56,467 nucleotides of DNA from Candidatus Eisenbergiella stercoravium (GTDB taxonomy: Bacteria; Bacillota; Clostridia; Lachnospirales; Lachnospiraceae), in assembly GCA_019113175.1 (NCBI GenBank), contig DXHY01000084.1:1-56467 (forward strand), written 5' to 3'. The notes beneath the pieces were generated by a model. The model was not told the DNA's origin and ran no database searches. It worked only from the letters and a program-made list of their open reading frames with translations. Shown here piece after piece: positions 1 to 56,467 of the stretch. Position numbers and translations under genes: made by a program. The stretch's first letter is position 1, and every line of letters begins with the position of its first letter.

Positions 1-2
1 TT

Positions 3-129
3 CCGGAGCGTAAGCGACGGGGCGAAGAGAAATCGCGAATGCGATTTCTCTTCTGCCATCAGAGCAATTTGTGACGCTCCGGCACAAATTGCCGTGTGAA
101 AAATAAGCCATCGGGCTTATTTTTCACAC
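3..129. repeat. Cluster of perfect hairpins at the left edge
   Basis: Three perfect inverted repeats follow one another: arms at 27-37/42-52, 63-72/83-92 and 94-109/114-129. An outer pair at 3-11 (CCGGAGCGT) and 73-81 (ACGCTCCGG) encloses the first and overlaps the second. None ends in a clean T-run on the minus strand, so it is not a textbook terminator for lrgB, although it lies just past that gene. The motif GCGTAAGCGAC at 8-18 recurs in the intergenic repeats near 13.6 kb and 46.8 kb. I see no coding sequence in positions 1-151. Confidence 0.6.
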
Positions 130-151
130 TATGCCTCCGTTTCTGCTTTTT

Positions 152-829
152 TTACAAAAACATCGAAAACACCACCGTCACGATCCCGCAGATCCCGATC
201 GCGAGTCCGCTCATGGCCCCTTCCGTTTCTCCGATTTCAATGGCCTTTGATGTGCCCACCGCATGGCTGCATGCACCGATCGCAAGCCCCGCCGTCATGG
301 AGTCCTTCACCCGGAAGATACGGATCAGGAAGGGCGCCAGGATGCTTCCCATGATTCCGGTCAGAATGACCGCCGCCACCGTAATGGAAGAAATACCTCC
401 ATGACTTTCCGCGATTCCCACCGCAATGGGAGTGGTTACCGATTTGGGAAGAAGAGAATACGTCATGGCCTCGTCCAGCCCGAACAGACGGCAGAGAAGG
501 AACACGCTTCCCATGGAGGTGAGAGAACCCGCCACGCAGCCCGCCAGAATCGGAAGCCAGTTCTTCTTCAGAAGTTCCAGTCTTGTATAAACCGATACCG
601 CCAGACAACTGGTGGCCGGAGCCAGAAACATATTTATGATGCTCCCGCCCTCATTATAGCTCTCATAAGGAATTTGAAACAGCAGAAGTACCCCCGATAC
701 AAGAACGATAGCAATGATCAGGGGATTGCAGATCACAAGCCCCGTTTTTTTCTGAATCCATACACCGATGGAAAACGCCACAATACTGAGTGCAATTCCA
801 AAAAACGGAGAAGCCAGCAGTTCAGACAT
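152..829 (-). CDS. lrgB: LrgB/CidB family membrane protein
   Basis: A 225-residue, almost wholly hydrophobic protein of about seven membrane segments. It carries the conserved LrgB stretch LLPKSVTTPIAVGIAE in its middle and the late motif GLAIGACSHAVGTSKA. LrgB acts with the holin-like LrgA in the cytoplasmic membrane; the family is linked to control of murein hydrolase activity and to export of small metabolites such as pyruvate. The gene overlaps the end of lrgA by 8 bases, so the two are translationally coupled. Length is normal for the family. The family is certain; the transported substrate cannot be read from the sequence. Confidence 0.93.
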   Translation of the reverse strand: MSELLASPFFGIALSIVAFSIGVWIQKKTGLVICNPLIIAIVLVSGVLLLFQIPYESYNEGGSIINMFLAPATSCLAVSVYTRLELLKKNWLPILAGCVAGSLTSMGSVFLLCRLFGLDEAMTYSLLPKSVTTPIAVGIAESHGGISSITVAAVILTGIMGSILAPFLIRIFRVKDSMTAGLAIGACSHAVGTSKAIEIGETEGAMSGLAIGICGIVTVVFSMFL

Positions 830-1280
830 ATTCCTTCCTCCCTTCCTTTATTTTCCTTTCCGCAGTCCGGTTTTCTTCCGTTCCGGCCTTTCCTGTTATG
901 TCCACCTCAATCCGTCCGCTGTCTGCCTGCCGCCGGTTCATCAGCCAGAGGACGCCGCGGATGGTCCAGGCTGTCACCGCAAAGGTGAGAATCGTAGTAA
1001 ACAGACAGATCAGAAGCAACTTTCCCACGTTTCCGGCCAGCACGTCAAAATAATTGATGATGCTCACTCCCGCAGGAATAAAGAAAAAGGCCATATTGGA
1101 AAGCAGAAAATCCGATTTTTCCCTGATATGCTCCACCTTCAGGATTCCGAAGATGAGCAGAACAAACAGCAGAAGCATCCCGATCACACTTGCCGGAAAT
1201 GCAAAGGGCAGAAGATTTTCCACAATTTCGCTTACCCAGCACAGCGCAAAAATAATTCCAATCTGATAGATGATTTTCAT
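822..1280 (-). CDS. lrgA: LrgA/CidA family holin-like membrane protein
   Basis: A 152-residue protein with four predicted membrane segments in the first 115 residues (first near 5-40, then about 60-80 and 88-113) and a charged cytoplasmic tail. FPASVIGMLLLF and the central FFFIPAGVSIINYF are typical of LrgA/CidA, the holin-like partner of LrgB. The tail of some 35 residues after the last segment is longer than in many homologues. The gene starts 24 bases after the stop of the upstream hydrolase gene and overlaps lrgB, suggesting one transcript. Confidence 0.92.
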   Translation of the reverse strand: MKIIYQIGIIFALCWVSEIVENLLPFAFPASVIGMLLLFVLLIFGILKVEHIREKSDFLLSNMAFFFIPAGVSIINYFDVLAGNVGKLLLICLFTTILTFAVTAWTIRGVLWLMNRRQADSGRIEVDITGKAGTEENRTAERKIKEGRKEYV

Positions 1281-1304
1281 AAGTACACGAACTCCCTCTT
1301 ATTT

Positions 1305-1826
1305 TTAATTCAGGCTGATCTGACACATCTTCATCGTCAGAAGCGCCGCCTCATGACTTTCCGGCGTCACACCCGCGCAGCAGGACGGATCCACGCTGAT
1401 CCTGGTCTCCGGCAGCCGCGCTTTTAACAGAAGCGCGTTGGACACCACGCAGATGTCCGTGCACAGACCCACCAGCTCGATCTCCAGCTCTTCCCTCTCA
1501 CTTTCCCTGTACAGAAGCTCTGCCAGCTCAAGGGAAGCGAAGGTGGGCTTGTCCACGATCACCGCATGGGGCATGGCCTTCCGAATCTCTTTCCGGATCT
1601 GCCATCCCTCACTTCCCCGGATACAGTGAGGGACAGGCAGATTCCTCCCCTCGCTGGTTTCCAGATAATCCTCATCATGAGTATCTCTTGTGGCATAAAT
1701 GCAGTCCTCAGGATATGTGCGGATCTTCTCCGCAACCCTGCCGACGATCGCCTGCGCCTCCTTCGTTCCCAGCGCTCCGTCGATGAAATCATTCTGCATG
1801 TCCACTACCACCAGTATTTTTTTCAT
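1305..1826 (-). CDS. Isochorismatase-family cysteine hydrolase (nicotinamidase-like)
   Basis: A 173-residue protein of the isochorismatase superfamily. The expected catalytic triad is visible: D9 in VVVDMQNDF, K93 and C126 in the GLCTDICV motif. D48 and H50 of the RDTHD segment, with H67, fit the metal site of PncA-type nicotinamidases. PncA converts nicotinamide to nicotinate for NAD salvage; that role is plausible but the superfamily also hydrolyses other amides. It lies 64 bases after mfd and just ahead of lrgA on the same strand. The symbol is left empty because substrate specificity is not proven. Confidence 0.88.
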   Translation of the reverse strand: MKKILVVVDMQNDFIDGALGTKEAQAIVGRVAEKIRTYPEDCIYATRDTHDEDYLETSEGRNLPVPHCIRGSEGWQIRKEIRKAMPHAVIVDKPTFASLELAELLYRESEREELEIELVGLCTDICVVSNALLLKARLPETRISVDPSCCAGVTPESHEAALLTMKMCQISLN

Positions 1827-1890
1827 ACTCTATCCTTTCCGGCGCGATCCCACGCCCTGTTGTCATCCATTCTCCCCATTTTCCCTTTTT

Positions 1891-4800
1891 TCAGACCACA
1901 TTCTGCGCGCCATTCTCAAGCTTCAGAAGCTGTTCCATATCGGATAGCAGCTTCTCCGTCAGCTCCAGCAGCTTCTCCGCGTCCTTTTCCACCAGACCCT
2001 CCTTTTTAAAGCGCAGCAGAAAATAGGGCGTTCCCTTCGCCGTAAAGGTCAGGGATGAGCCGTACAGGCGAAGCAGCCCGGGAATATTTTCCACACGTAA
2101 GAATGCGTCCGGACGGAGCTGAAGCTTCAGCGCTCCCTCCCGGTTCTTCACTTCGTCCCGGCTCTTCACCTCGGTGATATAAAGAGAGTGGGCCTTTACC
2201 CGGATCAGGGCGATCCGGAGCAGATTTTCCACGCAGACGGGCACCTCTCCGAACCGGTCCAGAAGCTCCTCCTTCATATCCTCGCTCTCCGCGGGAGTTT
2301 CCACCCCCGCAATCCGCTTATAGATATCCAGCTTCTGCTGCTCGTTGACGATGTAGGCGGACGGAATATAGGCATCCACATCCAGCTCCACGGTGGTCGC
2401 AAAATCCGCCGTGCGGGTCTCACCCTTCAGGGTTTTCACCGCATCGTTCAGCATCTTGCAGTACAGATCGTACCCCACCGCCTCCATGTGGCCGGACTGC
2501 CTTTTTCCGAGCAGATTACCCGCGCCGCGGATCTCCAGGTCCCGCATGGCGATCTTGAAGCCGCTTCCCAGCTCGGTGAATTCCCGGATGGCGGACAGAC
2601 GTTTTTCCGCAATCTCCTTTAACATCTTATCCCGCTTATACATCAGAAACGCATAGGCGGTGCGTCCGGAACGGCCCACCCGGCCCCGGAGCTGATAGAG
2701 CTGGGAAAGGCCCAGCTGATCCGCATCGTGAATGATCATGGTGTTCACGTTGGAAATGTCCAGCCCCGTCTCGATGATGGTGGTGGAAACAAGCACATCG
2801 ATTTCCCCGTTGATGAAATCATACATGATCCGTTCCAACTCGTGCTCCTTCATCTGCCCGTGAGCAAAGGCCACATTCGCCTCCGGCACCAGCTTCTGAA
2901 TGGACGCCGCCATATCCGCAATGGTGTTTACCCGGTTATAGACATAGTACACCTGTCCGTCTCTGGCAAGCTCCCGGACGATGGCCTCCCGCACCATTTC
3001 CTCGTTATATTCGCAGACAAAGGTCTGGATGGGCTGACGGTCCCCCGGCGCTTCCTCCAGCACGCTCATGTCCCGGATGCCGATGAGGGACATATGAAGG
3101 GTCCGGGGAATGGGAGTCGCGGTCAGCGTCAGCACATCCACATCCTCCTTCAGCTTCTTGATCTTCTCCTTGTGTGCCACGCCGAAGCGCTGCTCCTCAT
3201 CGATGATCAGAAGGCCCAGATCCTTGAACTGAATGTCGGAGGACAAAATGCGGTGGGTGCCGATCAGAATGTCCACCTGACCCTTGCGCAGATCCGTCAC
3301 CGTTTTTTTCTGCTCCGTGCTCGTGCGGAACCTGCTCATCAGATCGATGCGCACGGGAAAATCCTTCATCCTCTGCTGAAAGGTGTTATAGTGCTGCTGG
3401 GCAAGAATGGTGGTGGGCACCAGAAAAGCCACCTGCTTTCCATCCTGGACCGCCTTAAAGGCAGCCCGGATGGCGATCTCCGTCTTGCCATAGCCCACAT
3501 CCCCGCAGATCAGTCGGTCCATGATTTTGTGGCTTTCCATGTCCTCCTTGGTGGCGGCGATGGCAGAAAGCTGATCCTCCGTTTCCTCGAAGGGGAACAT
3601 TTCCTCAAATTCCTTCTGCCAGACCGTATCCTGGCCGAAGGCAAATCCCTCCTTCTGCTGCCTGACCGCGTACAGCTCCACCAGATCCTTCGCCACCTCG
3701 TCCACGGCACTGCGCACCTTCGACTTGGTACGGGTCCATTCCTGGGTGCCCAGCTTGTTCAGCTTAGGCGTCTTGGCAGCGTCCGCGGAAGCATACTTCT
3801 GGATCACATCCAGGCCGGTGGCGAGCACGTACAGATTTCCGCCGTCCCGATAGGAAATCTTGATGTAGTCCTTGACGGTGCCGTTCATCTCCACCTTTTC
3901 AATGCCCTGATAGATTCCGAGCCCGTGGGTTTCATGCACCACATAGTCGCCCACCTTCAGTTCGGCAAAATCCTGGATCTTCTGACCTTCAAACTGCCTG
4001 CGGCGCTTCTTTTTTTTCTTCTGCGCCCCGAAAATGTCGCTCTCCGTGATGACCACGAATTTCAGCAGGGGATATTCAAAGCCCCTGCTCACATGGCCGT
4101 AAAACAGTTCCACCTCTCCCGGCCGTACCTCTCTGTCTCCATCCTCGCTGTAAAAGCTGGAAAGCCCTTCCGCCTGCAGATCCTCCGCAAGCCGCTTCGC
4201 CCGGGTCCGGGAGGGGGATAAAAGCAGCACCCGGCTGCCGTTTTTCTTATACCGCTTCAGATCCGCCGTCAACGCCTCAAAGCTGTTGTTGTAGGGGGAC
4301 ATGCTTTTTACATTCACATCAAACCGCTTCTGCGGAGTGACGAGAGAGTTTCTGGCATCCATCGCGGAAAGCAGCACCGTGCGCAGGCCGCTCAAAAAGG
4401 AGGCCGTCTGCTCGCAGCCGTACAGAAGATCCGCCTGCCCTGGCAGAATATAGCCCTTTTCCAGCCGGTGGCTCATGCTCTCCCGAAACTCCAGCTCCAC
4501 CGCCTCTCCCTGCTCCTTCAGCCTCCCCGGCTCGTCCAGAAACACGCAGGTATACCGGTCGGGGAAAAAACGCAGGAAGGACACCGTATCCTCATAAAAA
4601 TAACGGATATAGCTTTCCAGATTCGCCGCCGCGGAAAGCTCCCTCACCTGCTCGGAAAGCTCTCTTATCTGTCCGGTGATCCGGGCCGCCTCCTCGGTGT
4701 GAAAATCCTCCCGCAGCTTTGCCGCAAACGCCTTCGCCTCCGTCTCAATCCGTTTTAACCCGTCAAGCTTCTGCCGCCTGTCCAGCACCATCTCCGTGGC

Positions 4801-5466
4801 CGGATAGATGTCAACCATGGACAGCTTCTCCACGCTCCTCTGGCTTCCCAGATCAAAGGAGCGGATGGAATCCACCTCTTCTCCCCACAGCTCGATGCGG
4901 TAAGGATTTTCCTCCGTCAGATCGAACACGTCAATGATGCCGCCCCGGATGGAAAACTGGCCCGGTGCCTCCACCTGCCAGTTTTTTTCATAGCCCATCC
5001 GGGAAAGCTGTTCGGAAAGCTCCGTCTCATCCACAGTGCTGTCCGCGTCGATGTGGATGACCGCATCCGCGATCTCCTCCAGCGGCACCTGCGGGCTCAT
5101 CAGTGCGGCAAAGGTGGTCACCACCGTCACCGGTCTTCCCTCAATCAGCTTCCGCAGCACCTTCATCCGGTCCGCAACCAGCTGATTGCCGTGGATATCC
5201 GCCTGATAAAAAATCAGATCCTTGGCCGGATACAGCACCGTACTTTTATCATAAAACTGATATTCCTCATAGATTTCCCTGGCCCTCAGATCGCTGTAGG
5301 TAACAATGACCTTATAGAGAAAATCCTCGCTCAGTCCACAGGCCAGATGAAGCTTCTGCGCGTCCGTACAGCCTATGTAGCCGATACTGGCCTTTTCCTT
5401 TTTCAAAAGGGACTGGCCCTCCTCAAACTCCGCCAGCTCATAAAGTGGTGCCGTTAATGCCTTCAT
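1891..5466 (-). CDS. mfd: Transcription-repair coupling factor Mfd
   Basis: A 1191-residue protein of full family length. The N-terminal third is the UvrB-like damage-recognition region ([12 protein letters not shown] near 170-180). The RNA-polymerase-interacting domain follows around 510-580 ([18 protein letters not shown]). A superfamily 2 translocase comes next, with Walker A GDVGYGKT (K661) and DEEQ box at 756-759. The TRCF C-terminal domain closes the protein. Mfd pushes stalled RNA polymerase off the template and recruits UvrA for strand-specific repair. Its ribosome binding site, AGGAG, lies in the last codons of pth, so pth-mfd are coupled as in many Firmicutes. Confidence 0.98.
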
Positions 5467-5473
5467 CCCGCTT

Positions 5474-6061
5474 TTACTCCTGCTCCATTTCCTTCCGCTT
5501 CTGATTATAACGGTTCATCGCCGCATCCGGCCCTTCCGTCAGAACCGCGACCGCCGCCTCCGCCGCCTGCCGGACGCTCTCGTCCATGATCTTCCGTTCC
5601 GCCGCCGGAAAATGCCCCAGCACATAATCCGCAAGATCCCGTCCCGCAGGCTTTTCTCCCACGCCTACCCTAAGCCGCATGAAATCCTGGGTTCCCAGAT
5701 TGGCAATGATATTTTTCAGCCCGTTATGGCCTCCCGCGCTTCCCTTTTTACGGATGCGCAGCTGCCCCACATCCAGGCTGATGTCGTCGCAGATCACCAG
5801 AAGCTGCGTTTCCGGATCTTCCTTATAATAATCTATGATCTCCCGAAGACTTTCACCACTCAGATTCATATAGGTCAGAGGCTTTGCCAGAAGCACCTTC
5901 TGCCCCTCAATCACACCTTTCCCCACCAGCGCACGGTGCTTTCTGTCGATCACCCGGATGCCGTAGCGGTCCGCCAGAGCGTCAACCACTTCAAAGCCCA
6001 CGTTGTGTCTGGTATTTTCATATTCCTTTTTGGGATTTCCCAAACCTGCAATGATAAACAT
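5474..6061 (-). CDS. pth: Peptidyl-tRNA hydrolase
   Basis: A 195-residue protein beginning MFIIAGLGNPKKEYENTRHN. It recycles peptidyl-tRNA released from ribosomes by cleaving the ester bond. The Pth signature is complete: GLGNPKKEYENTRHNVGF holds the catalytic His of TRHN, and the conserved segments KPLTYMNLSG and GSAGGHNGLKNI follow. I chose the start at 6061 because GGAGG sits just upstream and homologues begin there. The frame is open for 22 more codons to 6127, but that stretch is unlike the family and would make the protein too long. mfd follows 7 bases later. Confidence 0.96.
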   Translation of the reverse strand: MFIIAGLGNPKKEYENTRHNVGFEVVDALADRYGIRVIDRKHRALVGKGVIEGQKVLLAKPLTYMNLSGESLREIIDYYKEDPETQLLVICDDISLDVGQLRIRKKGSAGGHNGLKNIIANLGTQDFMRLRVGVGEKPAGRDLADYVLGHFPAAERKIMDESVRQAAEAAVAVLTEGPDAAMNRYNQKRKEMEQE

Positions 6062-6133
6062 TTTTTCCTCCATATTAAAACGCTTTGTGCCAGAGCACGC
6101 GCGAAAAGCCGTTTCCATCTTCTGCATCTTTCC

Positions 6134-6163
6134 AGTTTAAGCCATAAAAACAGATTCTGTCAA
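6134..6163 (-). promoter_or_regulatory. Candidate promoter for pth-mfd
   Basis: On the minus strand TTGACA (6158-6163) is followed after 18 bases by TAAACT (6134-6139), a four-of-six match to the -10 consensus. It lies about 75 bases ahead of the chosen pth start. The -35 is perfect and the -10 is weak. Confidence 0.45.
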
Positions 6164-6289
6164 TGCCGCGGCCATATGGCTGACTGCAGCAGCGGCCGTG
6201 TGGCTGCCCAAAATGACAGTACAACTATTGAAGCACACTGAATTCATACCATTAAAAACCCGAAAACCGCTTTGCCAACCGTACTTTCC

Positions 6290-7099
6290 TCAATCCCCTT
6301 CACCTGAAACACTTCTGCAGAATACATACAGATCCTTTTCCGAATACTCTTCCCGGTATTCATATCCCAGCCGGTTAAAGTCCTTCAGCCCTTCCGGCGC
6401 CAAAATCCTGTGTTCCGCCGCAAAGCGCACCATCTCCCCGCGGGCCATTTTGGCATGGGTACCCTTCTGAATCACAGGCGAAAAAGCCTTTTCGGCTTTT
6501 TCCAGAACTCCGGCCTGATGGCCCGCGTCTTCCTTTCTCTGTTCTTCCCCGAAAACACAGGTCACATACCGCATTTCCTTTTCCAGATATTTTTCCACAC
6601 AGAGCGCATATTCCCTGGACGCCAGATTCACAATGCAGTCCGTCTCTGCGGCCAGATACTCATACAGGCTCCGTCCCCAGAATGCGTACAGACTGCCCGC
6701 ATCCGATGCCTTCGCCTGCATCTCCAGCCGATAGGGAACCACCCCGTCCAGCGGCCGCAGAATTCCGTAAAAGCCTGACAGAATACGCACATGCTCCTGC
6801 ACATAATCCCACTGCCCGTCCTCAAACACCGCGGGCGCCATGTACTGATACTGAATGCCCTCGTAGGAAAGAAACGCCGGAGTCAGATTCCGCTTCAGCT
6901 CCGTTTTTTCCAGCTGCGCATACGCCTCCTGAGCGATTTTATCCGAACATTTCCACACCGCCTTCATCTCGGAAAGGCTCCTTTTTCTCATCCAGTCCAG
7001 AAGCTCCTGCGTTCGGTCCAGATAAGCCGGAAGGCCGGCAGGCGCAAGGGTATCCGTATCCGTTTTCATTTTTTTCGCCGGGGATATGATAAAACGCAT
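6290..7099 (-). CDS. yaaA: Peroxide stress protein YaaA (DUF328/UPF0246)
   Basis: A 269-residue protein of normal family length beginning MRFIISPAKKM, the YaaA hallmark. Further family segments are IQYQYMAPAVF, LSGFYGILRPLDGVVPYRLEMQ and VNLASREY. YaaA binds DNA and lowers free intracellular iron during hydrogen peroxide stress in Escherichia coli; its role in anaerobes is less clear. It stands alone between pth and the sigma-factor operon, which runs the other way. A GGAGG lies upstream of the ATG at a rather long spacing of about 13 bases. Confidence 0.93.
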   Translation of the reverse strand: MRFIISPAKKMKTDTDTLAPAGLPAYLDRTQELLDWMRKRSLSEMKAVWKCSDKIAQEAYAQLEKTELKRNLTPAFLSYEGIQYQYMAPAVFEDGQWDYVQEHVRILSGFYGILRPLDGVVPYRLEMQAKASDAGSLYAFWGRSLYEYLAAETDCIVNLASREYALCVEKYLEKEMRYVTCVFGEEQRKEDAGHQAGVLEKAEKAFSPVIQKGTHAKMARGEMVRFAAEHRILAPEGLKDFNRLGYEYREEYSEKDLYVFCRSVSGEGD

Positions 7100-7243
7100 T
7101 TTTTAATTACTACCTCCATACCGAAACGTTACGCTGAGACTGCGCGCAGCAGAGCCGCGACATATACCAACGCTTTTCTTTTTCTCATTCCAATGCTATA
7201 CTTTCCAATGCCATACTAACTTTTATCATTTTTTTGAAAATAA

Positions 7244-7275
7244 CGCAAACTATTTTTCTTCCCGGACAGTCTAAT
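7244..7275 (+). promoter_or_regulatory. Candidate ECF-type autoregulatory promoter
   Basis: CGCAAACT at 7244-7251 and CAGTCTAAT at 7267-7275 have the spacing and look of an ECF sigma promoter (AAC-type -35, GTCTA-type -10) ahead of the sigma-factor gene. ECF factors often transcribe their own operon. Two perfect hairpins follow in the leader: an AAGAATCCC/GGGATTCTT pair near 7320-7340 and a TGTCGCC/GGCGACA pair near 7353-7370. No sigma-A promoter of similar quality is seen. Confidence 0.4.
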
Positions 7276-7385
7276 AGATGAAAGCAAGGCGGAAGGCGGC
7301 CTGGCGGCCGGCTTCCTGCAAGAATCCCTTCGGGATTCTTCTTGAATAAATGTCGCCTGACGGCGACAGAAAGTGAGGAAAATTC

Positions 7386-7859
7386 ATGACAGCAAAACAG
7401 TTTGCCCGGCGCATGGAAGAATCCCAGGCAAAATTCTACAGGCTGGCATACTGCTACGTCAAAAATGAACATGACGCGCTGGAGATTCTCTCTGAGGCCA
7501 CCTACCGGGGCTTCATCCATCTTAAGCGCCTGGAAAAGCCGGAATTTTTTGACACCTGGATGAGCCGCATCATCATCAACTGTGCCTGCGATCTTCTGAA
7601 AAAACAGAACCGGTACGATTTTCAGGAGCCTGACGACTCTCTTCCCGCCAGGGAAGAGGACCTTTCCGTGGATGACAGGCTCGACCTGTATCAGGCGCTG
7701 GACACCCTTTCTCCGGATGAAAAATCCCTGATCATCCTGAAATATTTCGAGGACAGGAGCTTCCGGGAAATCTCGTCCATCCTGAAGCTCCCGGAAAGTA
7801 CGGTGAAAACCCGGCTTTACCGCATCATCGGAAAGCTTCGGGCCGCCATTCTTGTCTGA
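7386..7859 (+). CDS. ECF-type RNA polymerase sigma factor
   Basis: A 157-residue sigma-70 family protein of ECF size. Region 2 spans about residues 10-75 (FYRLAYCYVKNEHDALEILSEA, then FDTWMSRIIINCACDLLKK). Region 4 spans about 100-155 (LDTLSPDEKSLIILKYFEDRSFREISSIL and the helix-turn-helix LPESTVKTRLYR). It directs RNA polymerase to a small stress regulon, and resembles the SigV/SigW-like factors of Firmicutes. GAGGAAAATTC precedes the ATG. The next gene, 24 bases downstream, encodes a membrane protein in the usual anti-sigma position. Confidence 0.92.
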   Translation: MTAKQFARRMEESQAKFYRLAYCYVKNEHDALEILSEATYRGFIHLKRLEKPEFFDTWMSRIIINCACDLLKKQNRYDFQEPDDSLPAREEDLSVDDRLDLYQALDTLSPDEKSLIILKYFEDRSFREISSILKLPESTVKTRLYRIIGKLRAAILV

Positions 7860-7883
7860 AATTCGAGAAAGGAGCGCATTTGT

Positions 7884-9365
7884 ATGAATAAAGGAAAAGA
7901 AAACTATCAGAACATCCCCCTGCCGGACGGTCTTTCCAACGCCGTCCAGAAAGGTATAAAGAAAGGAAAGAGACATATGGAAAAAAAATGGATTGCCGCT
8001 ATCGGTACACTTGCCGCCGCCTGCGTTCTGGGCTTCGTCGTTCTCAGGGTTCTTCCCTCTGACCTGCGCACACCGCAGGAGGGCGATGCTGCATCCCAGT
8101 CACGCATGGTTCCTTCCGACGGACAGACACCGGAGGCAGCGGCGTTCACCGCCACGGAAAACCCGGACGATGCTTCCGCCGCTTCTGTTTCTCCGGAGGA
8201 TTCTGCCGCAGCTGCGGAAAACACCGCTCCATCCTCCATCCGTGTATACGGCACGGTAACGCAGATCGAGAATGGACAGATTCTGCTGGAAAATGATGAG
8301 GAGGGCGCGGCTTACCCTCAGATTCTCCTGAACCTTACGGATGATACCCTGATTCTCTCCGGTGAGGATTGCAGCCAAAAGACGCTTTCCGACATCACGG
8401 TGGGCGATACCCTGTACGCCGACATCAGCCCGGCCATGACCAGGAGCCTTCCGCCCATGGCAAACACCTTTGCCGTTTTCTGTGAAATTCCGGAAGACAC
8501 CGCCGTTCCCACCTATGCACAGATCACCGATATCAGCACAGGAGATGACGGATACCTTCGCATCACTACCGATCATGAGCTGATCCTGATCCCCGGAGAG
8601 GACACAATCGTTCTTTCCCTGGATGGAATGGATACCCTTTCCGTTTCCGACCTGGCTGTTGGAGATACCATCCTGGCAAAATACCAGATCATGACCATGA
8701 GCATTCCTGCCCAGACCAGCCCTGAGGAAATCCGCCTTGTGGCAAAGTCGTCCGATCAGACTGCTGAACAGGCGGCTGACTCTTCAGATACTGCCGCAGC
8801 GCCTGAAAATATCTCTTCTTCCATTCGGGTTAACGGAACGGTAACGCAGATCGAAGACGGTCAGATTCTGCTGGAAAATAATGAGGAAGGTGCGGCTTAT
8901 CCCCAGGTTCTTCTGAACATCACGGAGGATACCCTGATTCTCTCCGCTTCAGATTACAGCCAGAAGGCGCTTTCCGACATCACGGTGGGCGATACTCTGT
9001 ACGCTGACATCAGTCCTGCCATGACCAGAAGCATCCCTCCCATGTCAAACGCCATTATAGTATTCTGCGATGTGACAGACGACACCGTCATCCCCACCTG
9101 TGCGCAGATCACGGATATTCAGACCGCTGAAGATGGACAGGTAACCATCATCACCGACCAGAACCTGAATCTGCTTCCAAATGAAAACACCAGAGTTCTC
9201 AGTCTGGACGGCAGCTCAGAGCTTTCCATTTCCGATCTGGCCATCGGGGATACCATTCTCGCCCGTTTCCAGATCATGACAGCCAGCATCCCTGCCCAGG
9301 CCAATCCGGAAGAAATCCGGGTAGCCGCAAAGGCCGGTGATGCACAGACCAGCTCCGTCCAGTAA
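7884..9365 (+). CDS. Probable membrane anti-sigma factor with duplicated extracellular unit
   Basis: A 493-residue protein. The first 35 residues are cytoplasmic (IPLPDGLSNAVQKGIKKGKR resembles the start of RsiV-like anti-sigma proteins). One membrane segment follows at about 37-55 and the rest lies outside the cell. After a low-complexity Ala/Ser/Glu linker come two copies of a 170-residue unit, starting near S117 and S312 with a period of 195 residues (585 bases). Both begin SSIRV.GTVTQIE and share GQILLEN, DITVGDTLYADISPAMTRS and GDTILA. I recognise no named domain in the unit. Position after the sigma gene suggests it sequesters that factor until an envelope signal arrives. Confidence 0.75.
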   Translation: MNKGKENYQNIPLPDGLSNAVQKGIKKGKRHMEKKWIAAIGTLAAACVLGFVVLRVLPSDLRTPQEGDAASQSRMVPSDGQTPEAAAFTATENPDDASAASVSPEDSAAAAENTAPSSIRVYGTVTQIENGQILLENDEEGAAYPQILLNLTDDTLILSGEDCSQKTLSDITVGDTLYADISPAMTRSLPPMANTFAVFCEIPEDTAVPTYAQITDISTGDDGYLRITTDHELILIPGEDTIVLSLDGMDTLSVSDLAVGDTILAKYQIMTMSIPAQTSPEEIRLVAKSSDQTAEQAADSSDTAAAPENISSSIRVNGTVTQIEDGQILLENNEEGAAYPQVLLNITEDTLILSASDYSQKALSDITVGDTLYADISPAMTRSIPPMSNAIIVFCDVTDDTVIPTCAQITDIQTAEDGQVTIITDQNLNLLPNENTRVLSLDGSSELSISDLAIGDTILARFQIMTASIPAQANPEEIRVAAKAGDAQTSSVQ

Positions 9366-9397
9366 CATTTCAGACGGACACTCAGCCGAAGCCCTAT

Positions 9398-9442
9398 AGC
9401 CGTTGTGGTTCAGACAGTTTTGAACTGCAGCGGCTTTTTTTA
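9398..9442 (+). terminator. Rho-independent terminator
   Basis: The stem AGCCGTTGTGGTTCA pairs imperfectly with TTGAACTGCAGCGGCT and is followed by seven T residues. It closes the sigma/anti-sigma operon. Confidence 0.88.
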
Positions 9443-9522
9443 TAGCAAATGCTATGATTTCAATGATAAACCCGCCGGTCTGTGATACATTGGATGCAGG
9501 CCAGACAATCAGGGAGATTCTT

Positions 9523-9864
9523 ATGGAAATTCACGGAAAAATACTCATCGCGGACGATGATCCGGAAATCCGGAACATCCTCCGGATGCTTCTGGAGGAA
9601 GAGGGATATCAGGTCATTTTCGCCGAAAACGGGGAAGAAGTCCTGAAAAAAGCGGACGGCACAATAGACCTGTTTATTTTGGATGTCAATATGCCGGTAA
9701 TATCCGGCTTTGCCGCAGGCGCTGAGCTGCGGAAGCAGACCTATGCGCCCATGATCTTTCTCACCGCCTATTCCGGAGAATCTGACAATGCGATCGGCTG
9801 TTCCGCCGGAGCGGACGATTATATCGTAAAGCCATTTCCAACGCGGAGCTTCTGCTTCGGATGA
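9523..9864 (+). pseudogene. Response-regulator receiver domain, frameshifted
   Basis: A CheY-like receiver domain starting at the ATG after GGGAGATTCTT. The acidic pocket (ILIADDDPE), the phosphoacceptor Asp in LFILDVNMP, the Thr of IFLTAYS and the Lys of IVKPF are all present. After KPF the frame runs to a stop within eight codons. In the next frame the expected OmpR-type continuation SNAELLLRMKALLRRAKHY appears directly, so one base has been lost near 9836. No DNA-binding domain follows; the shifted frame instead enters a hydrophobic region. The gene is therefore broken, and probably also lost its effector part by deletion. A sequencing error at the shift is possible. Confidence 0.75.
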
Positions 9865-10169
9865 AGGCACTTCTGCGCAGGGCGAAGCACTACAGCCCTT
9901 TGGCGCTGTATCTGGTGAAAAGCCCAGGAGCCAGGCAGGTTATCTTTTATATCATGGCGATATGGGGAATGATCATAGCCGTCGTAAGCGCCACCAGCCT
10001 TCCCACCAACTACACCCTGGAAAGACTCATCACCTGGGCAATCGGCTTTCTCAGCGCGGCAGGTATTGTGATTCACATCCGCTCCGCGGAAGATAAGGCC
10101 CGCATGGCAGCACGTCTCCTGGTCACAGTCTCTGTGGCAGGCGGAATCATAAAGCTGTTTCTGCCGTGA
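9861..10169 (+). CDS. Membrane protein fragment joined to response-regulator remnant
   Basis: The frame encodes 102 residues. The first twelve (MKALLRRAKHY) are really the end of the receiver region described in the previous entry. The remainder has three likely membrane segments: VIFYIMAIWGMIIAVVS, LITWAIGFLSAAGIVIHI and LLVTVSVAGGIIKLF. There is no clear ribosome binding site at the ATG. I do not recognise the membrane part. The simplest reading is the 3' end of a membrane protein gene fused by deletion to a truncated regulator, so it may not be a functional gene. Confidence 0.45.
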   Translation: MKALLRRAKHYSPLALYLVKSPGARQVIFYIMAIWGMIIAVVSATSLPTNYTLERLITWAIGFLSAAGIVIHIRSAEDKARMAARLLVTVSVAGGIIKLFLP

Positions 10170-10207
10170 GCTGATAAAAGGGGCTGTCCCCTCATTTCGT
10201 ACAGGTT

Positions 10208-10399
10208 TCATACGAAAAGAGTACAGCCCTGCAGTTTAAACTCTTCTATTTTCTGATCGATTTTTTCCGGGGAGATGCCCAGCCGTTTGGCCAGGCACTC
10301 CTTACACAGGAAGTCTTTCGCTCCCCGGTTCACGAATTTCCGGTAGGCCCCGATCTCGTTGTAGGTCAGGGCCTTGCCGCATTTTACGCAGACGGACAT
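10208..10399 (-). CDS. Small zinc-ribbon-like protein
   Basis: A 63-residue protein with CVKCGK at the start and CKEC near residue 32, four cysteines suited to one zinc ion, then a helical tail ending in LQGCTLFV. Its ATG overlaps the stop of the alpha-galactosidase gene as TAATG, so it is translated by coupling from that gene. I do not recognise a named family and can give no function; the pairing with the glycosidase may be only transcriptional. Confidence 0.75.
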   Translation of the reverse strand: MSVCVKCGKALTYNEIGAYRKFVNRGAKDFLCKECLAKRLGISPEKIDQKIEEFKLQGCTLFV

Positions 10400-11529
10400 T
10401 ACAGATCGACCACCTTTGCGCGGTATACCTCACAGCCAAAGGGCGGAAGCTCACGGATTACCGTAGAATTATCCACCCGGAAGTCTTCACCGGTCCAGAC
10501 CTCATGCATATCCAGAGTCTTGCCCGTGGAAAAGCCCAGTCCGATTTCGTCCAGATTGAAACGGGCGGCGGCTTTTTCTTCGCTCAGATTGAACAGGCCG
10601 ATGGCAAGGTCCCCGTTTTCCAGCTGACGGGAATAAATGACCATATCATCTCCGCTCCAGATGCCGTTCAGCTTCACCGGCTGGCGGCAGGCCCTGTCCT
10701 GATTGATGGCGATGAGCTCTTCATTGCAGAGAATTTCCTTTGTTGCATCGTTCATCTTCCGGATGTCACAGCCGATCATCAAAGGAGAGCCCAGCAGCGC
10801 CCAGATGGAATAGTGGGTTCTATACTGGGTATCCGTACAGCCCTTCAGGCCCACATTTCCCTCTCCATACATGCCTACGATCAGCATGTCCATATCGTTG
10901 AAGCAGCCCACGCCGTTGTAGGGATGCAGCTTTTCCTGCTGCTTCGTCAGATCTTTTACTGATTCCCAGGTATCAAAAATATCTCCCGTGGAGCGCCACA
11001 TGGAAGCCGCAGACGTTTTGATCCACTCATGGGTCTGATCGCTTCCCCATGAGCAGGCGGAAAACAGAATGTCCCGTCCGCAGTTTTCCAGCGCAAGTCC
11101 CATTCTGCGGTACAGATACCGGCCATGAATGATGGGGCTGTGATAGCAGTAATCGTACTTCAAAAAATCCACGCCCCACTCCGCAAAGGTTTCTGCGTCG
11201 ATGAATTCATGCTCAAAGCTGCCCGGATAGCCGGCGCAGGTCAGATTGCCGGCACAGGAATACATGCCGAACTTCAGGCCCCTGCTGTGCACATAATCCG
11301 CCACAGCCTTCATGCCGTTCGGAAACTTCTCCGGATCCGGCACCAGTCTTTCATTTTCATCCCTGGTCTTTAAGGACCAGCAGTCGTCAATGACAAGGTA
11401 TTCGTACCCCTTTTCCAGCAGCCCGCTTTCCACCATTGCGTCCGCCGTTTCCTTAATCAGTGCCTCATTGATGTTTGCCCCGAAGGTATTCCAGGAATTC
11501 CATCCCATGGGCGGTGTCAGTTTTACCAT
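10399..11529 (-). CDS. Alpha-galactosidase, glycoside hydrolase family 27
   Basis: A 376-residue protein beginning MVKLTPPMGWNSWNTFG, typical of GH27. The nucleophile is D126 in FLKYDYC and the acid/base is D183 in WRSTGDIFDTW, by comparison with plant and human enzymes. Substrate-recognition motifs such as VIDDCW (D48, D49) are present. There is no signal peptide, so it probably hydrolyses imported alpha-galactosides (raffinose or melibiose type) in the cytoplasm. The start at 11529 has AAAGGAGACATT directly upstream; the frame extends eight codons further without a better site. No sugar transporter lies beside it. Confidence 0.93.
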   Translation of the reverse strand: MVKLTPPMGWNSWNTFGANINEALIKETADAMVESGLLEKGYEYLVIDDCWSLKTRDENERLVPDPEKFPNGMKAVADYVHSRGLKFGMYSCAGNLTCAGYPGSFEHEFIDAETFAEWGVDFLKYDYCYHSPIIHGRYLYRRMGLALENCGRDILFSACSWGSDQTHEWIKTSAASMWRSTGDIFDTWESVKDLTKQQEKLHPYNGVGCFNDMDMLIVGMYGEGNVGLKGCTDTQYRTHYSIWALLGSPLMIGCDIRKMNDATKEILCNEELIAINQDRACRQPVKLNGIWSGDDMVIYSRQLENGDLAIGLFNLSEEKAAARFNLDEIGLGFSTGKTLDMHEVWTGEDFRVDNSTVIRELPPFGCEVYRAKVVDL

Positions 11530-11746
11530 AATGTCTCCTTTCTTTCCATACATCCCGCTTCTTATTTGCTTTTTGATTCTCAGCGAATCCTCTTTTCTTT
11601 TTTTATTTTAGAAGTTTCTCCCATTTTCTTCTATATTGTTTGTTTCATGGAATTGTATTTTTGTTTCTTTTCGCTCTCCATCAGAAAATCTGAGCAGACA
11701 GCTCTTAAGTAATCCTCCTTAAGAAACGTGCGCGATACCGTACGTG

Positions 11747-11782
11747 AAAAGAGCCGTCCGGTCTCAAAACCGGGCGGCCCTT
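11747..11782 (-). terminator. Terminator downstream of thrS
   Basis: On the minus strand the hairpin GGGCCGCCCGGT/ACCGGACGGCTC, with one mismatch, is followed by TTTT. It lies about 35 bases past the thrS stop. The rest of 11554-11816 holds AT-rich DNA that should contain the alpha-galactosidase promoter, but I cannot pick out a convincing -10/-35 pair. Confidence 0.8.
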
Positions 11783-11816
11783 CTGATCTGTGCCATCCGG
11801 CACAGAATTTTCTTTT

Positions 11817-13574
11817 TTATTCTTTTCCTTCTTCCACAACCTTCTGAATAAAGGCGTCAAGCTCCTGGCTTCCCAGATCGCCGTCATCCCTGCTTCTGAC
11901 GGAAACGGTTCCGGTCTCTTCTTCCTTCTGGCCTACGATGAGCATATAGGGCACCTTTTCCATCTGGGCGCTGCGGATCTTGTAACCGATCTTTTCATCA
12001 CGCTGATCCATTTCACAGCGGATGCCGGCGTCTTTAAGCTTCTTCAGAATCTCTTCTCCGAATCCGAAGAATTTCTCGGAGATGGGAAGAATCTTCACCT
12101 GTACCGGAGCCAGCCATACCGGGAATTTTCCTGCGTAATGCTCAATCAGGATACCGATGAAACGCTCAAGAGCTCCATATACTACACGATGGATCATGAT
12201 CGGGCGGTGCTTTTCGCCGTCCGCGCCCATATATTCCGCCTCAAAACGCTGCGGAAGCTGGAAGTCGAGCTGGATGGTACCGCACTGCCAGGTTCTTCCA
12301 AGAGAATCCGTCAGATGAAAGTCGATCTTCGGGCCATAGAACGCGCCGTCTCCTTCATTCACCACATATCCCTTTCCTACCTCATCCAACGCCTTACGAA
12401 GTGCATCCGTCGCAATCTCCCAGTCCTCGTCGCTTCCCATGCTGTCTTCAGGTCTGGTGGACAGTTCCATATGATAAGTTAATCCAAAGCGACTGTACAC
12501 TTCATCGATCAGACGCATTACTCCCTTGATCTCATCGGTGATCTGCTCGCGGGTCATGAAGATATGCGCATCGTCCTGGGTAAAGCAGCGCACGCGCATC
12601 AGGCCGTGAAGCTGTCCGGACTTTTCATGACGGTGTACCAGACCCAGCTCGCCGATACGCAGCGGCAGGTCACGATAGGAACGGGGCTGGGATTTGTAAA
12701 CCAGCATGCCGCCCGGGCAGTTCATGGGCTTTACCGCATAGTCCTCGCCGTCGATCACGGTGGTATACATGTTGTCCCTGTAATGATCCCAGTGTCCGGA
12801 GGTCTCCCAGAGCTTCCGGTTCAGGATGATGGGTGTGGAAATCTCCTGGTAGCCTTCCCTCTCATGCAGCTTTCTCCAGTAGTCGATCAGGGTATTTTTC
12901 AGCACCATTCCCTTGGGAAGGAAGAACGGGAAGCCGGGGCCCTCCTCCATCAGGGTGAAAATGCCCAGCTCCTTACCCAGCTTACGGTGATCACGCTTCT
13001 TCGCCTCTTCGATCCTGTCCAGATATTCCTTCAGCTGTTCCTTATCCGGGAAGGAGGTTCCGTAGATTCTGGTAAGCATCTTGTTCTTTTCGCTGCCTCT
13101 CCAGTAAGCTCCTGCCAGACTGGTAAGCTTGATGGCCTTCACGTATTTGGTATTGTCCAGATGCGGGCCCGCGCACAGATCCACGAACTCTCCCTGGCGG
13201 TAAAAGCTGATCACCGCGTCCTCCGGCAGATCCTCGATCAGTTCCACCTTATAGTCCTCGTTTCTCTCCTTCATGAAGGCGATCGCCTCATCGCGGGAAA
13301 GCGTAAAGCGCTCCAGAGGCAGACGCTCCTTCACGATTTTCTTCATTTCCTTTTCAATGGCGGCAAAATCCTCGCTGGAAATTGGCTCCTTAAACTCGAA
13401 ATCATAGTAAAACCCGTCTTCAATGGCCGGTCCGATCGCCAGCTTCGTATCCGGATACAGGCGCTTTACCGCCTGAGCCAGAATATGAGAAGTCGTATGA
13501 CGGAAGGTTCTCGCTCCGTCCTTATCCGTAAATTCCTGCTCTCCTCTGCTTCCATCCTTCAGAATTACGTCCAT
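11817..13574 (-). CDS. thrS: Threonyl-tRNA synthetase (lacking TGS domain)
   Basis: A 585-residue class II synthetase that charges tRNA-Thr. The editing domain begins almost at once (RHTTSHILAQAVK, DGFYYDF, and the zinc-like FVDLCAGPH motif). The catalytic core follows, with MNCPGG (C286), the motif 2 region (HEKSGQLHGLMRVRCFTQDDAHIF) and an anticodon-binding domain at the end. The usual TGS domain of about 60 residues is absent: only 20-odd residues precede the editing domain, a form seen in other Clostridia. The start at 13574 has AAGGAG nine bases upstream. Expression is governed by the T-box leader. Confidence 0.97.
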   Translation of the reverse strand: MDVILKDGSRGEQEFTDKDGARTFRHTTSHILAQAVKRLYPDTKLAIGPAIEDGFYYDFEFKEPISSEDFAAIEKEMKKIVKERLPLERFTLSRDEAIAFMKERNEDYKVELIEDLPEDAVISFYRQGEFVDLCAGPHLDNTKYVKAIKLTSLAGAYWRGSEKNKMLTRIYGTSFPDKEQLKEYLDRIEEAKKRDHRKLGKELGIFTLMEEGPGFPFFLPKGMVLKNTLIDYWRKLHEREGYQEISTPIILNRKLWETSGHWDHYRDNMYTTVIDGEDYAVKPMNCPGGMLVYKSQPRSYRDLPLRIGELGLVHRHEKSGQLHGLMRVRCFTQDDAHIFMTREQITDEIKGVMRLIDEVYSRFGLTYHMELSTRPEDSMGSDEDWEIATDALRKALDEVGKGYVVNEGDGAFYGPKIDFHLTDSLGRTWQCGTIQLDFQLPQRFEAEYMGADGEKHRPIMIHRVVYGALERFIGILIEHYAGKFPVWLAPVQVKILPISEKFFGFGEEILKKLKDAGIRCEMDQRDEKIGYKIRSAQMEKVPYMLIVGQKEEETGTVSVRSRDDGDLGSQELDAFIQKVVEEGKE

Positions 13575-13606
13575 TTTTTCATTCTCCTTTCCAGAATAAC
13601 TGATGT

Positions 13607-13677
13607 GCGCACACATGAAAGCCGTCTGCGCGGATCACGTAAGCGACATCTTTCTTTCCGCCGCAGTGCGATCCACC
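13607..13677. repeat. Dispersed intergenic hairpin element, copy 1
   Basis: From 13629 to 13677 there is an imperfect inverted repeat whose arms contain GCGGATCACG and TGCGATCCAC around the core AAGCGACATCT...CCGCCGCAG. A second copy lies at 46793-46839, differing at only a few positions. The flank at 13607-13624 (GCGCACACATGAAAGCCG) recurs at 49211-49226. The element lies between the T-box terminator and the thrS ribosome binding site, so it is transcribed. Confidence 0.65.
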
Positions 13678-13699
13678 GCCTTTTTTATTCGACCGGAAA

Positions 13700-14020
13700 C
13701 GAAATTTACTGTCGAACAAAAAAGAACACCCTCAGAAAAACGGTTGTCCGCTTTTCTAAGGGTGCAGTCATCAATTCCAACGCGCGACGCACGGTTCCAC
13801 CTTAACTTTTCACTTCAGATTCTTTCAAATCCTCATCCTTAACGCGGATTCACGTCTGTACTTTCGGAACGGATTCATTCCAATGAACAGTTCCTTCCTA
13901 CAGCGGCTCCGGAGCGGTCTTCCCCATACCCGGCATAAAGGAACTTCCAGCACATGTTCCTCTCTCTGTTCTATGCCCGCGGCAGGCTACTCTTTCCTTC
14001 ATTGCCTTTACGTTACCAGT
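13700..14020 (-). promoter_or_regulatory. T-box riboswitch leader of thrS
   Basis: The minus-strand leader carries the T-box sequence AGGTGGAACCGTGCG (about 13786-13804), a variant of the consensus AGGGTGGNACCGCG that pairs with the acceptor end of uncharged tRNA. It is followed by an intrinsic terminator. Upstream, GAAAGAGTA near the 5' end fits the AGTA motif of Stem I. A candidate specifier is ACC, a Thr codon, in GAAGACCGC around 13917-13925. Uncharged tRNA-Thr would stabilise the antiterminator and raise thrS expression. The location of the specifier is inference from sequence alone. Confidence 0.85.
13717..13766 (-). terminator. T-box regulated terminator
   Basis: CACCCTTAGAAAAGCGG pairs with CCGTTTTTCTGAGGGTG and is followed by TTCTTTTTTG on the minus strand. 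It is the attenuator of the thrS leader. Confidence 0.9.
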
Positions 14021-14049
14021 ATACTAGCATCCGTGGAATTGAAAGTCAA
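14021..14049 (-). promoter_or_regulatory. Promoter of the thrS leader
   Basis: TTGACT (14044-14049), a 17-base spacer and TAGTAT (14021-14026) on the minus strand. Both hexamers match sigma-A consensus at five of six positions, and transcription would begin just ahead of T-box Stem I. Confidence 0.8.
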
Positions 14050-14137
14050 TATCTTTTTTGGGGATGGCAGCAATGCAGGTTTCGTTACTGTTTACCGGTA
14101 TGCCGGCAGGCAGTAACCTGGTATACAGTATTATGTC

Positions 14138-14413
14138 TTATGCCAGCTCGTCCGGTTCCATCAGCGCCTGTTCGTATCTGTCCAGAATAATGCTCTGGAT
14201 GTTTTCCCTCGTCGTCTGATTGATCGGATGAGCGATGTCCCGGTATTCGCCGTCAGTGGCCTTCTTGCTGGGCATTGCAATGAAAAGCCCTTTCTCGCCT
14301 TCAATTACTTTAATGTCGTGTACCACAAACTCGTCGTCTATTGTAATAGAAACGATGGCTTTCATCTTTCCTTCCTTGGTGATCTTACGCACACGTACGT
14401 CTGTAATCTTCAT
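14138..14413 (-). CDS. spoVG: Septation/sporulation regulator SpoVG
   Basis: A 91-residue protein of normal length. [44 protein letters not shown] and the DIAHPIN segment are diagnostic. SpoVG is a small nucleic-acid-binding regulator; it affects asymmetric septation and cortex formation in Bacillus and acts as a global regulator in other Firmicutes. It follows glgD by 20 bases on the same strand, so it may be read through from glgC-glgD; no separate promoter is obvious in the gap. GGGGGAACTC precedes its ATG. Confidence 0.97.
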
Positions 14414-14433
14414 GTGAGTTCCCCCTTTTATCT

Positions 14434-15552
14434 TTAGATGACATATCTTTCATTTTTTTCAACCACAATCTTGATTCCATCTTCGCCCTTATAGTAGGTA
14501 TTAGCCCGGATCGTATCCCGGCTCTCTACGATGCAGTTTTCGATATGTGTGTTGTCGCCGATATATACGTCATTCAAGATAATGGAATTCTTGATGTAGC
14601 AGTTATTTCCGATGAAGGATTTTTTGAAAATAACTGAGTCCTCCACCGTTCCGTTAATGATACAGCCGCTTGAAATCAGGCTGTTTGAAACCTTGACGCC
14701 CACGTTGTATTTTGCGGGAGGAAGGTCGTCCACCTTAGAATAAATGTCCGGATACTGGTGGAAGAAATAGTTTCGGATTTCCGGCTTCAGGAAATCCATG
14801 TTGGCGGCAAAGTAGTCCTCTACTGAGGCGATGTTGCGCCAGTATTCCTTAATCTTATAGCCGTAGATCCTCTTCTGATTCTTGTAGCGGATCAGGATGT
14901 CCTTGACGAAATCATACCTGTCTTCCATCGCGCAGCGCTCGATCATCTCAATCAGAAGTCTTCTGCGGATCACATAGATGCCGCAGGAAATCGTATTGGA
15001 CTTGGCAACGATGGGCTTTTCTTCAAATTCCTCAACCCTGCTGTCCTCATTCATCTTAAGGGTGCCGTAGCGCTCCAGATTGGTTCCGGCAGGCATCTCC
15101 TTGCAGACAATCGTGATATCCGCTTTCTTTTCAATGTGATACTCCAGGACCTTGTTATAATCCATCTTGTACACACAGTCGCCGGAGGCGATCACCACAT
15201 AAGGCTCATGGCTGCTCTTTAAGAAGGAGAGGTTCTGATACATGGCATCTGCTGTTCCCCTGTACCAGAAGCTGTTGTCCGCCGTCACCGTCGGGGTGAA
15301 GATGAACAGGCCGCCCTGCTTACGTCCGAAATCCCACCATTTGGAGGAATTCAGATGCTCGTTCAGGCTGCGGGCATTGTACTGCGTAAAAACACCCACC
15401 TTCTGAATATGGGAGTTGGTCATATTGCTGAGCGCGAAGTCAATGCTTCTGTAGCTGCCAGCAATCGGCATTGCCGCTATGGCCCTTTTTCTGGAGAGCT
15501 CCTTCATTCTGTGATTGTTGCCGCCGGCCAAAATAATTCCTATCGCTCTCAC
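14434..15552 (-). CDS. glgD: Glucose-1-phosphate adenylyltransferase subunit GlgD
   Basis: A 372-residue protein with an N-terminal nucleotidyltransferase fold beginning [20 protein letters not shown] and a C-terminal left-handed beta-helix with hexapeptide repeats ([24 protein letters not shown]). The N-terminal pyrophosphorylase motif is degenerate compared with GlgC, as is usual for GlgD. In Firmicutes GlgC and GlgD form a mixed enzyme making ADP-glucose for glycogen, with GlgC the catalytic subunit. The gene overlaps the end of glgC by four bases (ATGA). Confidence 0.95.
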
Positions 15553-16823
15553 TTTTCCTCACCTGCCTTAATGATAGATTTGCCGCTGGGAAGAATCCCA
15601 TCCGGATAGTCCGCGCTTTCGGTTATTCCGAAAACAACTGTATTCTTCCCGATGGAAACGCCCTTCGGGATCACACTCTTCTCCCCGACAGTAGCGATTC
15701 CGCTGTTATAGATGTGAGGGGCCACATCGTTTTCAGCCTCTTCACCGACACCGATCTTCACGCCGTCGCCTACTGATACATTCTCCGCCACAATGGCCTT
15801 ATTCAGTTCGCAGCCCTCTCCGATCACCGTATTATTCATGATGATGGAGTCACGGATGACGGTTCCCTTTCCGATAACGACACCGCAGCCGATCACGGAG
15901 TTGTATATCTGCCCTGAGATCTCGCTGCCCTCACCCACGATGCTCCTCTCGATCAGACCGTCCGGCGAAATATACTGAGGCGGGAGGATCTCGCTCTTCG
16001 TATAGATCTTCCAGTATTCCTCATACAGATTGAATTCCGGAACGATATCGATCAGCTCCATATTGGCTTCCCAGTAGGAGTTCAGGGTTCCCACATCCTT
16101 CCAGTAGCCGTTAAATTCATACGCATACATCGGTGCGCCATTCTCATGGCAGTAAGGGATGACATGTTTTCCGAAATCCAGGTTGGGCTGTTCTGACCTG
16201 GCAATCAGAGCCTCCTTCAGCGTCTTCCAGTTAAATATGTAGATACCCATGGATGCCAGATTGCTTCTGGGATTCGCCGGCTTCTCCTCAAAATCCGTAA
16301 TCCTTCCGTTTTCATCCGTGATCATGATTCCGAACCGCTTCGCTTCCTCCATCGGTACGGGCATGACCGCGATGGTACACTCCGCATTATGCTGTTTGTG
16401 ATAATCAAGCATCACCTCATAATCCATCTTATAGATGTGATCTCCTGAAAGAATCAGCACATAATCCGGATTGAAGCTTTCCATATAATCGATGTTCTGA
16501 TAAATCGCATTTGCCGTTCCGGTGTACCATTCGCTGTTCTCGCTCCGCTCATAAGGGGGAAGAACGGTAACACCGCCTATATTCCGGTCCAGATCCCACG
16601 GAATGCCGATCCCGATATGGGTGTTCAGCCTCAGGGGCTGATACTGGGTAAGCACTCCGACCGTATCCACACCGGAGTTGATACAGTTACTCAGCGGAAA
16701 ATCGATAATCCGGTATTTTCCGCCAAAGGATACTGCAGGCTTCGCAACCTTCGAGGTCAGGACGCCCAGCCTGCTTCCCTGACCGCCAGCCAGCAGCATA
16801 GCAATCATTTCTTTCTTAACCAT
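15549..16823 (-). CDS. glgC: Glucose-1-phosphate adenylyltransferase, catalytic subunit
   Basis: A 424-residue protein. The N-terminal motif [15 protein letters not shown] is the ATP-binding signature, and [15 protein letters not shown] and the later [11 protein letters not shown] beta-helix segments are typical of GlgC. It makes ADP-glucose and pyrophosphate from ATP and glucose 1-phosphate, the committed step in bacterial glycogen synthesis. It is first in the glgC-glgD(-spoVG) group, reads from its own promoter, and no other glycogen gene is in the window. AGGTGATGAC precedes the ATG. Confidence 0.97.
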
Positions 16824-16862
16824 GTCATCACCTCATGTTCCTGCATCACGTATTGCATAGAT

Positions 16863-16879
16863 TTACGTATATTACGTAA
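16863..16879. promoter_or_regulatory. Candidate operator of glgCD
   Basis: TTACGTA and TACGTAA form a perfect 7-base inverted repeat with a 3-base spacer. It starts about five bases past the -10 of the glgC promoter, where a bound repressor would block initiation. The binding protein is unknown. Confidence 0.45.
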
Positions 16880-16883
16880 GAAG

Positions 16884-16912
16884 ATTATAACACACGATTG
16901 TACAAAAGTGAA
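16884..16912 (-). promoter_or_regulatory. Promoter of glgC-glgD
   Basis: TTCACT (16907-16912), 17 bases, then a perfect TATAAT (16884-16889) on the minus strand, about 60 bases ahead of glgC. Confidence 0.75.
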
Positions 16913-17113
16913 TAATTATTTACAGTTTCTTTCTGTAAAAAGGGCACAAATTTAGTAGATATTTTACATATTTTTTTCTTATCCGCATGCCGTCTTGTGT
17001 GTTTTTCATAGTCCGGCTCCATTTTTTCATCCCGTTTTTTCTTGTATTTTCAACAAAACAGTTGGATTTTTGCATGAATTTGCGTTTCCTGTTCTCCATT
17101 TTCCATTTACCTA

Positions 17114-17142
17114 TTGGTTTTTTCCCCTGCAATGCGTATAAT
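17114..17142 (+). promoter_or_regulatory. Promoter of murC
   Basis: TTGGTT (17114-17119), 17 bases, then TATAAT (17137-17142), 32 bases upstream of the murC ATG. The -10 is perfect. Confidence 0.7.
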
Positions 17143-17174
17143 ACATATCAGAATCAGAAAGGAAGGTCATTTCC

Positions 17175-18575
17175 ATGTCTCAGATACAGGATATTTATCA
17201 GGTAGATTTTAATCATCCGGTCCATGTCTATTTCATCGGCATCGGCGGCATCAGCATGAGCGGGCTCGCGGAAATTCTTCTTTCCGAGGGCTTTACCGTC
17301 TCCGGTTCGGACTGGAACCGCTCTCCTCTGACGGAGCGTCTGGAGCAGCAGGGAGCCGTTATCCACTATGGCAGGCCGCAGAAGGCGGAAAACATCGAAG
17401 ACGATGTGGATCTGGTGGTTTATACCGCAGCCGTGCATCCGGACAATCCGGAATACCGGGAAACGCTGCGCCGGAAACTTCCCAGCCTCACCCGCGCTCA
17501 GCTGCTCGGACAGATGATGAAAAATTATAAGCTGCCCGTCGCCGTCAGCGGAACGCACGGAAAGACCACGACCACATCCATGATCGCGGAAATCCTGCTC
17601 GCGGCGGGTACGGATCCCACCATCTCCGTGGGCGGCGTTCTGAAGGATATCGGAGGCAACATCCGAGTGGGCGGATCGGAGCTTTTCGTGACGGAGGCCT
17701 GTGAATACACCAACAGCTTTTTAAGCTTTTTCCCGAAAGTCGGAATCATCCTTAATATAGAAGAAGACCACATGGACTTCTTTAAGGATCTTGCCGATAT
17801 CCGTTCCTCCTTCCGCCGCTTTGCGGAGCTGATTCCGGAGGACGGCCTTCTTATCATAAACGGCTCCATTCCGCAGCTTTCCGGGATCACGGAAGGACTG
17901 GCCTGCCGTGTCGTCACCTTTGGAGGAGCTCCGGAAAACGACTATTTCTTCACGGACGCCTCCTATGATGAAAATGCGCACGCTTCCTTCACCCTGCATT
18001 ACCGCGGGAAGACCCTCCCGGTCCATCTGGGCGTTCCGGGCGAGCACAATATCCTGAACGCGGCCGCAGCTCTTGCCCTGGCCGATTATCTGAATCTCGA
18101 CATGAAACAGGCTGCGGAGAGCCTGCATGGCTTTTCCGGGACCGACCGGCGCTTTGAGTATAAGGGAAGCTTAAGCGGTGTCACCATTATTGACGACTAT
18201 GCCCACCATCCCACAGAGATTGAAGCTACCCTGAAGGCCGCAGCCAACTATCCGCATAAAACGCTCTGGTGCGTTTTCCAGCCCCATACCTATACCCGCA
18301 CAAAGGCCTTTTTCCATGAATTCGCCCGTGCCCTTTCCCATGCCGACCGGGTGATCCTGGCGGACATCTATGCCGCCCGGGAAACCGATACGCTGGGAAT
18401 GAGCTCCGCCCTTCTCTGCCGTGAAATCGAACAGCTGGGTACGGACTGCCATTATTTTCCTTCTTTTGAGGAAATTGAAAAATTTATTCTGGAAAATTGC
18501 ATCCCCGGCGACCTGTTGATAACTATGGGGGCCGGAAACGTTGTAAACATTGGAGAAGACCTTCTCGGGCAATAG
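17175..18575 (+). CDS. murC: UDP-N-acetylmuramate--L-alanine ligase
   Basis: A 466-residue Mur ligase that adds L-alanine to UDP-MurNAc in peptidoglycan precursor synthesis, in the cytoplasm. The N-terminal Rossmann motif is GIGGISMSG (22-30), the ATP loop is GTHGKTTTT (126-134), and EACEY, NIEEDHMDF and the late DDYAHHPTEI and FQPHTYTRTK segments follow in the order expected of MurC. Length is normal. It is transcribed alone; a run of DnaA-box-like 9-mers starts in the base right after its stop codon. Confidence 0.97.
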   Translation: MSQIQDIYQVDFNHPVHVYFIGIGGISMSGLAEILLSEGFTVSGSDWNRSPLTERLEQQGAVIHYGRPQKAENIEDDVDLVVYTAAVHPDNPEYRETLRRKLPSLTRAQLLGQMMKNYKLPVAVSGTHGKTTTTSMIAEILLAAGTDPTISVGGVLKDIGGNIRVGGSELFVTEACEYTNSFLSFFPKVGIILNIEEDHMDFFKDLADIRSSFRRFAELIPEDGLLIINGSIPQLSGITEGLACRVVTFGGAPENDYFFTDASYDENAHASFTLHYRGKTLPVHLGVPGEHNILNAAAALALADYLNLDMKQAAESLHGFSGTDRRFEYKGSLSGVTIIDDYAHHPTEIEATLKAAANYPHKTLWCVFQPHTYTRTKAFFHEFARALSHADRVILADIYAARETDTLGMSSALLCREIEQLGTDCHYFPSFEEIEKFILENCIPGDLLITMGAGNVVNIGEDLLGQ

Positions 18576-18681
18576 TTATCCACAATATCCACATTTTTCA
18601 TGTGTATGAATGGTGTGGATATTTTTGTTCCCGTTTTACCGAAATTTTACAGATGTATCCACATTTTCCACACTATCCACA
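18576..18681. promoter_or_regulatory. Cluster of six DnaA-box-like 9-mers
   Basis: One perfect DnaA box, TTATCCACA at 18576-18584, abuts ATATCCACA at 18585-18593. A reverse copy is at 18614-18622. Three more copies lie head to tail without gaps at 18655-18663 (GTATCCACA), 18664-18672 (TTTTCCACA) and 18673-18681 (CTATCCACA). The five other than the first each differ from consensus at one position. The cluster lies between murC and the DnaD/DnaC primosome operon. Confidence 0.8.
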
Positions 18682-18748
18682 TTTTGCCGGACTTCCCGCA
18701 GCTGCGGGGTTTTTCAGCAAAATGACGGTTCCTTTTTCCGAAGGCGTA

Positions 18749-18757
18749 TGTTATAAT
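18749..18757 (+). promoter_or_regulatory. Extended -10 promoter of the dnaD-like operon
   Basis: TGTTATAAT is a perfect extended -10 element. The region 17 bases upstream (TTCCTT) is a poor -35. Transcription from here would produce a leader of about 155 bases. Confidence 0.55.
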
Positions 18758-18786
18758 GCACTTGCTTAAAATATGAAATAACAGTT

Positions 18787-18884
18787 CAGAGCGGCGGGAA
18801 TACAGGGGCAAAAGCAGGTGTTAAGCCTGGCTTTCAGCATGTTTTTGCCCCTGTTTTCACATCGGATGAACATCCGCCGCTCTG
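18787..18884 (+). other. Structured 5' leader of the dnaD-like operon
   Basis: Two nested stems are visible. The outer arms are CAGAGCGGCGG (18787-18797) and CCGCCGCTCTG (18874-18884). The inner arms are at 18802-18813 and 18843-18854 (ACAGGGGCAAAA with TTTTGCCCCTGT). The inner stem is followed by TTTTC and could act as a weak terminator. I do not recognise it as a known riboswitch class. Confidence 0.6.
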
Positions 18885-18918
18885 CCTCCAACATACATAC
18901 CGGAAAACAGGTGAGATT

Positions 18919-20004
18919 ATGAGCTGTCTGAAAATCTATCAGGACAGCTGTGCCGACGTTACCATCGTGTCCAACCGTTTTATCGACGAGTTCATGCCGC
19001 AGGCCAACGACGCGCAGCTGAAAATATATCTGTATCTTCTGCGTTCACTGAGCGCAGGGCGTTCTCTGGATATTTCGGAGATCGCCGATGTGTTCAACCA
19101 CACGGAGAAGGACGTGATGCGCGCGCTGAAGTACTGGGAAAAGTGCGGCGTGCTCCTGCTGGAATTTGATGCGGCGAAGAATCTTACCGGGATCCGGCTT
19201 CTTGATCTGTCCGGAAGCAGGCCCCTGCGGGAAGGCGCTCCTGAGAAGGTCTCCTCCCGAAAGGCTGAGGCGAACGTATCGGAAGACAGTACGGTGAATA
19301 AAGCGGCGTCAGACCCCGGCAGGGCTTCCGCCGGAGAGGAGTATGCCCGCCCGTCCTATTCACTGGACGATCTGAAGGCATTCCAGGAAAAGGATTCCAC
19401 CGCTCAGCTTCTTTTCATCGCGGAGCAGTATTTGGGAAGAACGCTCAGTCCCTCCGATATCAAATCGATTCTTTTCTTTTCGGACAGGCTTCATTTTTCC
19501 GATGATCTGATCGATTATCTCCTTCAGTACTGTGTGGAACGCGGGAAGAAGGATTTCCGCTATATGGAGAAGGTGGCCGTCAGCTGGGCGGAAGCCGGCG
19601 TCACCACGCCTGCCGAAGCGGAGAGGCAGGCGGGAAAATATGACAAAACCGTCTATACTATCATGAATTCCCTCGGCAAGACGAACGCTCCCACCAGACG
19701 GGAGGCTGAATTCATCCGCCGCTGGAGGGAAGAATACGGCTTTGAGACTTCCATCATCATGGAAGCATGCGAGCGGACCGTTCTCGCCACAGACCGGCAC
19801 CGTTTTGAATATGCGGACAAGATTCTTTCGTCCTGGAAAGAGTCCGGTGTACACCATCTGTCCGATATTGCCCGGCTGGACGAGGGCTTCCAGAAGGAAA
19901 AGCCCGCAAGGCAGATCAGAGAACGTTCTGCCGACCGGTACAACCGCTTCATGCAGAACAGCTACGATTATGAGGCGCTGGAGAAGGAGCTGCTGCACAG
20001 CTGA
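18919..20004 (+). CDS. DnaD-domain primosome protein
   Basis: A 361-residue protein. The first 100 residues form a winged-helix-like region (FIDEFMPQANDAQLKIYLYLLRSL, then IADVFNHTEKDVMRALKYWEKCGVL). A charged linker follows. Two copies of the DnaD/DnaB_2 type helical domain lie at about 155-220 (LLFIAEQYLGRTLSPSDIKSILFF) and about 240-310 (RREAEFIRRWREEYGFETSIIMEACE). DnaD and DnaB of low-GC bacteria remodel the origin and help load the replicative helicase. The gene for the helicase-loader ATPase follows 67 bases on. Its ribosome site is AGGTGAGATT. Confidence 0.9.
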   Translation: MSCLKIYQDSCADVTIVSNRFIDEFMPQANDAQLKIYLYLLRSLSAGRSLDISEIADVFNHTEKDVMRALKYWEKCGVLLLEFDAAKNLTGIRLLDLSGSRPLREGAPEKVSSRKAEANVSEDSTVNKAASDPGRASAGEEYARPSYSLDDLKAFQEKDSTAQLLFIAEQYLGRTLSPSDIKSILFFSDRLHFSDDLIDYLLQYCVERGKKDFRYMEKVAVSWAEAGVTTPAEAERQAGKYDKTVYTIMNSLGKTNAPTRREAEFIRRWREEYGFETSIIMEACERTVLATDRHRFEYADKILSSWKESGVHHLSDIARLDEGFQKEKPARQIRERSADRYNRFMQNSYDYEALEKELLHS

Positions 20005-20071
20005 CCGCCTTCTTCCGGACGTCCGGATCGTATGCGTCATTCCTGTCAGTCTTATTTGAAGGAGAACAGCC

Positions 20072-21043
20072 GTGGCCTTAACGAATACACAATATAATAC
20101 GATCATGAGGGTATATGAGCAGAAGCAGACAAAGAACCGTCACGAGAGAGAGAACAGACTCAACTTTGTCTATGCCAACGTAAAGGGCTACCGCAGTCTG
20201 GACGAATCCGTGGCCACGCTCTCTGTCTCCCAGGGCAAGAAAATGCTGAACGGCGATCCCAATGCTCTCAGCGATCTGAAGAAGCAGCTTCATCAGCTTA
20301 CCCGCGACAAAAAGGAACTTCTGCGCCAAGCAGGCCTGCCGGACGATTATCTGGAGCCGGTATACGACTGTCCGGACTGCCATGATACCGGATATGTTGA
20401 CGGCCGGAAGTGCCACTGCTTCCGTCAGGCGGAAATCGCCCTGCTCTATCAGCAGTCGAATCTGAAGGAGGTTCTTCAGAAGGAGAATTTTGATACCCTT
20501 TCCTATGAATATTTCGATGAGGACAGCCTCCCCGATTTTCGTGCGGCAGTGCAGAAATGCCGCAATTTTGCCGCTTCCTTTGATTCATCAGGCCGGAATC
20601 TGTTTTTTTACGGAACAGTGGGCACCGGCAAAACCTTCCTGAGCAACTGTATCGCCAGAGAGGTAATTGAGAGCGGACATTCCGTAATTTACTTCAGCGC
20701 TTCCATGCTGTTTGACACGCTCTCACGCAATGCATTTGATATAAAGAGACAGGACAACCTGGACTATTTATATAATGATCTCTACAACTGTGACCTGCTG
20801 GTCATCGATGATCTCGGAACGGAGCAGAGCACGCCGTTTACGCTCTCCCATCTCTTCACCGTACTGAATGAACGCATCATCCGGAAGAAGAGCATGATCA
20901 TCTCCACCAATCTTTCGCTTCCCGAGCTGAAGGAACGGTATCAGGACAGGATCTTCTCCAGGATCACCAGCAGTTTTGACTTCTGCAAGCTCACAGGCCC
21001 GGACATCCGGATGTACAGGAAAAGATTAGCAAACAGAAAGTGA
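20072..21043 (+). CDS. Helicase-loader ATPase, DnaC/DnaI-like
   Basis: A 323-residue AAA+ protein read from a GTG start with GAAGGAG seven bases upstream. The N-terminal half has a zinc-binding module (C100, C103, C114, C116 with H115) as in DnaI. The AAA+ domain has Walker A GTVGTGKT (181-188), Walker B LLVIDDLG (242-249), the sensor segment IISTNLS, and an arginine-finger region (ERYQDRIFSRI). It should load DnaB on single-stranded DNA with the preceding DnaD-like protein. The prs ribosome site overlaps its stop codon, so translation of the two is coupled. Confidence 0.92.
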   Translation: MALTNTQYNTIMRVYEQKQTKNRHERENRLNFVYANVKGYRSLDESVATLSVSQGKKMLNGDPNALSDLKKQLHQLTRDKKELLRQAGLPDDYLEPVYDCPDCHDTGYVDGRKCHCFRQAEIALLYQQSNLKEVLQKENFDTLSYEYFDEDSLPDFRAAVQKCRNFAASFDSSGRNLFFYGTVGTGKTFLSNCIAREVIESGHSVIYFSASMLFDTLSRNAFDIKRQDNLDYLYNDLYNCDLLVIDDLGTEQSTPFTLSHLFTVLNERIIRKKSMIISTNLSLPELKERYQDRIFSRITSSFDFCKLTGPDIRMYRKRLANRK

Positions 21044-21051
21044 GGACTCCC

Positions 21052-22230
21052 ATGGCGGAAGAAAAAAGAAACTTGGAAACGATTCCCGCAGGCTCTCTCG
21101 GCATCATTCCCCTGGCGGGCTGCCAGTCACTTGGCGAGCAGGTGGATCACTATCTTGTAAAATGGCGCAGAGAACGGGAAAGCGAGCACAAAAACAGTCT
21201 GGCCTTTGCCGGTTATCAGCGTGATTCTTATCTGCTGAAAACAAAGGTTCCCCGTTTTGGAACCGGTGAAGGAAAAGGCGTCATTCAGGAGTCCGTCCGC
21301 GGAATGGATCTTTACCTTCTCGTTGACGTGGTAAACCACAGCCTGAGCTATTCCCTCTTCGGAGAAGAAAACCACATGTCTCCGGATGATCATTATCAGG
21401 ATCTGAAGCGCATCATCTCTGCCGTCGGCGGTAAGGCGCGCAGAATCAACGTAATTATGCCCTATCTCTACGAAGGCAGACAGCATAAGCGCTCCAGCAG
21501 AGAATCCCTTGACTGCGCTATCGCTCTGCAGGAGCTGGTACACATGGGCGTGGAAAATATCATCACCTTCGACGCACATGATCCCAGGGTTCAGAATGCG
21601 ATTCCCCTGCACGGCTTTGAAACCGTACAGCCCGCTTATCAGTTCATTAAAAACCTGCTGCGCAACCAGAAGGATCTGATCATTGACGCCGACCACATGA
21701 TGGTTATCAGCCCCGATGAAGGCGGCATGAGCCGTGCCATCTACATCGCCAACGTGCTCGGACTGGACATGGGCATGTTCTACAAGAGACGCGACTATAC
21801 CCGCGTTGTCAACGGCCGCAACCCCATCGTCGCTCATGAGTTCCTCGGTTCCGATGTGGAAGGCAAGGATATGCTCATCATCGACGACATGATTTCCTCC
21901 GGCGAAAGCGTGCGCGAGGTTGCCGCTGCACTGAAGAAAAGGAAGGCCCGCAAGATATTCATCTGCGCCACCTTCGGTCTGTTTACCAACGGGCTGGACA
22001 GCTTTGACAAAGCCTACGAGGAGGGTATCATCGACCGCGTGCTGACCACCAATCTGATCTATCAGCCGCCGGAACTGCTGGAACGCGAATGGTATGTCAA
22101 CTGCAGTATGAGCAAATATGTGGCATACCTGATTGATACGCTGAACCACGATACCTCCATCAGCGATCTCTTAAGCCCCAACGAAAAGATTCAGAAGCTT
22201 CTTATGAAATACCGGAGCGGAAAGCTTTAA
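21052..22230 (+). CDS. prs: Divergent ribose-phosphate pyrophosphokinase
   Basis: A 392-residue member of the PRPP synthetase family, which makes PRPP from ribose 5-phosphate and ATP. The PRPP loop is IIDDMISSGES, and VISPDEGGMSRA matches the family flag region. It is some 75 residues longer than ordinary Prs, and the classical ATP and divalent metal motifs are altered: TFDAHDPRVQNAIPLHGFE replaces the usual DLH motif, and PYLYEGRQHKRSS replaces the usual PY.Y.RQDRK. The start at 21052 has GAGGA upstream; the frame also contains an earlier GTG at 21040 without a better site. Catalytic activity is likely but untested. Confidence 0.85.
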   Translation: MAEEKRNLETIPAGSLGIIPLAGCQSLGEQVDHYLVKWRRERESEHKNSLAFAGYQRDSYLLKTKVPRFGTGEGKGVIQESVRGMDLYLLVDVVNHSLSYSLFGEENHMSPDDHYQDLKRIISAVGGKARRINVIMPYLYEGRQHKRSSRESLDCAIALQELVHMGVENIITFDAHDPRVQNAIPLHGFETVQPAYQFIKNLLRNQKDLIIDADHMMVISPDEGGMSRAIYIANVLGLDMGMFYKRRDYTRVVNGRNPIVAHEFLGSDVEGKDMLIIDDMISSGESVREVAAALKKRKARKIFICATFGLFTNGLDSFDKAYEEGIIDRVLTTNLIYQPPELLEREWYVNCSMSKYVAYLIDTLNHDTSISDLLSPNEKIQKLLMKYRSGKL

Positions 22231-22308
22231 GTCTCTCCATGTCGAAGCCCGTCGGGGCAGACAGCGGGTTACGGAGGCTTTGATGTACCTTTGTTCCGCA
22301 GATGACGC

Positions 22309-22351
22309 GACTGGCAGGCAGTGCATACCCGCACTGCCTGCCAGTCTTTTT
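22309..22351 (+). terminator. Terminator of the dnaD-dnaC-prs operon
   Basis: A perfect 16-base stem GACTGGCAGGCAGTGC/GCACTGCCTGCCAGTC with a 6-base loop is followed by TTTTTC. Confidence 0.93.
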
Positions 22352-22455
22352 CAAACAGTATATGTCTCCGGCCGGCAGCAGTCATCTTCCCTGCCGATGG
22401 GAGACAGGATACGCAGAAGAAAACCGCCGGTTGGCCATGAGCAGAGGAATAAAGC

Positions 22456-23346
22456 ATGCCAATTTTACTTGATCATCAATTGCAGGAGCAGATACCGCAT
22501 GATATCCTGGCTTTTCCCATAGCATTTTATTGCGATGAACTTGCCGCCCTGCCGGACCGTACGGGACCTGTGCACTGGCACCCCTACTTTGAGATCGCCA
22601 CAGCACAAAGCGGTATTCTGGACTTCCAGATAGGACAAACCCATACGATTCTGGAGCCGGGGGACAGCATCTTCATCAACCAGAACATGCTTCACGGAAT
22701 CCGACAGTTGTCCGGCACAGCGCCGGACCGCCTGCCGATCATTATTTTTTCCGGCACAGTGGTTGCCCCGGAGAACAGCTCCATTTATCAGAAGTACATC
22801 CGGCCGATCCTTGCGTGCAGCTCCCTGCCCTTTATTGTATTCCGGCACGACAACAGCTTGTGGAAAGAGGTCCGCGGTTGGATCTGTGCTACGTATTGCG
22901 CCATGCAGGATATGCCTGACTGCTATGAGCTGGAGGTTCAGCGCAACATCTGCCGTATATTGGAAGCAATCTTTCGCAATTTTGATTCTCTGCCAAAAGC
23001 AGAAGCATCGCGGGTGCAGCTGAACACCCAGATACGCCTCCAGAAAATGCTGTCATATATTTACGAGAATTACGCCAGAACGGTCACTCTGGCAGATATC
23101 GCAGGCGCCGCCAATATCAGTCGAAGCGAAGCAGGGCGGTGTTTTCAATCCTACCTGGGGTGTTCTCCGGTGGAGGCGCTCATTCAGTACCGCCTTCAGG
23201 CAGCACGGCATTTGCTGCAGGAAACCACGCTGACTCTGCAGGAAATCAGTTTTGCCTGCGGGTTTCATTCTGCAAATTACTTCAGCCGTCAATTTCGCAG
23301 AAGATACGGATATTCACCCAGAGAAAAACGCGGGTTGGGTAAATAA
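22456..23346 (+). CDS. AraC family transcriptional regulator
   Basis: A 296-residue protein. The N-terminal cupin-like ligand domain has HWHPYFEIATAQSG near residues 39-52 and EPGDSIFINQNMLHGI. Two helix-turn-helix motifs make the C-terminal AraC domain from about 195 to 290 (VTLADIAGAANISRSEAGRCFQSYLGCSPVEALIQYRLQAA; ISFACGFHSANYFSRQFRRRYGYSP). It probably senses a carbohydrate and controls the DUF1349 and MFS genes that follow on the same strand, the usual arrangement for such regulators. The inducer is unknown. Confidence 0.92.
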   Translation: MPILLDHQLQEQIPHDILAFPIAFYCDELAALPDRTGPVHWHPYFEIATAQSGILDFQIGQTHTILEPGDSIFINQNMLHGIRQLSGTAPDRLPIIIFSGTVVAPENSSIYQKYIRPILACSSLPFIVFRHDNSLWKEVRGWICATYCAMQDMPDCYELEVQRNICRILEAIFRNFDSLPKAEASRVQLNTQIRLQKMLSYIYENYARTVTLADIAGAANISRSEAGRCFQSYLGCSPVEALIQYRLQAARHLLQETTLTLQEISFACGFHSANYFSRQFRRRYGYSPREKRGLGK

Positions 23347-23433
23347 TGCTTTTGTTTGACGCTATAGTGCCTTTATCTGTGAAGGTTCTGATTATATAAT
23401 ACGCTTAAATACAGGTGTGAAAGGAGATCCATC

Positions 23434-24021
23434 ATGGAATTTAAGTGGTTAAACAAAAGTGAGATCAAACAGACGGAGAACAGGATTGAAATCCTGGCGC
23501 CGGCCCGGACCGATTTCTTCTGCGGCAGCATCGACGAGTGTGAGGAGGGAATTCTTCCGGAGTCCCTTTGCAATGCCCCCTATTACTATACGGAAGTGGA
23601 AGGGGACTTTGTGCTCAGGGTGAAAGTCTCCCATGACTTTCAGGATACCTACGATTCCGCCTCTGTTATGGTCATGAAAGATCAGAGCTGCTGGGCGAAA
23701 TGCTGCTTTGAACTTACCGATTTCGGCACACACGCCGCGGTGAGTGTGGTGACAAAGGGGGATTCCGATGATGCCAATGGCTGCAATCTGGAAGGCAACA
23801 CCGCATGGCTGCAGGTTTGCCGGGTCGGCAATAACTTCGGCTTCCACTACTCCGTGGATGGGGTCAACTTTTACATGATGCGATACTTTCATCTTCCTGC
23901 GGATCCCGTCATCAAAGCAGGTCTCCTGGCACAGGCCCCGACAGGAAACGGCGGCATCCGGGTATATGAAAATCTCAGTATTGAGAAAAAGACCGTGAAG
24001 AACATTCGGGCAGGTAAGTGA
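23434..24021 (+). CDS. DUF1349 (concanavalin-like fold) protein
   Basis: A 195-residue soluble protein of the DUF1349 family. The sandwich-fold segments LRVKVSHDF, VMVMKDQSCWAKCCFELTDFGTHAAVSVVTKGDSDDAN and IKAGLLAQAPTGNGG match the family. Members of this fold bind or process carbohydrate, but none of the residues here proves activity. It has no signal peptide. GAAAGGAGATCCATC precedes the ATG, and the MFS gene starts two bases after its stop, so the pair forms an operon downstream of the AraC gene. Confidence 0.85.
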   Translation: MEFKWLNKSEIKQTENRIEILAPARTDFFCGSIDECEEGILPESLCNAPYYYTEVEGDFVLRVKVSHDFQDTYDSASVMVMKDQSCWAKCCFELTDFGTHAAVSVVTKGDSDDANGCNLEGNTAWLQVCRVGNNFGFHYSVDGVNFYMMRYFHLPADPVIKAGLLAQAPTGNGGIRVYENLSIEKKTVKNIRAGK

Positions 24022-24022
24022 T

Positions 24023-25219
24023 ATGGCCGAAAAGCGAAAGTACAAAAAAACACTGGCGGCATGCTATCTGGGATATATCACCCAGGCCATCGCCGCCAAC
24101 TTTGCGCCCCTTCTGTTTTTGACCTTTCAGGACACCTACGGAATCCCGCTCGATAAGATCGCGCTGATTCCCGTTGTGTTTTATCTGACCCAGCTGCTGA
24201 TCGATCTTGGGGCAACCAGATTTGCGGATAAGATCGGTTACCGCGCCTGTGTGGTGGCCTCACAGGTTGTTTCGGCAACCGGGCTTGTGCTGCTGGCAGT
24301 TCTCCCGGAAATTCTCCCCGCCCCCTTTCCGGGGATCCTCATCGCGGTGGTATTTTACGCCACCGGCAGCGGCCTTGTGGAAGTGCTGGTGAGCCCTATT
24401 GTGGAAGCCTGCCCCTTTGAAAACAAGGACGGCATGATGAGCCTGCTGCACTCTTTTTACTGTTGGGGTGCGGTAGGTGTGATCCTGGGTTCCACTCTCT
24501 TTTTTGCTGTGTTTGGCACCGGGAATTGGAGGATACTCTCGTTGATCTGGGCGCTGGTTCCGCTGGTCAATATCTTTCAGTTTCTTACCTGTCCCATAGA
24601 GCGCCTGGTAGAAGACGGTGAAAGTCTGCCCCTTCGCAGACTGTTCCGGATGCCTCTGATGTGGATCATGATTTTGCTGATGATCTGCTCCGGCGCATCC
24701 GAAGCGACTATGGCGCAGTGGGCGTCTGCATTTACAGAGTCGGCTCTCGGTGTGTCCAAAACCGTTGGAGATTTGGCCGGACCCTGTCTGTTTGCCGTTT
24801 TCATGGGAATCTCCCGCATGCTGTACGGAAAAATGAGCGGGAGGCTGAACCTGGCAAAGACCATGCTGCAAAGCGGCCTGCTGTGTGTGGCATGCTATCT
24901 GCTGGCCTCACTTTCCCCCCTGCCCATTCTTGGCCTGGCCGGGTGCGCCCTTTGCGGTTTCTGCGTGGGCATTATGTGGCCCGGTACGATCAGCCTTTCT
25001 TCTCAAAAGTGTCCGCAGGGCGGCACCGCCATGTTCGCTTTTCTGGCTTTAGCAGGGGATTTCGGCGGTACAGTAAGCCCGGCAATGGTAGGAAGTTTCT
25101 CAGAACTGGCTGGCGGCAGTCTTAAAATCGGGCTGCTCGCTGCCACCGTTTTCCCGATCCTTTTAGTCGTTGGCATACTTATTTTGAACCGGATTATGAA
25201 ATTTTCCATCAAAAGTTGA
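24023..25219 (+). CDS. Major facilitator superfamily transporter
   Basis: A 398-residue protein with 12 likely membrane segments. It has an MFS loop motif variant ATRFADKIGYRACVVASQ between segments 2 and 3 and a matching MGISRMLYGKMSGRLN in the second half. The long cytoplasmic loop near residues 195-215 (ERLVEDGESLPLRRLFRMP) separates the halves. It resembles sugar MFS carriers of the fucose/glucose type, and its position after a DUF1349 gene and an AraC regulator suggests uptake or efflux of a carbohydrate. The substrate is not evident. Confidence 0.87.
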   Translation: MAEKRKYKKTLAACYLGYITQAIAANFAPLLFLTFQDTYGIPLDKIALIPVVFYLTQLLIDLGATRFADKIGYRACVVASQVVSATGLVLLAVLPEILPAPFPGILIAVVFYATGSGLVEVLVSPIVEACPFENKDGMMSLLHSFYCWGAVGVILGSTLFFAVFGTGNWRILSLIWALVPLVNIFQFLTCPIERLVEDGESLPLRRLFRMPLMWIMILLMICSGASEATMAQWASAFTESALGVSKTVGDLAGPCLFAVFMGISRMLYGKMSGRLNLAKTMLQSGLLCVACYLLASLSPLPILGLAGCALCGFCVGIMWPGTISLSSQKCPQGGTAMFAFLALAGDFGGTVSPAMVGSFSELAGGSLKIGLLAATVFPILLVVGILILNRIMKFSIKS

Positions 25220-25270
25220 CCTGATGGCATAATATTTGAGCCGCAGTTGAGTCAAAATTTGAGTCAGCCC

Positions 25271-25298
25271 TTGACAATTCCCCTTTTCCTGATATACT
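25271..25298 (+). promoter_or_regulatory. Promoter of the queT-type gene
   Basis: A perfect TTGACA (25271-25276), a 16-base spacer and TATACT (25293-25298). Transcription starts about 40 bases before the candidate preQ1 aptamer. Confidence 0.8.
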
Positions 25299-25343
25299 GG
25301 AAAAGCTGGAAACGCCCATGGAATCAGGTTTTTTCGGCATGAT

Positions 25344-25388
25344 CCCGGTGAGTTCGAGACCTTCCTCACCTAAAACAAAACTAAAGGA
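25344..25388 (+). promoter_or_regulatory. Candidate preQ1-I riboswitch
   Basis: The stem GGTGAG/CTCACC (25347-25352, 25365-25370) encloses the loop TTCGAGACCTTC. The A-rich tail TAAAACAAAACTAA follows and runs straight into AAGGAG. This is the compact H-type pseudoknot layout of class I preQ1 aptamers, where the tail pairs back into the loop. Ligand binding would sequester the ribosome binding site. The loop differs from the best known consensus at one base. Confidence 0.7.
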
Positions 25389-25398
25389 GAAAAAACAA

Positions 25399-25926
25399 AT
25401 GAAGAAGAAAAACATTCACCTGCTCACCCAGGCGGCGATGATCGCCGCCCTCTACGTTGTGCTCACCTTTATAGCCAACGCCTTCGGACTCGCAAATTAC
25501 GCGGTTCAGGTCCGTTTCTCGGAAGCTCTTACCATCCTTCCCCTGTTTACACCTGCCGGAATTCCCGGACTGTTCATTGGCTGTCTGGTCAGCAACATTC
25601 TGACAGGCTGCGCCCTTCCGGACATCATTTTCGGCTCCATCGCCACCCTGATCGGCGCGCTGGGAACCTGGAAGCTGAGCGGGAACCGGCAAACGTTTCA
25701 AAATAATGCATTCCAAAGGAATATCTTTCTTGCACCACTTCCTCCCATCCTCGCAAATACAATCATCGTTCCGTTTGTGCTGCGTTATGCATACGGCATC
25801 AGACCGCTGTGGCTTTCGTTTCTGACGGTGGGCGCCGGGGAAATCATTTCCTGCGGAATTCTCGGCCTTCTGCTTGCCTTCACCTTAAACAAATACCGCT
25901 CCCAGATTTTCAGGGAGAGCTTTTAA
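25399..25926 (+). CDS. queT: QueT family ECF-type transporter S component
   Basis: A 175-residue integral membrane protein of about six segments. AAMIAALYVVLTFIANAFGLA followed by YAVQVRFSEALTILPLF is the QueT (COG4708) hallmark, and GLFIGCLVSNILTGC also fits. QueT is the substrate-binding subunit for a queuosine precursor and works with a shared ECF energizing module encoded elsewhere. I placed the start at the ATG after AAAGGAGAAAAAAC; an upstream in-frame ATG lies inside the leader. The candidate preQ1 riboswitch supports the substrate. Genes of queuosine synthesis itself are not in the window. Confidence 0.9.
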   Translation: MKKKNIHLLTQAAMIAALYVVLTFIANAFGLANYAVQVRFSEALTILPLFTPAGIPGLFIGCLVSNILTGCALPDIIFGSIATLIGALGTWKLSGNRQTFQNNAFQRNIFLAPLPPILANTIIVPFVLRYAYGIRPLWLSFLTVGAGEIISCGILGLLLAFTLNKYRSQIFRESF

Positions 25927-25942
25927 AAAAGTCCCATATAAA

Positions 25943-25998
25943 AGACTGCCGAAAGCGTTTGGAGCATTTCGCTCTTCGCTTCGGCAGTCTCTTTTTTC
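25943..25998 (+). terminator. Terminator after the queT-type gene
   Basis: AGACTGCCGAAAGCG pairs with CGCTTCGGCAGTCT and is followed by CTTTTTT. It separates this gene from the opposing operon. Confidence 0.9.
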
Positions 25999-26037
25999 TT
26001 CCGGCAGGAACGCTCTGAACAGCGCCGATCTTCCGTA

Positions 26038-28566
26038 TTACTGCATTTCCACATAGGAGACGAACATATTTCCGTTCTCCTCAAACCAGGCCGCTGCATC
26101 GTTCAGCCCCATTCTGGTAACCTGTCCGGTCTGCGGATCCATCAGAACCACATTTCTCTCATTAAAGCCGGTGATCAGAACCGCATTGCCATCCTCCAGC
26201 AGGGCGAGTACGGGAATTTCCCGGTCCGGGTAATAAAGAACATTTTCCAGACTGCATCCGGTCAGATCCAGAACCCGCACATTATCCAGATTCTCCTGAA
26301 GAATCTCAGATAATGTCTTTCCCTGCTCAAGAAGATATCCCGTGTTTCTTGTCACTCCCTCATACGTCAGGATCACATCCAGACACACCTCAAGGCTGCT
26401 TCTCTCCCCGTCGGCTGCCGTTCCTTCGATGGCCATAATCTGGTTTGATGTATGGAGTCTTTCCGCTCTCCAGATGTAATAACCCGCCCGAGCCGTTACC
26501 GAGCCGGAATTTTCCGCTGCAAGCGCTATGGCTTCTCCGGGCGTTGCCGCAAACGTCACCTCTCCGTCCGGGCTGTACACATAGTAAAGCTCTACCGTTT
26601 CTCCCGACAAGGGGACATCCACCTGCCTGCTGCCCTCATATAACACCTCTCCGGGCGTGAGAATCTTCAGCTGGCCTGTTTTTACGCTGTTTTTCAGCTG
26701 AATCTCCGTCAGCCTGTCGTCATTTTCCGTGGGAACCGTGATGACCGTGTTGGTTCTCTGCGCTTCCGTCCGGCTGCTCACGATCTGATCCGCCTCACAG
26801 GCAACGTAATCTCCCTGCGCATCTCTTTCTACCCGGTTCAGAATGATCTGATTTCCGCTCATTTCACAGTCGGTCACATAATATCCTTCTTTTTCATAGG
26901 TCATCAGGATCTCTCCGCTCTCATCCTGGATTCTGACCTGATACATGGGAAAAATAATGGCTCCCGTTCCATCCTGCGCCACATCCGTCTGCCTCACGAT
27001 CCCGTACACAATATCCTCTTCCATGAAGCCCAGGGGAAGAATATAGTTTCCGCTTCCCGCCTCAATCTCCGTCTGCTCACCGGTGCTCAGATTCATCAGG
27101 ATCAGGGATTCGGAAGAATATCTTTCTCCGCTCTGCCACGCGATCATCCGGTTGCTCTCCGACACGCTGCAGCTGTCCATACTCAGGTTCTCCGCCGTGA
27201 TGTCCACCGTCTGGCTGTCCAGATGCACACAGCAGATCTGATCGTTCAGGAACAGATACAGCTCATACCTGCCGTTGATATAGGCAAGCTGATCAATCTG
27301 TGCCTTCAGGATCTCCGGCGATTTTCCTCCTGGAAGAAAAGCCAGCTCCTCCACCGTATTTGCAGAGCTGTCATAGTAATAAACCTGCGCGCCGCAGAAG
27401 CCCTGTCTGCGGCCCGAACTGATATAGCCGTAAACCATGAAGCAGATGTTCCCTGCCTCGTCCACCTGAAGAATTTTAAAATTTCTGTCATCCGGGAAGG
27501 CCCTCTCATCCAGGCCATCCGTATCGTGGAAGGAGAACAGCCGGGCGAGCCGGTTTTCCGTCACGTTCAGGCTGTAAAGCACACCGTTCTGCACAAAAGC
27601 AACAATATTTCCGCCCTCGCTCTCGGCCATCTCCACATCCGTGTCCCGGATCCCCAGTACCACCTCCGCATTCACGAAGGAGGAGGCATTCTCGGAAAAA
27701 TATTCGCTCATGGTTCTCTCATAATCCAGCAGATACATCCGTTCCGTGCCGGTCCGAATCCGGTAGATCTCCTTCACGAACGCATAGATCTCCCGCTCAT
27801 ATCTGGTATAGCTCACCAGATACTCCACCACAATCGACGCCGTCTGTTCTGTCATGTCCAGAATGGTGAACACCGGCTCCGTTTCCCTGCGCACATCCAG
27901 ACTTCCCCAGCCCAGCTGATCCAGGCTGCTGTGGATCGTCACCCTGCTCAGCGTGGAATTGTCTCCGCTGGAGTCCGTCTCCATATAAACGGCAAGCGCC
28001 GCACAGGAAGCATCATCAAAAGTATCTTCGCTGAAGGCCGCAACGAAATCCAGCTTTTCCTGCATGCCGGATGCCTCCTGCTGAATCACCCGCATATAAT
28101 AGGACGCTTCCCTTTCATCCTCCAGCGTGAGCTTGAAAATCACACAGTATTCCGTCCCCTCATCGATCAGATCCTTCAGAACGATATCAGCCTTCAGAAC
28201 GCCGTCCTCCTGTCTGAGTGCGGGAACCTGAGTATCTTCCACCAGCCTGGTTCCGTCGGCGCTGCGCACCTCAAAGGCCAGAGCATCCACCTGCGTGCCG
28301 TAGGTCAGAATCCCTACGGAAATTTTCCGGTCCATCCCGATGGGCAGAAGTCTGCCCCGCATATATTCCTCTTCCATATCACCGAGATACCCGTCCATCA
28401 TATTGACACGCAGTCCGTCCGCGTCCACATAGACCTCCGGGAGCCGCGGAGGCTCCATTTCCGCCGTCATATCCGTATTTCCTTTGTTTAACAGCATGCT
28501 GCTGATGATCAGCGCCGCCACGAAGGTGACCACGCATACGCAGCCTCTGATGATCGTTCTTTTCAT
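26038..28566 (-). CDS. Large secreted/membrane-anchored protein with C39-like C-terminus
   Basis: An 842-residue protein. One membrane segment at about residues 8-27 anchors it, and the rest is extracellular. The middle contains repeated short beta-propeller-like blades (GVLYSLNVTENRLARLFSF; QICCVHLDSQTVDI; ESLILMNLSTGEQTEI). The last 110 residues resemble a papain-like C39 module (IPVLALLEDGNAVLITGFNERNVVLMDPQTG), but the nucleophile Cys is not at the expected position, so this part is probably non-catalytic. I know no function. It overlaps the methyltransferase gene by four bases (ATGA), so the two are co-transcribed. Confidence 0.75.
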   Translation of the reverse strand: MKRTIIRGCVCVVTFVAALIISSMLLNKGNTDMTAEMEPPRLPEVYVDADGLRVNMMDGYLGDMEEEYMRGRLLPIGMDRKISVGILTYGTQVDALAFEVRSADGTRLVEDTQVPALRQEDGVLKADIVLKDLIDEGTEYCVIFKLTLEDEREASYYMRVIQQEASGMQEKLDFVAAFSEDTFDDASCAALAVYMETDSSGDNSTLSRVTIHSSLDQLGWGSLDVRRETEPVFTILDMTEQTASIVVEYLVSYTRYEREIYAFVKEIYRIRTGTERMYLLDYERTMSEYFSENASSFVNAEVVLGIRDTDVEMAESEGGNIVAFVQNGVLYSLNVTENRLARLFSFHDTDGLDERAFPDDRNFKILQVDEAGNICFMVYGYISSGRRQGFCGAQVYYYDSSANTVEELAFLPGGKSPEILKAQIDQLAYINGRYELYLFLNDQICCVHLDSQTVDITAENLSMDSCSVSESNRMIAWQSGERYSSESLILMNLSTGEQTEIEAGSGNYILPLGFMEEDIVYGIVRQTDVAQDGTGAIIFPMYQVRIQDESGEILMTYEKEGYYVTDCEMSGNQIILNRVERDAQGDYVACEADQIVSSRTEAQRTNTVITVPTENDDRLTEIQLKNSVKTGQLKILTPGEVLYEGSRQVDVPLSGETVELYYVYSPDGEVTFAATPGEAIALAAENSGSVTARAGYYIWRAERLHTSNQIMAIEGTAADGERSSLEVCLDVILTYEGVTRNTGYLLEQGKTLSEILQENLDNVRVLDLTGCSLENVLYYPDREIPVLALLEDGNAVLITGFNERNVVLMDPQTGQVTRMGLNDAAAWFEENGNMFVSYVEMQ

Positions 28567-29453
28567 GAATTCTCCTGTTTTCCTTCTTCAAACAGCTTCT
28601 GCAGACAGGTATTCACATGAAGGAATTCCGTCATTTCCTTCACGCCTGTTTCTTTTCTTCCAAACGCTTCCTCTCCGGCTTCTCCTGTGCCGTTCCGTTT
28701 TCCGTCACGCCTTTTCACCGCGCGGATAAGAATATTCTTCGGTGTATGCTCCATATCAATGAATTCCAGGATCTGCGTTTCATAGCCCTTCTCCTCCAGA
28801 AGGCAGGCCCGCACCGAATCCGTCACCAATGCTGACAGGCGTTCCTTAATCAGGCCGTACTTCAGGGCCGGGGCCAGGATATCGTTTCTGATCTGCCGGT
28901 TCACCTCATGCTGGCAGCAGGGAACGGACAGGATCACCGACGCGTTCCACTTCACCGCCTTATACAGCGCATAATCCGTGGCCGTATCGCAGGCATGGAG
29001 CGTCACCACCATATCCACTCTGTCCTCTCCCTCAAAATCCGCGATATCGCCCTGCTGAAAATCCAGCTTTTCATAGCCATACTTTTCCGCCAGCCCGCTG
29101 CAGCAGCTGATCACATCGGCCTTCAGGTCCAGGCCGGTCACACGGATATCCAGCCCGCAAAGCTCGTGAAGATAATAATACATGGCAAAGGTCAGATAGC
29201 TTTTCCCGCAGCCGAAATCGATGATACGCACACACCTGTCCTTTGGAAGTATGGGCATAATATCGGCAATGAATTCCAGAAACCGGTTGATCTGGCGGAA
29301 TTTATCATACCTGCTCTTCACCGTTTTTCCATCCGGCGTCTGAACGCCGAGATCCACCAGAAACGGGACGGGATGCCCTTCCTCCAGAATATTTCTTTCT
29401 GTTATGCGACAGATACAGAGCGTCCGGGACGAGCTTCTGACGCCCCGCTTCAT
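28563..29453 (-). pseudogene. SAM-dependent methyltransferase, catalytic part (frameshifted)
   Basis: A class I methyltransferase. The glycine-rich SAM motif is IIDFGCGKSYLTFAMYYYL, and the acidic residue GLDLKADV follows. VTLHACDTATDYALYKA and SVPCCQHEVNRQIR are the conserved signature of this family. The frame starts without a proper ribosome site. Its N-terminal extension belongs to another frame (see 29305-29769): the two meet near 29391, where KKY and ILEEGHPVPFLVDLGV should be continuous. The reading frame is out by +1 or -2. The damage is probably in the genome, but a sequencing error cannot be excluded. Substrate is unknown. Confidence 0.8.
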
Positions 29454-29769
29454 GCTCTTTTTTCCTCACGGTCACCTTTCCTTTTTTGCTCACCATCACT
29501 TCCGCCTCAAAGCCTTCCGTCTTTATGGAAAGCTGGCGGAACCCCGTCATGGCGTCACAGATGGCCCTGCAGGCTTCCTCTTCACTCAGATTCCTGTGAA
29601 AAGCCTGATTTCCCCGGAAGGTTTCCATCTGAAAAAGAAGCCTGTCCCGGATCATGACCGGCCTCACCTTAAAGCGGATATCTCCGTCCTTTTTTCTGGG
29701 ACCTCCCGCCGTCATCTGATACAGCCCTCCATTCAGGCTTTCCTGCAAAAGAGCGCGTAATTCGTCCAT
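29305..29769 (-). pseudogene. N-terminal part of the frameshifted methyltransferase
   Basis: Starting at the ATG of MDELRALLQESLN (29769, with AAAGGAACAGCAGG upstream), this frame encodes the domain that precedes the methyltransferase fold in Lachnospiraceae homologues I recall: PRKKDGDIRFKVRPVMI, FRGNQAFHRNL and EVMVSKKGKVTVRKK, ending SHNRKKY. After 29391 it reads out of frame and stops at 29305. The preceding 76 open codons up to 29997 are not part of the gene. Confidence 0.75.
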
Positions 29770-29935
29770 CCTGCTGTTCCTTTCTTCCAACCGGAAAGAC
29801 GGCGCAGCCATTCCGCAAAGCCTTCCGCTTTTTCGGATCTCCTGCGCCCCCTGCTTTCCTCCGTCAAACCCATTGTAATGATTTTCATTCGAATACTCAA
29901 CCGGTATTTTCAAAAACGGGCAATTTATCCTCCAA

Positions 29936-30445
29936 TTATCCGCGGCTCCATCCCTGCCAGCTTCTGCCGTTCCTTCTCCTTCTCCGGAAAATCTCATAAT
30001 AGAGCAGGATCTGGATCAGCGTCTGCCGGTCCCTGGAGACTTCCGCAGAAACCTCCTGTCCGCTTTCCTGTTCCTGCTCCTCTTCCTGCCTGATCCGCGC
30101 CTGAACGCTCTCGGCCAGCCGGAACAGAGCCAGTCTGTCCGGATACTCGTCATAAATCATGCTTCCCTGATAATCCATGCCGTCCAGCATGCGGCTGATC
30201 CTCTCCCTGTACTTTTTCGCCTGCTCCGGATAAAGCTGGATCAGATAATCCAGATCCCGTTCTGCCGTATCCTCTTCTTCCCAGAACATGGGCAGAGGAT
30301 AGGTCATGTAAAAGGGCAGAGCCATCCCGCCATTCCCTCTCCTGCGCCTCCATGCTTCCTCCTGCGGAGACCTTCCCATGCGGGTGCCATCTCCCGGGAA
30401 AGAAAAAGGAGGAAAGCCTCCCGGGTTTTTACTGAAATCGTCCAT
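29936..30445 (-). CDS. Conserved hypothetical protein
   Basis: A 169-residue soluble protein. The first 40 residues are Gly/Pro/Arg-rich. The centre (ERDLDYLIQLYPEQAKKYRERISRMLDGMDYQGSMIYDEYPDRLALFRLAESV) is helical and looks like the conserved part. A Glu/Gln-rich stretch (EEEQEQESGQEV) and a basic tail follow. AAAGGATCAC precedes the ATG. I recognise no named domain. It lies between the MoxR cluster and the methyltransferase on the same strand. Confidence 0.7.
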   Translation of the reverse strand: MDDFSKNPGGFPPFSFPGDGTRMGRSPQEEAWRRRRGNGGMALPFYMTYPLPMFWEEEDTAERDLDYLIQLYPEQAKKYRERISRMLDGMDYQGSMIYDEYPDRLALFRLAESVQARIRQEEEQEQESGQEVSAEVSRDRQTLIQILLYYEIFRRRRRNGRSWQGWSRG

Positions 30446-30545
30446 GTGATCCTTTCCATGGCCGCCAAAACGCCATTCTGCAGCGGCTTACGCAGCGATG
30501 GTTCCGACAGCCCTGCAGCAGATGTCCGCGGCACGCTTTTTCTTT

Positions 30546-32030
30546 TTATGCTTTATTGTATGCGGCAGGGTCCGTTTTGCCTTTCCGTTTTCCAAGCAGT
30601 ATATCCCGGCAGGCTTCCGCGCGCTTTACATCCTCCGGGCCGATACGCTCCCGACTCCTTTCGGGAGTATTCGTCCCGGCATATCTCGCCACCTCATACA
30701 GCCGCACCAGCTCTCCAAACGCCTTTTCCGTCCCCCCTGTACCCGGCACATTTTCATTCCGCTCTTTATCTTCAAAAAGGAACTCCAGCTCTCTCGCCGT
30801 TTTTGCGCGCAGCAGGCTCTCTCTCATATCCTTTCTCCAGAGATCCTTTCCCCGCGAGCCGCCTGGCCTCCCCTCCGGATTGCGGTAACGCTCCGATTTC
30901 TGCACTGTCCGGACGAAAATTCTGCGGATTTTTTCCTCAGGCGTCCTGGCAAAAAGACGCGCCGCCTCCTGCCTGTCCCGCTTCTTTTTTTCCGTGTGGA
31001 GCGTTTCCCGGATTTCCTCCGCCTTCTGCCCGTCCTGCGTCCGTTTCGTCTTTCCCTCATTGAACCTGCGCACCAGGGCTGCCACCGCCTTATACAGCAG
31101 AAATGCGACAAGCACGGCAACGCCGATCAGAAGCAGATACTGCACGATCTGGTACAAGATCTCAAGCCAGAAGGGCTGCTCCTGTACCTCGGCCGCCATA
31201 AACTGCTGCAGGGCCGTCTCCTGCTCCGCCACGATCTCCCTGCTTTCCTCCTGTGACCCGAACAGGCTCAGAAATGCGATGATCAGCCGCAGCGCACCTC
31301 TGACCAGCCACAGAAGTGCGTTTTTCAGCAGCTCTCCCGCCCGTTCCATAAAGGCCTGATTCGCGCCGAGAGCCAGAAGCCCCACCACCCCCAGGCTGCA
31401 GACCGCCGTCAGTCCGCCGCCCTGAAACAGCATCCGCCGCACGGGGATATGGGCATTGCTGGATTTGTTGAACTGAACGAAACGCTCCAGGTTCCTCAGG
31501 TAGGTATCCGCGAAGAAAAGGAAAGCATACAAAAGCGAAGCGTTCAGAATTCTTCCGCAGGCCGCCCCGTCCTCCAGATATGCGCACAAAAGCACGGCCG
31601 CGGCCGCAGCGATCAGGGCTGCCACCGGCCCGAGGAGTCCCTCCTCCTCCCGTTCTTCTCTGATACGGACACGGAAGGAAACGATCAGATAAAGCCCCGC
31701 AAAAACGCCGAACAGCACTCTCTGAATTCCATTCTGTCCCAGCCCGAAAACCGCCGCAAGAAAAACGCCGGCATGAAGGATCACAAACATCCAGAAGCGG
31801 CCGGCAAAAATCCGGATCAGCCAGAAGCATACCGGCACTGCAATGAGCAGAACCTGAGCCGGAAGCGCAGGCGGAGCCAGCACGCCGCTCCCCTCTCCCA
31901 AAGCCTCGCCCTCCAGCGCGCCGGAAAGCGGCACAAGCGCGGAAAACAGTGCCGTTTCCACACAAAACACCGTCAGGAAATTCATGAGAATCTCCATCAG
32001 CTCCACCGGTCTCATCCATTTTTCATTCAT
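30546..32030 (-). CDS. Polytopic membrane protein, TgpA-like without transglutaminase domain
   Basis: A 494-residue protein with about eight membrane segments in the first 340 residues and a charged C-terminal domain of some 150 residues. That tail (PEEKIRRIFVRTVQKSERYRN, then FGELVRLYEVARYAG) resembles DUF4129, the last domain of membrane transglutaminase proteins that accompany MoxR and DUF58. The extracellular transglutaminase domain itself is absent. It overlaps the DUF58 gene by eight bases. It probably forms a membrane complex with the DUF58 protein; its precise job is unknown. Confidence 0.75.
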   Translation of the reverse strand: MNEKWMRPVELMEILMNFLTVFCVETALFSALVPLSGALEGEALGEGSGVLAPPALPAQVLLIAVPVCFWLIRIFAGRFWMFVILHAGVFLAAVFGLGQNGIQRVLFGVFAGLYLIVSFRVRIREEREEEGLLGPVAALIAAAAAVLLCAYLEDGAACGRILNASLLYAFLFFADTYLRNLERFVQFNKSSNAHIPVRRMLFQGGGLTAVCSLGVVGLLALGANQAFMERAGELLKNALLWLVRGALRLIIAFLSLFGSQEESREIVAEQETALQQFMAAEVQEQPFWLEILYQIVQYLLLIGVAVLVAFLLYKAVAALVRRFNEGKTKRTQDGQKAEEIRETLHTEKKKRDRQEAARLFARTPEEKIRRIFVRTVQKSERYRNPEGRPGGSRGKDLWRKDMRESLLRAKTARELEFLFEDKERNENVPGTGGTEKAFGELVRLYEVARYAGTNTPERSRERIGPEDVKRAEACRDILLGKRKGKTDPAAYNKA

Positions 32031-33168
32031 TCAGCATCTCCTCCGCATCCAGCCTCACAAAATGCAGACGCTCCGGATTTTCAATCCCGCTCTCCATCCT
32101 GGGATACAGCGGACACATCCACGTAAAATCCATGCCGGAACGGGCAAATCGCTCCAGAAGCTCCTGGAAGCCTTCGTCCGTTTCTGCAGAAAGAAACAGG
32201 ACAGCCGTATCCTTTTCCTCCGCTTCCAGCTCTCCCGAAAAAGCCTCTGCAAAGGGAACGGCCTCCACATCCAGGTTTCGTCTGGCAAACGCCCGGTTCA
32301 GCTGCTCCAGGTGTCCGGCTCCGGCCCCGGGGGCAATGCGCATCACCTCTCCGGTAAGCACATCCCTTGCATTACAGAAAACTGCGGTCCGGATTCCCTG
32401 ACGCAGCAGCTCCCCCGCAATTCTTGCCGCGATCCGGATGCACAGCTCCAGAAGCTCCTGTCTTTTCCAGATCCCCCTGTCATCCAGATTCAGAAAGATC
32501 CTGACCGCCCTCAGAGCCGTATATCCCTTCAGATTTACCATCAGCTCCCCTGTTCTTGCCGACGCCTTCCAGTTGATCGAACGGGGTTCATCAAAGGGCG
32601 CATATTCCCGCAGCCCCCTGTACTCAAAAGGATCCTCCACAAGATGCCGTCTGGCCAGTATCTCTCCATTGAGCTTTCTTATTGCCGCATCCAGTGATAC
32701 GCCATGCGCAGGCCGGGGATATACATACAGAACGCTCTCTTCAGGGATCCGCTCTGTCATCTCTCTGCTCAGAAACAGATCCGAAGCCACCAGATCCAGC
32801 CCGTCGATCCTGTAATATCCCCGCGCCGTACAGCGAAAGGGAATCCTCCGGGTCACACGCTGGTTCGGTCCAAGGGACAGAATGTCGTTCCGATAATACT
32901 GATCCGTCACCGCGCTGTCTCCCTCATCTTCAAAACAAAGCTTTCTGGAGACCTGAAACTTCACCTTCAGCATGGGCAGCGGCAGCGCCTTCCTGTTTTC
33001 CACCTGCTCAGACAAATAGCATCTGTCTCCCTCCGTTACGTTCCCGGCCGAGAAAAAGAGTCTGGCCGTCAATCCCCTGTTCCAGCACCGGCTGTACAGT
33101 CTGGCCTGCAGAAAATAAAAGGCAGCCGCACCAAGACCTATCCACAAAATCAGCATGTCATTCTCCAT
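32023..33168 (-). CDS. DUF58 domain protein
   Basis: A 381-residue protein with one membrane segment at the start and the DUF58 core in the second half. EPRSINWKASARTGELMVN is the family hallmark, and FDEPR and the von Willebrand-like RIFLNLDDRG follow. DUF58 proteins are partners of MoxR AAA+ ATPases, and the pair is thought to act in envelope processes or in inserting metal into extracellular proteins. The gene starts 44 bases after moxR and overlaps the following membrane-protein gene. Confidence 0.9.
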   Translation of the reverse strand: MENDMLILWIGLGAAAFYFLQARLYSRCWNRGLTARLFFSAGNVTEGDRCYLSEQVENRKALPLPMLKVKFQVSRKLCFEDEGDSAVTDQYYRNDILSLGPNQRVTRRIPFRCTARGYYRIDGLDLVASDLFLSREMTERIPEESVLYVYPRPAHGVSLDAAIRKLNGEILARRHLVEDPFEYRGLREYAPFDEPRSINWKASARTGELMVNLKGYTALRAVRIFLNLDDRGIWKRQELLELCIRIAARIAGELLRQGIRTAVFCNARDVLTGEVMRIAPGAGAGHLEQLNRAFARRNLDVEAVPFAEAFSGELEAEEKDTAVLFLSAETDEGFQELLERFARSGMDFTWMCPLYPRMESGIENPERLHFVRLDAEEMLNE

Positions 33169-33212
33169 TTCGAAGCATCATGCAGGCGCCCCCGCATACA
33201 GGTTCTCCACCT

Positions 33213-34160
33213 TTACTGTACCCGCTTTCCAAAATCCTCCACAGGTACAGGCACCTGTGCCAGAAGCTCCTCCATCAGTCCCCTGGCCTCCTCCGTTCTG
33301 CCGCTTCCATAGGTGAAAACCAGCCGGTGGGAGAGCACGTCACAGGCCAGTGTCTTCACATCGTCCGGGATCATATAGTCCCGCCCTTCCATACAGGCCA
33401 GCGCCTTTGCCGCCCGCATCAGCGCCAGGGTTCCTCTCGGGCTTACACCCATTGCGATTTTCTCCTGTTTTCTGGTCGCTCCCGCAATATCCGCAAGATA
33501 CCCGGCCACAAGAGGATGCACATAGACCTTTGCCGCTTCCTCCTTCAAAGAAAGAAGCTCTTCCTTCGTCATCACTGCCTGAAGCTCCTCCAGAGGATCT
33601 CCCTGAGCGTATGTCTGCAGAATGGATATCTCTTCTTCCCTGTCAGGCATTCCCATGGAAAGCTTCATCATGAAACGGTCCGTCTGCGCTTCAGGCAGCG
33701 GAAAGGTTCCTGCTGTCTCCACCGGATTCTGTGTTGCAATTACGAAAAACGGCCTCTCCAGCTCCATGGTTTCCCCGTCAATCGTAACCTGCCTTTCCTC
33801 CATACATTCCAGCAGTCCTGCCTGCGTTCTCGGCGTGGCCCTGTTGATCTCATCCGCAAGAAGGATATTGGTAAAAACCGGCCCCTTCTTCAGTTCAAAC
33901 TGTCCGCTTTCCTGGCTGTAAACATGAAGTCCGGTGATATCTGCCGGCAGCATGTCCGGCGTGAACTGAATTCTTCCCATCCGGATTCCCAGTGATGCTG
34001 CAAGCGACCTTGCCAGCTTCGTTTTTCCCGTGCCCGGCACATCTTCAAGGAGCACATGTCCGTCGGCAAGAATGGCGGCAAGAAGCTTTGCCGTAACTTC
34101 TTCCCTGCCGATGATGACCCTTCCCACATGATCGATAACCTTCTGTATCTCTTCCCGCAT
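33213..34160 (-). CDS. MoxR family AAA+ ATPase
   Basis: A 315-residue ATPase with Walker A VPGTGKTKLA (G43-T47), Walker B ILLADEINRATPRTQ and the MoxR-specific segments LLECMEERQVTIDGE, VIATQNPVE and FPLPEAQTDRFMMKLSMG. MoxR proteins are chaperone-like ATPases that act with neighbouring DUF58 proteins. It is the first gene of the minus-strand cluster that continues through the DUF58 and TgpA-like genes. The preceding 320 bases hold the divergent DUF402 promoter; I see no clear promoter for moxR itself. Confidence 0.95.
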   Translation of the reverse strand: MREEIQKVIDHVGRVIIGREEVTAKLLAAILADGHVLLEDVPGTGKTKLARSLAASLGIRMGRIQFTPDMLPADITGLHVYSQESGQFELKKGPVFTNILLADEINRATPRTQAGLLECMEERQVTIDGETMELERPFFVIATQNPVETAGTFPLPEAQTDRFMMKLSMGMPDREEEISILQTYAQGDPLEELQAVMTKEELLSLKEEAAKVYVHPLVAGYLADIAGATRKQEKIAMGVSPRGTLALMRAAKALACMEGRDYMIPDDVKTLACDVLSHRLVFTYGSGRTEEARGLMEELLAQVPVPVEDFGKRVQ

Positions 34161-34380
34161 TTTTCACCAAACCTTTCCATAATTCCTTTTCCCCCGGGAG
34201 CGTTCACCCGTTTCTGCCGTCCTGTATACATCAGCGGCGGCTCCCGCACCGCAGCCATATTTCTTCCATAGCGGTTCTGCTTTCGATTATACCTTTTTCC
34301 CGGACTTCTGTCCATTCCGCCAGTCAATCACAATCCCCGGAAATAGTGAAAATTTTGTGAAAAGATCATTCTGTTTTTGA

Positions 34381-34409
34381 TTGACACAACTGCCCAAAAA
34401 GCGTAATAT
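34381..34409 (+). promoter_or_regulatory. Promoter of the DUF402 gene
   Basis: A perfect TTGACA (34381-34386), 17 bases, then TAATAT (34404-34409). A small hairpin CCTGCC/GGCAGG at 34455-34469 stands just ahead of the ribosome binding site. Confidence 0.78.
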
Positions 34410-34482
34410 TCTGAACATATACAACATTTTTTTATTTTTTCTTACAATTTCAGACCTGCCCCCGGCAGGAGAAGGAGGAGCT

Positions 34483-35001
34483 ATGACCGTTTCCGCTTTG
34501 TACCGCAAACGTCTGATTCCGGAGGAATGCGTCCGCCTGAAGGACGATGTTATACTTCTGAACGACCCCGGCCTTCTTGTGACCTCCTGGAAAGCACTGA
34601 AGCCACGGCCGGATCTCAGCCATGGCTTCTCCTGTTATTATCTGGATGAAGGGTATAAAATCAGCCGATTCTATGCTGCCGACAATACGCTCCTCTATCA
34701 TTACTGCGACATCATCGCCGCCACATATGATGCAGCTGCCTCCTCCCTCACCGTTACCGACCTGCTTGCTGACGTCATCATCTATCCCGACGGCTTCGTA
34801 AAGGTTGTGGATCTGGAAGAAATGGCAGACGCGCTGGAAGCGGAAGTTCTTGACATTTCCCTGCTGCGTACCGCCCTCCGATCCCTGAACCGGCTGCTGC
34901 AGGCCGTATATGCCGGAAAGCTGCCTGAGCTTTCCCGGCCGATGGACCCGTTTGATCTCCATACTTCCGGCGATACCTGTCAGAGCAGCTTCCCTTTCTG
35001 A
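34483..35001 (+). CDS. DUF402 family protein
   Basis: A 172-residue protein of the DUF402/FomD-like family, which includes nucleoside phosphatases. The LLTSWKALKPRPD-type opening and the run HYCDIIAATYD...LLADVIIYPDGFVKVVDLEEM give the conserved acidic core (YPDG, VDLEE). It starts at the ATG after GAAGGAGG and is the only plus-strand gene between two minus-strand groups. Specific substrate is unknown. Confidence 0.85.
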   Translation: MTVSALYRKRLIPEECVRLKDDVILLNDPGLLVTSWKALKPRPDLSHGFSCYYLDEGYKISRFYAADNTLLYHYCDIIAATYDAAASSLTVTDLLADVIIYPDGFVKVVDLEEMADALEAEVLDISLLRTALRSLNRLLQAVYAGKLPELSRPMDPFDLHTSGDTCQSSFPF

Positions 35002-35002
35002 A

Positions 35003-36163
35003 TTAATAAAATACGTGTCCCCCGATATTGATTCCCTCAAGCCCCGGAATAGGCGTCCGGAAAAACACACAGGTTCCCACGTTTGTAACACCGCTCATGG
35101 CTTCATCAGCAGCCCGGTAACAGCTGGATGTTGCCCTGTTTTCCGCAAGCGCCAGAGCCAGGCGGCCCGTGGACACCGGTTCAAACTGGCCGCTCTGATA
35201 AATAACCCCTGAAAGAGTATTGGGAAATACGGAGCTGAGCACCCGGTTGATCACCACCGCTCCGACGGCAACCTGTCCTTCATAGGGTTCTCCTCCCGCT
35301 TCGCAGTAAATCAGGTTTGCCAGAAGATATCTGTCATCCTCCGTGAAGGTCACCTCGGAAATATCGCGCCAGCTTGACTGAGCCGCCAGGCGGGATTTGC
35401 GGATTTCCTCCTCCAGCTGCTTCTGCAGCGCCGCGATGTTTTCATCCTGCGCCGCCATCTGGGCCTCCAGTGCCTCCACCTGGGCTTCCGCAGTTGCAAT
35501 CTGATCCGAATAGGCGGAGATGCTGCTCTGTGTCTGACTGATCAGGCCGGAGAAGCGTTGATGCTCCGCCTCTGCGGACGCCTGCATTTCCTCCAGCTGA
35601 TCCATATCCGCTTCCAGCTGTGCTTCCTTTTCCTCCACTGCCTTCCTGGCCGCCTGATAGGATGCCAGCATTTTCTGATCATAGGAAGCCATCTGAGTAA
35701 AATATTCCGTCATATTCAGAATTTCACCCAGCGAATCCGCAGAAAGGATCGCCTCCAGGTAGGAGGTACTGCTTCTTTCGTAGGAATACTGAATCCGTTT
35801 CTTCAGGCAGAGATACTGCCTTTCCTCCGTTGCCTTTGCCTCCGCAAGCTCCTCCTGCGTCGTTTCAATCTCTCCGTTTTTTGCGATGATATTGTTTTCG
35901 ATCTCTTCCAGGTTGCTGCTGACTTCAGCGAGCTGGCTGTTCAGGCTGTTCAGTTCCCCCTGAAGGCCGCTCTGGGCCGCTTCCATACTGGTGATGTTTT
36001 CCTCCTGAGCGTTCTTCTGATTTTCGGTGGCTTCTCTTTCTTCCTTCGCGTTTTCCAGCTTCTCTCTCGTATCCGAAGTGGCGTTCGCACCCAGCCGTGG
36101 GACCGTAAGCATGACCAGCACAAGGATTCCGGCGATCAGCCTGCGCTTTCCCATTCTTTTCAT
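35003..36163 (-). CDS. Secreted cell wall hydrolase with coiled coil and SleB-like domain
   Basis: A 386-residue exported protein. A signal peptide occupies about 1-28 (LIAGILVLVMLTVPRLGANA). A long coiled coil of PcsB/CwlO type spans about 30-265. The C-terminal 120 residues are a Hydrolase_2 (SleB/CwlJ) domain: DRYLLANLIYCEAGGEPYEGQVAVGAVVINRV holds the catalytic Glu of YCEAGGE, and VYEFGHVF-like IGGHVFY ends the protein. It should cut peptidoglycan, with the coiled coil setting localisation. GAGGAG precedes the ATG. It is last in the yrdC-rpiB-upp-comEB strand group, though independent transcription is possible. Confidence 0.9.
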   Translation of the reverse strand: MKRMGKRRLIAGILVLVMLTVPRLGANATSDTREKLENAKEEREATENQKNAQEENITSMEAAQSGLQGELNSLNSQLAEVSSNLEEIENNIIAKNGEIETTQEELAEAKATEERQYLCLKKRIQYSYERSSTSYLEAILSADSLGEILNMTEYFTQMASYDQKMLASYQAARKAVEEKEAQLEADMDQLEEMQASAEAEHQRFSGLISQTQSSISAYSDQIATAEAQVEALEAQMAAQDENIAALQKQLEEEIRKSRLAAQSSWRDISEVTFTEDDRYLLANLIYCEAGGEPYEGQVAVGAVVINRVLSSVFPNTLSGVIYQSGQFEPVSTGRLALALAENRATSSCYRAADEAMSGVTNVGTCVFFRTPIPGLEGINIGGHVFY

Positions 36164-36195
36164 CCGTAATTCTCCTCTTCCATCTTCCAGTCGGT

Positions 36196-36675
36196 CTAAA
36201 GGTTAAGAACCACGCTCCGACCAGCCGGTTCATATTTCCGACAGCGCACGCCGGCGGCGTCCAGCATCCGCTTGGATGCACGCACGGAAGGCGTATCCGC
36301 GTATTTGTCACATTCGTACACAATCTCCCGGATTCCGCTCTGGATGATGGCTTTCGCACATTCATTGCAGGGGAACAGAGAAACGTACAGCCTTGCCCCC
36401 GCCAGACTTCCCCCTCTGTAATTCAGGATAGCATTCAGCTCACTGTGCGTCACATAGGGATATTTGGTATTCTCTTCCTCTCCATATTTATCCCACGGGA
36501 ATTCATCATCGGAGCAGCCAATCGGAAAACCATTGTAGCCCATGGATAAAATCTTGTTATCACTGCTGACAATGCAGGCCCCAACCTGCGTATTGGGATC
36601 CTTTGAACGCATCCCCGACAGTTTGGCCACTCCCATAAAATATTCATCCCACGTGATGTAATCCTGTCTCTTCAC
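36196..36675 (-). CDS. dCMP deaminase (ComEB family)
   Basis: A 159-residue cytidine/deoxycytidylate deaminase. The zinc site is H77, C103 and C106 with the proton-shuttle E79 (HSELNAIL, PCNECAKAI). It turns dCMP into dUMP for dTTP synthesis. Its length and WDEYFMGVAKLSGMRSKDPNTQVGACIV start are typical of the ComEB/dCMP deaminase family. It follows upp by 17 bases, in keeping with a pyrimidine salvage operon. Confidence 0.93.
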   Translation of the reverse strand: MKRQDYITWDEYFMGVAKLSGMRSKDPNTQVGACIVSSDNKILSMGYNGFPIGCSDDEFPWDKYGEEENTKYPYVTHSELNAILNYRGGSLAGARLYVSLFPCNECAKAIIQSGIREIVYECDKYADTPSVRASKRMLDAAGVRCRKYEPAGRSVVLNL

Positions 36676-36692
36676 GGCAGCTCCTTTCCCGT

Positions 36693-37322
36693 TTACTTTG
36701 TTCCGAAAATCCTGTCGCCCGCATCTCCAAGGCCGGGCACGATGTATCCGTGATCATTCAGCTTCTCATCCAGCGCTCCCACATACAGATCCACATCCGG
36801 ATGCTCCTTCTGCATCCGGGCAATTCCCTCCGGTGCGGCAATAATGCACATGAAATGAATTTTTCTGCATCCCTTTTCCTTCAGCATCCGGATGGCCGCA
36901 ACAGAAGAGCCGCCTGTGGCGAGCATGGGATCCACCACAAAAACCTCTCTTTCCGCACAGTCAGCGGGAAGCTTGCAGTAATATTCCACCGGCTCCAGCG
37001 TTTCCGGATCGCGGTACAGTCCGATATGCCCTACTTTTGCGGCAGGGATCAGATTCAGCACGCCATCCACCATGCCAAGACCAGCACGCAGGATCGGTAC
37101 AATCGCCATCTTTTTTCCCCGAAGCTCCTTCACCGTTGTCTTACAGATCGGGGTTGTAATCTCCACATCCGTAAGCGGAAGATTTCTGGTAGCTTCATAG
37201 CAGATCAGCATTGCAATCTCTCCGATGGTCTGACGGAAATCCTTGGTTCCCGTCTCGATTCTTCTGATATAGCCAATCTTGTGCTGAATAAGCGGGTGAT
37301 CCATTACTACTACCTTTGACAT
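36693..37322 (-). CDS. upp: Uracil phosphoribosyltransferase
   Basis: A 209-residue enzyme that salvages uracil to UMP using PRPP. The PRPP loop is [10 protein letters not shown] (D131-S140), and the uracil site [17 protein letters not shown] ends the protein. [20 protein letters not shown] is the standard start; AGGAGGGAAAAAAC lies directly before its ATG, so I set the start at 37322 and not at the upstream in-frame codon. rpiB lies 23 bases upstream. Confidence 0.97.
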
Positions 37323-37345
37323 GTTTTTTCCCTCCTGTTTTTCTC

Positions 37346-37792
37346 TCACTGTTCTTTTTCCAAAGCCGTTATTTTCCCAACCCTCCGCGCATGCTTTTCC
37401 TCACCGGAAAACGATGTGCCGAGGAAGGTTTCCACAATGCTGAGGGCCAGATTTTTTCCGATAATTCCCGCTCCCATCGCCAGCATGTTCGCGTCATTAT
37501 GCTCTCTGGTCAGCCTTGCTGATACCGTATCCGCGCAAAGCGCGCACCGGATCCCCTTCACCTTGTTGGCGACAATGGAAATTCCGATTCCTGTCGTGCA
37601 GATCACAATCCCCCTGTCGCATTTTCCCGCTGCCACCGCTTCCGCAGCCGCTTTTCCATAATCCGGATAATCACAGGAGGCTTCATCAAAACAGCCGAAA
37701 TCTTCCCATTCCAGTCCCTGTCCGTCCAGATAACGGATCACCTCCTGCTTCAGCGCATAACCTCCATGGTCACAACCCAATGCAATCTTCAT
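37346..37792 (-). CDS. rpiB: Ribose 5-phosphate isomerase B
   Basis: A 148-residue protein of the RpiB/LacAB family that interconverts ribose 5-phosphate and ribulose 5-phosphate. [13 protein letters not shown] opens the protein. C65 in CTTGIGIS is the catalytic cysteine and H98 in REHNDANML the partner histidine. The start at 37792 has GGAGGAAAGT directly upstream. A perfect 9-base hairpin (37808-37816/37830-37838) lies just ahead of that site and may influence translation. Confidence 0.96.
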
Positions 37793-37851
37793 ACTTTCCT
37801 CCATATCCGGGATTTACGGCAATATGACATAAATCCCGTTTTCTGCTCTGT

Positions 37852-38901
37852 TTATACCTCAATCACATGATGGCCCGCAGCCTTCAAAAGCCTGTTCATG
37901 ATGGCCTGTCCCATCCCATGGGAGGAAAAGGCCTCCGAATACATCACCTCTGTCCCTTCATCGTCAAATTCTCTCAGGATCCGGTACAGGCTGTGGGCAA
38001 TCGCTTCCTCATCCTCCCTGCTTCCCACGCTCTTTATGCTGTCCGCATGATAAAGAGAAACCGTTTCATCTGTGGCGATCACTCCCGTTTTCTTTCCTTC
38101 CTCTTGCGCCCGTCTGCAGAGATCATTGATGCAGGCCACCACCCTTCCAGGTTCTCCCTCCACAACGGCCAGTTCTCCCTTTGGGGCATAATGCCGGTAT
38201 TTCATGCCGGGCGCCTTCGGCCGCTGTGTTGAAGCCGCATCCAGGATGGTGCGGTCCACCGATACCTGTCCCAGAACCTTCTCCAGCATTTCCTGCGTCA
38301 CGTATCCGGGTCTCAGGATCATCGGCTCCTCTTCTGTCAGATCCACGATCGTGGACTCCAGACCGATTCCCACATCACCGCCGTCCAGAATCATGTCAAT
38401 TTTCCCATCCATATCCTCCGCCACATACCGGGCGCTGGTGGGGCTTGGCCTTCCGGATGTATTCGCACTCGGCGCCGCAACAAATCCGCCCGCCGCATCA
38501 ATCATTCTCCGGGCTACAGGATGCGAGGGAAAACGCACCGCCACTGTGGAAAGACCTCCGGTTGTTTCCTGTGGTACCACATCCTTTTTTTTCAGAATCA
38601 TAGTCAGAGGACCCGGCCAGAACGCGCGTGCGATCAGTTCCGCCCTTCCGTCAGGATCCCAGGCGATTCTGTCCAGATCAGAAAAGCGGCAGATATGCAC
38701 AATCAGAGGATTATCCGAAGGCCTGCCCTTCGCAGCATAGATCTTTCTGGAAGATTCCGGATTCAGCGCGTCTCCGCCAAGACCGTATACTGTCTCCGTA
38801 GGAAAGGCCACCAGCCCCCCTGCCTTCAGAATCTCACCTGCCCGCTTCAGCTTTTCTTCATCTTCTCCGCTGCCATCCATTACTTCATAAAGGGTTTTCA
38901 T
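37852..38901 (-). CDS. ywlC: L-threonylcarbamoyladenylate synthase (Sua5 type)
   Basis: A 349-residue protein making threonylcarbamoyl-AMP, the donor for t6A at position 37 of ANN-decoding tRNAs. The N-terminal YrdC domain has GGLVAFPTETVYGLGGDA, KGRPSDNPLIVH and PSANTSGRPSPT. The C-terminal Sua5 domain covers the last 130 residues. The start at 38901 (MKTLYEVMDGSG) matches homologues; 74 upstream open codons are not part of it. The gene begins the ywlC-rpiB-upp group that is common in Firmicutes. Confidence 0.94.
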   Translation of the reverse strand: MKTLYEVMDGSGEDEEKLKRAGEILKAGGLVAFPTETVYGLGGDALNPESSRKIYAAKGRPSDNPLIVHICRFSDLDRIAWDPDGRAELIARAFWPGPLTMILKKKDVVPQETTGGLSTVAVRFPSHPVARRMIDAAGGFVAAPSANTSGRPSPTSARYVAEDMDGKIDMILDGGDVGIGLESTIVDLTEEEPMILRPGYVTQEMLEKVLGQVSVDRTILDAASTQRPKAPGMKYRHYAPKGELAVVEGEPGRVVACINDLCRRAQEEGKKTGVIATDETVSLYHADSIKSVGSREDEEAIAHSLYRILREFDDEGTEVMYSEAFSSHGMGQAIMNRLLKAAGHHVIEV

Positions 38902-39156
38902 CGTTTTAACTTCTTTCCGTCTCTTTTGCAGGAGGACTTCTACTCCATCATCAAAGCATCTCATGCAAAAAAAGGCCTGCCTGTAAGCAGACCCTTCCTT
39001 CTTTTCTGCTCTCCAGGGATGTAAAGACCAACAGCCTTTACATCCGCTCCGCCCAATTATATCACATCCTGCCTTCTCAGGGAAGTCCCCTGAGGCATCG
39101 GGAAGCCGCTCCGGACAGGTCATGAACCATGTGGAAGAGAACAGCCGAGCCCCGGC

Positions 39157-39876
39157 TCAGCCCGGGGAAGAATGAAGATGATTTAAGTACTGCATCAGCG
39201 CCATATGGATATGCCATGCCAGCTTTTCCTGATAGTAGTCATCAGAAAGCTTCGCTGCCTCCTCCCGGTTGGAAAGGAATCCGCATTCCACAATCACAAG
39301 AGGCCGTCCGGTTTTTTTCAGAAGATAATAACTGTCGTTTGCCCTGGACGTCCGATGATTTTCCGGATCCAGCTTTTCCACAAGACGGTCCTGGATCAGA
39401 CCTGCCGCATATTTCCCTGCCGCGCTGTTCTGATAGTAGAAGACCTGCGCGCCCTTTACATACTCTTCATCATAGCTGTTCTGATGAATGCTCACAGCAA
39501 TATCCGGCTGCGCCTCCTCAATGAGCTGGATTCGCTGTTTCATATCCTGAACCTTTTTATTGGATGCATTCTCATCATACAGTCCGGTGTCAGTTGTCCG
39601 GGTCATTACCACTCTGACATCCGAAGCCTCCAGAAACAGCTTCAGCTTTTCGGCGATCTGCAGATTCAGATCCTTCTCCAGCTCTCCGTTCACTCCCACC
39701 TTTCCCGGATCAATGCCGCCGTGTCCCGCATCGATCACCACGCAGGGAGTATCTTCTTCCTCTGCCCGGCCTTCATTTACCAGTATGGCCGTCTGGCCGG
39801 CCGACCAGAAAACAGCACTCAGCAGAAGAACCGTCGCAGCCCCTTTCAGCATTCCTTCCTTTAATTCCGTCCTCAT
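39157..39876 (-). CDS. N-acetylmuramoyl-L-alanine amidase, CwlD-like
   Basis: A 239-residue Amidase_3 protein. A membrane or signal segment lies at about 12-33. The zinc ligands are H52 (IDAGHGGIDPG), E67 and H131 (VSIHQNS), and the catalytic glutamate is E197 (VIVECGFLSN). Size and layout fit CwlD, which removes peptides from muramic acid to make muramic-delta-lactam in the spore cortex. Other amidases of similar size exist, so the symbol is omitted. It lies between the Sua5 gene and a GH18 gene on one strand. Confidence 0.88.
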   Translation of the reverse strand: MRTELKEGMLKGAATVLLLSAVFWSAGQTAILVNEGRAEEEDTPCVVIDAGHGGIDPGKVGVNGELEKDLNLQIAEKLKLFLEASDVRVVMTRTTDTGLYDENASNKKVQDMKQRIQLIEEAQPDIAVSIHQNSYDEEYVKGAQVFYYQNSAAGKYAAGLIQDRLVEKLDPENHRTSRANDSYYLLKKTGRPLVIVECGFLSNREEAAKLSDDYYQEKLAWHIHMALMQYLNHLHSSPG

Positions 39877-39973
39877 TGGCTCTCCCGCGCTCCATTTTCT
39901 TTATTATATGAACGCCGGATGAGGAAAAGAACGGAAGATCCCCGGAAAACACCACTGTCTCTTCAGCCTGCCG

Positions 39974-41644
39974 TCAGCCGTTTACAAAATCTGAAATTAT
40001 TGTCCAAACCTCCGGATGCCCGGACTCATAGCCCAGCTTCCAGGCAGCCGCGCCGCCGATTCCGTATTCCTTCATCACATTCATCTTAGCCTGAATGGAC
40101 TGCTCATCCTCCAGCCACACCTGAAAAAACGCACCGTTTTCTTCAAATTCCGCATAATTCTGACAGGTGGTCTCATCCCAGACGGCTTCAATCCCTCTCT
40201 GCGCAAGGAAGTCTTCCGCCGTTGTCATTCCCACCGCCTGACTTTTCACACCTTCAGACGTCGTCTCCCAGATGCGGGTATAAAATGGAACCGCGTTGAT
40301 CACCTTTTCCGCAGGAACATACTGAACCATGGTGCTGATTCCTTCTTCCACGTAATCAATGGAAGCCACGCTTCCCGTCTCCTGAGAGCCGCCATAGTGC
40401 TCATCATAGCCCATAATAATGACATAATCTGCCACGATTCCCTGTTCCTTCCAATGATAATGGGAATTGTAGCCCCTGGGCACATAATTGTCTACGGAAA
40501 GCACCAGCCCGTTCGCACGGCAGGGAATGGAAAGCTCTCTTATAAACTCAATGTAGTCCTCTCCCGCGTCACCCGGCACCTGTTCAAAATCCACATTGAT
40601 ACCGTCCACTCCGAGAGACAAAGCCTCGTTTACCAGACCTTCAATCAGCTTCTGCCGCTTACTGGTATAGGACAGAACTTCCCTCGTATCCACATCATAA
40701 GTGAAGTTATCGACAAGCGCCCATACCTCCAGGCCCCTGTTATGGGCCTCCTGCACATAGGAACTGCTTCCGATGCTGACAAAATTTCCGTCATTATCGT
40801 TCAGGAAAAACCAGGTAGGAGAAATCACGTTCATCCCGCTCACTCCTTCCAGCACCTCGGAAAGAGTTGCATTGGCCGCCTCACTGGTCACCTGATGCCA
40901 GCCGAGGCTGATACGATAATCTCTGTGGATCGAAGTATACTCCGGTTCCGCATAATCGGTGACAGGAATCAGCGTCTCGCTGCGTTCGTTCTTCAGTCTT
41001 TTATTTTCCACATAACCGATGAAGCCGTCCCGGGTCGCCACCTTACTCCAGGTTTCCATTGTCTCCATCACCGTAACCTGGTCGCCAGCGCTCACTTCCG
41101 TCAGAATATCGCTCTTGATTCCCCCCTGATAACGAACTGCCGTATTCTTTTTAATATCTGCCGCCAGATGCTCGTCCCATACCGTTGTCAACACCACCCG
41201 GTTCGGCTCCGTATACAGAGTATAGGAAAAATTGGTATACTTCTTCACATAGTCCAGCGCCACATACATCACGCCATCTTCCAGGTAAGCAGGTATGTAG
41301 GCTTCCTCTCCCGCCTCACCCGCGCGTGCGTAAATGATCTCATCCGGCGTGGTATACAAAAGCCACCCTTCATTATAATCCGCATAAAATCTGTCATTCA
41401 GATACATATGTACCGTTTCCAGCGGAAGATAGCACCTGCCGTCCCTTACAGTTCCCTTTTCCTCCCGTATCTCATCATTTATCACCAGCGCCGCCTCATC
41501 GTCTGCCGTAAGGCCGAAATACGCATTCAGATCCATTCGCTCCTCAGAATAGGAGAAGCGTTCCACGACCTTCATCCCAAATGTAATGGCGACAATCGCG
41601 AAAATAAGGACGACCGCGATGATCACCGGAATTGCTTTTTTCAT
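39974..41644 (-). CDS. GH18-family glycosidase, YaaH/SleL-like
   Basis: A 556-residue exported protein. A membrane segment or uncleaved signal lies at about 5-24. The first 150 residues contain beta-rich repeats of the copper-amine-oxidase-like type (CYLPLETVHMYLNDRFYADYN; YVALDYVKKYTNF), and an SH3-like stretch follows near 180-230. The catalytic GH18 barrel has VDGINVDFEQV with the acid E354 and D352. YaaH/SleL enzymes cleave peptidoglycan or cortex fragments. The usual LysM domain is replaced by the SH3-like part. AGGAGG precedes the ATG. Confidence 0.87.
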   Translation of the reverse strand: MKKAIPVIIAVVLIFAIVAITFGMKVVERFSYSEERMDLNAYFGLTADDEAALVINDEIREEKGTVRDGRCYLPLETVHMYLNDRFYADYNEGWLLYTTPDEIIYARAGEAGEEAYIPAYLEDGVMYVALDYVKKYTNFSYTLYTEPNRVVLTTVWDEHLAADIKKNTAVRYQGGIKSDILTEVSAGDQVTVMETMETWSKVATRDGFIGYVENKRLKNERSETLIPVTDYAEPEYTSIHRDYRISLGWHQVTSEAANATLSEVLEGVSGMNVISPTWFFLNDNDGNFVSIGSSSYVQEAHNRGLEVWALVDNFTYDVDTREVLSYTSKRQKLIEGLVNEALSLGVDGINVDFEQVPGDAGEDYIEFIRELSIPCRANGLVLSVDNYVPRGYNSHYHWKEQGIVADYVIIMGYDEHYGGSQETGSVASIDYVEEGISTMVQYVPAEKVINAVPFYTRIWETTSEGVKSQAVGMTTAEDFLAQRGIEAVWDETTCQNYAEFEENGAFFQVWLEDEQSIQAKMNVMKEYGIGGAAAWKLGYESGHPEVWTIISDFVNG

Positions 41645-41854
41645 CTTCCGTAACCTCCTGACCGTCCTTATTATATCAGACTATTGAAACATCGTCATTA
41701 CCTATTTTTACATGTATCATCGCAGTCTTGTGTTTTCGTTAATCCCGCAGATACGTGCAGCAGCGGTACGGGGGCCCGCATTGCACAGCCGCAGAATCTC
41801 TTACATTCATTTTCATTCGTTTTCAGACAGAAAGCTGCTGCATTCCGAAACAGC

Positions 41855-42064
41855 CTACGGGCACTTCACCTTGTCGTATCTGACCTGAGTCAGCCTGCCC
41901 TGCTCGTCCATGACAAAATCCGGCATGTACACAGCATCCTCACAGACGAAATATTTCTTTGCAATCTCCTCAGGAGAAGCGGGCTTTCCCTCCAGATACA
42001 GATCCACGCCCTGTCCGCTGATCCTTTTCAAATGCTTTTTAAGCTCGATCTCATCGTCGTTCAT
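41855..42064 (-). CDS. Small conserved hypothetical protein
   Basis: A 69-residue protein starting at MNDDEIELKKHLKRIS, with GGGAGGGAATTTGTC upstream. It is acidic at the start and ends QVRYDKVKCP. The sequence SPEEIAKKYFVCEDAVYMPDFVMDEQGRLTQV looks structured, but I know no family. It reads alone ahead of a 660-base gap. Confidence 0.6.
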   Translation of the reverse strand: MNDDEIELKKHLKRISGQGVDLYLEGKPASPEEIAKKYFVCEDAVYMPDFVMDEQGRLTQVRYDKVKCP

Positions 42065-42595
42065 GACAAATTCCCTCCCTGTGTGTACAAAGGGACATAA
42101 CAGAGCTCCGTTCAGAACAGTTTCCCAAAAGGACGTGATATATAAACCCCTATGCCCTCTGTTCATGCGGCAGCGGCGATGTTTCGCAAGCCTGAAAAGA
42201 TGCTCCCGGACGTGTATCGCGAAATTCCTGCAAAGATATACCTAAATAAACCATTTGCAATTATTTTTTTGAATTAAACATTGTCCAGGTGAAAATTTTG
42301 GAAATGATTTCTTTCCCGACAGGCACATAAGCCTGTAAGACCTCCTCATACTATATGGATGAGGCAACAGCGAAACCGCCACAGCATGCCGTCCGCTGTC
42401 TGGCAGATGCAGAAGAACCGCCATAACGCGGCGTCTTCTGAAGAATTGCTTAAAATATGATAACGGAAAAATTCCGGCTTCGGCTCCCCTCCTTCTGATA
42501 CGGAGTGACCGGAAGCATCTTTAGAGAAATTATATCCGATATCCGGCAAAATGGCAAGCAATTTGTAAAAAAAAAGTGAAACAATGCCCGGATGC
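42065..42595. other. Gap without recognisable gene
   Basis: I see no gene here. A hairpin of ACAGGC/GCCTGT type lies near 42319-42336. The frames that are open for 60-70 codons on the minus strand (to 42424 and 42561) have no ribosome site and no recognisable product. Confidence 0.5.
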
Positions 42596-42624
42596 TTGAC
42601 TTCTTACTGGCCGCAGTATAATAT
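42596..42624 (+). promoter_or_regulatory. Promoter of mecA
   Basis: TTGACT (42596-42601) lies 17 bases before TAATAT (42619-42624), which overlaps a TATAAT at 42617-42622 that would have a 15-base spacer. It lies about 100 bases ahead of the mecA start. Confidence 0.65.
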
Positions 42625-42723
42625 ATCTGTAATCGCAGATACTGTAAATTATGTTCATTTTACGGGCTTTTCAGTCACACAAAGAAGGAATTTCAATATC
42701 TTTATATTAAGGATGTGATCATA

Positions 42724-43470
42724 ATGAAAATTGAGAAAGTGAATGACCATCAGATTCGCTGCACCCTGACCAAGGCTGACCTGGCGGACAGGGAGCTTAA
42801 AATCAGCGAACTTGCTTATGGAACAGAGAAGGCAAAGAGCCTTTTTCGTGATATGATGCAGCAGGCGGCAATCAAATTCGGCTTTGAGGCGGAGGATATT
42901 CCCCTCATGATCGAAGCCATCCCCCTGAATTCGGACTGCATCGTCCTCATCATCACCAAGGTGGAGGACCCGGAGGAACTGGATACCCGTTTCTCCAAAT
43001 TTGCTCCCAGCGTACATGATGACGACAGTCTGGATGACATGATTCAGGATCTGAATGAGGGAGCCGACGATGTCCTCGACCTGTTCCGGCGCATCCACGA
43101 AGGCCGTACAGCCTCCCAGGAAGCGGGGAAAGAGGAGACGCAGAAGCCCGCTTCCGCCAAAAAAGAGGAAGCGCTTCAGATCACCAGAATTTATTCCTTT
43201 GCATCCCTCAATCATATCACCCGGCTCGCTCATGTTCTGGACGGCTTTTACAACGGGATCAATTCCCTTTACAGAGATGCGGGAAAGGATCGCTATCTAC
43301 TGATCGTTTCCAATTCCTCTCATACTCCTGAGGAATTCAATAAGCTCTGCAACTGCCTGTCCGAATATGGCAGACAGGAAAGGTCCGCCCCGGGCGGAGA
43401 AGCCTTCCTCGAGGAGCACTGCGAGCTGATCGTCAGGGATCATGCCCTTCAGTCGTTTGGAAGAATATGA
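42724..43470 (+). CDS. mecA: ClpC adaptor protein MecA
   Basis: A 248-residue protein whose first 90 residues (MKIEKVNDHQIRCTLTKADL, then EKAKSLFRDMMQQAAIKFGFE) form the substrate-binding N domain of MecA, and whose last 90 (RIYSFASLNHITRLAHVL, LIVSNSSHTPEEFNKLCNCLSEYG) form the ClpC-binding domain. A charged linker joins them. MecA delivers targets such as the competence factor ComK to ClpCP in Bacillus; targets in Clostridia are not well known. AAGGA lies ten bases before the ATG at 42724. Confidence 0.92.
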   Translation: MKIEKVNDHQIRCTLTKADLADRELKISELAYGTEKAKSLFRDMMQQAAIKFGFEAEDIPLMIEAIPLNSDCIVLIITKVEDPEELDTRFSKFAPSVHDDDSLDDMIQDLNEGADDVLDLFRRIHEGRTASQEAGKEETQKPASAKKEEALQITRIYSFASLNHITRLAHVLDGFYNGINSLYRDAGKDRYLLIVSNSSHTPEEFNKLCNCLSEYGRQERSAPGGEAFLEEHCELIVRDHALQSFGRI

Positions 43471-43496
43471 TCAGAGAACTGAAAAACAGTTTATAA

Positions 43497-43532
43497 AGGC
43501 GGCGGCGCACCCCTTTCGGTACGCCGCCGCCT
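43497..43532. terminator. Hairpin between convergent mecA and redox gene
   Basis: An 11-base perfect stem AGGCGGCGGCG/CGCCGCCGCCT with a 14-base loop lies between the two stop codons. It has no T-run, so its activity as a terminator is uncertain, but it can serve both directions. Confidence 0.5.
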
Positions 43533-43552
43533 CTGCGTGATAAGGCCGCTTC

Positions 43553-43744
43553 TTATGCTTCTGCAATCGCCTTCATCAGCTCATCAATATCAATACCGTG
43601 AACCATCGCGGCCTCTTCCAGGCTCTCCGCCTGCGCGGAAGGGCAGCCGAGGCAGTGCATTCCCGCGTTCATCAGAACAGGAGCAACCTCAGGATTGGTT
43701 CTCAGGATCTCACCGATTGTCATTTCCTTCGTAATGCCAGCCAT
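43553..43744 (-). CDS. DUF1858 redox-disulfide domain protein
   Basis: A 63-residue protein of the family described as a hybrid-cluster-protein-associated redox disulfide domain. [38 protein letters not shown] has the motif CLGC. The cysteine pair may form a disulfide or bind an iron-sulfur cluster. It reads away from the pyruvate formate-lyase promoter region, with AGGAGG before the ATG. No hybrid-cluster protein gene is nearby, so its partner is unclear. Confidence 0.85.
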
Positions 43745-43876
43745 TTCGCCAACCTCCTTTTCTTACGATTTTGCGCCATCCGTTTTTTTCGGAGCCCTCC
43801 GTGCCTTCCGGCCGGTAAGTCACCTCTGACGGCTGCATCCAGTATAATACTTTTTCCCTGAATGCGCAAGATTATG

Positions 43877-43922
43877 TGTGAAATGGCTTTATTTCCTCCT
43901 GTGAAATGGCTTTATTTCCTCC
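43877..43922. repeat. Two perfect tandem 23-base repeats upstream of pflB
   Basis: The 23-base unit starts TGTGAAATGG and ends TTCCTCC, and occurs twice without interruption (43877-43899 and 43900-43922). It ends 44 bases ahead of the -35 of the pflB promoter. It could be a pair of activator or repressor sites, or a slippage product. Confidence 0.7.
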
Positions 43923-43966
43923 TCCCGATAAAAAAAATCATGTCTCCCAAAAAGAACATTCCTGCC

Positions 43967-43996
43967 TTGACGCACCTTTATGGGGTAACATATAAT
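43967..43996 (+). promoter_or_regulatory. Promoter of the pyruvate formate-lyase operon
   Basis: TTGACG (43967-43972), 18 bases, then a perfect TATAAT (43991-43996). The transcript would have a leader of about 180 bases before the TTG start. Confidence 0.75.
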
Positions 43997-44085
43997 ACTA
44001 AAGGCGGATGAGTATGTCCGCTCCGCGCAGACACGCGGAACATTTTAAAAGTAACCGGCCTGCGCCGCAACCGGCGCGCCAACAT

Positions 44086-44136
44086 GTATGAAAGCCGCCG
44101 CTCCGCGCTGCGGCGCTCCGGCAGGCGCTTTCATAC
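44086..44136 (+). repeat. Hairpin in the pflB leader
   Basis: The arms GTATGAAAGC (44086-44095) and GCTTTCATAC (44127-44136) are perfect complements, with GC-rich complementary DNA between them. ATGAAAGCCG within the left arm recurs near 13.6 kb and 49.2 kb. A smaller hairpin, GCTG/CAGC, lies just before the pflB ribosome site. Confidence 0.6.
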
Positions 44137-44180
44137 GGTATATGTTTCATGCTGCCCCATGCAGCAGACAGGAGGAAGTC

Positions 44181-46232
44181 TTGAGGACAGAATGGAATGG
44201 ATTTACCGGCGGGGAATGGGAACGCGAGGTCAACGTTCGCGATTTCATTCAGAAGAATTATCATCCCTACGACGGGGATGAGTCCTTTCTCGCCCCGCCC
44301 ACACAGGATACACTGGATCTCTGGGATCAGGTCATGGAGCTGTCCCGGAAGGAAAGAGAAGCGGGAGGCGTCCTGGATATGGACACGAAGGTGATCTCCA
44401 CCATCACCTCCCATGCACCCGGCTATCTGAATCAGGAGAAGGAAAAAATTGTCGGTCTGCAGACGGATAAGCCGTTCAAGCGCGCGCTGCAGCCCTACGG
44501 CGGCATCCGTATGGCGCAGAAGGCCTGCGCGGACAACGGATATACGCTGGACCCCGAGGTTGAGGAATTCTTCTCCACCCACAGAAAAACACACAATGCG
44601 GGCGTATTTGACGCCTATACTCCGGAAATGCGGGCCTGCAGAAGCGCCCACATCATCACCGGCCTTCCGGATGCCTATGGCAGAGGAAGAATCATCGGAG
44701 ACTACAGACGGATCGCCCTTTATGGAATCGATTTTCTGATCGAGGACAAGCAGGCACAGAAAAATTCCACCGGAAGCGTGATGACCGACGATGTGATCCG
44801 CTTAAGAGAGGAGCTTTCCGAGCAGATCGTTGCTCTGAAGCTCATGAAGGAAATGGCTGCCTCCTACGGCTGTGACATTTCCCGCCCTGCCTCTAACGTT
44901 CAGGAAGCCATCCAGGCCACTTACTTCGGCTATCTTGCGGCGGTGAAGGAACAGAACGGAGCGGCCATGTCCCTGGGACGCACCTCCACCTTCCTGGACA
45001 TCTACGCAGAGCGCGATCTGGCGCTTGGGACCTTCACGGAGGAACAGATCCAGGAATTCGTGGACCACTTCATCATGAAGCTGAGAATCATCAAATTTGC
45101 GCGCACGCCGGAATACAACGAGCTGTTCTCCGGCGACCCGGTATGGATCACCGAATCCCTTGCGGGCGTAGGCGTGGATGGACGCCACATGGCGACGAAG
45201 ATGTCCTTCCGTTATCTGCACACCCTGACCAATCTGGGCCCCGCTCCCGAGCCGAACCTGACCGTGCTCTGGTCCACCAGACTGCCCATGGGCTTTAAGC
45301 GTTACTGCGCGAAGATGTCCATCCAGACCTCTTCCATCCAGTATGAGAATGACGATCTGATGCGTCCTGTACACGGAGACGACTACGGCATCGCCTGCTG
45401 CGTTTCTTCCATGAGAATCGGCAAGGAAATGCAGTTCTTCGGCGCACGCGCCAATCTGGCGAAGTGCCTGCTTTACTCCCTCAACGGCGGCGTGGATGAA
45501 AAGACCAGAAAGCAGGTGGGCCCGAAATACCGGAAGTATGAAGGCGATGTGCTGGAATACGATAAGGTAATCGACGCATTCTATGATATGATGGAATGGC
45601 TGGCTGGCGTTTATGTGAACACCCTGAACGTCATCCACTACATGCATGACAAATACTGCTATGAAAGGGCACAGATGGCGCTTCACGACAGAGATGTGCG
45701 CCGTTATTTCGCCACCGGAATCGCCGGACTTTCCGTTGTGGCCGATTCCCTCTCCGCCATCAAATACGCGAAGGTGGAGCCGGTCCGGGATGAGGACGGC
45801 ATCATCATTGACTTCAGGATCACGGGAGATTTCCCCAAATACGGAAACGATGACGACCGGGTGGACGATATCGCAAGGGAACTGGTTTCAAAATTCATGA
45901 CCGCGGTGAGAAGGCATCACACCTACCGGGACGGCTTCCCCACCACCTCCGTGCTGACCATCACCTCCAACGTGGTGTACGGCAAGGCCACAGGAGCGAC
46001 CCCGGACGGAAGAAAAGCCGGCGTTCCCTTTGCGCCGGGCGCTAATCCGATGCACGGAAGGGATACCCACGGAGCCGTGGCCTCCCTCTCCTCCGTGTCC
46101 AAGCTGCCCTTCATGGATTCCCAGGATGGAATTTCCAATACCTTCACCATCATTCCGGGAGCGCTGGGCAAGGAGGACGCCGTATTCGCCGGCGATATTG
46201 ACATTGACCTTTCCTTTAACGATGAGGAATAA
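44181..46232 (+). CDS. pflB: Pyruvate formate-lyase body lacking glycyl-radical domain
   Basis: A 683-residue protein that matches PFL from its first residues ([32 protein letters not shown]). The start is the TTG at 44181: AGGAGG lies five bases before it and homologues begin there. The active-site pair is C406-C407 (IACCVSSM). The family signatures [15 protein letters not shown] and [20 protein letters not shown] are intact. The protein ends after [32 protein letters not shown], just where normal PFL continues into its last 75-80 residues. Those residues, with the radical glycine, are encoded separately at 46499-46741. With CoA it would turn pyruvate into acetyl-CoA and formate. Confidence 0.93.
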
Positions 46233-46234
46233 GC

Positions 46235-46444
46235 ATGGATCAGATGAATCAGGACAAAAGAATTGACGAACTGATCAGGCTTCTGGATGAAGGGACCGTT
46301 CAGGGCGTAGGGCATGTGAACGTTGCCTGCGCTCCGGATGGAGATCCGGATATAAAAATTCAGACGGGCTGTGCGGACTGCTCTGCGGTGCCGCTCGCCT
46401 GCAGTGTCCCCACCCTTCATGAAGGGCTTGATCGGAAGGAATAG
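46235..46444 (+). CDS. Cys-rich small protein, diverged copy of glycyl-radical domain
   Basis: A 69-residue protein starting two bases after the pflB stop, with GAGGAATAAGC as ribosome site. RIDELIRLLDEGTVQGVGHVNV aligns with [22 protein letters not shown] of the downstream radical-domain gene. The later part (IKIQTGCADCSAVPLACS) falls where [10 protein letters not shown] would be: a GCADC pair and a third cysteine replace the Gly-Tyr radical loop. It therefore looks like a paralogue that has lost the radical site and gained possible metal or redox cysteines. Its function is unknown; its place between the two halves of PFL suggests a role with them. Confidence 0.7.
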   Translation: MDQMNQDKRIDELIRLLDEGTVQGVGHVNVACAPDGDPDIKIQTGCADCSAVPLACSVPTLHEGLDRKE

Positions 46445-46498
46445 AACAGGGCCGGGCAGTATCGCCCGTCCCGCGACAAACTGAAAGGAGAAACGACT

Positions 46499-46741
46499 AT
46501 GGAAGCAAACAAGGCACAGATCGATAACCTGGTATCCTTACTTGACGGCTATGCGGAAAAAGGCGGCCATCATCTGAACGTAAACGTTCTGAACCGCGAA
46601 ACGCTGCTGGACGCACAGAAGCATCCGGAAAAATATCCCCAGCTGACCATCCGCGTATCCGGTTATGCGGTGAATTTCATCAAGCTGACGCCTCAGCAGC
46701 AGGCGGATGTGATTTCCCGCACGTTCCACGAAGCACTGTAA
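46499..46741 (+). CDS. Stand-alone glycyl-radical domain of PFL (GrcA-like)
   Basis: An 80-residue protein equal to the C-terminal domain of [47 protein letters not shown] and TFHEAL. The radical glycine is G55 in RVSGY. In Escherichia coli the related GrcA/YfiD can replace the damaged end of PFL. Here the PFL body has no such domain of its own, so this gene should supply it permanently. GAAAGGAG precedes the ATG. A 20-base perfect hairpin (46746-46765) follows the stop, without a T-run on this strand. Confidence 0.9.
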
Positions 46742-46792
46742 AAAAGAATCCCGCAAGCGGGATTCTCCCGGTAATCAAAGATTATCTGCGTG

Positions 46793-46839
46793 GCGGGTCG
46801 CGTAAGCGACATCTCCCTTTCCGCCGCAGTGCGATCCAC
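46793..46839. repeat. Dispersed intergenic hairpin element, copy 2
   Basis: Nearly the same sequence as 13629-13677, sharing CGTAAGCGACATCT and CTTTCCGCCGCAGTGCGATCC. It forms an imperfect stem between GCGGGTCGCG and TGCGATCCAC. It lies between the glycyl-radical gene and pflA, in the transcribed strand of the operon. Confidence 0.65.
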
Positions 46840-46952
46840 TCGCGGCGGACGCTTTCGGGTGTCCGTCCTTTTCATTGTCCGACGGCGCTCCTGTCCAGGC
46901 GGTAGTAAGACAGCCGCACGAACCGGACGTTCGCCCAGAAAGGAGGCTTTTC

Positions 46953-47705
46953 ATGCAGGGACGCATTCATTCTATAGAAAGCTTTGGCACAGTGGACGGA
47001 CCTGGCGTAAGATTCGTTGTTTTTCTGCAGGGCTGCCCCATGCGCTGCGCCTACTGTCATAATCCGGACACCTGGGAAACGAACGCCGGGACCCTCATGG
47101 AGGCAGAAGAAATCATGGAACGCTTCCGCAGGAACAAAAGCTTTTATAAGGACGGCGGACTGACCGTAACGGGCGGTGAGCCGCTTTTACAGCTGGATTT
47201 TCTCCTGGAGCTGTTTGCACTTGCCAAACAGGAAAACATCCATACCTGTATCGACAGCTCCGGCATCTGCTTCAACGCCGCTGATAAGGAGTGGATGGGA
47301 CGGCTGGACCGGCTTCTTTCCATGACGGATCTGGTCATGCTGGACATCAAGCACATCGATCCGAAGCTCCATAAATGGCTCACAGGCTGCTCCAATGAAA
47401 ATATTCTCCGCTTTGCCCATTACCTGGATCACAGGAAAATCCCGGTATGGATCCGCCATGTGGTGGTTCCCACCGTCACCGATGACGAAACCTTTCTGTA
47501 CCGGCTTGGCTGGTTCATCGGCGGGCTGGGAAACCTGAAGGCGCTGGACGTTCTCCCCTATCATACCATGGGCAGGCCAAAATATGAAAAACTTGGAATT
47601 CCCTACCGTCTGGAAGGCATTCCCGCCATGGACCGCCCCACTCTCCTTTTGAAAAAGCAGGCAATTCTGAAGGGAATCAAAGACCGCAGGCGGCATGACG
47701 AATAA
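46953..47705 (+). CDS. pflA: Pyruvate formate-lyase activating enzyme
   Basis: A 250-residue radical SAM enzyme starting MQGRIHSIESFGTVDGPGVR, with AGAAAGGAGG before the ATG. The cluster motif is C28-x3-C32-x2-C35 (GCPMRCAYCHNP). TVTGGEPLLQ and the later LDIKHIDPKLHKWLTG and PVWIRHVVVPTVTDDE are standard for PFL activases. It uses SAM to generate the glycyl radical. Here its target must be the separate 80-residue domain, presumably once bound to the PFL body. The frame is open for 26 more codons upstream, which are not part of the gene. Confidence 0.95.
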   Translation: MQGRIHSIESFGTVDGPGVRFVVFLQGCPMRCAYCHNPDTWETNAGTLMEAEEIMERFRRNKSFYKDGGLTVTGGEPLLQLDFLLELFALAKQENIHTCIDSSGICFNAADKEWMGRLDRLLSMTDLVMLDIKHIDPKLHKWLTGCSNENILRFAHYLDHRKIPVWIRHVVVPTVTDDETFLYRLGWFIGGLGNLKALDVLPYHTMGRPKYEKLGIPYRLEGIPAMDRPTLLLKKQAILKGIKDRRRHDE

Positions 47706-47815
47706 AAAACGCTTTACCGATATGCCAGATAACAGAAACAATGGGTTTTTTTCCAATATGCCGGAAATGTACTTCAAAAAGTACAAGAATTCAGCCAATA
47801 TTCCCGAAAAATCAC

Positions 47816-47844
47816 TTGTACATTTTCTCCTTCTATATTAGAAT
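47816..47844 (+). promoter_or_regulatory. Promoter of the ferredoxin gene
   Basis: TTGTAC (47816-47821), 17 bases, then TAGAAT (47839-47844), 45 bases upstream of the ferredoxin ATG. Confidence 0.65.
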
Positions 47845-47889
47845 GATTATTGAGAATCAACAGATTATTATTTAAAGGAGGATAAAACT

Positions 47890-48060
47890 ATGGCATATGT
47901 AATCAGTGACTCTTGCGTAAGCTGCGGAACCTGCGAGGGACAGTGCCCTGTAGGTGCAATTTCTCAGGGAGACGGACAGTATGTAATCGATCCTGATACC
48001 TGCATTTCCTGCGGTTCCTGCGCAGGCGCATGCCCTACCGGCGCTATTTCCGAGGGCTGA
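47890..48060 (+). CDS. 2[4Fe-4S] ferredoxin
   Basis: A 56-residue clostridial-type ferredoxin beginning MAYVISDSC. Two CxxCxxCxxxCP motifs (SCVSCGTCEGQCP and TCISCGSCAGACP) hold two [4Fe-4S] clusters. AAAGGAGG precedes the ATG. It carries electrons at low potential, for example between pyruvate oxidation and hydrogenase, and could supply electrons for the radical SAM activase next door. It has its own promoter and terminator. Confidence 0.97.
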   Translation: MAYVISDSCVSCGTCEGQCPVGAISQGDGQYVIDPDTCISCGSCAGACPTGAISEG

Positions 48061-48140
48061 TCGCAGACGAAGCTTTCGGGCTGCGGCTGTCGGATACCGA
48101 CAGAGACATAGGCGCGGCATTTCTCTGTGCCGCCTGAAAA

Positions 48141-48172
48141 GATGACAGCTTTTTTGGCTGTCATCTTTTTTT
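48141..48172 (+). terminator. Terminator of the ferredoxin gene
   Basis: GATGACAGC pairs with GCTGTCATC and is followed by seven T residues. Confidence 0.93.
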
Positions 48173-48280
48173 GAATATGACTTTTGTCAGGAGACTGCCG
48201 GACTGCAATTCTGACCGCTTTTTCCGGCAGCCTTTTCATTTCACATCTCAATGTCTCAGAAGCTCCAGAATTCCCGGACT

Positions 48281-49129
48281 TCACAGCCGCTCTGCTTCTC
48301 CTGTTTTTGACTTTGACTTTCGTTTCTCCTCTTTTTCCTTTTCTCTCTGCTGTCGCTCCTGCTCCTTCTTCAAACGCCCGCTTTCCCTGCGGGATTTTGC
48401 AGCCTCCCTTCTGCTTTTTGCTTCTGCTTCACGGGCCGCCTTCTGCGCTGCTTTCTGTTCCTCCTTCTGCGTCCTTGCCGCCAGCTTCTGCTGTCTTTTT
48501 GTTTCCCGGAGACTGGCCTGTACAGCTCTTCCCCTTCCCGCATACTGCCGAAGCGTTTCATCCAGCTTTCGAAAATGCTCCTCCTCCTTTTCCATATGCT
48601 CCTGTTCCCGTTTCCGGCTCTCTTCCTCCTGAATGCGGAACTGATAATCCATTTCCTTTGTGATGGTTTCCCGGATCTGCCTGGTCAGCTCCTCGTTGTT
48701 TTCTCTTACCGCCTGAGAAACCAGACTGTGAAGCAGCATCTGCAGGCGCATGGCCTTTTCTCCGGCATCCAACGCCCGCTGTTCCGTTTCCGCAGGGCTC
48801 TCATTTCGCACTCTGTCGCCGGATTCCTGCATTTCTCTTCTGTGTTCCCCTTCCTTTTCCGGAACCGGCATGAGAATCTGCATGCTGCCCTCCGCCGTCA
48901 GTACGGTACGGATAGCCTTCAGCTGCAGTCCCTGCTCCTTCAGCTTTTTAATTTCCCGGAACTGTTCCACATCCTCCCTGGTATAATACCGGTGGCCCAG
49001 CTCATTTCGCCGGATCGGAAGCTTCAGCTCTTCCTCCCAGTAGCGCAGCACATGACTTTCCACCCCAACCAGCTTTGCCGTTTCTGAGATCAGATATCTC
49101 TCTTCCTTCTTTTCCTGCTCTGTTTTCAT
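48281..49129 (-). CDS. MerR-type regulator with long coiled-coil tail
   Basis: A 282-residue protein. The first 80 residues are a MerR winged helix (YLISETAKLVGVESHVLRYWEEELKLPIRRNELGHRYYTREDVEQFREIKKLKEQG). From about residue 125 the protein is a highly charged, Glu/Arg/Lys-rich coiled coil of more than 150 residues ending KSKSKTGEAERL. The DNA-binding part resembles MerR proteins that sense cell division or chromosome organisation more than metal sensors, as there is no metal cysteine. The start at 49129 is an ATG with a purine-rich stretch upstream; a TTG at 49162 is also in frame. Confidence 0.8.
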   Translation of the reverse strand: MKTEQEKKEERYLISETAKLVGVESHVLRYWEEELKLPIRRNELGHRYYTREDVEQFREIKKLKEQGLQLKAIRTVLTAEGSMQILMPVPEKEGEHRREMQESGDRVRNESPAETEQRALDAGEKAMRLQMLLHSLVSQAVRENNEELTRQIRETITKEMDYQFRIQEEESRKREQEHMEKEEEHFRKLDETLRQYAGRGRAVQASLRETKRQQKLAARTQKEEQKAAQKAAREAEAKSRREAAKSRRESGRLKKEQERQQREKEKEEKRKSKSKTGEAERL

Positions 49130-49158
49130 AGCCCTTTTCCTTTCCTTCAGACCTGCTT

Positions 49159-49376
49159 TCAAATGTCTGTGCAGCTGCTCGGCCGCTTGACAACGCTTAA
49201 TTCAACATCTGCGCACATGAAAGCCGATTGCTCCGTACCTTCGGCACTCCCACAATCGCGGGCGAAATTCGTGATCCGGCCTGTCGGCCTTCTCACTCAC
49301 TTCGGCCCGGTTGTCAAATGTCTGAGCAGCCACGCGTGCAGGCACGCCGTCTGCTCAGCCGCTTGACAACGCTTTC
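49159..49376. repeat. Duplicated inverted repeat upstream of the MerR gene
   Basis: A unit starting TCAAATGTCTG.GCAG and ending GCCGCTTGACAACGCTT occurs at 49159-49198 and again at 49314-49376. The second copy has a 21-base GC-rich insert between its halves. The second copy with its flank can fold through GTTGTCAA/TTGACAAC and GAGCAG/CTGCTC. Between the copies (49211-49226) is GCGCACATGAAAGCCG, shared with the 13.6 kb repeat. No gene is recognisable here. Confidence 0.65.
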
Positions 49377-49379
49377 ATG

Positions 49380-49418
49380 AAAAAAAGAGAACCCGATGCG
49401 GTGCATGAGTTCTCTTTC
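49380..49418 (-). terminator. Terminator of the gdpP-rplI-dnaB operon
   Basis: On the minus strand AAAGAGAAC and GGTTCTCTTTTTTT form a stem with a long loop and a seven-T run, 85 bases past the dnaB stop. Confidence 0.88.
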
Positions 49419-49502
49419 GTATCAGATCAGGGCCGAAAAAACGGCCCAATCCAGTCATATGTACTTTTCTGTTATTTTTCCATTTTCAAAATGAAATCCA
49501 CT

Positions 49503-50843
49503 TTATTTCTGCAGATTCGCAAACTTGGTGAATTCCGGCAGCCATACCAGATCCACGGTGCCGATCGGACCGTTTCTCTGCTTGGCAATGTTGATCTCGG
49601 CAATGCCCTTTTTCTCGGTATCCGGATTGTAATAGTCGTCCCGGTAGATGAACATGACAACGTCCGCGTCCTGTTCGATGGCTCCCGACTCACGCAGGTC
49701 GGAAAGCATGGGCCTGTGGTCCGGCCGCTGCTCCACCGCACGGCTCAGCTGGGACAGGGCAAGCACCGGAACCTGCAGCTCTCTGGCGAGCGCCTTCAGG
49801 GACCGGGAAATATCGGAAATCTCCTGCTGTCTGGACTCGCTTCCTCTTCCGCTGCCCGACATAAGCTGAAGGTAATCGATGATGATCATCTTCACATCCA
49901 TTTCCAGCTTGAATTTCCGGCACTTGGAACGCATTTCCGCGATGCTGATACCGGGGGTATCATCAATGATGAGTTTGGACTGGCCGATCATTCCCGCGCT
50001 CTCAATCAGCTTTTCCCACTCCAGATCAGACAGATTTCCGGTTCTCAGGTGCTGGGAGTCCACCTTGGATTCCATGGCGAACAGACGGTTCACCAGCTGC
50101 TCCTTACTCATCTCCAGACTGAAAATGGCCACGCACTCTCCAGAATGGAAGGCCACATACTGGGCGATGTTCAGAACAAATGCCGTCTTACCCATGGAGG
50201 GCCTTGCCGCAATGAGCACCAGATCGGAGGGCTGCATGCCCGCCGTCCGGTAATCCAGATCGATGAAGCCCGTAGCGATTCCGGTCACGTTTCCATTGCT
50301 GTGGGAGGCCTTCTCGATCTTGTCCATGGCGTTCATGACCACTTCGCGGATGGGCACGAAGTCTCCCGTGTTCCTGCGTTGAACCAGATCAAACACCCGT
50401 TTCTCCGTATCCTCCAGAATAGCCTCCAGCCCATCCTTTTCCGCATAGCAGTTATTGGCAATCTCTTCCGTCAGCCGGATGAGCTTTCTTAAAACCGATT
50501 TTTCTGAAACAATCGTGGCATAGGATTTGATATTTGCAGAGGTAGGAACCGCAGCCATGATATCCCGGACAAATTCCAGGCTGGCGACCTCCGGCGGAAC
50601 ATCCTTTTCCTTCAGACGGTTCTGCAGCGTCACCGCATCCACAGGCTGTCCCTGCTCATTCAGCTCCACCATGGCTTCGAACACGACGCCATAGGATTTG
50701 TTATAAAAATCATCCCCGCTGATAATTTCGGACGCAACCACAATGGCTTCCCGGTCCACCAGCATGGAACCGATCACCGACTGCTCCGCCTCCATGCTGT
50801 GGGGCAGCACTCTCTTTAAAACAGCCTCGTCTATTGATGCCAT
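49503..50843 (-). CDS. dnaB: Replicative DNA helicase DnaB
   Basis: A 446-residue helicase (called DnaC in Bacillus). The N-terminal domain starts ASIDEAVLKRVLPHSMEAEQSVIGSMLVD. The RecA-like core has Walker A ARPSMGKT (213-220), Walker B VKMIIIDYLQLM, and QRNGPIGTV near the end. It unwinds DNA at the fork as a hexamer. It follows rplI by ten bases in the common Firmicutes order gdpP-rplI-dnaB. The loader proteins are encoded at 18.9-21.0 kb. Confidence 0.98.
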   Translation of the reverse strand: MASIDEAVLKRVLPHSMEAEQSVIGSMLVDREAIVVASEIISGDDFYNKSYGVVFEAMVELNEQGQPVDAVTLQNRLKEKDVPPEVASLEFVRDIMAAVPTSANIKSYATIVSEKSVLRKLIRLTEEIANNCYAEKDGLEAILEDTEKRVFDLVQRRNTGDFVPIREVVMNAMDKIEKASHSNGNVTGIATGFIDLDYRTAGMQPSDLVLIAARPSMGKTAFVLNIAQYVAFHSGECVAIFSLEMSKEQLVNRLFAMESKVDSQHLRTGNLSDLEWEKLIESAGMIGQSKLIIDDTPGISIAEMRSKCRKFKLEMDVKMIIIDYLQLMSGSGRGSESRQQEISDISRSLKALARELQVPVLALSQLSRAVEQRPDHRPMLSDLRESGAIEQDADVVMFIYRDDYYNPDTEKKGIAEINIAKQRNGPIGTVDLVWLPEFTKFANLQK

Positions 50844-50853
50844 GGTACCCTTC

Positions 50854-51297
50854 TCATTCTTCTACTTTAACCTTCAGCGTACCGACCACCTGCGGATGCA
50901 GCTTCACAGGCACATCGTAGGAACCGAATGCCCGGATAGGGTCGCTCAACTGAATTTTCTTCTTGTCGATGTCCAGACCGCACTGCTCCTTGAACGCAGC
51001 AGCAATTTCCTTGGAAGAAACGGAGCCGAACAGCTTGCCGCCCTCTCCGGCCTTCATTTTGATGACAACGGACTTTCCTTCCAGGTTTCTGGCGGATTCC
51101 TGTGCCGCCTCCAGAAGCTCCTTTGCACGCTTTTCCTCATTTGCCTTCTGGAGCTTCAGGTCGTTCAGATTCTTTCCTGTCGCTTCCAGGCCCAATTTCT
51201 TGGGCAGAATATAATTTCTCGCGTATCCGTCGTTTACATTTACGATTTCTCCCTTTTTCCCAAGGGATTTCACATCTTCCAGTAATATCACTTTCAT
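50854..51297 (-). CDS. rplI: 50S ribosomal protein L9
   Basis: A 147-residue protein of normal length: [33 protein letters not shown] is the L9 N-terminal domain, a long helix follows, and the C-terminal domain has [13 protein letters not shown]. It binds 23S rRNA on the large subunit. The ATG overlaps the stop of gdpP as TAATG. Confidence 0.98.
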
Positions 51298-53363
51298 TAC
51301 TTCAGTTCACCTTCCTCTATCATTTGATCCAGCGTCTGTTTGATATCCGCAATCACTTTCGGAATCTTTTTATCCGCCACCTGACAGCCCGCCATGTTCA
51401 TATGGCCGCCGCCTCCCATCCGCTCCATGACCACCTGCACGTTCGCCTCGTCGATAGAACGGGCGCTGATAAATATTTTTCCCTGATAATCCGTGAGCAC
51501 GAAGCTTGCCTTGACTCCCTTAATGTTCAGAAGCTCGTTGGCAGCCTGCGCGCCGATGATTGTCGGACTCTGCAGGCCTTCGCCGGTACAGGTGGAAATG
51601 GCGTAATAATTACGGTAAATCTCCGCCTGTCTGACTGCATCGGCCTTGGCCTTATATTCGGCGGCATCCTCCCGGAACAGCTTTCTCACACGCGTCACAT
51701 CCGCACCGTTTCTGCGCAGGAAGGCCGCGGCCTCAAAAGTGCGCACACCGGTCTTTGTCATGAAATTGTTGGTATCGATCATCATGCCGGAATACATGCA
51801 GTCAGCCTCCTCCACCTTGATGCGGACGCCGCCGTCAATATACTGCAGAATCTCCGAAACCATTTCACAGGTGGAGGAAGCATAGGCCTCCACATAGGAA
51901 AGCGTCGCGTTTTCGATCCGCTCCGTTCCCTGTCTGTGATGATCCAGCACCACGATGGACTTACAGATCTTCAGCAGCTCCGGACACTCCGTCAGGCTGG
52001 GCTTGTTCACGTCCACTACAATGAGCACCGTGTTGCTCTCCGCCGTCTCAATGGCCTGCTGGCTCTTTAAGAACATGTCCGGTTCATATTCCCGGTTATT
52101 CTGGAACATCTCAATCAGCGGCTGCACTGATGTGCTGATATCGTTGATGACAATCTGCGCCTTTCTGTCCAGGGACTTCGCAATCCTGTAAATGCCGATT
52201 GCAGCGCCGAAACAGTCCACATCCCCCAGCTTGTGCCCCATGATCAGGACCCTGTCCCTGCTGGTAATGATTTCATGCAGCGCATGCGCCTTCACTCTCG
52301 CCTTCACCCGGGTGTTCTTTTCCACCTGCTGGCTCTTGCCGCCGTAATAGCTGATCTGCTCCGGCGTCTTTACCACCGCCTGATCTCCGCCGCGCCCCAG
52401 CGCCATATCGATGGCCGCCCTTGAGAATTCAAAATTCTGGGAATAGGTCAGGCCGTCCAGACCGATTCCCACGCTGATGGTGACAGCCATTTCGTTGCCG
52501 ATGTTCACGGTTTTCACATCGTCCAGAATCTCGAAACGCTTTTCGCTCATCTGCGCCACAGCCTTCTTTCGAAGGATCGCCAGATACTTGTCCTTTTCCA
52601 GCTTTCTGCAGATGCCGTCGAAGCTGGAAACGTATTTGTTCACTTTTCTGTCGATCAGCGCGATCAAAAGAGAACGACGGACCTCTTCCACGCTCTCCAG
52701 CGCCTCGTCATAATTGTCCAGATAGATCAGTCCGACCGCAAGGGACTGATCATCATTTTCCTTCAGAGCGATCTTCAGTGCCGTCTCATCGAACAGATAC
52801 ATGGCAAACAGACAGCCCTTATAATCCTCGTCCTCAATGATATCGCTGTCGTTCGCGGCCTCCCGCAGGGAAATCCGGGTAAACTTCGCCGCGTATTCGC
52901 TGTCATCATAAGAAAGCTCGAACTGTACGACGCCTTCCTCCTCGGAAGGGAGCCTGTCCCTCGTCACGGAAGAGAAAAAGGATGTGACGGACTTTCTCAC
53001 CGCCTTTTCGTTATGTATGACACGCGAAAAAGCGTTGTTATTCCAGATGATTTTTCCGTCCTCATCCAGCAGCGCATAGGGGACATCCAGCTCCCGCAGA
53101 AGCTCCTTCTGAATCTGTCCGTACTGCGTGGCAAAGCTCACCAGCTCATTGATGATGATCGGCCTGTTGTAAAGCATCAGGTAAAAAATCATCCCGAAGT
53201 ACAGAAGCAGGAAGCAGGACAGCAGAAAACCTGCCCTCGCGTCCAGCAGGTAGATTCCAAAATCCACAAGCACCAGAAGCAGCCCCAGATAGAGGGAGGT
53301 CTGCATATAAATCCTCAGCCGCCCCTTCAGTTTGACTCTTTTTTTCTTCATATCCGTACCCAT
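51297..53363 (-). CDS. gdpP: Cyclic-di-AMP phosphodiesterase GdpP
   Basis: A 688-residue protein. Two membrane segments lie in about 20-65. A PAS-like domain ([19 protein letters not shown]) and a degenerate GGDEF domain ([13 protein letters not shown]) follow. The C-terminal half is a DHH/DHHA1 phosphodiesterase ([27 protein letters not shown], and [13 protein letters not shown] near the end). It splits cyclic-di-AMP, controlling potassium and osmotic balance. Start choice between residues 1 and 5 is open. Confidence 0.95.
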
Positions 53364-53529
53364 ATTTTCCGAACAGGCCTAAGCCTTTTCTGAAAATTTC
53401 TTTCCAGCCGCGCATTTCGCAGCCGCTCCTCGTCTGCAGCCGCAGATCTGCGCAGAAACATCCCTGCATGGATGCGCCGTTTCGCTTCTCCACACAGCGC
53501 GCAGGCGTTTTTTGAACAACACCGTTCTT

Positions 53530-53540
53530 ATTATAACATT
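53530..53540 (-). promoter_or_regulatory. Extended -10 promoter of the gdpP operon
   Basis: TGTTATAAT on the minus strand is an extended -10 with a perfect TATAAT (53530-53535). The -35 region is poor. It lies about 170 bases ahead of gdpP. Confidence 0.55.
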
Positions 53541-53605
53541 TTTTCTGGGGGAATTCCATACTTTTCAGATTGTTGTCCGCTGACAGAGGACGACAGGATA
53601 TGACA

Positions 53606-53639
53606 GATAAAATAAGGAGCATCTTCCTACAGATGCTCC
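53606..53639 (-). terminator. Terminator of the flavin-binding protein gene
   Basis: GGAGCATCT/AGATGCTCC forms a perfect stem followed by TTATTTT on the minus strand. It overlaps the last codons and stop of the gene. Confidence 0.82.
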
Positions 53640-54097
53640 TTACATGCGATCTCCTCCACGTCCAGCCGAAACACGCGTACCGCATCCAGCATGACAGAGG
53701 TAAATTTCCAGTCCGCCCGCCCCGTATTGTGTTCCATGAGCAGGCGCAGGGCAGCCTCCTTTTCCTCCGCTTCTTCAACGAAGGAGACCTTCCCGTTTCC
53801 GATCACGCTTTGGAATCGGGCGGAATAGCTGCAGGCCGTCTCTCCCGCCTGCAGCGCATAACCGGTATCCATCTCAAAACCGGCATGGCCGTTCCGGGCA
53901 ATGAGTTCGATTTTCCGCCCTTCCTTCGCGCTGTGAAAATAGAAGGTACGCTTTCCGCCCTCTGAACGGAAGCCGAAATTCAGCGGCACAATATAAACGT
54001 CCTTCCCGTCGCAGAAACCGAGCCTGCAGCAGTGACAGGATGAAATAATTGCATCGATCCTGTCCGCTTCCCTGATTTCTCTGTCCGATCTTCTCAT
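53627..54097 (-). CDS. Pyridoxamine 5'-phosphate oxidase family (NimA-like) protein
   Basis: A 156-residue protein with the split-barrel flavin fold. MRRSDREIREADRIDAIISSCHCCRLGF and VPLNFGFR are typical of the NimA/PNPOx-like group, and TFYFHSAKEGRKIELIARN and CSYSARFQSVIGNGKV follow. Members bind FMN or FAD; some reduce nitroimidazoles, but most have unknown reactions. GGAGGTAAAC precedes the ATG. It is not clearly in an operon with its neighbours. Confidence 0.88.
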   Translation of the reverse strand: MRRSDREIREADRIDAIISSCHCCRLGFCDGKDVYIVPLNFGFRSEGGKRTFYFHSAKEGRKIELIARNGHAGFEMDTGYALQAGETACSYSARFQSVIGNGKVSFVEEAEEKEAALRLLMEHNTGRADWKFTSVMLDAVRVFRLDVEEIACKEHL

Positions 54098-54194
54098 TGT
54101 TTACCTCCATACCTAAGCATTTTTCCTTTTCAACATGGAAAACGCTTCATATCCCGGGCGTTTGGCAGATCCGGATAAATCCCAATCAGGCCGA

Positions 54195-55184
54195 TCACTT
54201 CTCCCTGATGCGGATATCACCATAATCTGTATACACCTGAATGACGGCCGTGTCCTGATTCGTTCCCAGCCGGGTATAAGAACTGCTTCCGTCATAATCG
54301 TCCGATTCCACAGTTCCCTGAGGGACGCGGATCGTGCCATATTCGGAATACAGGCTCACACCGTAATCCTCCATCTTCCCGGAAAGATCCAGCCTTACCT
54401 CACCATCTGAGCTTTCCACTTCCAGGCTCTGTGCTGCTTCCACATCAGCGCTCACATCGCCGTACTCCGTTTCAATCACTGCCGTATCCACCTTCAGCGC
54501 CCCGATCTGAATAGAACCGTAGTCTCCGTATACGTTCACATCATCTCCGCTCAGCGTTCCGGTGAGCAGCTCACCATATTCCGTCTCCATCTTCAGTGTA
54601 TCGCCCCTCCAGCCATCCAGACGGACATTGCCGTCATCCGCGTAAATCGAAACGATATCCACACGCAGGTCCTTTTCAATGGATACATTCCCTGAGCCGT
54701 TCAGTATATTTACGCTGTTCAGCTTTGCATTCTCCGGAATTGTGATCTTCACATAAGGACTGCGCGCAACCTCCGTTCTTCTGTTCATCCAGCCGTCCCA
54801 GAAGCCGAAGCTGACCCAGTTCACTCCCGTGTCCACGTAGTTTCCCTCCTTCAGAGTCAGCGTGCCGTTCTCCACGCTGTAGACCGGCTCCGAATACCAG
54901 CCGTCCAGAACGTACTCCACAGACCATTCATTTCCGGAAACGATCTGAAGGTCCGCATCCTGCAGATCCAGATCCAGCCGTGTCAGCGCTCCGGTCTGTG
55001 TCTTTTCCAGGACATAATCCGATCTTACCGTTTCTTCCGTATTTTCCTTCACATGAAGGCCGTCCGCATCGTAGTAAAAGGAAGGAGATCCTCCCAGCGC
55101 TATTCCCACTCCCAGAAGAACAGCTCCTGCTGCTATTACAACTGCGCTGGCAATCAGCGTTCTTTTCAACCATTTATTCATCAT
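54195..55184 (-). CDS. DUF4097 beta-strand-repeat protein
   Basis: A 329-residue exported or anchored protein. A membrane segment lies at about 8-30. A right-handed beta-helix of short repeats follows (IVSIYADDGNVRLDG, DDVNVYGDYGSIQIG, AVIETEYGDVSADVE, GVSLYSEYGTIRVPQ and DTAVIQVYTDYGDIRIREK). Genes of this family usually lie after a DUF1700-like membrane protein and a PadR regulator. The start overlaps the preceding gene by 11 bases. A role in envelope stress or bacitracin-type sensing is only a guess. Confidence 0.85.
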   Translation of the reverse strand: MMNKWLKRTLIASAVVIAAGAVLLGVGIALGGSPSFYYDADGLHVKENTEETVRSDYVLEKTQTGALTRLDLDLQDADLQIVSGNEWSVEYVLDGWYSEPVYSVENGTLTLKEGNYVDTGVNWVSFGFWDGWMNRRTEVARSPYVKITIPENAKLNSVNILNGSGNVSIEKDLRVDIVSIYADDGNVRLDGWRGDTLKMETEYGELLTGTLSGDDVNVYGDYGSIQIGALKVDTAVIETEYGDVSADVEAAQSLEVESSDGEVRLDLSGKMEDYGVSLYSEYGTIRVPQGTVESDDYDGSSSYTRLGTNQDTAVIQVYTDYGDIRIREK

Positions 55185-55815
55185 CGTCGGCTCCTTTCCC
55201 CACTTCTGTCATATCCGTTCTGATTTCATCCTCCGCTGTTATTACTTCTGTTTCAGGCATATCCTTTTCGTTTTTTTCCGATCCGAAACCATCATTCACC
55301 GCCTGTGCATCCTGCTTTGCCTGCGTTTCTCTTTTTTCCCGCTTCGCTTCCCGTCTTCTGAACAATCTCCGGCTGCACCAGTTCACAAGAGCGCGAAAGC
55401 CTTTTATCAGAAGCTTTACCAGCTGCCACAGAACGATCCAGCACAACGCGCCCGCTCCCGTCATCAGTAAAGAAGCGCCCAGAACTGCAAGACCGCTTGC
55501 AGGAGCCTGAAAAAGCAGAACCACACCGAAGCCGATTCCAATCAGCGCGGCAAGCTGCATCAGTGCCAGACAGAGCAGCCCTCCCACTACGCATAATCCT
55601 GCGCCAAGGAGTCCTCCTGCCACACACAGCACAGCTGTCAAAGCCGCTCCCGCCACACACAGCGCCACTACCAGAACGCCGCCCGCTACACACAGCGAAA
55701 TCGGGGCCAGCACAGGCAGCGCACACAGAAGCAGAAATACCAGAACCACGATTTTCCACACCTTTGTTTTCCCACCCCTGTCAGGCCGGGGCGCCGACTG
55801 CGTATCATAATACAT
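55174..55815 (-). CDS. DUF1700-like membrane protein
   Basis: A 213-residue protein starting at MYYDTQSAP (GGAGGGAATGAG upstream). Four or five membrane segments form its middle, rich in Ala, Gly, Leu and Cys (VAGGVLVVALCVAGAALTAVLCVAGG). The final 50 residues are charged (KREKRETQAKQDAQ). Hydrophobicity and position fit the small membrane partner of DUF4097 proteins. The frame is open for 18 codons before the chosen start. No PadR-type regulator is seen upstream in the window. Confidence 0.7.
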   Translation of the reverse strand: MYYDTQSAPRPDRGGKTKVWKIVVLVFLLLCALPVLAPISLCVAGGVLVVALCVAGAALTAVLCVAGGLLGAGLCVVGGLLCLALMQLAALIGIGFGVVLLFQAPASGLAVLGASLLMTGAGALCWIVLWQLVKLLIKGFRALVNWCSRRLFRRREAKREKRETQAKQDAQAVNDGFGSEKNEKDMPETEVITAEDEIRTDMTEVGKGADDDE

Positions 55816-56023
55816 CTCATTCCCTCCATTCCCGGACCCGAACCCGTCTTTCTCAGATTCAGCTTCCACATTCTTTGTTCTGAATACAGAATAAAGGAAA
55901 AGGATGAAAAATCCCGGCAGATTTCAATAAACATTTTCATAACGGATTCTTAAGATTTTCAGAAATTACTTACATGCCTTCTTCGTTCCGGATTTTCGAA
56001 GCCGACTTCCGTTCTGTCAGTCC

Positions 56024-56116
56024 TCACGACGCTTCACAACTGCTCCGAAAGGATACTGGTACCCGGTCCACTGGCTTACAGTCCATCGCATTCAATACAC
56101 GTGTTTTCTTATCCAT
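56024..56116 (-). pseudogene. Relic of a uroporphyrinogen decarboxylase-like gene start
   Basis: A 30-codon frame with GGAGGAAAAA before its ATG reads MDKKTRVLNAMDCKPVDRVP. That opening is the N-terminal signature of the UroD/MtaA methyltransferase family. The frame then ends after SFRSSCEAS. It looks like the surviving 5' end of a deleted gene, and lies in the gap of about 410 bases between rpsR and the DUF1700-like gene. It could instead be a small functional peptide. Confidence 0.5.
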
Positions 56117-56168
56117 TTTTTCCTCCACATCCGATGATACTCATATTTACCTTGTCTCATTATCTGCG

Positions 56169-56216
56169 AAAAAAAGTCCTGCAAAACCATTTCACTCAGT
56201 CTTGCAGGACTTTTTC
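56169..56216 (-). terminator. Terminator of rpsR
   Basis: AAAAAGTCCTGCAA pairs with TTGCAGGACTTTTTTT on the minus strand, 15 bases past the rpsR stop. A T-run on the other side makes it usable in both directions. Confidence 0.9.
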
Positions 56217-56230
56217 AATCTGTCACAGAT

Positions 56231-56467
56231 TTACTCTGCCACATAAGGCATTAATGCCAGATGTCTTGCGCGCTTGATTGCCACAGTCAGGGCTCTCTGG
56301 TGCTTCGCGCAGTTTCCGGTGATTCTTCTGGGAAGGATCTTTCCTCTCTCGGAAACGTATCTCTTTAACTTATTGGTATCCTTGTAGTCGATCACATTGT
56401 CTTTTCCACAGAATACGCAGACTTTCTTTCTTCTGCGCACGCCGCCTCTTCTCTTTGCCGGTGCATC
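56231..56467 (-). CDS. rpsR: 30S ribosomal protein S18 (partial)
   Basis: [20 protein letters not shown], followed by [25 protein letters not shown] and [13 protein letters not shown], is the complete conserved core of S18. CVFC and CAKH mark the zinc-binding variant. The frame is open up to the window edge (DAPAKRRGG precedes RRRKK), so the true start lies beyond 56467; the GTG at 56440 is not needed as a start. S18 normally follows rpsF and ssb. Confidence 0.95.

Follow-up and report, generated by a model that had tools for sequence, protein, structure and literature searches.

A pyruvate formate-lyase (PFL) that is naturally split, in which a catalytic body and a detachable glycyl radical domain are completed by a Cys-pair element that would aid the docking or the activation of this domain, is the interpretation we retain, with a confidence slightly better than even, for a locus of Candidatus Eisenbergiella stercoravium. 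The locus lies on contig DXHY01000084.1, of which a stretch of 56,467 nucleotides (hereafter the window) was analysed. PFL is a central enzyme of fermentation, and the split PFL is probably the only one of this cell. Judging from sequence data, it is very probable that its chains assemble into an active PFL; that the third element has a role in assembling or activating the radical domain is plausible, just short of an even chance. Extended to the split PFLs of Clostridia in general, the proposal would be that they are three-element enzymes, whose Cys-pair element acts as docking, activation or guard factor for an exchangeable radical domain and lets anaerobes swap the domains cleaved by O2; we regard this wider proposal as evenly balanced.

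The PFL body (44181..46232, + strand, 683 aa) starts at a TTG preceded by AGGAGG and stops at the TAA of positions 46230-46232. It scores 1109.7 bits against TIGR01255 (formate C-acetyltransferase, equivalog; cut-off 994.2) and its cysteines C406-C407 are invariant in an alignment of 50 PFLs. Its alignment to TIGR01255 stops at model position 665 of 744 and, as regards membership of this family, the glycyl radical domain is not in the body's chain: it is encoded by a separate gene (46499..46741, + strand, 80 aa). The latter is preceded by AAGGAG, has an intact RVSGYAVNF and is of the GrcA3 type, for which NCBIfam already has a model (NF038360, 164.4 bits for a cut-off of 158). Aligned to the E. 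coli PFL (1h16), the body corresponds to residues 8-681 and the radical domain to residues 682-758, with residue 55 of the domain at the position of G734, so that the two chains part between residues 681 and 682, ahead of the radical loop. The initial annotation of this locus had thus rightly described a body of 683 residues with C406-C407 intact, ending where the radical domain should begin, and a separate radical-domain gene with its own ribosome binding site 266 bases downstream.

What this annotation did not mention is that the 266 nt between the body stop and the radical-domain ATG hold a conserved third gene (46235..46444, + strand, 69 aa), beginning two bases past the body stop. Its product, called here the mid protein, carries in its C-half a Cys pair (C49, C56) and ACSVPTLHEGLD. 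Downstream of the radical domain comes the radical SAM activase PflA (46953..47705, + strand, 250 aa; 290.4 bits against TIGR02493, cut-off 231.75). Split bodies moreover share, after ALG, a C-terminal extension KEDxxFAGDIExDL (FxGD type; 46173-46229 in the window), which 146 of the 150 split tails devoid of Cys possess, versus none of 64 full-length linkers. On either side of these genes, a small ferredoxin-like ORF (CVSCGTCEGQCPVGAIS) follows PflA from 47891 onward, with a similar protein at another locus (L017), and a 63-aa protein, which we take to be a DUF1858-like domain, is encoded at 43553-43744 on the - strand, a closely similar frame being present at locus L019.

The assembly to which the window belongs (4.10 Mb, 89 contigs) is 95.09% complete. 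As the initial annotation had suspected, searches of this 95%-complete assembly with PF01228, PF02901 and TIGR01255 found no full-length PFL; apart from the split PFL, they yielded only two further glycyl radical enzymes (on contigs C47 and C21) and NrdD (on C35), so that none of these three could be retained as a full-length PFL. The C47 enzyme (G000:C47:16560-19034, L006; 845 aa) has a GCVEP motif and scores above the cut-off of the PFL2-3 / glycerol dehydratase subfamily, and under all the specific equivalog cut-offs listed. The C21 enzyme (G000:C21:31019-32503, L008; 691 aa) has an unusual ACWEF motif and passes no NCBIfam cut-off. The genome holds one copy of the standalone radical domain, and no second one. 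The small domain stands alone and is a GrcA3 protein; the role of spare part for a full-length PFL does not suit it, no full-length PFL having been found in this 95%-complete assembly.

In the genus Eisenbergiella a PFL body is present in 11 of 13 genomes (it is absent from G007 and G010) and is split in all 11. The relation between the frames of body and radical domain varies among them which, with the constancy of the split, excludes that a sequencing error or a frameshift separated the two frames, an event that would have undermined the initial annotation. In six of these genomes, in-frame neighbours suggested fused forms; these were rejected, the DNA showing stops in between. The small gene is present in seven of the 11 genomes; the remaining four have no intervening small gene, and the C-terminus of their body resembles the end of the small protein (e.g. 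CSTAQSACSVPTLHEGLDREE).

The split is far from peculiar to this genus. Among 299 Lachnospiraceae genomes, roughly one for each genus, a PFL is present in 222 and a radical domain match in 221, and a standalone radical domain, defined as an open frame below 200 aa, occurs in at least 114 (135 copies), a lower bound given that matches were listed down to E 3e-39. Defining a tail as a body tail with at least two Cys, these 114 genomes comprise 77 cases of a small gene, 36 of a body tail and one (G299, 97% complete) where neither was found. The small-gene profile A1 matches in 81 genomes, 79 of them among the 114; three of these 79 matches are not small genes, namely G299, where A1 hits the radical domain itself, and G104 and G255, where it hits body tails. 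Of the remaining 76, 75 were read as sequence and one (G054) is counted by its match alone; an unlinked small gene of G141, missed by A1, brings the total to 77. The 36 tails are those of 34 of the 35 genomes without A1 match, plus G104 and G255. Outside the 114, A1 matched a real small gene in G018 (67% complete) and a sequence in G206 that profile A2 does not support (E 0.5), so that a real mid accompanies only one of the 185 genomes without detected standalone radical domain. A full-length PFL coexists with the split one in at least six of the 114 (G097, G130, G143, G276, G295 and G307). Four genomes (G014, G293, G308 and G141) carry the small gene at a distance from the body; in three of them, G293, G141 and, it appears, G308, the body is followed by PflA and then by the radical domain, the small gene being elsewhere in the genome (L323, L312 and L347).

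At the level of the class (391 genomes searched with A2), split PFLs were found in seven further families (f4, f14, f18, f21, f22, f53 and f56), accompanied by a small gene or a tail except in G459 (82% complete), where none was found. In G456, from another family, the small gene follows the radical domain, and G497, G500 and G559 have matches that look standalone, as judged by the match alone. At the level of the phylum, a search with A3, the alignment of split radical domains, matched in 116 of 388 genomes, and standalone domains appeared only in G000 (that of the window) and G191, both Lachnospiraceae, two short frames (252 aa in G882, 198 aa in G715) being left out of this count. As standalone domains were found in this search in Lachnospiraceae only, the split appears confined, within Bacillota, to the Clostridia.

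The mid protein corresponds to no domain model of Pfam or NCBIfam. On 66 mids, Pfam offers no model and gives only scattered weak matches (Gly_radical in 3 of the 66), and NCBIfam offers none either, with weak GrcA3 matches in 54 of the 66 (best E 1.3e-6); PDB chains compared with the mid and with the Cys-tail profile yielded nothing beyond chance, the one match to the mid being at chance level. Its N-half is nevertheless homologous to the radical domain when profiles are compared: between 66 mids (A2) and 47 split radical domains (A3), hhalign pairs mid residues 6-35 with the beginning of the radical domain at a probability of 96% (E 4.4e-9). The C-half has no radical glycine loop RVSGY and bears a Cys pair instead (this half reads GCADCSAVPLACSVPTLHEGLD in the window); for want of this loop the mid is not a GrcA or GrcA3 protein. 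Residues G26, H27, C49, A55, C56 and P59 are invariant in A2, an invariance that for H27, C56 and P59 results in part from the preselection of the A2 rows by a pattern (G/H-x-N strand plus C-x-[VI]-P-[TN]), from which C49 and A55 are exempt. In the wider set of Lachnospiraceae genomes, counted by profile match, each of the 76 mids read has at least two Cys, and the motif C-x(4-8)-A-C-x-[VI]-P-[TN] is matched by 72; of the four exceptions, G024 and G038 end at CxxC, and G085 and G277 have altered C-terminal motifs. In the locus of G308 (L346) the first Cys of the mid is at a different place. The dN/dS of the mid is 0.08, 0.16, 0.17 and 0.30 in four pairs within the genus, a fifth pair being saturated. 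The ratio is well below 1 for body, mid and radical domain alike, and the mid evolves faster than the two others.

Linkers and body tails were also compared for their Cys. Only one of 71 full-length PFLs has a Cys in the linker (the 71 being 63 distinct sequences of 64 loci plus eight, L025-L031 and L038, with full-length loci fitting neither search pattern left out); this single case, one gene of G108 (L049/L266), is a fused PFL into which VTCGCEEVTCAV is inserted. Of the body tails of 200 split loci (167 distinct), 50 have at least two Cys and 150 none, and no tail has exactly one; the spacing of the tail Cys ranges from 0 to 6. A rapid maximum-likelihood tree was computed for 184 bodies from the last 440 residues before the split, with SH-aLRT support only; duplicate rows, loci below 430 residues and the 80 named loci L174-L253 are not part of it, and the label "mid" in this tree stands for a body without Cys tail. 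All 121 split bodies group in a single clade (128 rows, support 99). Its seven remaining rows comprise a subclade of six full-length PFLs (support 99) and L266, and these nested rows are best read, on this tree, as two re-fusions. The six of the subclade, out of the seven nested full-length PFLs, lack the Cys-pair element. Well-supported branches force at least six to seven changes between gene and tail. From the tree and the census taken together, the split thus marks one large clade within Clostridia, in which the element switches repeatedly between gene and tail and is retained almost always while the domain is detached. The survey of homologous loci called for by the initial annotation hence extends the split to all 11 PFL-bearing Eisenbergiella and to at least 114 of the 299 Lachnospiraceae.

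Structure prediction leaves the element unplaced. The AlphaFold model of a tail-type Eisenbergiella body (L020) has a pLDDT of 81, its tail (residues 654-704) being below 50, and that of the fused L266 a pLDDT of 83, with the Cys insert (665-687) unplaced; by Foldseek both models match 2pfl, with TM 0.90 and 0.92 respectively.

The anatomy of the locus, its conservation, the co-occurrence of its parts, their single clade and the absence of a full-length PFL from the assembly are read in the sequences themselves; the way the parts work together is a matter of interpretation. The lack of a full-length PFL, the split in the relatives and the dN/dS below 1 in the three parts make a multi-chain PFL the likeliest. 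In the mechanism that we favour, the body chain with its active-site cysteines would pair in trans with the 80-aa radical domain, and PflA would put the radical on this detached domain. The third element, made of a second copy of the segment preceding the radical loop and of a Cys-pair tail in the place of this loop, would promote the docking and the activation of the domain. The problem of assembly in trans, as described for E. coli, may apply here, and the mid copies an overlapping segment, which leads us to favour a role in assembly or activation. The first reading of the locus, an enzyme made from two chains, is upheld as to the multiplicity of chains; their number is probably higher than two, since the third element is present in 113 of the 114 split genomes. 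It could be that body and radical domain suffice and that the small gene has nothing to do with PFL, as its position away from the body in four genomes and the lack of a mid in G299 might suggest. We think this very improbable: a real mid was found in just one genome (G018) of the 185 without detected standalone radical domain, and in 36 genomes the PFL body itself carries a related tail. It is still harder to credit that the mid is a functionless, decaying remnant of the original radical domain. The homology of its N-half, the loss of the radical glycine and the short forms of G024 and G038 would agree with such a decay, but not the dN/dS of 0.08-0.30, the Cys pair of all 76 mids read, the retention of mids away from the body or the repeated change between gene and body tail.

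The function of the Cys pair is more debatable. Tail-type bodies have no copy of the radical-domain strand, and the pair is the sole feature common to all forms, i.e. the 76 mids, the tails (by definition, though none has exactly one Cys) and one fused insert, so that a redox or a metal role fits as well as that of an adapter. As the tail forms keep the Cys pair only, the main rival is that of a thiol guard: while the enzyme is open or has no domain bound, the thiols might quench the glycyl radical, or else they might be oxidised to a disulfide by O2, the domain being then shut down safely or replaced before its cleavage. The absence of any Cys from the radical domain in the 47 rows of A3, and that of the element from the six nested full-length PFLs, are consistent with it. 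This guard, which we consider possible but rather unlikely, leaves unexplained both the N-half copied from the radical domain and the common xPTLxEGxD end. The pair might alternatively bind a metal, or an Fe-S cluster between protomers, the mid being then an accessory subunit comparable to those of benzylsuccinate synthase, whose beta and gamma subunits bind [4Fe-4S] clusters, beta promoting thiyl radical formation (PMC12590467). The resemblance, drawn from this description, is that of small partners of a glycyl radical enzyme binding Fe-S clusters; it is limited by the fact that [4Fe-4S] clusters are found there and a Cys pair here. Mids provide few cluster ligands per chain (among the 66 aligned, two Cys in 15, three in 47 and four in 4) and the tail Cys vary in spacing from 0 to 6, which renders a metal site improbable. 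The adapter role that we favour for the element has itself to accommodate G299 and G459, in which no such element was found, the fast evolution of the mid, which exceeds that of the other parts, and the four exceptions to its motif.

The initial annotation also supposed that the split allows radical domains cleaved by O2 to be replaced without remaking the body. We infer as much, with some support from the 21 of the 114 split genomes that have a second standalone radical domain. For 19 of these second copies (L324-L342) there is no PFL body in the surrounding stretch, the two others being those of G054 and of G109, the latter at a contig start (L308). Devoid of a nearby PFL body, these second domains look like true spare parts for the split enzyme. 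If this holds true, such anaerobes would have a built-in means to exchange their O2-cleaved radical domains. Gut bacteria of this clade, whose radical domain is detachable, offer in any case a natural and testable system for the assembly, activation and repair of glycyl radical enzymes, in which the small cysteine-bearing piece, kept by nearly all the split genomes checked, probably helps the chains to cooperate; no description of this piece was found among the matches listed in PMC.

Neither did the matches listed in PMC, most subscription papers being outside this scope, include any publication describing a naturally split PFL or the small gene; the word GrcA3 is in no PMC paper, and the accessible parts of PMC11528403 and PMC13252398 have no bearing on split PFL. 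Other groups may already be working on the split, or have published it. Two PDB entries named "Formate acetyltransferase" (38LA and 38LB, 687 and 739 aa) are PFL chains absent from the radical-domain matches, hence probably split-type bodies or truncations; the part of 38LB beyond its match (about 43 residues) does not match the Cys-tail profile. These entries suggest that others already study PFLs without radical domain, and within the scope of PMC we find the third element to be the undescribed part.

Compared with E. coli PflB (1h16/2pfl), the split enzyme has the same active-site Cys pair and the same radical loop, and both its body and its radical domain align; it differs by its two genes for one, by the FxGD-type extension of the body and by the third, Cys-pair element. 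NF038360 includes the radical domain of the window and does not cover the mid protein; the name of the model designates an autonomous cofactor, whereas the domain appears here, from its genomic context, to be a needed subunit. YfiD/GrcA (6owr) backs up a full-length PFL, unlike the present domain, for which none was found in the 95%-complete assembly. The closest parallel is an artificial one, the E. coli tPFL:YfiD construct, where the radical domain is also supplied in trans and where the cut, at residue 695, falls not far from the natural one (after about residue 681). According to Andorfer et al. 2021 (PMC8683613), O2 cleaves PFL at the radical glycine, and the E. coli PFL cut at 695 and complemented by YfiD behaves normally after activation (kcat 121 vs 130 per s), with a radical uptake 32-fold lower (0.5 uM vs 15.9 uM); the binding of YfiD escapes detection by ITC if residues 696-733, which contain a second version of a YfiD strand, are missing. 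The docking of a radical domain in trans is a point left open by this work, on which the third element provides a handle: the part played in E. coli by residues 696-733 may here fall to a separate, conserved element.
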